A DNA stretch of 36,768 nt from a bacterium (GTDB taxonomy: Bacteria > Patescibacteriota > Minisyncoccia > UBA6257 > UBA9933): the NCBI GenBank assembly GCA_021791445.1, contig JAJYWO010000016.1, positions 1 through 36,768 on the forward strand, read 5' to 3'. Under the pieces are notes generated by a model. It was given only the letters and a program-made list of their open reading frames with translations. It was not told the origin of the DNA and made no database searches. Positions 1 to 36,768 of the stretch are shown here, piece by piece (the stretch's first letter is position 1; each line of letters begins with the position of its first letter). The position numbers were made by a program, and so were the translations under genes.

Positions 1-759
1 ATGAAAGACATTATTTGCCCCGAAGATTTTATTGACTTATACGGCTTTAAAAACGTTGAAGAAGACATTAAATATGTCAAAAAGATGGAAGATAAGTTTA
101 AGCAAGAAGAGTCTCTCGAAAAAAAAGAATTAAAAAAAATCGCCTCGGTGCTTGAAGCGGTTGTTTATGATCAAGTGGAAACCAACGATTGGCTTGGTCC
201 CGATGCGACCAGCATTAAATCATCGCGCTATGACGATATTAAAAATGGCGTTGATAATATTGTGGAATTTTATAAAGAAGAAGATTTTTCATCGTCCCAT
301 ATGGCGCTCGCGATTGATGAAACTTTTTCTTCCGATGTTAATGAAAAATTTGAACGCATTAAAAAAGAAATAAAGCAAGGCGAACTCGCGCAAATCAAAT
401 ATTTTGTCTCTGACCAATTAAATATTCGAGGCGAATTGTCTAAAATACCCCGCGTTGTTATCGGCGCCGATACAAAAATAATAAAAGAAGTTGGCGAATT
501 ATGGCTTGAAAAAAATAATAAAGATTTAGCCAAACATCCTATCCAATTTCTCATTATTGAAGAAATGCTATTGCAATTGGAAGCTTTTAAAAATTACGCT
601 CAAAAAGTAAACCAACCGGATATCGCTCTAATTTATGAAAAAACTCAAAAAATACTGCAAAAAATCCATGATGATAAAAAGGATTTAAAAAATTCACAAA
701 AATCCCTTGAAAACGACAAAGTTTATAACGCCATAATAGATAATTTAAAAAACTTCTAA
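1..759 (+). CDS. hypothetical protein, charged/helical
   Basis: 252 aa ORF from the first base; no family recognised. Confidence 0.75.
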   Translation: MKDIICPEDFIDLYGFKNVEEDIKYVKKMEDKFKQEESLEKKELKKIASVLEAVVYDQVETNDWLGPDATSIKSSRYDDIKNGVDNIVEFYKEEDFSSSHMALAIDETFSSDVNEKFERIKKEIKQGELAQIKYFVSDQLNIRGELSKIPRVVIGADTKIIKEVGELWLEKNNKDLAKHPIQFLIIEEMLLQLEAFKNYAQKVNQPDIALIYEKTQKILQKIHDDKKDLKNSQKSLENDKVYNAIIDNLKNF

Positions 760-761
760 AT

Positions 762-837
762 TGGAGCCAGTGGCCGGAATCGAACCGGCGACCTTTGCTT
801 TACGAAAGCACTGCTCTGCCGACTGAGCTACACTGGC
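762..837 (-). tRNA. tRNA-Thr (anticodon CGT), CCA encoded
   Basis: Minus strand GCCAGTG...TTCGTAA anticodon loop...GGTTCGATTCC...CACTGGC-T-CCA. Confidence 0.93.
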
Positions 838-845
838 ATATATTT

Positions 846-881
846 TAGAAATTAGCAATTAGATATTAGAAATTAGGAGCG
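846..881. repeat. degenerate 7-bp tandem array
   Basis: TTAGAAA TTAGCAA TTAGATA TTAGAAA TTAGGAG. Confidence 0.7.
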
Positions 882-3251
882 TAAGCGACCCAATATCTCT
901 TCCTCCACTTCATAACGATTGCGGCCGTATTTAAGGCGCGAAAGTTCTTTGATTTTTCCCGCCAATTCTTTATTCCCCTTTTCCGGCGGCAAGGTTTTAA
1001 TGTTAAACGGCTTTGTTGTGGCGCCGGCCACAAGAATTTTGGCGTAAGCGTTGAAATTGTCAATATTGATTAAGTCATTCTCGCTGAATATCGGCTCAAA
1101 TTGTTTAATTAAAAATTCCGCGTCTTGCGCTCCGACTCTGAAAGCAACAATGCTTCCCACGTTGCCGAAAACCGCGTCGCGAATTTTTTCCGTCAACTGA
1201 GCGATAAATTGATGAGCAATCGTCAGATTAAGCCGATATTTTCTCGCTTCGGACAAAATTGTGGCAATAGAATCCGTGGTGAAATTCTGAAACTCATCAA
1301 TATAAAGGTTGAAGTCGCGGCGTTTTTTCTCATCCGCGATGTCCACGCGCGACAAGGCTGCCATTAAAATTTTCCCGACAACGATCATGCCGAGTAAATT
1401 GGCGTTCAAATCGCCTATTTTTCCTTTTGACAAATTCACCAGCAAAATTTTTCCTTCATCCATCAGTTGCCGAAAATTAAAAGCGGATTTTGTCTGCCCG
1501 ATAATCGGCCGCACATAATCATTGGCGATAAAATTGTTGAATTTTGAAGTGATGTACGGCGCTATATTCGCCAGCGAGCCCTCGCCTTTCACATTCGCCA
1601 CTTCTTTTTCCCAAAAATCAAGCACAACCGGATTTTTGACGCGCGCCAATTTTTTATTTCTGAATTCCGAATCCGTAAGAACGCGCGCCACTTCAATTAA
1701 AGTCGCGGGTTCTCCGCCGGCTGACGGACTTGAGTCTTCCATCAAGAGTAAAAGCGTATTTCTCATATATTGCTGGAAAACCGGACCCATCGCTTCCCCG
1801 CTTTCGGGAAAAAGCCTGTTAAAAATACTTTGCATCTCGTCAACGATAAAAGTTTTTTGCTCCGGCCGACTGAAATCGTAATCAAGCATATTCATCCCGA
1901 ACGGCCTTTGAATATCGCCCGGGTCAAAAAGCACGACATCATTAATCCTATTTTCCGGAATCCGAGTCAAAATCTCATCAATCAGCGGACCATGCGGGTC
2001 AATCACCGCCACGCCTTTGCCGGCTTTAATGTCTTCGGCAACCATATTGGTCATTAAATTTGACTTACCGGTTCCGGTCTGACCAATTATATAAACATGC
2101 CTCCGGCGGTCGTCTTCGGTAATGTAAACCGGTTTTCTTTGGCTTCTGAAAAAACTTTCTCCGATTAAAGTGCCGGATTTGGGAAGTTCCGCGGGTGGTT
2201 GAGCTTCTTTTGATTTTACCCATTTCAATCTCGGAATGTCGGTGGTGGAAGCCGGAAAATGGAAAATTGACGCCAATTCTTCGGTATTTAAAATCATCGT
2301 CTGACTGTCGTCAAATTCGCGAAAAGCGAATTGATACGCCAGTTTTTTGGAATCGCGCGGTTTAACCAGTTTTAATTCCTGCCGGCGCGGAGCGGAAAAT
2401 TGCGAATAGCCGCCGCTGATGCTTTCCAAAACCATATCCGCCTGATATTGGCTCGGCGCGGAAACCATAATGCGGACGCTTGCTTCCAAAAGCGGCTTGG
2501 AAATTTTCATTTCCAGCGCTTTTACGGCTTCATCGTCAATCACTTTGTTTTCCATTTTCTTTTCTTTGTCTTCCGGAGCCAAAGCGCTTTTAACGTCTTT
2601 CAGTTTGAAACCGACGCCTTTTGAAATATCTTCCAATTTGGCGCCTTTTTTCAAATTATTGATGTTTTGGAAAATACTTTTCTTGGCGGATTTGCCGGCC
2701 GGTCTGACTAAAATTTGAATTCCCGCTCCCTCGCCCACTTCATTTATTTTTGACAACCCGCTCAAAATCGGACTAAAAGTGTCAATATTCGCTTCAACAT
2801 AAGAACGCAGCGGCAAAACATAAGAAGTTTTTTGTTTTAAATAAATTCCTTGGTTCACTCCGGCCGGATTGAATATGTTATACTCTTCCGCCGGTTCAAC
2901 CTGCGCGTCTTTCCACAAACCTTCAATCTGCCTGCTTACAAAATCAATTGATTCATTCGGCACGGCAATATAAAAATGAATTTCCTCGCCAATATGATGC
3001 ACCGCCGCCTCAAAACAAAACGGAGATTTCAATCCGGCCAAAATTCCAAAAAGCTGGGCGGAAAGATTTATTTCGTCTTTGAAATCGCCCTGCTGTTCGC
3101 CGGATTTTTCTTTTTTCGGCAACCGCACCGAAAGCAGTTTCAAGCCAAGCGCGTCTTTCAATCTTTTTTTGCGCAAACTCCTGAAAACAAAAAAGAACGC
3201 GGCGTAAACGGCAACAATGATAAAAATTGAAATTAGATAAATAAAAAACAT
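873..3251 (-). CDS. membrane-anchored type IV secretion/conjugation-type ATPase (TraD/VirB4-like, DUF87-type)
   Basis: N-terminal TM; Walker A GQTGTGKSN; VIDPHGPL; NLYIDEFQNFTT; LTIAHQFIAQL. Confidence 0.85.
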   Translation of the reverse strand: MFFIYLISIFIIVAVYAAFFFVFRSLRKKRLKDALGLKLLSVRLPKKEKSGEQQGDFKDEINLSAQLFGILAGLKSPFCFEAAVHHIGEEIHFYIAVPNESIDFVSRQIEGLWKDAQVEPAEEYNIFNPAGVNQGIYLKQKTSYVLPLRSYVEANIDTFSPILSGLSKINEVGEGAGIQILVRPAGKSAKKSIFQNINNLKKGAKLEDISKGVGFKLKDVKSALAPEDKEKKMENKVIDDEAVKALEMKISKPLLEASVRIMVSAPSQYQADMVLESISGGYSQFSAPRRQELKLVKPRDSKKLAYQFAFREFDDSQTMILNTEELASIFHFPASTTDIPRLKWVKSKEAQPPAELPKSGTLIGESFFRSQRKPVYITEDDRRRHVYIIGQTGTGKSNLMTNMVAEDIKAGKGVAVIDPHGPLIDEILTRIPENRINDVVLFDPGDIQRPFGMNMLDYDFSRPEQKTFIVDEMQSIFNRLFPESGEAMGPVFQQYMRNTLLLLMEDSSPSAGGEPATLIEVARVLTDSEFRNKKLARVKNPVVLDFWEKEVANVKGEGSLANIAPYITSKFNNFIANDYVRPIIGQTKSAFNFRQLMDEGKILLVNLSKGKIGDLNANLLGMIVVGKILMAALSRVDIADEKKRRDFNLYIDEFQNFTTDSIATILSEARKYRLNLTIAHQFIAQLTEKIRDAVFGNVGSIVAFRVGAQDAEFLIKQFEPIFSENDLINIDNFNAYAKILVAGATTKPFNIKTLPPEKGNKELAGKIKELSRLKYGRNRYEVEEEILGRLRS

Positions 3252-3252
3252 T

Positions 3253-3663
3253 TTACAAAATCCCTTTTTGTTTCAATACGCCGTGTAATTTGTCCGTCAG
3301 GGCGTCGTGAAAAGCGTCCAAAACAAAAGCGTTTGTTTTCCCCGCGGCTTTGACGGCTTTTTCAATCCCCTGATGCAAAGTCAAATCAACAAGCTCCTCA
3401 ACTTGAAGTTTCACATCCGCGGAAGAATCTTGAAGATAGTCGGGCAGAACATTCGATTGCGCCGGCGACGGCTGGTTTGCCGCGGCCTGCGACTGAACAA
3501 CCGCCTGCTTAATTATCGGATGTAAAGTTTGTTTGACTAATTCCCTATCGGGCAAATCTTTGTGTTCCAATAAACTCCGCTTCTCGGCGATTTCCTTGCT
3601 TAATCTTTCAATATCCGCTTCCAAAACTTTATGCTCTATATTTTGAGAATTTAATTCAGACAT
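3253..3663 (-). CDS. hypothetical protein, partner of the downstream ATPase gene
   Basis: 136 aa ORF, 1-nt gap to the ATPase ORF, same strand. Confidence 0.7.
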   Translation of the reverse strand: MSELNSQNIEHKVLEADIERLSKEIAEKRSLLEHKDLPDRELVKQTLHPIIKQAVVQSQAAANQPSPAQSNVLPDYLQDSSADVKLQVEELVDLTLHQGIEKAVKAAGKTNAFVLDAFHDALTDKLHGVLKQKGIL

Positions 3664-3677
3664 GGTAAAATAAATTT

Positions 3678-5357
3678 ATGAAAAAATTCTTTTCCAAAAA
3701 CCTTACTACTAACTGCTTACTGCTTACTGCTATTATAATAATAGCCGCTTTTTTACGCCTTTACAATATAACCGGATTGCCGCCCGGACTTTATCCGGAT
3801 GAAGCAATGAACGGCAATAACGCGCTGGAAGCTATTTCAACGGACAATTTTAAAGTTTTTTATCCGGAAAATAACGGCCGCGAAGGCTTGTTTATAAATA
3901 TTCAGGCCATATCAATCGCCTTATTCGGCAATTTCCCGTGGGCGCTGCGAATTGTGAGCGCGTTTTTCGGAATTTTAACAGTATTGGGAATTTATTTTTT
4001 AACAAAAGAGTTATTCGCCGGTCGCCTATTTCCTACCGGAACCGGCCGTCCGCTCGCTCCAGCGGCGAGCGGCGGCCTTGACTCTCGCTCCAATGGTCCC
4101 GCCTTCGGCGGGAACCAAGCCCATTGGAGCTCCGAGACATTCCGCACGGAAACAGACGGCCGGCTCTTTTATGTTGAAAGCATATCTTTATTAGCCGCCT
4201 TTCTAACCGCAACTTCATTTTGGCACATCAATTTTTCTCGCATTGGTTTTCGCGCGATAATGGCGCCATTCTTTCTGACTTGGGCAATTTATTTTTTATT
4301 AAAATCCTTAAATTCAACATTAACGACGTCCGACGTCGTTAATGTTCTAAAAGCTAAAAGCCCTGGCCGGACAAGCTATAAGCTAAAAGCTATTTTAGGA
4401 GGAATTTTTTACGGTTTAGGATTTCATTCTTATATAGCCTATCGCGCCACTCCGCTTTTGATTTTAATAATCATCGCTCTATATTGGTTTAAAAATCGCG
4501 GTTGGCAAATACGCAAAAAGCTTTTACTTTCTACTTTATACTTTATACTTTTCACCATTATCGTCGCCGCTCCTCTGGGATTATATTTTTTGAAAAATCC
4601 CCAAGATTTTATGGGCCGAACAACCCAAGTTTCGATTTTTAATTCACCAACTCCGCTGAAAGATTTGGGGGGGAATATCTTAAAAACCGCGGGAATGTTT
4701 AATTTCAGCGGCGATTATAATTGGCGGCACAATTACGCCGGCAAACCGCTGCTATTTTGGCCGGTGGGAATACTTTTTATTATCGGCGTCATAATGTCAA
4801 TCCGCCGCTTATCTTCTGAAAGCATAATTTTATTCAGCTGGCTAATCATCGCCGCTCTGCCTATTGTTGTTTCCAATGAGGGCCTGCCGCACGCCTTGCG
4901 CGCGATTATTATGATTCCGCCGATATTTATTTTGGCGGGATTCGGCGGAATTTATATTTATGAAAAGATAAAAAACACTGCTCTCATCAATGAGAGCAGT
5001 GTAAGAATAAAATTTCTGCGCTTGGCTACGGCGGTTTTTTTGATAATTTTGATTATCCAAGGATACAAATCTTATTTTATTGACTGGGGGAAAAATCCCA
5101 ATGTCCAAGGCGCGTTTGCGTCGGATTATGTCCAAATCGGCCGTGAATTAAACGCTTTACCGAAAGAATTGCCAAAATATGTAATTGTGGAAGCCGGCGG
5201 CGTTAATGTGCGCGACATTCCTATGCCGACGCAAACCGTAATGTTTATCACCGACACTTTTACGCCGGAAAAACAAAAAGAAAAAAATATATTTTACGTT
5301 TTACCGAATGAAAAAAATAATATTCCAATAAATAGCTATACGATTTCACTTCACTGA
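3678..5357 (+). CDS. polytopic membrane glycosyltransferase (GT39/ArnT-PMT-like)
   Basis: N-terminal TM followed by LRLYNITGLPPGLYPDEAMNGNNALEA; many TM segments. Confidence 0.85.
   Translation: MKKFFSKNLTTNCLLLTAIIIIAAFLRLYNITGLPPGLYPDEAMNGNNALEAISTDNFKVFYPENNGREGLFINIQAISIALFGNFPWALRIVSAFFGILTVLGIYFLTKELFAGRLFPTGTGRPLAPAASGGLDSRSNGPAFGGNQAHWSSETFRTETDGRLFYVESISLLAAFLTATSFWHINFSRIGFRAIMAPFFLTWAIYFLLKSLNSTLTTSDVVNVLKAKSPGRTSYKLKAILGGIFYGLGFHSYIAYRATPLLILIIIALYWFKNRGWQIRKKLLLSTLYFILFTIIVAAPLGLYFLKNPQDFMGRTTQVSIFNSPTPLKDLGGNILKTAGMFNFSGDYNWRHNYAGKPLLFWPVGILFIIGVIMSIRRLSSESIILFSWLIIAALPIVVSNEGLPHALRAIIMIPPIFILAGFGGIYIYEKIKNTALINESSVRIKFLRLATAVFLIILIIQGYKSYFIDWGKNPNVQGAFASDYVQIGRELNALPKELPKYVIVEAGGVNVRDIPMPTQTVMFITDTFTPEKQKEKNIFYVLPNEKNNIPINSYTISLH
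4042..4163. repeat. composite palindromic element carried in frame in the GT39-like gene
   Basis: Outer arms CCGGCCGTC/GACGGCCGG; inner hairpins CCGCTCGC/GCGAGCGG and CTCCAATGG..CCCGCC-TTC-GGCGGG..CCATTGGAG. Confidence 0.8.
4316..4346. repeat. 31-bp perfect palindrome (15-bp arms, 1-nt centre)
   Basis: AACATTAACGACGTC-C-GACGTCGTTAATGTT. Confidence 0.9.
4975..5002. repeat. perfect inverted repeat (13-bp arms, 2-nt loop) inside the GT39-like gene
   Basis: ACACTGCTCTCAT-CA-ATGAGAGCAGTGT. Confidence 0.9.
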
Positions 5358-7036
5358 GATGACGGGGGCGCAAATTCTCCGGTTGGATATTGCATTTGTC
5401 CTTGTGGCGGCATTTGATAATCTTGCGGCAAATAATTCTGCGGCGCTTGCCGTATTATCTGCTGCTGCATTATTTGTTGAATCATTTCCGGATTCGGAAT
5501 AATTCCCTGCGGCGTTATTCCTTCGGGAATTTTTATTCCCTCGGGCAGTTGTATTCCTTCCGGCATTAATTTTTGCAATATTTCTTTATTTAACATTTCT
5601 CCCTGAAAAAATGGCTGCGCTTCCTGAGGTTGAAACGGCATTGGTTGATTTTGCGGCATTTGCTGATTTTGCGGAATGCCGCATTCTTCCCGATGCTCAA
5701 TGCAATATTTTTGGCATTCTTCCGGAGAAGAACAACCTCCCGGACCTCGAAATTCACCCTGCGGCGGCATTATTTGTCCTTGCGGCCCTTCGCCAGGACC
5801 GCCAGGCATTCTTGGCGCGCCTTCTGGCGGTTTTGGCATAAATTGTTCAAAACAATTTTTCATTTGTTCGCCAATTTGCGGTCCCGGAGTCAATGTTCCT
5901 TCTCTAATCTTTTCTATAATTTCCGTTCCTATTGACGACTCTAAACAACTTTTTACTTCCGGCGGCGCCATATCGAAACCCTCTTTCATTTTCTCCATTC
6001 CCTGCTTCATATTTTTAATTTCTTCCGCCGGAATCAACCCGTGCTCCTTGGCAAAATTAAAACAAATTTCTTGGTTGTCCGAATTATTACAAAACGCCTC
6101 GCATTGCTCTTTCCCCTTGCAATCGCCAGGTCCCTTGCCGCCGGTTTTTCTAAACATTTCCGCTTCTTCCGGCTTCATAAAACCGGCTTTAATGGCGAAA
6201 TTGGCGCATTCTTCCGCATGCGATTCATCGGCGCAATACGCTTCGCACTGTTCTTTGCCTCTGCAGCCTCCGGGCATTTCACCTTTCAGCATCAAAGGCA
6301 TTATTTTACGCGCGTTTTCCGCTTCTTCAGGAGGAATAAATCCGGCGGCCACGGCAAAATTCAAACATTCTTCCATATGTTCCGTTTGAGAACAATAAGC
6401 GTCGCACTGTTTTTTGCCGCGGCAATTTCCCGGCGGTTTAATGCCGGATTTCATCGCTTGCGCCGCTTTTTTGGCCTCAGTTAATTCTTCCGGAGGAATA
6501 AATCCGGCTTTTTCGGCGAAAGCAAGGCATTCTTCCATATGCTCCGGATTATCGCAATACGTTTCACAATCGCTTTTTCTCTTGCATCCACCCGGAAGCT
6601 GCGCGCCTTCTTTCAGCGCCTTGGCAACTTTTTTCGCTTCTTCCAATTCATCGGAAGAAATTAAATCGTTTTTCTCGGCAAACGCCAGACATTCGTCAAT
6701 ATGAGCATTATCGTCACAATACGCCTCGCATTCGTTTTTCCCCTGACATCCGCCCGGCCCTTCGTCTATTCTGGCAAATTGCTTGGCTTGCTTGACTTCT
6801 TCTTTGGAAATTAAATCATGCTGTTCGGCGAAATTAATGCAAGGAATCATATTATCTTTCACTTCGCAGAAATTTCGGCAAGCGATTTCATCTTTGCAAT
6901 TTCCCAATTCTTTTACCGGATAAGAAATATTTTCTATCTGCGCCTGAACGATTATCAAAGAACTGACAAAAATCCCCAAGCCGACAATAATCGCGAGAAG
7001 AAAAAATTTTTTATATTTTCGCGTTTTTGTAATCAT
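5351..7036 (-). CDS. secreted/anchored Cys-rich repeat protein with Pro/Gln-rich C-terminus
   Basis: N-terminal signal/TM helix; six C-x5-C-x3-C-x8-C repeats plus one degenerate C-x5-C-x3-C-x6-C; P/Q/M-rich tail. Confidence 0.85.
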   Translation of the reverse strand: MITKTRKYKKFFLLAIIVGLGIFVSSLIIVQAQIENISYPVKELGNCKDEIACRNFCEVKDNMIPCINFAEQHDLISKEEVKQAKQFARIDEGPGGCQGKNECEAYCDDNAHIDECLAFAEKNDLISSDELEEAKKVAKALKEGAQLPGGCKRKSDCETYCDNPEHMEECLAFAEKAGFIPPEELTEAKKAAQAMKSGIKPPGNCRGKKQCDAYCSQTEHMEECLNFAVAAGFIPPEEAENARKIMPLMLKGEMPGGCRGKEQCEAYCADESHAEECANFAIKAGFMKPEEAEMFRKTGGKGPGDCKGKEQCEAFCNNSDNQEICFNFAKEHGLIPAEEIKNMKQGMEKMKEGFDMAPPEVKSCLESSIGTEIIEKIREGTLTPGPQIGEQMKNCFEQFMPKPPEGAPRMPGGPGEGPQGQIMPPQGEFRGPGGCSSPEECQKYCIEHREECGIPQNQQMPQNQPMPFQPQEAQPFFQGEMLNKEILQKLMPEGIQLPEGIKIPEGITPQGIIPNPEMIQQIMQQQIIRQAPQNYLPQDYQMPPQGQMQYPTGEFAPPSSQ

Positions 7037-7046
7037 TTATGATAAA

Positions 7047-7337
7047 TTATCCCCCAAAAGGATTTTTATAAACGTCTTTAAATGGATTCGTTTTCGCTTC
7101 TTCAAAAGGATTGGTTTTCGCTTCAAAAGGATTAGTTTCGGGTATTTTTTCCGCGGGATTTTGTATTTGTTCGTAAATTTGTCCGCCCAAGGTTTGCGGT
7201 TGTTCCGTTGCCGGCGCTTTTTGATAATATTTTTTATAAATAAAAAAACCGCCAATAATCAAAACAGCGGCAATAATGATTGTTATAATTGCCAACAACG
7301 TTTTTTTGCTTTTTATCGGCTGAACAATTTGTTCCAT
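7047..7337 (-). CDS. small single-TM protein with C-terminal NPF repeats
   Basis: Hydrophobic IITIIIAAVLIIGGFFIY; TNPFEAKTNPFEEAKTNPFKDVYKNPFGG. Confidence 0.8.
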   Translation of the reverse strand: MEQIVQPIKSKKTLLAIITIIIAAVLIIGGFFIYKKYYQKAPATEQPQTLGGQIYEQIQNPAEKIPETNPFEAKTNPFEEAKTNPFKDVYKNPFGG

Positions 7338-7388
7338 TTGTTCATATTCATTATAACACGCTTTTTTAATTCCACCTGTGGAAAACTT

Positions 7389-8411
7389 TTATCCGTGCCT
7401 GATTACCATCGTATCCCCGTCTTGCGCCACATAATCTTTTCCTTCCAAACGGAGCCAGCCTTTTTGTTTGGCTTGGGCCCAACCGCCGGCCTCTAATAAT
7501 TTCTCGCAATTTATCGTTTCCGCGCGAATGAATTTTTTCTCAAAATCAGTGTGAATTTCTCCGGCTGCCTGCGGCGCCTTACTCCCTTTTCTTATTGTCC
7601 AAGCTCGCGTTTCGTCCTCGCCGGTCGTAAAAAAACTCATAAGCCCGAGGATTTCATAAGCTTTTTTGATTAATTCTCCAATCATAACGACGTCCGACGC
7701 CGTTAAATCCATAATTAAATAATCGATGTTCAAAGATTTTATTTTATTTTTCAGCTCCCCGCTCACATCGCTTTCTTTTCCGTTTAATAAATAAATCTGC
7801 GGTTTGGCTGTTAATAAATTAAGCTCGCTTATTCCACTATTCGCGCGAATTAAAGATAAAAGATTTTCCGATAAAGCGAGAATATTTCCTTTTCCAAGCC
7901 ACTGTTTAATTTCGTTAAGTTCGTTAAAAAGTTTAACCGCGTCTTTATTGCCGCTTCGCGATTCCGATTCCGCTTTCCCTAATCTTTTTTCAACTGTTTC
8001 CAAATCTTTTAAAACAAGTTCCGTATTGATAATTTCCAAATCGCGCAAAGGGTCAACTTTTTCTTCAACATGAATAATCTCCGCGTTTTCAAAAACGCGA
8101 ATCACTTCTATAATGGCGTCCACCTCGCGGATATGGCTTAAAAATTGATTTCCCAAACCCTCGCCTTTATACGCGCCTTTTACCAATCCCGCAATGTCGT
8201 AAAATTCCACAACCGCCGGAATGATTTTTTTTGATTTGCTCATTTTCGCCAATTTTTGCAAGCGCTCGTCGGGAACGGCAACCACGCCCACATTCGGGTC
8301 AATGGTGGCGAAAGGATAATTGGCGATATTAATCTCCTGTTTGGTGAGAATTTTAAAAAGCGTGGATTTACCGACATTTGGTAACCCCACTATTCCGATT
8401 GATAATTTCAT
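7389..8411 (-). CDS. ychF: redox-regulated ATPase YchF (Obg-family GTPase)
   Basis: GLPNVGKSTLF; NYPFATIDPNVGVVAVPD; FFTTGEDETRAWTI; GEIHTDFEKKFIRAE. Confidence 0.97.
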   Translation of the reverse strand: MKLSIGIVGLPNVGKSTLFKILTKQEINIANYPFATIDPNVGVVAVPDERLQKLAKMSKSKKIIPAVVEFYDIAGLVKGAYKGEGLGNQFLSHIREVDAIIEVIRVFENAEIIHVEEKVDPLRDLEIINTELVLKDLETVEKRLGKAESESRSGNKDAVKLFNELNEIKQWLGKGNILALSENLLSLIRANSGISELNLLTAKPQIYLLNGKESDVSGELKNKIKSLNIDYLIMDLTASDVVMIGELIKKAYEILGLMSFFTTGEDETRAWTIRKGSKAPQAAGEIHTDFEKKFIRAETINCEKLLEAGGWAQAKQKGWLRLEGKDYVAQDGDTMVIRHG

Positions 8412-8414
8412 AAT

Positions 8415-8477
8415 TTAATCACAAAAGAAGGTTAATCCCGCCTTGGCGGGACCAACAATTCCGATAAAAAGTTTCAT
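8415..8477 (-). other. 20-codon upstream ORF resembling a degenerate duplicate of the ychF 5' end
   Basis: MKLFIGIVGPAKAGLTFFCD* versus YchF MKLSIGIVGLPNVGKS; contains palindrome CCCGCCTTGGCGGG; stop lies 3 nt before the ychF ATG. Confidence 0.65.
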
Positions 8478-8482
8478 AGATT

Positions 8483-8851
8483 TTAATACTCTTCTGCTAT
8501 CGCCTCAGCTTTTGTCTTTTGAACCCTGTCCGCGGGATGGTGTGCCGGAGAGTAAATCGTGTAAAGTTTTAATGCGGTTGCGCCGGTATTTTTGAAATTA
8601 TGTTTGATTCCGGCGTCAACGAAAACCAAGTCGCCCTCTTTGAGCGGCGACGCGATGTCTTCAATCACCGCTTCGCCGCTCCCTTCCGCAAAAACTAAAA
8701 CTTGGTCAACGGTTTCGTGGATTTCCTCGCCGATATCTTCGCCCGGCAACAAGCTCATCAAAACCACCTGCGAATGTTTGCCTGTATTCACAACCTGCCG
8801 AAAATTTTCATTTTGTTTGGCAAGTTCAATAATATTTTTATGAAAAGCCAT
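8483..8851 (-). CDS. cupin-domain protein (mannose-6-phosphate isomerase-like)
   Basis: GEDIGEEIHETVDQVLVFAEGSGEAVI...FVDAGIKHNFKNTG. Confidence 0.9.
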   Translation of the reverse strand: MAFHKNIIELAKQNENFRQVVNTGKHSQVVLMSLLPGEDIGEEIHETVDQVLVFAEGSGEAVIEDIASPLKEGDLVFVDAGIKHNFKNTGATALKLYTIYSPAHHPADRVQKTKAEAIAEEY

Positions 8852-8894
8852 AAATTTAGAATTTTAGATTTTAACTATGCGACCTTTAAAAATT

Positions 8895-8969
8895 TGGGGT
8901 GCCTAACGGGAATCGAACCCGTGTCGAGAGTACCACAAACTCCAGTGTTACCATTACACCATAGGCACC
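8895..8969 (-). tRNA. tRNA-His (anticodon GTG)
   Basis: Minus strand G-1 + GTGCCTA..., loop TTGTGGT, TAGGCAC-C-CCA. Confidence 0.92.
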
Positions 8970-8983
8970 ATCAATAAATTCGG

Positions 8984-9067
8984 TGCGCGGGAGAGGATTT
9001 GAACCTCCAAGCCCTTGCGGGCGCTACCACCTCAAGGTAGTGCGTCTGCCAGTTTCGCCACCCGCGC
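8984..9067 (-). tRNA. tRNA-Leu (anticodon GAG), long variable arm
   Basis: Minus strand GCGCGGG..., loop CTTGAGG, variable arm GCGCCCGCAAGGGCTT, CCCGCGC-A. Confidence 0.92.
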
Positions 9068-9124
9068 ATTATTAAACACATAATTTTTAAATTTCATGCG
9101 CTTTAGCGACGGTCGGACTTCGTC

Positions 9125-9147
9125 CTGCCAGTTTCGCCACCCGCGCA
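9125..9147. repeat. partial duplicate of the tRNA-Leu 5' end
   Basis: CTGCCAGTTTCGCCACCCGCGCA is identical to 9046-9068. Confidence 0.9.
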
Positions 9148-9149
9148 AA

Positions 9150-9485
9150 TTACGCCGCCACGCCGATTTTTTGGCGAGAAACTTTTTTGGAAACTTTTCT
9201 CAAAAAATAAAGTTTTGATCGATGAACTTTTTTAGGAGAACTTAGAATTTCAACTTTTGCGATTATTGGAGAATTAATCGGATAATTTTTCTCAACCGCA
9301 ATATCGCCAAACATCGCGCGCACGGTAAAAGTGGCGCCGGTTTCCTTGCCGTGTTTTCTGGCAAGCACCACGCCCTTAAAATTACTGATTCTTTCCTTAT
9401 CTTTTTCCTTAATTCTCTCCGAAACCTTCACAACCGCCCCTGATTTGATTTTTTTCAAAATTTCCTCGTTTATCATAAATAACAA
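9150..9485 (-). CDS. rplS: 50S ribosomal protein L19
   Basis: GAVVKVSERIKEKDKERISNFKGVVLARKHG...VEKNYPINSPIIAKVEILSSPKKVHRSKLYFLR; start probably the internal ATG at 9476. Confidence 0.95.
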   Translation of the reverse strand: MLFMINEEILKKIKSGAVVKVSERIKEKDKERISNFKGVVLARKHGKETGATFTVRAMFGDIAVEKNYPINSPIIAKVEILSSPKKVHRSKLYFLRKVSKKVSRQKIGVAA

Positions 9486-9515
9486 TTTAATTCAAAAAAG
9501 ATTTTAAGTCAATAA

Positions 9516-10208
9516 CTATTTCCCTAATCTCCTCTCAACGCCTCTGAATTTTTCAACTGTTTTTTTAAATTCTTTTTCCGAAAAATCCGGCCATAGCGTT
9601 TCGGTAAAATAAAACTGGGCGTTTGCGGTATCCCACATCATAAAACCTTCAGACCAATGCGACCAATTCGCTTCTCCGCCGGTACGGACAACCAAATCAA
9701 CCGGCGGCAAATCTTTCGTCCAAAGATTATTTTTAATCGTTGCGTCAATAATTTTTAATTTCGCTATTTTCTTAATCGCCTCTTTCATTTCGTCCATCCC
9801 GCTGTAAGCAAGCAAAAAAGTCAGATTGAAATTTTTGTAATTTTTTGTCGCCTCCATCGCTTCTTTTATGGCGCGCTTCGCTTTTTCCGGAAAAAATTCT
9901 TCCCACCTGCCCAAAACGCGAATTTTCACTTTCCTTTCGTGAATCATTTTGTCTTTTGCCAATCTTTTGAAATATTCTTCAAACAACCTGAACAAAAAAA
10001 CTTTTTCCATTTTCGGCCGCTTCAAAACATTGCCCACCGAACAGCCCCAAAAAGTGAAGTAAGGGATTCCGGAATTGACAGCGGCTTCCAGAATTTTCTC
10101 CGCGGTTTTCGCGCCTTCACGATGCCCAAAAAAAGACGGTATTCGCTTCTTTTTCGCCCAACGCCTGTTGCCGTCGGGAATAATGGCTATGTGGGTTAAT
10201 TTATTCAT
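9516..10208 (-). CDS. uppS: isoprenyl transferase (undecaprenyl diphosphate synthase)
   Basis: HIAIIPDGNRRWAKKK...GHREGAKTAEKIL...DLVVRTGGE; start trimmed to MNKLTH because the longer ORF overlaps tRNA-Ala. Confidence 0.93.
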   Translation of the reverse strand: MNKLTHIAIIPDGNRRWAKKKRIPSFFGHREGAKTAEKILEAAVNSGIPYFTFWGCSVGNVLKRPKMEKVFLFRLFEEYFKRLAKDKMIHERKVKIRVLGRWEEFFPEKAKRAIKEAMEATKNYKNFNLTFLLAYSGMDEMKEAIKKIAKLKIIDATIKNNLWTKDLPPVDLVVRTGGEANWSHWSEGFMMWDTANAQFYFTETLWPDFSEKEFKKTVEKFRGVERRLGK

Positions 10209-10211
10209 TTT

Positions 10212-10282
10212 TGGACCTAGGCGGAATCGAACCGCCGTCTCGTCAATGCGAATGACGCGTGCTGCCACTATACCATAGGCCC
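10212..10282 (-). tRNA. tRNA-Ala (anticodon CGC)
   Basis: Acceptor GGGCCTA/TAGGTCC with G3:U70; loop TTCGCAT; discriminator A. Confidence 0.92.
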
Positions 10283-10369
10283 GTTCGGGGTGCCGAGATC
10301 CGCTAACTGGCGGAGAACTCGAGTTTCATAAGTTTCTTACGAAATTTCCAGTGAATGCTTCGCATTCCC

Positions 10370-10469
10370 GTTCAGAAACTTTTTCGGGCCGCCGGGAATT
10401 GAACCCGGTTCTCACGCACCCGAAGCGCGTATACTACCGGTGTACTACGGCCCGAAAAAGTTTCTGAAC
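10370..10469. repeat. 22-bp perfect inverted repeat enclosing tRNA-Pro
   Basis: 10370-10391 GTTCAGAAACTTTTTCGGGCCG vs 10448-10469 CGGCCCGAAAAAGTTTCTGAAC. Confidence 0.93.
10384..10454 (-). tRNA. tRNA-Pro (anticodon CGG)
   Basis: CGGGCCG...CGGCCCG acceptor with C1:G72; loop TTCGGGT; D-stem GTAC/GTAT. Confidence 0.88.
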
Positions 10470-10586
10470 CCCAAAGTGTTTATATTATTATACCCCACCT
10501 CAATAAACCAAATAAAATCCTACCAGTTTTTTTATTTTTTTGAAAGAGGTATAATTATTCCAGAACAAAAAAGGAGGTGAAATACG

Positions 10587-10934
10587 ATGGAACCGAAAGA
10601 AATCGAGATAATCAAAAAACTGGTTGAATTTTTAGAAGTCGCCAGAAAATCCAACCATGTGACTTATCACGCGATGGTTGACAGCGAAAATCTGAAAGAA
10701 ATGCTGAAAGCGGTAAAAAAAATAACGCAGTGGAGCGAAGAAGATGAAAAACGAGTTATTGAACTCGCGGAAAAATTCAAAAAAGAAACGGAGGGGAAAA
10801 CGCTGAAAGAAAAAAGCGATAAGTTGAAAAATATTATGAAAACCGGCGGTCGCACCGTATTGATAAGCGCGATAGCCGGCGGTATCGGCTTTGCCACTTA
10901 TCGTTTACTAAAAACAAATGGCGCCAAGAAATAG
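10587..10934 (+). CDS. small helical protein with C-terminal hydrophobic segment
   Basis: 115 aa ORF preceded by AAGGAGGTGAAATACG; followed by hairpin GGCGCC..GGCGCC. Confidence 0.8.
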   Translation: MEPKEIEIIKKLVEFLEVARKSNHVTYHAMVDSENLKEMLKAVKKITQWSEEDEKRVIELAEKFKKETEGKTLKEKSDKLKNIMKTGGRTVLISAIAGGIGFATYRLLKTNGAKK

Positions 10935-10946
10935 GCGCCTTTATTT
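10919..10946 (+). terminator. probable intrinsic terminator
   Basis: GGCGCC-AAGAAATA-GGCGCC-TTTATTTTA. Confidence 0.6.
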
Positions 10947-12419
10947 TACATAAAACTTTGATTTTATTTCTTCTTCTATTCCTGATTCAAATTCGTTTTT
11001 TCGTTCCCGCGCGGCTTTCGCCATTTTTTCAAGTTCAACGTCGCTCAATTTCCATAATTTCTCAACTCTTATTTCTAATTTCTTTTTATCGTTTTTCTCC
11101 GGTTTTTCAATCACCTCATCAAGTAAAATTGATAAAATCCAGCCGATTTTATGACCAGGTTTGATTTTCAAAATCTCCATAATGCTGTCACCGTTAATTT
11201 TCAGCATTTTCGGCGAAATCGGGTCGCGCTTCACTTTTTCAATCATAAAAAGCAAATGCCGCAATTTGTAAGGCAGGGCTTTGGGCACGCCGGAACCGAT
11301 TCTGTCCGCCTCGCGCACTTTTATTAAATCGTCTATATTTTCGGCGCCAACACGCGCCAGAAATCTCCGCACTCCGGAAGCGGTCACTTCACCGACATTG
11401 TAATAAAAAAGATGATACCGAACCAAATGAATGACTTTTTCGGCGATGTTGTTGGGAAAGCGCAAATTATCCATAATTTTCGCCGTTATCTTCGCGCCGA
11501 CAACTTCGTGGTTGTAAAAAGTGCAATCCGGGCCTTCGCCGGCTTTTGTTCTCGGTTTGCCGACATCATGAAGTAAGCTCGCCAGCCGAATTTCCAAAGA
11601 ATAATTTTTCTTGGCCGCATAATCCAAGGCCCGCAGATTATGTTCCCAAATCGTGTAAATATGGTGCTTGTTTTGGCCGTTATCAATCCCCTCGCGCAAT
11701 TCCGGCACAATGTATTTCAGCAAACTGGTTTCTTCAAGCAGCTCAACTCCCCTTTTCGCCAAGGGCGTCATTATGATTTTTATAAATTCGTCGCGAATTC
11801 TTTCTTTGGCAATCATTTCAATTAACCCGGCTTCTTTTTTAATCGCCTTGAAAGTTTTTTCCTCTATTTCAAAACCAAGCTGAACCGAAAATCTTATCGC
11901 CCGCATCAAGCGCAAAGCGTCTTCGTTAAACCTTTCTTCCGGCTTGCCGACAGTGCGAATGATTTTATTCTTAATATCTTTTTGCCCATTAAAAATATCG
12001 ATTAATTTGCAATTCGCATGCATTCGCAGATTGGCATCACATTGTAATGCTATGGCATTACAAGTAAAATCGCGGCGGCTTAAATCCTCCTCTACTGTTT
12101 TGGCGAATTTAATCTCATCCGGGTGCCGCTTGTCTGTGTATTTTCCTTCTAAACGAAAAGTTGTTATTTCCACAATTTTTAACCTTTCATTTTCGCTTTG
12201 AGTTTTCACGGCAACGGTTCCAAATTTATTTTCATAAACGCTATCCGGAAAAATTTTCTGAATTTCCTGCGGCTTGGCGTTAGTCGTGATATCCCAATCT
12301 TTCGGCTCCTTATCCATCAACAAATCCCTCACGCACCCGCCCACCAAATACGCTTCAAAACCCGCTTTTTGAAGCTTTTCGCAAATATCCAAAATTTCTT
12401 CGGGGATATTGAATCTCAT
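10941..12419 (-). CDS. cca: CCA tRNA nucleotidyltransferase with HD domain
   Basis: LVGGCVRDLLMDKEPKDWDITTNAKP; RRDFTCNAIAL; RLMRAIRFSVQLGFEIE; LLHDVGKP. Confidence 0.95.
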   Translation of the reverse strand: MRFNIPEEILDICEKLQKAGFEAYLVGGCVRDLLMDKEPKDWDITTNAKPQEIQKIFPDSVYENKFGTVAVKTQSENERLKIVEITTFRLEGKYTDKRHPDEIKFAKTVEEDLSRRDFTCNAIALQCDANLRMHANCKLIDIFNGQKDIKNKIIRTVGKPEERFNEDALRLMRAIRFSVQLGFEIEEKTFKAIKKEAGLIEMIAKERIRDEFIKIIMTPLAKRGVELLEETSLLKYIVPELREGIDNGQNKHHIYTIWEHNLRALDYAAKKNYSLEIRLASLLHDVGKPRTKAGEGPDCTFYNHEVVGAKITAKIMDNLRFPNNIAEKVIHLVRYHLFYYNVGEVTASGVRRFLARVGAENIDDLIKVREADRIGSGVPKALPYKLRHLLFMIEKVKRDPISPKMLKINGDSIMEILKIKPGHKIGWILSILLDEVIEKPEKNDKKKLEIRVEKLWKLSDVELEKMAKAARERKNEFESGIEEEIKSKFYVK

Positions 12420-12499
12420 TAAATTTTATTATAAACTAATTCATATTATCCGCAAACAATTCGTCTTTAAACAAGTTATCTGAAATAAATTAAATTTTT

Positions 12500-12874
12500 A
12501 TGCTTCCAAAACCTTACAAAAACGCAATAATCTATGAGGACAAAAAACTTTATGCCTGTTTAGCCAATGAACCTATTGTAGATGGTCATACGGTTGTTGT
12601 CTGGAAAGATAAGGTTGCTGACTTACATTTACTCACCAGAAAAAACTATGAGTATTTAATGGAAAGAGTAAATGAAATTAGAAATGCAATGTTAAAAGCG
12701 CTAAGAGTTGAAAAGGTCTATCTGTTATACATGGACGAGACGAAACAAGTTCATTGGCATCTAGTGCCTAGATACAGCAAAAGGGGTTTTGTAAATTTAT
12801 TACAAAGGCCTGAAAAAATAAAAGACTTCTCACTCGATAATAAAATACGAAAGTATTTAAGCATAAAAATTTAA
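12500..12874 (+). CDS. HIT-family protein
   Basis: VDGHTVVVWK and the histidine triad VHWHLVPRY. Confidence 0.85.
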   Translation: MLPKPYKNAIIYEDKKLYACLANEPIVDGHTVVVWKDKVADLHLLTRKNYEYLMERVNEIRNAMLKALRVEKVYLLYMDETKQVHWHLVPRYSKRGFVNLLQRPEKIKDFSLDNKIRKYLSIKI

Positions 12875-13054
12875 TTTACATCCAATAACACCGAATATGA
12901 GGAAAAATGAAATTCGCTTTTATAGATTATGGACTTGAATTTCATTTTTTACCCAAATTTTTGCCCTTTTCTTCTCTTGAAATATAATAAGGAAGCGGGC
13001 AAAAACTTCGTTTATTCGGATACGTTAAACGAAATTTTGTTCAAAAATATTTTT

Positions 13055-13084
13055 CCTTGAACAATTCTATGGAATTGTTCAAGG
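13055..13084. repeat. 13-bp perfect inverted repeat, intergenic
   Basis: CCTTGAACAATTC-TATG-GAATTGTTCAAGG. Confidence 0.85.
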
Positions 13085-13141
13085 ATTTAGAAACCGCATC
13101 GGCGGATTTTTTATTGAGCCCTTTTTTGATTTTTTTGGAAA

Positions 13142-13173
13142 GAAAAAAGGTCACTGAGTATTTCAATGACCTT
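13142..13173 (-). terminator. intrinsic terminator of the small membrane-protein gene
   Basis: Minus strand AAGGTCA...TGACCTTTTTTC. Confidence 0.75.
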
Positions 13174-13195
13174 GGAATGTGAAAAAAGTTTAAAG

Positions 13196-13354
13196 TTACT
13201 CTTTCTTATCCACTGCGAATCTCATAAGAAATCCAAGTGCTGTGATTCCCCAAAATGTTGCGAATCCGTAGTAAATACTGTGTGAGCCTATTGCCACTGC
13301 AAACGCCGACAATAATGCTAAGACATAACCCATCCCAAAATTAGGATTTTTCAT
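13196..13354 (-). CDS. 52-aa small membrane protein (absent from the ORF track)
   Basis: MKNPNFGMGYVLALLSAFAVAIGSHSIYYGFATFWGITALGFLMRFAVDKKE*; AGGAGG 5 nt before ATG; terminator just downstream. Confidence 0.75.
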   Translation of the reverse strand: MKNPNFGMGYVLALLSAFAVAIGSHSIYYGFATFWGITALGFLMRFAVDKKE

Positions 13355-13492
13355 AATAGCCTCCTATGTGATTGTTTATGAACAATTTAACGCCAAATTA
13401 GCATCTAAAATAAAATAACATAAAAATAACTAATTTGTCAAGCCTACGCGTCCCCTACCCAACATCCAAAATATTATTTACACTATGCTTAT

Positions 13493-13564
13493 GTCCTCGT
13501 AGTGAAATGGATATCACGACTGCCTTCGAAGCAGTTATTGGGGGTTCAAATCCCTCCGAGGACG
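13493..13564 (+). tRNA. tRNA-Arg (anticodon TCG)
   Basis: GTCCTCG...loop CTTCGAA...GGTTCAAATCC...CGAGGAC-G. Confidence 0.93.
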
Positions 13565-13696
13565 CAAGCGAATGAAATGAGCGCCGAATAAAATGAGTGC
13601 AGTGTCGAGGCTAGGGATTTGAAGGGTTCTACGAGCGCAATCCGCCTTTGGCGGATGAGCACGTATAGAACCCAGGGACATAATCCCTCCGAGGAC
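13549..13696. repeat. direct duplication of the tRNA-Arg 3' end flanking a structured segment
   Basis: AATCCCTCCGAGGAC at 13549-13563 and 13682-13696. Confidence 0.85.
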
Positions 13697-13750
13697 ACAA
13701 ATTTTTCTTGATTTTTAAATTTTAAAATTTTATATTTAAATGTGTTCAGC

Positions 13751-13823
13751 GCATCCCTAGCTCAACTGGCAGAGCAGATCCCTCTTAAGGATAAGGTTCC
13801 GGGTTCGACTCCCGGGGGATGCA
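13751..13823 (+). tRNA. tRNA-Lys (anticodon CTT)
   Basis: GCATCCC...loop CTCTTAA...GGTTCGACTCC...GGGATGC-A. Confidence 0.92.
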
Positions 13824-13866
13824 CAAAAATTGAAAAATTAAAAATAAAAATGTAAAATAACCAAAC

Positions 13867-13940
13867 GCGGGGTTAGTATAGTGGTAATACACCTCCTTGC
13901 CATGGAGGAGACGCGAGTTCGATTCCCGTACCCCGCTCCA
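13867..13940 (+). tRNA. tRNA-Gly (anticodon GCC), CCA encoded
   Basis: GCGGGGT...CCTCC-TTGCCAT-GGAGG...ACCCCGC-T-CCA. Confidence 0.95.
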
Positions 13941-13992
13941 AGATTTCACTTTCATTTGACTTGTTAACATTTTACCCTTTTAATCGTTATAT

Positions 13993-14499
13993 ATGATAGA
14001 TGGTGAAAAACAACTAATTCAAGATGCCATCGGTGGCGAGGCTTCGGCTTTTGGCCTGCTTTATGATAGATATCAGCCGCAAATATACCGGTTTATCTAT
14101 CTTAAGGTCAGTCATCGTGAGGAAGCCGAAGACCTCTGCCATCAAGTATTTCTGAAAGCTTGGCAGAACATTAAAACCTATAAGCATAAAGGATTCCCCT
14201 TTTCCGCTTGGCTTTATGTTATTGCCAGAAATAAGGTAATTGACCATTACAAGCAAAACAGAATAACCATTGATATTGAAACCGTACATTTATCAATTGA
14301 AGACAGAACGGCGGATATGAATGATGCGAAACAAGCAATCGCCAAACTTTCCCCGATTGAACAAGATATTGTCATTATGAGATTTGTGGAAGATTTGCCG
14401 ATAAAAGAAGTGGCGAAAAATTTAAATAAAAGCGAACTCACGATAAGAGTGACGCAAAACAGAGCGATAAAAAAACTGCAAAAAATATTAAATCAATGA
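13993..14499 (+). CDS. RNA polymerase sigma factor, sigma-70/ECF-like
   Basis: LYDRYQPQIYRFIYLKVSHREEAEDLCHQVFLKAW; FSAWLYVIARNKVIDHYKQ; C-terminal HTH. Confidence 0.93.
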   Translation: MIDGEKQLIQDAIGGEASAFGLLYDRYQPQIYRFIYLKVSHREEAEDLCHQVFLKAWQNIKTYKHKGFPFSAWLYVIARNKVIDHYKQNRITIDIETVHLSIEDRTADMNDAKQAIAKLSPIEQDIVIMRFVEDLPIKEVAKNLNKSELTIRVTQNRAIKKLQKILNQ

Positions 14500-14999
14500 A
14501 AAACGATTTGTTTACAACTTTAAAAGGATTAAAAAATATCCAACCTGACAGCGAATACTCAAATAATTCGCGGAATTTTATTTTATCTCAAACGCAGATT
14601 AGCGCCGATTTAAATACTGATTTACGCGGATTTAAAAATTGGTTTGATTTGAAACATTCTTTGATGCTCGCCGGAGCGCTGGCCAGTTTCATTTTTATAG
14701 TTTTAATCGCTGTTTCCTATCTTCCGGGCAATAAAAACAGCCTTGTTGCCGAAGCGAACGAAATCAACGCTTCCATTCAAGTCAAACTGGATGAAATCGG
14801 CTACCAACTGGATAACCAAAAAATAGATTTTTCAATGGCGTCAAACATCCAGAATATCCTCAAAACAACCGTTGACGAACTCGCCCAAGCCCAGGAAGAA
14901 CTGAAAAACAACCCGGACAAACTCAAAGAATCGGTGAAAAAAATCAAAAAAGCCGAACAAGATATAGCCAAAATAAACGAACTTCTGCAAAGCAAATAA
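14496..14999 (+). CDS. single-TM protein, putative sigma-associated (anti-sigma-like/DUF5667-like) partner
   Basis: ATGA overlap with the sigma gene; one TM segment then an extracytoplasmic helical region. Confidence 0.6.
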   Translation: MKNDLFTTLKGLKNIQPDSEYSNNSRNFILSQTQISADLNTDLRGFKNWFDLKHSLMLAGALASFIFIVLIAVSYLPGNKNSLVAEANEINASIQVKLDEIGYQLDNQKIDFSMASNIQNILKTTVDELAQAQEELKNNPDKLKESVKKIKKAEQDIAKINELLQSK

Positions 15000-15001
15000 A
15001 A

Positions 15002-15027
15002 ATCCCGCCATTAGCGGGATTTTTATT
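15002..15027 (+). terminator. intrinsic terminator
   Basis: ATCCCGC-CATTA-GCGGGAT-TTTTATTT. Confidence 0.8.
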
Positions 15028-15057
15028 TAAATGCTTAAATATTTAAATCTTTAAATA

Positions 15058-15333
15058 TTATTTAACGGCCTCTTTCAAAGCTTTAGCGGCTCTGAATTTC
15101 GGCTTAATGGAAGCAGCGATTTGAATCCTTTCTCCTGTTTTCGGATTGATTCCCATTCTTGCCGCTCTTTTCGCAACCTTAAAAGTTCCGAAACCGGCAA
15201 TAGCCACTTCTTCTCCTTTGGCCATCGTCTTGGTAATGGTGTCAAAAATAGCGTTAATCACTTCCGCCGCGCGCTTCTTCACTTCAATTTCGCCGGCTTT
15301 CATTACCACTTCAACAAGATCTTGCTTCTTCAC
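15058..15333 (-). CDS. HU-family DNA-binding protein
   Basis: GEEVAIAGFGTFKVAKRAARMGINPKTGERIQIAASIKPKFRAAKALKEAV; GTG start. Confidence 0.95.
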   Translation of the reverse strand: MKKQDLVEVVMKAGEIEVKKRAAEVINAIFDTITKTMAKGEEVAIAGFGTFKVAKRAARMGINPKTGERIQIAASIKPKFRAAKALKEAVK

Positions 15334-15477
15334 GAGTTTATAAAGTTTATAAAGTTATAAGGTTATAAAGTTTTTTTACTTTATAACTTTATGAACTTTA
15401 TAACTTTTAACTAACTCTTTCGACCTTTATTTATTTGCTTTAATTATACAGATAAAACCTAATCAAAACAACCCCCT

Positions 15478-17022
15478 CTATTTCGCGTATTCCGCCGACC
15501 TTGTTTCCCTGATAACATTCACTTTTATCTCGCCGGGATATTTTAATTCGGCCTCAATCTTGTTCGCGATGTCCCGCGCCAATTGCAAAACCCCAAAGTC
15601 ATCAATTTTTTCCGGAACCACAAAGACTCTAATTTCCCTTCCCGCGGAAAGCGCGTAAGCGTTTTTCACGCCTTCAAATCCGGTGGCGATTTTTTCCAAT
15701 TCCTCCAAACGCTTAATGTAATTTTCTAAAGTGTCTCGGCGCGCGCCCGGCCTGGAAGCGGACAAAGCGTCGGCAGCCGCCACAATAAACGATTCCGGCG
15801 TTGAGAACGGATATTCCTCGTGGTGCGCTTCCATCGCCTTGATTATTTCGTCTTTGATTCCGAATTTTCTCAAAATCCTCTGTCCCACTTCAACGTGTTT
15901 CCCTCCGACTTCCTGATCAACGGCCTTGCCGATGTCGTGCATTAAAGCGCCGGTTTTGGCTATTTCCACATTGAGCCCTAATTCCTCCGCCAATAAACCC
16001 GCAATATGAGCGCATTCAATGGAATGATTTAAAACATTCTGGCCGTAACTGGTGCGGAAATGAAGCCGCCCCAAAAGCTGGATTATTTCTTTAGGCAGAT
16101 TGTAAACGCCGACTTCGTAAGCCGCTTCCTCGCCTTTTTCCATCATTCTTTTCGCGATTTCCTGCCTCGCTTCTTCCACTTTTTCCTCGATTTTCGCCGG
16201 TTGAATCCTGCCGTCTTTCACAAGCTTTTCCAAGGCTGATTTGGCGATTTCCCGCCTCAACGGATCAAAAGAAGAAATAATTATCGCGCCCGGCGTCTCG
16301 TCAACGATAAATTCCACTCCGGTTTCGCGCTCCAAAGCCCTAATATTCCTTCCTTCGCGGCCGATAATTTTTCCCTTCATATCCTCGTCTTCAAGATTAA
16401 AAACGCTGGTGGTAACTTCGGCGACATGCGAACGCGAAAGCCGCTGTATTGCCGCCGTCATAATTTCAACTCCCTTGCGTTCCATTTCCTCATTCCGCTC
16501 CTTAATCATTTTTTGCGCAACTTGTGCCAAATCATCCTTAAATTTCTCCCTTACGCTTTCCAAAAGCTTTTCCTTCGCCTCAACTTCGCTGAGTTTGGCG
16601 ATTTTTTCAAACTCCAAAGAAAGTTTTTGTTTATCTTCGTCAAACCGGACTCTGGCGGCTTTTATTTTTTCAACATCTTCCTTAACTTGCCCCTCCTGGA
16701 AACGAATATCCTGCCATTGCCTTTCCAGCGTTTCTTCCCGCTTTAAAAGGCGCTCCTCAACGCGGTCCAACTGCGATTTCCTTTCTTTTTCTTCTTTTTT
16801 TATTTCCTCGCTTAAATCAACCGCCTTTTTTTGCGCTTCAACGATTATTTCTTTCGACTTTAATTCCGCCTCTTCCAAGCGTTTTTTTATTATTTGCTCA
16901 ACCGACCCTTCCTTTTTGGCGGAAAGATATTTTTTAGCGATATAGCCGGCAAGAAACCCGGCTAAAATTAAAACTGCCCAAAAAATTGGATTCTGCATAA
17001 TTAAAAAATCTGCGAATTGCAA
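15478..17022 (-). CDS. rny: ribonuclease Y
   Basis: N-terminal TM, coiled coil, KH region GKIIGREGRNIRALE, HD motif ALMHDIGKAVD. Confidence 0.96.
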   Translation of the reverse strand: MQFADFLIMQNPIFWAVLILAGFLAGYIAKKYLSAKKEGSVEQIIKKRLEEAELKSKEIIVEAQKKAVDLSEEIKKEEKERKSQLDRVEERLLKREETLERQWQDIRFQEGQVKEDVEKIKAARVRFDEDKQKLSLEFEKIAKLSEVEAKEKLLESVREKFKDDLAQVAQKMIKERNEEMERKGVEIMTAAIQRLSRSHVAEVTTSVFNLEDEDMKGKIIGREGRNIRALERETGVEFIVDETPGAIIISSFDPLRREIAKSALEKLVKDGRIQPAKIEEKVEEARQEIAKRMMEKGEEAAYEVGVYNLPKEIIQLLGRLHFRTSYGQNVLNHSIECAHIAGLLAEELGLNVEIAKTGALMHDIGKAVDQEVGGKHVEVGQRILRKFGIKDEIIKAMEAHHEEYPFSTPESFIVAAADALSASRPGARRDTLENYIKRLEELEKIATGFEGVKNAYALSAGREIRVFVVPEKIDDFGVLQLARDIANKIEAELKYPGEIKVNVIRETRSAEYAK

Positions 17023-17150
17023 ATTCGATACGAATATACGAATTTTTCATATGGTCGTAAGTATTCCGCATTTCGCAGTTTATTGGTTTTTATAACTTAT
17101 AATCATTTGCGACAAATCAATTATAAGGTTAAAATAAAACAAAGTAAAGT

Positions 17151-18689
17151 ATGAAACAAACTATTGCCTTAATCATTTTGGACGGCTGGGGAGTGGGACG
17201 AAGCGACCAATCCAACCCCATTTTTGCCGCCAATCTTCAAAATATCAATTATATTAAAGCCAATTTCCCTTTGGCCAGTTTACAGGCGTCCGGAATCGCT
17301 TCGGGAATCCCCTGGGGCGAAGAAGGAAACAGCGAAATCGGCCACCTCACTATCGGCGCCGGCAAGGTTGTTTACCAAAACTATCCGATGATTACCATGG
17401 CCGTCAGAAACGGAGATTTTTTTAAAAATGAAATCATTAAAAATTCTTTCGAATCAGCCAAAAAAAACGATGCCGCGGTTCATTTAATCGGACTTTTATC
17501 GGACGGCAATGTCCACGCCTCATTGGAACATCTTAATGCCCTAATCCGATTCGCCGAAAAAGAGAAACCGAAAACGCTCAATCTGCATTTGATCACCGAT
17601 GGCCGCGACAGTTCGCCGACCGCTTCTATCGGATTGATTAAACAGCTCAACGAAACCATAACCGCTTCTCCGAACGCCAATTGCCGAATCGCCAGCGTCA
17701 GCGGCCGCTATTACGCCATGGACCGCGACAAGCACATGGATAGAACGGAAAAATATTATCAAACAATCACCAAAGGAGACGGAGTTTTTGTCGATATTGA
17801 AAAATACATCCAAGAAAATTACGCCAAAGAATTGACCGACGAATACATTCTCCCCGCCATCAGTTCGCCAGACGGACTTATTAAAGAAAACGATTCCGTT
17901 TTTTTCTTCAATTTCCGCGAAGACAGAATGCGCCAGATGGTGGAAATGTTTAGTAAAAATTCCCCAAATTTACAAATCGCGTCAATGGTAAGTTATGACG
18001 ACAAATTCAACATTCCGGTCGCTTTCAGAAAAGAAATTATCACCAATCCGTTAAGCAGGATTCTGTCGGAAAATGGCAAAATCCAATTTAAAATCGCGGA
18101 AACCGAAAAATACGCCCATATCACTTACTTTTTCAACGGCGAAACAGAAGCGCCGTTCAACAACGAATACCGCGTTTTGATCCCCTCGCGAAACGACATC
18201 AGCCACGATGAACATCCGGAAATGATGGCAAATGAAATCACCCAGCGCCTCGTGAGCGCCATTGAAGAGCAGACTTACGATTTCATACTGGCGAATTACG
18301 CCAACGCCGACATTATCGCCCATACCGGAAATTACAACGCCTGCCTTAAAGCCGTATCGTTCATTGACGAACAAATCGGGGAAATAACAGCCGCGGCCAT
18401 GGAGCATAACGCTGTCGTCATTATCACTTCCGACCACGGCAACGCCGAAGTGATGTTTGACCCGAAAACCGGAGCCATAGAAACAAAACACAACGCCAGT
18501 CCGGTGCCTTTTTACCTTGTCGCCAAACAATTCCAATTAAAACAGCCGAGGCAGGAAGCCGAAGTTTCCCATTTGGAAAAAATAAGCGCCGGCGTTTTAG
18601 CCGACGTCGCTCCGACTGTTTTAGAGTTAATGCAAATTCCCAAACCGAAAGAAATGACCGGCCAAAGCCTGTTGAAACAACTTATTTAA
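17151..18689 (+). CDS. gpmI: 2,3-bisphosphoglycerate-independent phosphoglycerate mutase
   Basis: LIILDGWGVG; GNSEIGHLTIGAG; SDGNVHASLEHL; HLITDGRD; ITSDHGNAE. Confidence 0.97.
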   Translation: MKQTIALIILDGWGVGRSDQSNPIFAANLQNINYIKANFPLASLQASGIASGIPWGEEGNSEIGHLTIGAGKVVYQNYPMITMAVRNGDFFKNEIIKNSFESAKKNDAAVHLIGLLSDGNVHASLEHLNALIRFAEKEKPKTLNLHLITDGRDSSPTASIGLIKQLNETITASPNANCRIASVSGRYYAMDRDKHMDRTEKYYQTITKGDGVFVDIEKYIQENYAKELTDEYILPAISSPDGLIKENDSVFFFNFREDRMRQMVEMFSKNSPNLQIASMVSYDDKFNIPVAFRKEIITNPLSRILSENGKIQFKIAETEKYAHITYFFNGETEAPFNNEYRVLIPSRNDISHDEHPEMMANEITQRLVSAIEEQTYDFILANYANADIIAHTGNYNACLKAVSFIDEQIGEITAAAMEHNAVVIITSDHGNAEVMFDPKTGAIETKHNASPVPFYLVAKQFQLKQPRQEAEVSHLEKISAGVLADVAPTVLELMQIPKPKEMTGQSLLKQLI

Positions 18690-19083
18690 CCAATTCAATC
18701 ACTTTGTCGATTCCCGCGGGCGCGGTTATTGTGATTAAGCCGGTTTTGTCTTCCGACGCCAATAAATCGCGGCCGACAATTTCATCTCCATTCATCCAAA
18801 CAAGCTCCAGATCCAAATGCGTGTTTTTGTTCCAAAACGTCGGTTTGCTTCCGGGCGCAAAAAAGAAAACCATTCCGTCCGCGCCTTTCAATTCGGAAAT
18901 TCCCGAAAGTCCCCTTGCCCGCTGTAAAACCGTGCGCGCGGTGTATAAAACATAATCCTTGCCCTCTATGTTTAAAACGATTTTTTCGGCGTCATTCGCC
19001 AAATCCGCTTTGCCGATAAAAAATAAAATAATTCCCGCTAAAATTCCGGCCGCAATCAATAAAATATGTCTGAATTTTTTCAT
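18682..19083 (-). CDS. DUF192-domain protein, N-terminal TM/signal
   Basis: RTVLQRARGLSGISELKGADGMVFFF...PTFWNKNTHLDLELVWMNGDEIVG; start trimmed to MKKFRH. Confidence 0.88.
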   Translation of the reverse strand: MKKFRHILLIAAGILAGIILFFIGKADLANDAEKIVLNIEGKDYVLYTARTVLQRARGLSGISELKGADGMVFFFAPGSKPTFWNKNTHLDLELVWMNGDEIVGRDLLASEDKTGLITITAPAGIDKVIELVK

Positions 19084-19084
19084 A

Positions 19085-20773
19085 TTACATTTTTTCCGGC
19101 GCTTCAATCCCTAATAAATTAAGCCCTGTTTTTAATACGTTGGCAACGGCTTTGATTAAAGCAAGGCGCGCTTTTTTAATTTCTTTTTCCGCTTTCAATA
19201 CGGGCAATGATTGATAAAAAGAATTTGTCAATTTGGCCAATTCAAACAAATAATCCGCCAAATAATGAGGAAAATAATTTATCGTTATTCTCTCGATAAC
19301 CAAAGGGAATTCCTCCAATTTTAAAATCAAATCCATTTCCGTTTTTTCATTCAAATATTTCGAATTAAATTTTTTAAATCCCGATTTCCGCAAAATGCTC
19401 TTCAAGCGCGCGTATGTGTATTGAAGATACGGCCCGGAATTTCCTTCAAAATTAAGCATTTTATCCCATTGAAAAGCGATGTCGGACTGCCTGTTTTGCG
19501 ACAAATCATTGTATTTCACCGCGCCTATGCCGACGATTTTCGCGATTTTTTCTTTTTCTTTCAAAATTAATTTCGGATTTTTTTCTTCAACTATTTTTTT
19601 CGCTCTGATAATCGCTTCTTTCAACACGTCTTCCAAGGAAATGTGTTTGCCGCCGCGCGTTGATAATTTTTTCATATCCTCGCCGAGAACAAGTCCGAAT
19701 TTTATATGCGCCATTTCCTGATTTTTAATAATGCCCATTTTCTTTACAGCATTGAATAATTGGCTTAAATGGAAAGTTTGTTCGTTGCCGACGACATACA
19801 AAATTGAGTCGGCTTTGAATTTATTTACGCGATATTTAACGGTCGCGATGTCCGTTGTCGCGTACAGATACGCCCCGTCGGATTTTTGAATTATAAAAGG
19901 GGTTTTATCATCATCAATAAAAATAACAATCGCGCCCTCGCTTTTAACGGCGACTTTTTTTCTTAACGCCTCGGAAACAATATCTCCAAGCATCGGATTA
20001 TAAAAGCTTTCGCCCAATTGATGGTCAAATTTCACGCCGAGCAAATTAAAAATATTTTTCAATTCTTTGAATGTTATGCTGCGAAATTTCTTCCATATTT
20101 TCAAATTTTCTTTATTTTTGCTTTGAAGTTTTTTTACTTCTTCTTTGGCAATATCTTCCAATTTGGAATCATTTTTCATTCTCGCCGTATAATCAACATA
20201 CAACTCCATCAACCCCTCTAAAGAAATATCTTTTAATTTTTTATCTTTTTGTTTCTCTTTATATGCCGCTATTAAAACTCCGAATTGCTTTCCCCAATCG
20301 CCCAAATGGCTGTCGCCTATCGCCTTATGTCCGCTAAATTTTAAAATATTGTATAGCGCCTGGCCGATTATGGTTGAGCGCAAATGCCCGATACTCATCG
20401 GTTTCGCGATATTTATCCCGCAATAATCAATCACAATATTTTTCTTAATTTTATTTTTGCTCTTCCCCCATTTCCCGCCCGATTTATAAATATTTTCAAA
20501 TTCATTTTGCAAAACTTTTTCCGAAACCCAGAAATTTACGAATCCCGGCGGAACAATTTCTATTTTCTCAAAAAAATTTGGCTTAGTACTTAATACTTCA
20601 TACTTAATACTTTCCGCAATTTTCATCGGATTCTCGCCGCGGATTTTCGCCAATTTTAAAGCCACATTCGTGGAATAATGCCCAAATTGCTCGTTTCCCG
20701 GTATAGAAATTTCCACTTCAATGTCGTTGCCAATGGTTTTCTTAATTAAATCGATAATTTTTGTCTTAATCAT
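19085..20773 (-). CDS. argS: arginyl-tRNA synthetase
   Basis: GINIAKPMSIGHLRSTIIGQALYNIL; GDSHLGDWGKQFG; SGPYLQYTYARLKSILRK. Confidence 0.96.
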   Translation of the reverse strand: MIKTKIIDLIKKTIGNDIEVEISIPGNEQFGHYSTNVALKLAKIRGENPMKIAESIKYEVLSTKPNFFEKIEIVPPGFVNFWVSEKVLQNEFENIYKSGGKWGKSKNKIKKNIVIDYCGINIAKPMSIGHLRSTIIGQALYNILKFSGHKAIGDSHLGDWGKQFGVLIAAYKEKQKDKKLKDISLEGLMELYVDYTARMKNDSKLEDIAKEEVKKLQSKNKENLKIWKKFRSITFKELKNIFNLLGVKFDHQLGESFYNPMLGDIVSEALRKKVAVKSEGAIVIFIDDDKTPFIIQKSDGAYLYATTDIATVKYRVNKFKADSILYVVGNEQTFHLSQLFNAVKKMGIIKNQEMAHIKFGLVLGEDMKKLSTRGGKHISLEDVLKEAIIRAKKIVEEKNPKLILKEKEKIAKIVGIGAVKYNDLSQNRQSDIAFQWDKMLNFEGNSGPYLQYTYARLKSILRKSGFKKFNSKYLNEKTEMDLILKLEEFPLVIERITINYFPHYLADYLFELAKLTNSFYQSLPVLKAEKEIKKARLALIKAVANVLKTGLNLLGIEAPEKM

Positions 20774-20796
20774 TATTATTTATTATACTTAAACAT
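20774..20796. promoter_or_regulatory. 23-bp divergent argS/smpB intergenic with overlapping opposed -10-like boxes
   Basis: TATACT (20784-20789, +) 7 nt before the smpB ATG; TATAAT (minus, 20782-20787) 8 nt before the argS ATG. Confidence 0.6.
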
Positions 20797-21231
20797 ATGA
20801 TTATTTCCACCAATAAACGCGCTTATTTTGACTACGAAATCCTGGAAACATACGAAGCGGGAATTGAATTATCAGGAGTGGAAGTCAAGTCAATCAGGGC
20901 CGGCAGAATAAATCTGGCGGGTTCTTATGTTTTGATTCGCGGAAACGATGTCCGACTTTTAAACGCCGACATTCCCCCTTTCCAGCCCCAAAACACCCCC
21001 GAAGATTACGATTCCAAGCGCACTCGCCGCCTGCTTCTGAATAAATCGGAAATCAAAAATCTTATCGGCAGAATACATGAAAAAGGCTTGACTTTGATGC
21101 CGCTGAAAGTATATACTAAAAACCGGAAAATAAAGATTGAAATCGGACTGGCAAAGAGCAGAAAGAAAGCGGATAAAAGAGAATTCATCAAGAAAAGAGA
21201 CATGGAACGGGAGACTGGAAGAAAATTTTAA
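20797..21231 (+). CDS. smpB: SsrA-binding protein SmpB
   Basis: NKRAYFDYEILETYEAGIELSGVEVKSIRAGRINLAGSYV; KTRKIKIEI-like region; C-terminal REFIKKRDMERETGRKF. Confidence 0.96.
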   Translation: MIISTNKRAYFDYEILETYEAGIELSGVEVKSIRAGRINLAGSYVLIRGNDVRLLNADIPPFQPQNTPEDYDSKRTRRLLLNKSEIKNLIGRIHEKGLTLMPLKVYTKNRKIKIEIGLAKSRKKADKREFIKKRDMERETGRKF

Positions 21232-21232
21232 T

Positions 21233-21571
21233 GGGAATGCCAGGATTCGATGGCAGCACTTTCATAAAATGGCAAGCTGAGGATGACTTCTTACCTCAAA
21301 AATCATGAAGTCGAAATCATATCTGCCAAAAACAGATTAGCCAATTTATTGGCTCCTGCATTCGCTTTCGCGTAAGCAGGCATCGCTTGGTTGAAGCTTG
21401 ATAGGCCAGTAAGCGGTGTTATAAATCAAGCTGCGCTTAATTTCTTTTCCGGCGGACATTAAGCGGAGATTCAGTCGGAAAAAATCGTCCCGAGTTTATC
21501 AAAGGACTAAGCTTGTAGAAGTTTTATGGGAATATTGTCAGACGCGGGTTCAACTCCCGCCATTTCCACCA
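21233..21571 (+). ncRNA. ssrA: tmRNA
   Basis: 5' GGGAATGCCAGGATTCGA, 3' GGGTTCAACTCCCGCCATTTCCACCA; tag frame ...AKNRLANLLAPAFAFA*; next to smpB. Confidence 0.93.
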
Positions 21572-21611
21572 AAACGGATATTTAAATATTTAAACATTTA
21601 AATATAAAAAA

Positions 21612-22118
21612 ATTATTCAACAATACAAAATCAACAATCAAATAAAAGCGCCCGAATTGAGGGTTGTCGACGAAACCGGAGAAAATCTTGGCGTTATGCC
21701 GCTTGAAGCGGCATTAAAATTAGCCGCGGAAAAAGAATTAGACTTGATTGAAATCGCGCCTATGGTCAAACCGCCGGTCGCCAAAATAATCAGTTTTGAT
21801 AAATTCCGTTACCAGAAAGAAAAAGAGCTGAAAAAACAGAAATCATTGCAGAAAATCAGCGAATTGAAAAGAGTGCAAATCACCGCTCGCGCCGCGAAAA
21901 ACGATTTGGAAGTCAGGGCGAAAAAAGCCGACGAATTTCTGAATGACGGCGACAAAGTTGAAATAATGCTTGTTTTGAAAGGAAGGGAAAAATACAACAG
22001 AATTTGGGCGAATCAAAAAATGGACGAATTTATGAAGATGATAACCGTGGAATATAAAATCACGATGCCGCCGAAATTCATCGGTAAAGGAATCGTAATG
22101 CAAATAGCCAAAAAATAA
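21612..22118 (+). CDS. infC: translation initiation factor IF-3, probable AUU start
   Basis: INNQIKAPELRVVDETGENLGVMPLEAALKLA...; the N-terminus extends upstream of the TTG at 21657; exact start uncertain (ATT 21612 or 21615, ATC 21630). Confidence 0.85.
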   Translation: MIQQYKINNQIKAPELRVVDETGENLGVMPLEAALKLAAEKELDLIEIAPMVKPPVAKIISFDKFRYQKEKELKKQKSLQKISELKRVQITARAAKNDLEVRAKKADEFLNDGDKVEIMLVLKGREKYNRIWANQKMDEFMKMITVEYKITMPPKFIGKGIVMQIAKK

Positions 22119-22122
22119 TGAA

Positions 22123-22247
22123 CCCCCACACCAAACAAGTTGTGGGGAAAAAATAAATAAAGATAATATAAATAATAAATCAACAAGTGAAATTTCATTA
22201 TTATATAAAAATATAGCATTGAAAATAAGCTTGTTATGGTGTGGGGG
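22123..22247 (+). promoter_or_regulatory. candidate translational autoregulation leader upstream of rpmI-rplT
   Basis: CCCCCACACCAAACAAG (22123-22139) pairs with CTTGTTATGGTGTGGGGG (22230-22247); alternative local hairpin CCCCACA/TGTGGGG (22124-22130/22141-22147). Confidence 0.65.
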
Positions 22248-22414
22248 TGAAAAAGAAAATTTCCAAAAGATTAAAAATAACGAAAACCGGAAAAGTTTTG
22301 AAGCGAACGATGGGTTTGTGCCATTTTCGCGCCAAAAAAAGCTCAAAACAAATTAAAAGAAAAAAAGGAATGAGCGAGGTTGGAATTAAAATGAAAATTT
22401 TACAAAATCTATGA
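22247..22414 (+). CDS. rpmI: 50S ribosomal protein L35 (absent from the ORF track)
   Basis: GTG start; VKKKISKRLKITKTGKVLKRTMGLCHFRAKKSSKQIKRKKGMSEVGIKMKILQNL*. Confidence 0.88.
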   Translation: MKKKISKRLKITKTGKVLKRTMGLCHFRAKKSSKQIKRKKGMSEVGIKMKILQNL

Positions 22415-22755
22415 CAAGAGTAAAAAGAGGAAAAACAGCGACAAAAAAACGGAAAAAAATTCTGAAATACACCAAAGGTTTTCGCTGGGGAAGAAAATCG
22501 AAAGAAAGAGCCGCTAAAGAAGCGCTTCTTCACGCTTGGTCGCACGCTTTTCGCGGACGCAAAGAAAAGAAACGCGATTATCGCGCCATGTGGCAAGTTC
22601 AGATTAACGCCGGCGCGCGCGCTTCGGGAATATCTTATTCAAAACTGATTTCCGGATTGAAAAAACAAAATATTATTTTGGACAGGAAAATCTTGGCTGA
22701 CTTGGCGAAAAACGAACCGAAAATCTTTGAAAAAATAGTTGAAAAGATAAAATAA
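22411..22755 (+). CDS. rplT: 50S ribosomal protein L20
   Basis: MTRVKRGKTATKKRKKILKYTKGFRWGRKSKERAAKEALLHAWSHAFRGRKEKKRDYRAMWQVQINAGAR; ATGA overlap with rpmI. Confidence 0.97.
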   Translation: MTRVKRGKTATKKRKKILKYTKGFRWGRKSKERAAKEALLHAWSHAFRGRKEKKRDYRAMWQVQINAGARASGISYSKLISGLKKQNIILDRKILADLAKNEPKIFEKIVEKIK

Positions 22756-22760
22756 TAAAA

Positions 22761-22783
22761 AAACCGCTTAAAGCGGTTTTTTT
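22761..22783. terminator. bidirectional intrinsic terminator
   Basis: AAACCGCTT-A-AAGCGGTTT flanked by A- and T-tracts between convergent genes. Confidence 0.8.
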
Positions 22784-23223
22784 GTCGCCGCAACCGGCTT
22801 CATCAAAAAATCATTCGCCTGCGTCAGTACCCCTTGACTGTCTTTGTGCTTTAAAATTTTTATCGCTTCTTTGTAAGAAAACCAGCCATAGCCGTCGTGT
22901 TCGCGGGAAAGCCGAATCCACGACTTTTTCGTTTCCGCCAGATAAAAAATCACGGTTTTAAAAACTCTTGTCTTTGTCGTTCCCCGTCCCCGCAAAAAAG
23001 TGAATTTTTCATAAACCTTAAACGGACCGGTGAACTTTAAATCATTTCTCTCTAAACCAGTTTCTTCGCGAATTTCCCGCAAAGCGGTTTGAAAACTTCT
23101 TTCCTCCTGCTCTATTTTGCCTTTCGCAAAACTCCAATACCCTCCGCCATGATAAAGCAATAAAAACTTAACTCCTTCGGGAGTTTTCCTATAAATAATA
23201 ATTCCTGCTGATATTTCTCGCAT
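22768..23223 (-). CDS. NUDIX hydrolase
   Basis: GKIEQEERSFQTALREIREETGLE Nudix box. Confidence 0.92.
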   Translation of the reverse strand: MREISAGIIIYRKTPEGVKFLLLYHGGGYWSFAKGKIEQEERSFQTALREIREETGLERNDLKFTGPFKVYEKFTFLRGRGTTKTRVFKTVIFYLAETKKSWIRLSREHDGYGWFSYKEAIKILKHKDSQGVLTQANDFLMKPVAATKKPL

Positions 23224-23274
23224 AAAATAATATTACCACAAATTCCAATCAGAATAAAATTTACTAGTTACTAA

Positions 23275-23847
23275 TTAAATCTTCAACAACCTCCATACTC
23301 CCAGCCCCATCAGCCATTTATTTATAAGTATAACAAAAATCGCCAATGGTAGCCACCAATAATACAGAGAAATACGAACGGATGAAGTATTAAGTATAAA
23401 ATATAAAGTATGGATAATCAGATAAATTAAAATCAAACCGATAAAATAAAACAGCAACCCGGGCCAGCCAACAATGAACAACGCCAACGCTCCCAGCCAT
23501 AATTCTTCCTGTTCAAAAAACCGTTCTTCGTATTTCTTGTTCATTTTGCGCGCGATAAAGAAAAAAATGATTCCCGCAAGCAAAGAAATAAAATAAGGCG
23601 CGAAAAATCTGGCGCCAATGTATTTAATGAAATAATTTGCGCTTTGATACGGCGGCAGTAAAAATTTTGTCGGTTCAGCCGACTGCCAAACGGCATATTG
23701 CTGATATGAATAATAAATAAGTAAAGAAAAAATCGCGGCTGCGGCGACTATAAAAATCGCTTTCAACGCTTTAATGCCAAAAGGGCGTCCTTTTAACAAA
23801 GACGCCCCAAAAGCCACAACCAAAATTCCCAAAGAAATAAAGGTCAT
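23275..23847 (-). CDS. polytopic membrane protein
   Basis: 190 aa, about 4-5 TM segments. Confidence 0.75.
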   Translation of the reverse strand: MTFISLGILVVAFGASLLKGRPFGIKALKAIFIVAAAAIFSLLIYYSYQQYAVWQSAEPTKFLLPPYQSANYFIKYIGARFFAPYFISLLAGIIFFFIARKMNKKYEERFFEQEELWLGALALFIVGWPGLLFYFIGLILIYLIIHTLYFILNTSSVRISLYYWWLPLAIFVILINKWLMGLGVWRLLKI

Positions 23848-23858
23848 AAGAAATTAAA

Positions 23859-24407
23859 TTACATCAAATCCAAAGCAGGATCGGTTCCGATTTCATAAAC
23901 CGCGTCAACAGTTCCTCCGTCCTTGGTGTTTGATTCAACGTCAGCCGATCCGCCGGATGCGTATCTCGCGCTTTCCATATTAGCGTTAAATTCATAAGTG
24001 CCGCTCGTGGTAACACTGAAATCATAATGATACGTAGCGCCGTTTGACGGATCTAACGGCAATCTCGCAAGAGGCGAGCCTCCGGGTACAAATGAAAAAT
24101 CAATTCCGTATATCCAACCGGCGCCATTAACAGTCGTAACCTGATTCTGTTGACACGCTCCGGTTCCATCAACTTGCGTTGAACCATATGTACAAGTAGT
24201 GGTCGCAACGGCAATCGATGTGCTGCTCGCGCTCGCGAACCACAAACCAAGAGCGCTGTTGATTGTCCTAAGATCGGACAATCTCTGGCTGTCTCTCGCT
24301 TGCCTCAACAATTCGGCCGGATTTAAAACCAATGCCACAACTGTCGCCAAAATCGCCAAAATGCCGATAACGATAAGCAATTCCAATAATGTAAAACCTT
24401 TTTTCAT
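23859..24407 (-). CDS. type IV pilin / pseudopilin
   Basis: Prepilin signature MKKGFTLLELLIVIGILAILATVVALVLNPAELLRQARDSQRLSDL. Confidence 0.93.
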   Translation of the reverse strand: MKKGFTLLELLIVIGILAILATVVALVLNPAELLRQARDSQRLSDLRTINSALGLWFASASSTSIAVATTTCTYGSTQVDGTGACQQNQVTTVNGAGWIYGIDFSFVPGGSPLARLPLDPSNGATYHYDFSVTTSGTYEFNANMESARYASGGSADVESNTKDGGTVDAVYEIGTDPALDLM

Positions 24408-24505
24408 ATTTAACTTATAAACTTTTAAACTTTGAAACTTTAATTATCGACCCTTGTCTTATATTTTATCATATCATATTTCATTTATTATCGCCTGTGG
24501 AAAAC

Positions 24506-24880
24506 TTACTTATTAAAAAAATCCTTTACCCTGTTAACCAAATCATCGATGGATATTTTCGCTTTTATCAGATATTCAACCACACCAAACTCCTGCCCTC
24601 TCTTTATATCTTCTTCCTGCCCAAGATTGGAAATAATTATTACCGGAGTTTTTTTGGCGTGCAGCTGCGGATCCATCCGCATTTCTTCTAAAACTTCAAA
24701 CCCGGTCTTTTTTGGAAGAATAATGTCAAGTAAAATCAAGTCAAAATCCGATTTTCTCAAATTTTCCAAAGCCGCTTCTCCATCAGCCGCCCAAACAACA
24801 TCAAATCCGTTTTTTTGAATTTTAGTTTTTAATAAAGAAGATAAAAACGGGTCGTCTTCAATTAAGAGAATTTTCTTCAT
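24506..24880 (-). CDS. single-domain response regulator (CheY-like receiver)
   Basis: MKKILLIEDDPFLSSLL...DLILLDIILPKKTGFEVLEEMR...TPVIIISNLG. Confidence 0.94.
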   Translation of the reverse strand: MKKILLIEDDPFLSSLLKTKIQKNGFDVVWAADGEAALENLRKSDFDLILLDIILPKKTGFEVLEEMRMDPQLHAKKTPVIIISNLGQEEDIKRGQEFGVVEYLIKAKISIDDLVNRVKDFFNK

Positions 24881-24901
24881 ATTATTATAATTATACGAAA
24901 T

Positions 24902-24930
24902 AAAAAAAACCGCGCAAGAGGGCGGCTTTT
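24902..24930 (-). terminator. probable terminator downstream of 16S rRNA
   Basis: Minus strand GCCGCCCTCTTGCGCGGTTTTTTTT. Confidence 0.6.
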
Positions 24931-25152
24931 TATCAGAACTTTTTTAGTTATCCCAAGGCCGAAACTTGAGGCTCCTCGGCTAACGCCTTATTCCGCCAAT
25001 TGGCGGACCGACAACTTTTTTCTAGTTTAATTGTTCCACGCGCAGCTTCCGCTACGCGTGCCTTGTTACGACTTAGTCCATGTCACCGAATTTAGACTAA
25101 CTCCGCCGAAGCGAAGCTTTGCCTACCCCCGGCTCCCTTGACTTGACGGGCG

Positions 25153-26004
25153 ATTGCTTGTTAGAAACTTAACATTGGCGTTCCCACGTAGCGAGCGGAT
25201 TTCCCGCACTACGCGAGCTCTAATGCATTTTTTGTTTTAATTTATACATTTTAATCAATCCTGATTTGGTTAAATGTTCGTTATTTTTTATCCGTTTCAT
25301 TAATCCACAAAATATCTTAAAATCCTTCACTTTTGATTTTAATTTTAATTTGTGTTTTTTGAAAAACGGCATAATTACATTTTCCAAATCTTCTCGTTTC
25401 GTTACTTCATAACGATAACAGTTTTGATGATTAAACCGGTTGTCTTTTTGAAAATAAACATTGCCGCAGCCAAAAAATTTTTTTAATTCATAGAGAATGT
25501 TTTTATCTTTCTCTATAAGTTTAATATAAAATCTTGGTTCCGCTTTTACGCGCCTTTTGATAATTTTATTTTCTTCCGGATTGCGGATAAAAACAGTAAA
25601 ACCGCCTTCTCCGTCAATTAAACCGACAATATAATCTGGATTAATCATTTTAGATTAGAGAGAATCCTTCTCCGCCATCAGGCGGATACTATAATTCAGC
25701 TGACTTCTGACGCTGCGTAAGTTTCATTATACTCCGCCTTAGGCGGAATAACAACGTCAGATCTCCCGAGGTTAGTTAATATTCTGTTCCAAACATCCTA
25801 AACGAGCTTTTTAAATAATCTTCTCCATCCTCACCACCCAATGATGAATCGATTAACTCTTTTTTTGTTTAGGCTGTCTTTTATCTCTTTGCCCTCCGCC
25901 GCCAATCTCGCGATCAACGACTGCAATTTGATTACGTTCCGATGACGAAATCGGAAGAATGGATTTTAACCATTTAGAACAATAACCTGCTCGGCGCGTT
26001 TATT
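25153..26004 (-). other. 16S rRNA intervening sequence (about 852 nt), tentatively group I
   Basis: Interrupts GUACUCAC | CGCCCGUC (near E. coli 1399/1400); encodes a LAGLIDADG-like ORF; weak group-I-like core motifs (CAAAUUGC; ACUAA/UAUAGU). Confidence 0.82.
25220..25648 (-). CDS. LAGLIDADG-family homing endonuclease (intron-encoded)
   Basis: YIVGLIDGEGGFTVFIR...RFYIKLIEKDKNILYELKKFFGCGNVYF. Confidence 0.88.
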   Translation of the reverse strand: MINPDYIVGLIDGEGGFTVFIRNPEENKIIKRRVKAEPRFYIKLIEKDKNILYELKKFFGCGNVYFQKDNRFNHQNCYRYEVTKREDLENVIMPFFKKHKLKLKSKVKDFKIFCGLMKRIKNNEHLTKSGLIKMYKLKQKMH

Positions 26005-26938
26005 GTGAGTACAGGACTCGAGAACGTATTCACCGCGCCATAGCTGATGCGCGATTACTAGCGATTCCAACTTCATGAGGGCGAGTTGCAGCCCTCAATC
26101 CGAACTGAGGCCGATTTTGATGGGATTGGCTCCAGCTTGCGCTTTCGCGACCCATTGTATCGGCCATTGTAGCATGAGTGTTGCCCAGGGTATCAAAGGG
26201 CCATGCGGATTTGACGTCATCCTCGCCTTCCTCCGCGTTAAACACGGCAGTCTCTCGTGACACTTATAACACGAGATAAGGGTTGCGCTCGTTACCCCAC
26301 TGAAGGGAACAATTCAAATCACGAGCTGACGGCAACCATGCAGCACCTGTCCAAATGTCCTTGTGAGACCTCCAACGTTTCCATCGGAGTTCATTTGGAT
26401 TTCTAACCCTGGTAAGGTTCCTCGCGTACCGTCGAATTAAACCTCATGCTCCACCGCTTGTGCGAGTCCCCGTCTATTCCTTTGAGTTTTAAACTTGCGT
26501 TCGTACTTCCCAGGCGGTCTACTTAACGCGTTAGCTTCGCCGCCGAGAGGGTCGATACTCCCAACAGCTAGTAGACATTGTTTAGGGCGTGGACTACAAG
26601 GGTATCTAATCCTTTTTGCTACCCACGCTTTCGCGGCTCAAAGTCAGGAACGTCCCAGCAGAATGCCTTCGCCTTTGGTGTTCCAGCCGATATCAACGGA
26701 TTTCACCCCTACACCGGCTGTTCCATCTGCCTTTAACGCCCTCTAGTTTGGCAGTTTTCAACGCAGCCCCAAGGTTAAGCCCTGAGATTTAACGTCAAAC
26801 TTGCCAAGCCTCCTGCCCGCGCTTTACGCCCAATAAATCCGGATAACGCTTGAGGTCTCTGTATTACCGCTGCTGCTGGCACAGAGTTAGCAACCTCTTA
26901 TTCCCACGGTACAATCACCGTAGTTTTTCCCGTGGAAA

Positions 26939-26977
<39 letters not shown>

Positions 26978-27368
26978 GTCGCTCCATCAGGCTTTCGCCC
27001 ATTGTGGAATATTCTCGACTGCTGCCACCCGTAGGTGTACGAGCCGTGTCTCAGTCTCGTCGTTGGAGGTCAGCCTCTCAGCCCTCCTACCGGTCGTAGC
27101 CTTGGTGAGCCATTACCTCACCAACTAGCTGATCGGACCTAGGCCAATCATAAAGCGTCTTGCGACTTTGCCCTTGCGGGAATATTTGGAATTACCTCAT
27201 CTTTCGACAAGCTATGCCAAACTTTATGGTATGTACCAGGGTGTTACTAACTCGTTCGCCGCTAACACAATTATTGATGTAATCACAAATTGTATTCGCT
27301 CGACTTGCATGCCTTATCCACGCCGCCAGCGTTCATCCTGAGCTAGGATCAAACTCTCAAATAAAAGT

Positions 27369-27432
27369 AGTTAGTAGTAAGTAATTAGTAGAAAGCAAAA
27401 CGCTAACTACTGGCTACTTACTACATTCTACT
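27369..27432. repeat. pair of opposed degenerate 7-bp tandem arrays upstream of 16S
   Basis: TAGTTAG TAGTAAG TAATTAG TAGAAAG ... TAACTAC TGGCTAC TTACTAC ATTCTAC. Confidence 0.7.
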
Positions 27433-27589
27433 CGAATAAAATTGGGACAACTAAAAAAATTCTGATTACTCTCGCTTTTGGAAAAGCGAGTCATTAAATT
27501 ATCAAAGTTCCTTCCATTACAGACAAATACCATTATAAGGACGCGGCGGGACTTGTCAAGAGAAAAAAGCCGTGTTAATATGCTTTAAT

Positions 27590-27838
27590 ATGAAAAAAGA
27601 AATTCACCCCCAATATCACCAAAAAGCGAAAGTCCAGTGCGCGTGCGGCGCCCATTTTACCGTCGGCTCCACAAAGCCGGAAATTAAAATTGAAATCTGC
27701 GGCAATTGCCACCCTTTTTACACCGGCAAAGAAAAAATGATTGACACAATGGGAAGAATTGAAAGATTCAAAGCGAGAAGCGCGAAGAAAAAAGAAATCA
27801 CTCCCAAGAAACCGCGAATAAAAAAATCTTCAAAATGA
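27590..27838 (+). CDS. rpmE: 50S ribosomal protein L31 (Cys-containing form)
   Basis: [63 protein letters not shown]. Confidence 0.94.
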
Positions 27839-27839
27839 A

Positions 27840-28571
27840 ATGAATAAGATTATTCTTGAAATCCGCGCCGGCGCGGGCGGAGACGAAGCCGCTATTTTCG
27901 CCGGCGACCTTGTGAGAATGTATCAAAAATACGCCGCCCAAAAAGGCTGGAAATTTTTTGAAATCGACTCCAATCAAACCTCTCTTGAAGGTTATAAAAC
28001 TTTTATCGGTAAAATTTCCGCCGAAGGCAGAGGAGAAAATGTTTACGAATTACTGAAACAAGAGTCGGGAACGCACCGCATTCAAAGAATTCCCAAAACC
28101 GAAAAATCCGGCCGTGTCCACACTTCAACCGCCACTGTCGCCGTTCTTCCGGAAATAGAAGCTAAAGAAGTTGAAATAAATCAAAACGATTTGGAAGTCA
28201 CTTTTTCAAGAGCCGGCGGACCGGGCGGCCAAAATGTCAATAAAGTTGAAACAGCGGTCAGAATTCTGCACAAGCCGAGCGGCATTGTCGTTTCTTCGCG
28301 AACCGAACGTTCGCAGCACGCCAACCGCGAATCCGCGATGTCGATTCTTCGCGCCAAACTTTATGAAATCCAACAGCAAACCGAGGCGCAAAAACTGGGA
28401 ATCGACCGCAAAGAACAAATCGGCACAGCCGACCGCTCGGAAAAAATAAGGACTTACAATTTCCCGGACGATAGAATCACCGACCACCGCTTTAACGTTA
28501 AAGTCCACAATATCGAAAAAGTGCTTAATGGAGACCTTGATATTCTTCTGAAAAAAATCCACAAAAATTAA
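27840..28571 (+). CDS. prfA: peptide chain release factor 1, lacking the N-terminal domain
   Basis: [27 protein letters not shown] (PxT) motif; [17 protein letters not shown]; only 243 aa. Confidence 0.9.
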
Positions 28572-28621
28572 TACGCATAGGCGGGGCGTGAGCGGGTTGA
28601 AGAAATAATTTTGCGTTTGCT

Positions 28622-29998
28622 TTAACCCGATATTGTCTCTATATCATCCTCAAACTTAACGGCCCTATCCGCCACGCGATAGCCGTATCTGCCCACACTC
28701 ATATAACTCTTGTAATTTTTTCCGGCGTAATATTTGGCCGCCGCGCAATTCTCCTGCGAAAAAGAACTGGAATAAATTTGCTTGCAGGAAGTAAGCCCGT
28801 CTTTAAGGTAAAGCGCGGTCGCCGTAAAAGCGTCAAAATTATTAAACGGCGAAGCTGGGTCGGCGCCGGTAACTTCCGCAACGCGGGATTCGTACAATTC
28901 CCATGTTGTCGGCATAAATTGCGCCGGCCCCATGGCGCCGCCGTAAGCGCCGTCAGACGCTATTGGACAAGAAACAGGGGTAGTATCCGGATTCATTTTT
29001 AATTCTTCCATAAATCGCAAAAACGCCGGCTTTTGAGAATTACTCATCACCGTTTTGCTTCCATTGTTGCGCGGAGTGTTGTAATAGCATTTGCCAAGAT
29101 TGGCGCCGATTGTTCCGTTTATGGCCGACTCTTGGGTAAGAATCGCCAAAATAAACGCCGCGCGCACGCCCGTCGCTCTTTCCGCGGCTTGGGCGATTTT
29201 TACGGCTTCGCCGAACGGCAATTCTCCGCCGCCGAGCATTCTGAATATCCTACTCCTGATTTCAGCCGCGGTTTTTTTCGTTTCCACAAGCATTTTTTGA
29301 TATTCCGATTCCTTGCCTTTGGTGGTTTTTAATAAGCTGTTTTTTTGAGTTTGCGTTTTTTGAACGGTTGATTTCTGAGAATCCATATAATTTTTTAATT
29401 CTTGCGCATCGGTCCGCTCCAGCGCCAATGATTCTTTGGCGTCAACCAAGCCTTGTTTTAAATCAACAATTCTCCTCAAAACGGTTTTCAAATTATCCTG
29501 CACTTTCATCAAGCCGTTCAAATTGTTCATAAAATCCGAAAGATTGTCGTTCGCCAAAAATATCTCAACCGTTCCCCTTCTTTCATTTTCATAAATATTG
29601 CGCAAAACTTCCGCCAGCGCTTTTTGGTTAAAATCAATGTCTTTCCCCGTAGAATTTATTTTTGATTGAGTGAGTTTAATTTCATCATTAAGTTTTTTAA
29701 TGCTAAGATTGGTCGCTTTTATTTTGGCGTTAAGGCTGATGATATTGGCATTCAATTTGTTTATTTCCGACTGCAAAGTGTTGCCTTGTTTTTTCAGTTT
29801 CGCGATTTCCGCTTCCTGTTCTTCTATCTGCTTTTCGTATTTTTCCAATTCCGCTTCAAGCGCCTTACGCTCTTCTTCCAAAACCGGATCTTGGGCGTTC
29901 GCAACAATAAAAAAACCCGCCATCGCGGCAATGATCACGATAAGCGCGTAAAATTTATAAGTCTTAGTGGACCGATGAGTCCTATTGGTCCTGTCCAT
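28622..29998 (-). CDS. coiled-coil protein with C-terminal lytic-transglycosylase-like domain
   Basis: N-terminal TM, long PcsB/EnvC-like coiled coil, then AFILAILTQESAING...GAMGPAQFMPTTWELY...FNNFDAFTATALYL. Confidence 0.85.
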   Translation of the reverse strand: MDRTNRTHRSTKTYKFYALIVIIAAMAGFFIVANAQDPVLEEERKALEAELEKYEKQIEEQEAEIAKLKKQGNTLQSEINKLNANIISLNAKIKATNLSIKKLNDEIKLTQSKINSTGKDIDFNQKALAEVLRNIYENERRGTVEIFLANDNLSDFMNNLNGLMKVQDNLKTVLRRIVDLKQGLVDAKESLALERTDAQELKNYMDSQKSTVQKTQTQKNSLLKTTKGKESEYQKMLVETKKTAAEIRSRIFRMLGGGELPFGEAVKIAQAAERATGVRAAFILAILTQESAINGTIGANLGKCYYNTPRNNGSKTVMSNSQKPAFLRFMEELKMNPDTTPVSCPIASDGAYGGAMGPAQFMPTTWELYESRVAEVTGADPASPFNNFDAFTATALYLKDGLTSCKQIYSSSFSQENCAAAKYYAGKNYKSYMSVGRYGYRVADRAVKFEDDIETISG

Positions 29999-30001
29999 TT
30001 T

Positions 30002-30637
30002 TTATTCCGCGGCTTTTTCCTTTTCTCTCGCTTCTTTCTTTTCTTCGGTCTCAACTTTAACGTCTTCCACGCTAACCGCCGGCGCGACTTCTTCCACTTT
30101 CGGTTCAACAATGGTCGCTATCGCGGTTTCCAAGTCAACTAAAATTTTAACGTCTTTGCCTAAATCAATGTCTTTAACCAAAATACTTTCGCCGATCTTA
30201 TCTAATTTCGCCAAATCAATCTCAACGCGGTGCGGCAAATTGGCGGGCAAAGCTTCAATTTCCAATTCATGAATCGCTTTAATCAAAACTCCGCCTTCTT
30301 TCACTGCCGGCGATTCACCGACAAATACAACCGGAATGTTCACGCGGATTTTCTCGTCCATTCTTACGCCGTAAAAATCAATATGCGAAACATTGTCGGT
30401 CAAAGCGTCTTTCTGGACATCATGAATAAGAGCGTTAATTTTTTTGCCATCAACATTCAGCTTTATAATCGTGCTTTCGCCAACTTCCTTGAAAATTTTA
30501 TTGAATTCCTTCGCCGGAACGCTCAAATGCAAATTTTCCGTTCCATGGCCGTAAAATTCCGCCGGAATCAAATTCTGCTTTCTTAAAACGCTTAAATTCT
30601 TCCCCAATATTTCTCTTTTTTGAGCTGTTAATTCCAT
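30002..30637 (-). CDS. rplY: 50S ribosomal protein L25 (TL5/CTC form)
   Basis: KREILGKNLSVLRKQNLIPAEFYGHGTENLHLSVPAKEFNKIF...GGVLIKAIHELEIEALPANLP. Confidence 0.93.
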   Translation of the reverse strand: MELTAQKREILGKNLSVLRKQNLIPAEFYGHGTENLHLSVPAKEFNKIFKEVGESTIIKLNVDGKKINALIHDVQKDALTDNVSHIDFYGVRMDEKIRVNIPVVFVGESPAVKEGGVLIKAIHELEIEALPANLPHRVEIDLAKLDKIGESILVKDIDLGKDVKILVDLETAIATIVEPKVEEVAPAVSVEDVKVETEEKKEAREKEKAAE

Positions 30638-30643
30638 GTTATT

Positions 30644-32278
<1,635 letters not shown>

Positions 32279-32385
32279 CTAATTTAATAATTTTAAATTT
32301 CTAATTTTAAATTTTAAATAAATAACTTAATGACCTAATTTTAATTTAAAATTCAATCGATTAAAATTTAATTAAAATTCAAAAT

Positions 32386-32676
32386 TTAAAATTCTAAAAC
32401 TGCGAGTATATCTTCTTCCTCTCCGACCAAATATTTTTTCCCTTCAATTTCAATCTCGTCCGGGCCGTATTTTTTAAACAAAACAACATCTCCGGCTTTC
32501 ACGGACATCGGAATCCGCTCGCCGTTTTCTTTCATCTTTCCGGGACCCGCAAAAACAATCTTGCCCTTTACGGGCTTTTCTTTTTCAACGGTTTCCGGAA
32601 GCACAATCCCCGATTCCGTCTTCTTTTCTTCCTCAATTACTTCAATAAAAATATGATTTGACAATGGTTTTATCAT
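32386..32676 (-). CDS. groES: co-chaperonin GroES
   Basis: IKPLSNHIFIEVIEEEKKTESGIVLPETVEKEKPVKGKIVFAGPGK...VLFKKYGPDEIEIEGKKYLVGEEEDILAV. Confidence 0.96.
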   Translation of the reverse strand: MIKPLSNHIFIEVIEEEKKTESGIVLPETVEKEKPVKGKIVFAGPGKMKENGERIPMSVKAGDVVLFKKYGPDEIEIEGKKYLVGEEEDILAVLEF

Positions 32677-32826
32677 TTAAACCATTATAATCGGGAGTTT
32701 TTCTTTGTCAATGAAAAAAAGAATTAATATTAAATTACTTCTGGTGATATTTTTTTAATTTCCGACATAAAAAAATCTTTTAATTCATCAATGGTAAGCG
32801 GTTTAACTATTCCGAATTACAAGGAA

Positions 32827-35127
32827 TTATTTCAGGGCGATTTTTAGCACTTCGTCCATATGCTTAACGAATCTGAAATCCAATTTCTTTCTGATTTCTT
32901 CAGGGATGTCCGTTAAATTTTTTTCGTTGTCTTTCGGCAAAACCACCATTTCGACGCCGGCCCGATGGGCGGCCAAAACTTTTTCCTTAACTCCACCGAT
33001 TTCCAAAACTTTTCCGGTCAGCGTAATTTCTCCGGTCAATCCCACTTCTTTTTTAATCGGTTTTTTCTTTAAAGCGGAAACCAAAGCCGCGGCAATGGCA
33101 ATGCCGGCCGAAGGCCCGTCTTTAGGAATGGCGCCGGCCGGCACGTGAATGTGGATATCCGATTTCGCGTAAAAATTCGGGTTAAAATTAAGTTCTCGGC
33201 TTTTTGAACGGACATAGGATAAAGCCGCTTTCGCGGATTCCTGCATAACGTCTCCGAGCTGGCCGGTCAGCGTCAAAGTCCCTTTTCCCGGGACAATCAT
33301 CGTTTCAATCAAAATAATGTCTCCGCCGACCGGAGTCCAAGCCAAACCGGTGGCGATGCCGATTTCATCCTTGGCTTCGGCCATCGTAATCAAAAATTTT
33401 TCCGGCCCCAAAAAATCAAAAATGTTCGATTCGTCGACGATGATTTTCTTTTTAGCTTTCTCCTCGGCAATCCGTTTGGCGACTTTTCTGGCGATTTCCG
33501 ACAATTCCCTTTCTAAATTTCTGACGCCGGCTTCCCGCGTGTACTTATGAATAATTTTCCTGATTGCCGCGTCTTCTATTTGAAGCAAAGAAACAGTTAA
33601 GCCGTTGGCCGACAAAACCCGGGGAATTAAAAACTTTTTGGCGATGTGAAATTTTTCCTCATCGGTGTAGCCTGGAAATTCAATCACTTCCATCCGGTCT
33701 CTCAAAGCCGGCGGAATCGGGTCGAGAATGTTGGCGGTGGTGATGAAAAAAACTTCTGAAAGGTCGAACGGCGCTTCAATATAATGGTCGGAAAAAGCCT
33801 TGTTTTGCTGAGGGTCCAACGCTTCCAAAAGCGCGGCCGAAGGGTCGCCGCGAAAATCGGCGCCGATTTTATCAATTTCATCCATCATAAAAACCGGATT
33901 TTTAACGCCGGCATTTTTCATTCCCTGAATAATTCTTCCCGGTAAAGCGCCGACGTAAGTCCGGCGATGGCCCCTGATTTCCGCCTCGTCCCGAATACCG
34001 CCCAAAGAAATCCGGACAAATTTTCTGTCCAAGGCCCGGGCAATCGACTGGCCGACCGAAGTCTTGCCGGTGCCCGGCGGCCCGACAAAACAAAGAATGG
34101 TTCCACCGCCTTTTCCTTTGGTCAATTTTTGAACCGCCAAATATTCCAAAACTCTTTCCTTGGCTTTTTCCAAACCGTAATGGTCTTCGTCCAAAACTTC
34201 CTTGGCTTTTTTTAACTCCAATTTGGTTTTGCTTTTAGCGCTCCAGGGAAGTTCAATCAACCAATCCAGATAAGTTCTGATAAAAGGCGCCTCGGCGCTG
34301 AAAACCGTCATCGTTCTTAAACGATGAAGCTCTTTTAAGGCTCTTTCTTCGACGGCTTTCGGCATTTTCGCCTGAATAATTTTCTTTTCCAGGTCGGCGT
34401 ACTCTTTTTCTTCTTCGTAGATTCCCAGCTCTTTTTCAATCGCTCTCATCTGCTCCCTTAAAATGATTTCTTTCTGTTCTTTGGTTAATTTCCTTCTGAC
34501 CTCCCGCTGAATTCTTCTTTCCGCTTCAATAATATCCAATTCCTCCGCCAATTTTTTATTAAGAAATTCAAGACGCTTTTTTACGTCCGGCTCCTCGAGA
34601 AGTTTTATTTTGTCCGGAAAATCGATTCTTATGGCCGCCGAAACGATGTCGCCGATTTTTTCCGGCGGAACGTATTCTTTTTGAATTTCGCCGATGACCG
34701 CCCAGGGCAAGGTGCCCTCCAATTGAATCAATCTCTTGAATTGGTCAAAAACGCTTCGGGAAAGCGCTTCCAGTTCCGTCGTGATTTCTTCTTTTTCTTC
34801 CGGAATTATTTCAAATTCCGCCTTGTTGATGTTTTTCTCCGAAAAAACGCGAAGGATTTTTATCCGCTTGGTTCCTTCGACGGTGACGCCGATAATCGAC
34901 GGACCTAATTGCCAGAATTGAAAAATTTTCACGATCGTGCCGATCGGGCTGTTTTCGGCGTTTTTTTGGAAAATTAAAACCAGTTGGCCGTCGCCTTTCA
35001 ACGCTTCGTTGACGGCGCTAATCGCTTCATTGCCCTGCAAAATCAAGGGTATTTTTTCAACCGGAAAAACTACGGCTTTCCTTAAAAGCGTGAAAGGGCA
35101 AATTTTCCTTTCGTTAGGCTTGGGCAT
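32827..35127 (-). CDS. lon: ATP-dependent protease Lon
   Basis: FVGPPGTGKTSVGQSIARALDRKFVRISLGGIRDEAEIRGHRRTYVGALPGRIIQ; PAGAIPKDGPSAGIAIA Ser-Lys dyad region. Confidence 0.97.
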   Translation of the reverse strand: MPKPNERKICPFTLLRKAVVFPVEKIPLILQGNEAISAVNEALKGDGQLVLIFQKNAENSPIGTIVKIFQFWQLGPSIIGVTVEGTKRIKILRVFSEKNINKAEFEIIPEEKEEITTELEALSRSVFDQFKRLIQLEGTLPWAVIGEIQKEYVPPEKIGDIVSAAIRIDFPDKIKLLEEPDVKKRLEFLNKKLAEELDIIEAERRIQREVRRKLTKEQKEIILREQMRAIEKELGIYEEEKEYADLEKKIIQAKMPKAVEERALKELHRLRTMTVFSAEAPFIRTYLDWLIELPWSAKSKTKLELKKAKEVLDEDHYGLEKAKERVLEYLAVQKLTKGKGGGTILCFVGPPGTGKTSVGQSIARALDRKFVRISLGGIRDEAEIRGHRRTYVGALPGRIIQGMKNAGVKNPVFMMDEIDKIGADFRGDPSAALLEALDPQQNKAFSDHYIEAPFDLSEVFFITTANILDPIPPALRDRMEVIEFPGYTDEEKFHIAKKFLIPRVLSANGLTVSLLQIEDAAIRKIIHKYTREAGVRNLERELSEIARKVAKRIAEEKAKKKIIVDESNIFDFLGPEKFLITMAEAKDEIGIATGLAWTPVGGDIILIETMIVPGKGTLTLTGQLGDVMQESAKAALSYVRSKSRELNFNPNFYAKSDIHIHVPAGAIPKDGPSAGIAIAAALVSALKKKPIKKEVGLTGEITLTGKVLEIGGVKEKVLAAHRAGVEMVVLPKDNEKNLTDIPEEIRKKLDFRFVKHMDEVLKIALK

Positions 35128-35203
35128 TTCTTTTATTATAACATAATGCCTCGTCAGCTTAAATATATGCCAATAGAAATTTAGAAATTAAAGACTTTTT
35201 TTG

Positions 35204-36433
35204 TTATTTTTGAAGGCAGAAATTAATTTTATTTTCTAACTCTTCTATCTTTTTCTGCTGTTCTTTTATCGCTTCCACTAAAACAGGGGTAATTTTGGAA
35301 TAGTCTAATGATTTATACCCTTGTTCGTCTGCGGAAACGATTTCCGGCAATACCTTTTCAACATCCTGGGCGATAAAACCTAAGGATTGTTTATCGCTGT
35401 CTTTCCATTTGAAACTTACGCCTTGAAGGTTAAGTGTTTTATTTAGCGCGTCCGTAATAATTGAAACATCTTCTTTCTTTCTGATATCGGAAAAGACATT
35501 CCAGGCGTTGGCAATGGCTGAAGTGCCGTCTCCTGAAGCGCCGACCTGTAATTTATATCCCGGCGTCGTCGTCCCGATGCCGACGTTGCCACCCAATGGG
35601 TTAATGCTGTAGGGATAACCGGCTAACTGACCATTGGCTGCATCCCATTTCCCAGATTGCTGCCAGAAAAAATTCTCACCAGCAGCACTTCCAAAAAATA
35701 CATTTCCGTTCCATTGACCATTACCACCAGCCCTAAAATATGCCTTTGACCTAATATCAGAAACTGTTGGTGCGCTATTAGCATTATCTGTACCAATGTG
35801 CAAGGGCACACTCGGCCCCGTCGTCCCGATGCCGACGTTGCCGGTACTACCTTGTAGAAATAACTGCTTCTCAACACCACTGCCTATCGCAAGATCGGTT
35901 GTTGCATCTATGTTAGTTCTTGCAACTATACTGACGAGATTATTGCTAATCTCATCGTTGATATATAACTTTCTACCTTGTCCCTGAAAAGTCGCTAATG
36001 TCCATGCGCCACTATTATCCATAACATGCAACTTCGCCCCCGGCGTCGTTGTCCCGATGCCGACGTTGCCGTTTTTTAAGGTTAAAACATCTGTGCTGGA
36101 AGCGTTGATTATCAAGGCGCTGTCAGTTCCGACTTTGAAAATCACGGGATTAGCGGCGCCGACTCTGTTTAATCCAAGAAGGGAATCAGTGGAACTGGAA
36201 ATAGTAAGGAAATAATTCGGGGTTGTGGTGCCCATTCCGATTCTGTTGTTTGAATCCGCGAATAATGTCTGACCAGCGGGATTGGGTGGAGAAGCAGTCG
36301 GCGGATTCCAGCTAAAAACGAATTTAAGAATCAATAAACTTAGAAATAAAATTGCGAAAAATAAAGAGGAAAAGAAATACGGCTTGTCGGAATGAGATGT
36401 TAATTTTTTAAAAAAATTAAATATTTTATTCAT
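35204..36433 (-). CDS. surface/fibre-like protein with NVGIGTTTPG repeats and C-terminal S74 chaperone domain
   Basis: N-terminal TM; repeated GNVGIGTT(T/G)P; SDIRKKEDVSIITDALNKTLNLQGVSFKWKDSDKQSLGFIAQDVEKVLPEIV. Confidence 0.88.
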   Translation of the reverse strand: MNKIFNFFKKLTSHSDKPYFFSSLFFAILFLSLLILKFVFSWNPPTASPPNPAGQTLFADSNNRIGMGTTTPNYFLTISSSTDSLLGLNRVGAANPVIFKVGTDSALIINASSTDVLTLKNGNVGIGTTTPGAKLHVMDNSGAWTLATFQGQGRKLYINDEISNNLVSIVARTNIDATTDLAIGSGVEKQLFLQGSTGNVGIGTTGPSVPLHIGTDNANSAPTVSDIRSKAYFRAGGNGQWNGNVFFGSAAGENFFWQQSGKWDAANGQLAGYPYSINPLGGNVGIGTTTPGYKLQVGASGDGTSAIANAWNVFSDIRKKEDVSIITDALNKTLNLQGVSFKWKDSDKQSLGFIAQDVEKVLPEIVSADEQGYKSLDYSKITPVLVEAIKEQQKKIEELENKINFCLQK

Positions 36434-36500
36434 TTATTTTTAGATTCTGATATGGCTTTTATCAACTTTTGAAAAAATTCCACGGTTTTTATGTAAATTT

Positions 36501-36768
36501 TTATTTTCCATTTTCTAATTTTTCCAGGCGAAATTTAAGAAAATTGTTTTCTGTTTTTAATTCTTCTATCTGCTTCTGCTGCTCCTTAACAGCCCCCAAT
36601 AAAATTGCGCTGAATTTGGAATAATCAATAGATTTATAGCCTTTGTCGTCTGTAAAAACCAGTTCAGGGAATACTTTTTCAACTTCCTGAGCGATAAAGC
36701 CGATTTGATGTTTTGCGTCGGCGCCATTTTTCCAATTAAATCCTACGGCGCTAATGTTATCTAATTTT
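36501..36768 (-). CDS. second S74 chaperone-domain protein, truncated by the window edge
   Basis: ...KLDNISAVGFNWKNGADAKHQIGFIAQEVEKVFPELVFTDDKGYKSIDYSKFSAILLGAVKEQQKQIEELKTENNFLKFRLEKLENGK*. Confidence 0.8.
   Translation of the reverse strand, partial: KLDNISAVGFNWKNGADAKHQIGFIAQEVEKVFPELVFTDDKGYKSIDYSKFSAILLGAVKEQQKQIEELKTENNFLKFRLEKLENGK

Follow-up and report, generated by a model that had tools for sequence, protein, structure and literature searches.

A palindromic segment within a glycosyltransferase gene is one copy of a dispersed family of structured elements in Candidatus Wolfebacteria and related Patescibacteria

Results

Host gene and fold of the palindromic segment

The window, the whole stretch of 36,768 nucleotides analyzed here, is contig 6 of an assembly with 18 contigs and a total of 480,895 bp. 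It contains a gene of 559 codons for a multi-pass membrane glycosyltransferase that has conserved orthologues in each of the 22 genomes of the bacterial family. The Pfam match of the protein is weak (PMT_2, E = 0.00078, under the family cut-off), and the label GT39 is therefore weakly suggested by Pfam. The gene contains a branched palindrome, across which the reading frame remains open as the earlier note had stated. The features of the locus are as follows.

3678–5357, plus strand: host gene, multi-pass membrane glycosyltransferase of PMT/GT39 type (open reading frame, weak PMT_2 match, orthologues, and AlphaFold)
4017–4165, plus strand: whole palindromic element including the outer stem (fold and covariance model)
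4017–4033, plus strand: outer stem, site-variable, 5′ strand, pairing with 4148–4165 (fold)
4148–4165, plus strand: outer stem, site-variable, 3′ strand (fold)
4037–4041, plus strand: P1, CGGAA, paired with TTCCG at 4140–4144, closing stem of the three-way junction (consensus fold)
4044–4077, plus strand: P2 hairpin with a conserved single-base bulge, T4049, and the conserved apex CTCCAGCGG (fold and alignments)
4083–4137, plus strand: P3 hairpin with the base TCTC/GAGA, a variable 10-bp stem (4087–4096/4121–4130), and an inner hairpin (4097–4103/4107–4113) (fold)
4114–4120, plus strand: conserved 7-nt bulge ACCAAGC, which is ACCATGC in one subfamily (alignments)
4316–4346, plus strand: second palindrome, 15-bp perfect arms and 1-nt center, in frame (sequence and AlphaFold)
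4975–5002, plus strand: third palindrome, 13-bp perfect arms, in frame (sequence)

The earlier note described a 122-bp unit at 4042–4163 with 9-bp arms enclosing two perfect hairpins. The palindrome is real, and the arms, CCGGCCGTC at 4042–4050 and GACGGCCGG at 4155–4163, match exactly; both hairpins were also found, at 4050–4057/4065–4072 (8 bp) and 4087–4096/4121–4130 (10 bp), the latter with a nested 7-bp hairpin (4097–4103/4107–4113). However, these limits were too narrow and were dropped because the closing stem CGGAA/TTCCG continues outward to approximately 4017 and 4165, giving an element of approximately 145 to 150 bp, and in the family consensus the CCGGCCGTC strand pairs mostly inside P2 rather than closing the fold. 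The covariance model described below matched the window copy at 4021–4165 (154.3 bits, E = 7.7e-52). Folded as RNA, the 122 nt had an energy of −70.2 kcal/mol, compared with −47.3 ± 4.0 kcal/mol for shuffled sequences (z = −5.75; none of 200 shuffles was as good). The motif RLF, reported at both edges of the segment, is not a target-site duplication: other copies (NifS and the GT39 of genome G009) share it at the 5′ edge but lack it at the 3′ edge. In one subfamily, CTTG was seen to form a pseudoknot with the ACCAAGC bulge; by inspection, this pairing is not kept by subfamilies that have ACCATGC or CCTGCG instead, and the pseudoknot was rejected.

In the AlphaFold model of the glycosyltransferase (mean pLDDT of 79.9 overall), the insert residues 117 to 162 are a low-confidence loop between two helices with a pLDDT of approximately 35, and the insert is thus predicted to form a disordered loop of approximately 45 to 50 residues in the encoded protein. 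The palindromes at 4316–4346 and 4975–5002 are unrelated to the element; residues 218 to 231, with a pLDDT of <50, overlap with the 3′ part of the former. Elsewhere in the window, the minus strand of 5351–7036 encodes a 561-residue protein with approximately six repeats of the cysteine motif C.GK.QCEAYC...EECL.FA, and a 142-residue ORF at 25220–25648 carries the LAGLIDADG-like motif GLIDGEGGF, suggestive by eye of a homing endonuclease. A perfect 22-bp inverted repeat (10370–10469) flanks the tRNA-Pro gene (10383–10455) and lengthens its acceptor stem by approximately 14 bp; none of the window's seven other tRNA genes shows this.

Copy number and taxonomic distribution

A search of the host genome, as the earlier note had proposed, revealed a second full copy, in frame in the gene for the cysteine desulfurase NifS. 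It is 76% identical to the 122-bp unit and shares strand and reading frame with it; the peptides encoded by the GT39 and NifS copies are RLFPTGTGRPLAPAASGGLDS...SETFRTET and RLFSDGTGRSLAPAASAALDL...SETFRTKT. A third copy in this genome is weak. Using a covariance model (R1) built from an alignment of 14 copies (A2), we detected approximately 75 copies in 14 of the 22 genomes of the family, with a maximum of 20 in one genome. Related genomes had between 0 and 20 copies each, the genomes compared being mostly metagenome assemblies. No match was found in the near-complete genomes G008 and G017 to G020 of the same family, which served as negative controls. In the order, R1 matched in at least 131 of 245 genomes from more than 20 families, with no more than 12 candidates scored in each genome, and across a sample of the phylum it matched in 28 of 382 genomes. 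Near-identical copies occupy many sites within single genomes (G006 and G025), showing recent amplification.

The core motif ACCAAGC-N10-TCCGAGACATTYY was then scanned against 85,462 bacterial and archaeal species and gave 26 stretches. All but six of these carry a clade in their title, and every such title is from Patescibacteria, namely, Wolfebacteria, Terrybacteria, Liptonbacteria, Jorgensenbacteria, and other Parcubacteria; Rickettsiales did not appear among the titles of these 26 exact matches. Rfam gave nothing convincing over the element either at E values up to 5 or at gathering scores, and a known RNA family was therefore rejected. These results place the window segment in a dispersed family of palindromes carried by Candidatus Wolfebacteria and its relatives.

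Empty, filled, and inverted sites

An empty site had been suggested as a check and was readily found: among the 22 GT39 orthologues, only those of G000 and G009 contain the element, and most others have the sequence KELF-x-IALLSSF across a short loop. Neither outcome that the earlier note had named as refuting its reading, conservation of the segment in all orthologues or its absence elsewhere in the genome, was thus observed. Comparable pairs occur in other genes. In PrfB, only G011 is filled; the site is empty in its congener G010 (91% identical) and likewise in the remaining aligned orthologues. In MnmA, G010 and G006 are filled, whereas the congener G011 has a short loop. In NifS, the element is present in G000, G009, G012, G006 (twice), and G025 of another family, and several other genomes are empty; the G009 copy is inverted relative to that of G000, with similar outer arms.

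Unrelated palindromes lie in exactly these loops in GT39 of G014 and G005, NifS of G002, G005, G011, and G014, and MnmA of G003 and G009. The GT39, NifS, and MnmA loops are permissive and have been repeatedly invaded by different palindromes. Such unrelated inserts, of several kinds, were noted in the NifS, GT39, and MnmA loops of different Wolfebacteria species at loci L116, L126, L127, L133, L144, L157, L251, and L262.

Copies inside genes

We found 20 copies in frame in 13 gene families, with gene identity assigned by Pfam and NCBIfam: GT39 (two copies), NifS (six), MnmA (two), and one each in RecG, Tgt, PrfB, LigA, TsaD, FolD, ParB, a ComF-type phosphoribosyltransferase, phosphomannomutase (PMM), and an aminotransferase. 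Relative to the gene, 13 are in the same and seven in the opposite orientation, and several frames are used. All 20 are stop-free and have a length divisible by three, although in-gene copies were identified through their open frame and broken ones may be under-counted. Inspection by eye of ten intergenic copies tight to their flanking genes showed that each lies between two different genes. In intergenic copies, a mean of 2.8 of the six frames is open; since the length must also be a multiple of three, approximately one in six random insertions would be harmless. The observed 20 of 20 is far beyond this unconstrained expectation, which points to translation of the copies and selection on them. 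In the AlphaFold model of NifS, the insert (residues 94–129) is again a low-confidence loop, and the remainder of the model matches solved cysteine desulfurases with a TM score of approximately 0.8 to 0.9.

Covariation of the stems

All copies share one three-way-junction fold with conserved loop and bulge motifs, and CTCCAGCGG, CTCTCG, ACCAAGC, and TCCGAGA are common to copies in unrelated genes and distant families. In the alignment, 94% of cells were paired and 30 of 41 pairs showed double changes; the covariation score was 0.558, compared with 0.183 for shuffled controls and at most 0.14 for slid-structure controls. In copies from distant genomes, 38 of 41 pairs covaried with 520 double-change cells, although fitting this alignment to the model biases it in favor of the model. 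The unpaired motifs show a conservation (0.93 bits) at least as high as that of the stems (0.69 bits).

Double changes outnumbered single changes by 24:1 and 47:1 in the element, compared with 11:1 in tRNAs. The G-U share of pairs was 1.9% in one analysis and approximately 1.1% in another, compared with 5.1% in the tRNA stems of the same loci; this control is of modest size and tRNAs have position-specific rules, so the depletion is only suggestive. Together with the use of both orientations in genes, the scarcity of G-U pairs favors a fold that pairs as DNA. Template switching between inverted repeats is described as homogenizing arms and inverting spacers (PMC8604942) and, in another report, as creating and maintaining hairpins (PMC8794818). 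This process can explain both the covariation restricted to Watson–Crick pairs and the inverted NifS copy. However, it would be expected to erase bulges, yet the bulges are conserved, so some selection on structure is probable, most simply for mobility.

Discussion

Alternative explanations

The reading that survives best among the alternatives is that the element is cargo of an IS481-type MITE, moved only by the corresponding transposase, and that in-gene copies are remnants that have lost the terminal repeats. The terminal motif TGTAAGAAnnnnnnGCGTTGTTTACA borders 15 copies on one side or on both, with scores of 16 to 20 out of 20, compared with six of 3000 random windows scoring 17 or more, which were drawn from the same loci so that some may be the motif itself. 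Tail-to-tail pairs of the element lie between TGTAAGAAnnnnnnGCGTTGTTTACA repeats, and a similar repeat precedes transposase genes for which NCBIfam gives IS481 as the best match, with scores under the curated cut-off. However, all 15 repeat-bearing copies are intergenic, whereas the window copy and every other in-gene copy lack terminal repeats. Moreover, exact TGTAAGAAnnnnnnGCGTTGTTTACA matches occur in only three of the 22 family genomes and are absent from G000 and from the 20-copy genome G006, and the recent copies in G006, G025, and G560 have, by eye, no common ends of that kind. We therefore consider exclusive carriage by such a MITE unlikely. As a separate observation, an IS481-like transposase gene is broken, directly downstream of the HSDHT motif, by a perfect palindrome of 38 bp (L185, approximately 1900–1960; G021:C2).

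If the element were a regulatory or terminator RNA acting in cis, which reading frames capture now and then, the intergenic position of the majority of copies would fit, as would a mild excess of the same orientation relative to flanking tandem genes (25:12). Nevertheless, both orientations occur between tandem genes as well as within genes, copies lie at unrelated places including the middle of genes, and their number differs between related genomes from none to 20. A regulatory role of this kind is very improbable.

The conserved branched fold, the conserved unpaired motifs, and the strong covariation also resemble a functional RNA, such as an intron or ribozyme that splices itself out or is otherwise excised and never reaches the protein. 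An intron needs no open frame, but all in-gene copies have one; seven of them are oriented against transcription, G-U pairs are depleted, and Rfam gave no match to a known intron family, all of which leaves excision scarcely credible. We likewise give very little credence to immobile palindromes growing in place through template switching: variable outer stems that pair almost perfectly, unrelated palindromes in the same loops of other species, and the published arm homogenization and spacer inversion (PMC8604942 and PMC8794818) would suit such growth, but it cannot yield common sequence, and the motifs shared by unrelated genes and distant families, together with near-identical copies at many sites of one genome, largely refute it. 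Template switching in place may still shape the arms.

Proposed mechanism

We conclude, with a probability of roughly 0.8, that the window segment is a copy of a mobile DNA element that is palindromic, structured, and dispersed in Patescibacteria, and that this copy lies in frame in a variable loop of the GT39 protein, is translated as a disordered loop, and behaves as a selfish hairpin in the manner of the Rickettsia palindromic elements (RPEs). The element would insert in frame into the variable loop of the membrane glycosyltransferase gene and would be translated with its host gene; the in-gene copies that survive would be those that keep the frame in tolerant surface loops. The fold probably acts as DNA, in the form of a hairpin or cruciform, given the near absence of G-U pairs and the variable orientation relative to transcription. 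Template switching during replication may homogenize the arms and could invert the spacer, as between the NifS copies of G000 and G009. A putative structure-recognizing enzyme, or an occasional ride inside IS481-type MITEs, could move the element.

The outer stems vary among copies yet pair almost perfectly, and G006 has a subfamily that lies within a second one. These features suggest insertion into or next to pre-existing palindromes. At loci L074, L086, L089, L091, L084, L097, and L088, we observed the small palindromes CCTGCCTGCCGGCAGGCAGG, CCAAGTCTGACTTGG, and CCCTCACCCTTGTTCAAGGGTGAGGG nested inside element copies, and a d-type copy inside a c-type copy. No target-site duplication was found for the element copies. 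Mobilization by Y1/RAYT transposases was rejected: Y1 transposases do not track the element, being absent from the complete 20-copy genome G006, and no copies lie near them. A broader proposal, which we regard as tentative and on balance doubtful, is that the branched hairpin represents a phylum-wide class of mobile DNA for which Patescibacteria would have a dedicated enzyme that recognizes the hairpin in single-stranded or cruciform form. Such DNA may prefer existing palindromes as targets, to judge by the nested subfamily and by outer stems that seem to derive from the insertion site, and would supply new loops to essential proteins.

Comparison with known systems

In-frame palindromic invaders are mainly known from Rickettsia and Wolbachia and have so far been regarded as a peculiarity of these genera. 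The presence of a structured family throughout a patescibacterial order, where it occupies essential genes in genomes of approximately 0.5 Mb, makes the phenomenon a recurrent one. The copies provide approximately 20 natural experiments on the tolerance of proteins to random inserts, with the same site empty, filled, or inverted, and the Watson–Crick-only covariation is a test case for selection on a fold against template switching in replication. In practice, the element can account for odd insertions in predicted proteins of Patescibacteria. In the open-access literature searched, we found no account of such an element in this phylum.

REP/BIME sequences, associated with RAYT (Y1) transposases, are likewise palindromic, dispersed, and found in tail-to-tail pairs. 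However, REPs are 20 to 40 bp long and extragenic (PMC3733652), whereas the present element is approximately 145 to 150 bp, is also intragenic, and shows neither correlation with nor proximity to Y1 transposases. Bacterial MITEs and the enterobacterial RU/ERIC elements are small and non-autonomous, have intragenic copies, and can fuse in frame (PMC10969869 and PMC2759123); some copies of our element bear IS481-type terminal repeats, but the in-gene copies do not, and the conserved structure is internal. Perfect inverted repeats with both arms coding occur in protein-coding genes of Nematomorpha mitochondria (PMC6649704), a likeness limited to their position within coding genes, because they are not reported there as a dispersed element with common motifs. 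The Wolbachia palindromic elements are, according to their description in the literature (PMC3767692), short palindromes, some of which lie inside genes.

The closest likeness is to the Rickettsia elements, as the earlier note had proposed in principle. RPE-1 to RPE-3 and others (Ogata et al. 2000, 2002, as summarized in PMC3767692 and PMC10969869) are dispersed palindromes of approximately 100 to 150 bp that occur within mutually unrelated housekeeping genes, keep the frame, and lie in loops exposed to solvent, and different elements sometimes occupy one site of orthologues (PMC3767692 and PMC10969869). The present family similarly consists of dispersed palindromic repeats of approximately 100 to 150 bp, in frame in unrelated protein genes with empty orthologues present and different palindromes at the same orthologous site; its inserts in GT39 and NifS are predicted to lie in loops, on the evidence of low-confidence AlphaFold regions. 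By contrast, it belongs to a different phylum, across which it keeps its three-way junction, its bulges, and the covariation of its stems; its exact core motif gave no match titled Rickettsiales among 85,462 species; and it is used in both orientations and several frames. Given this likeness of features and the different host range, the element appears to work like an RPE rather than to be one. It would thus represent a new and widespread family of RPE-like, protein-invading palindromes, with a probable spread as mobile hairpin DNA.
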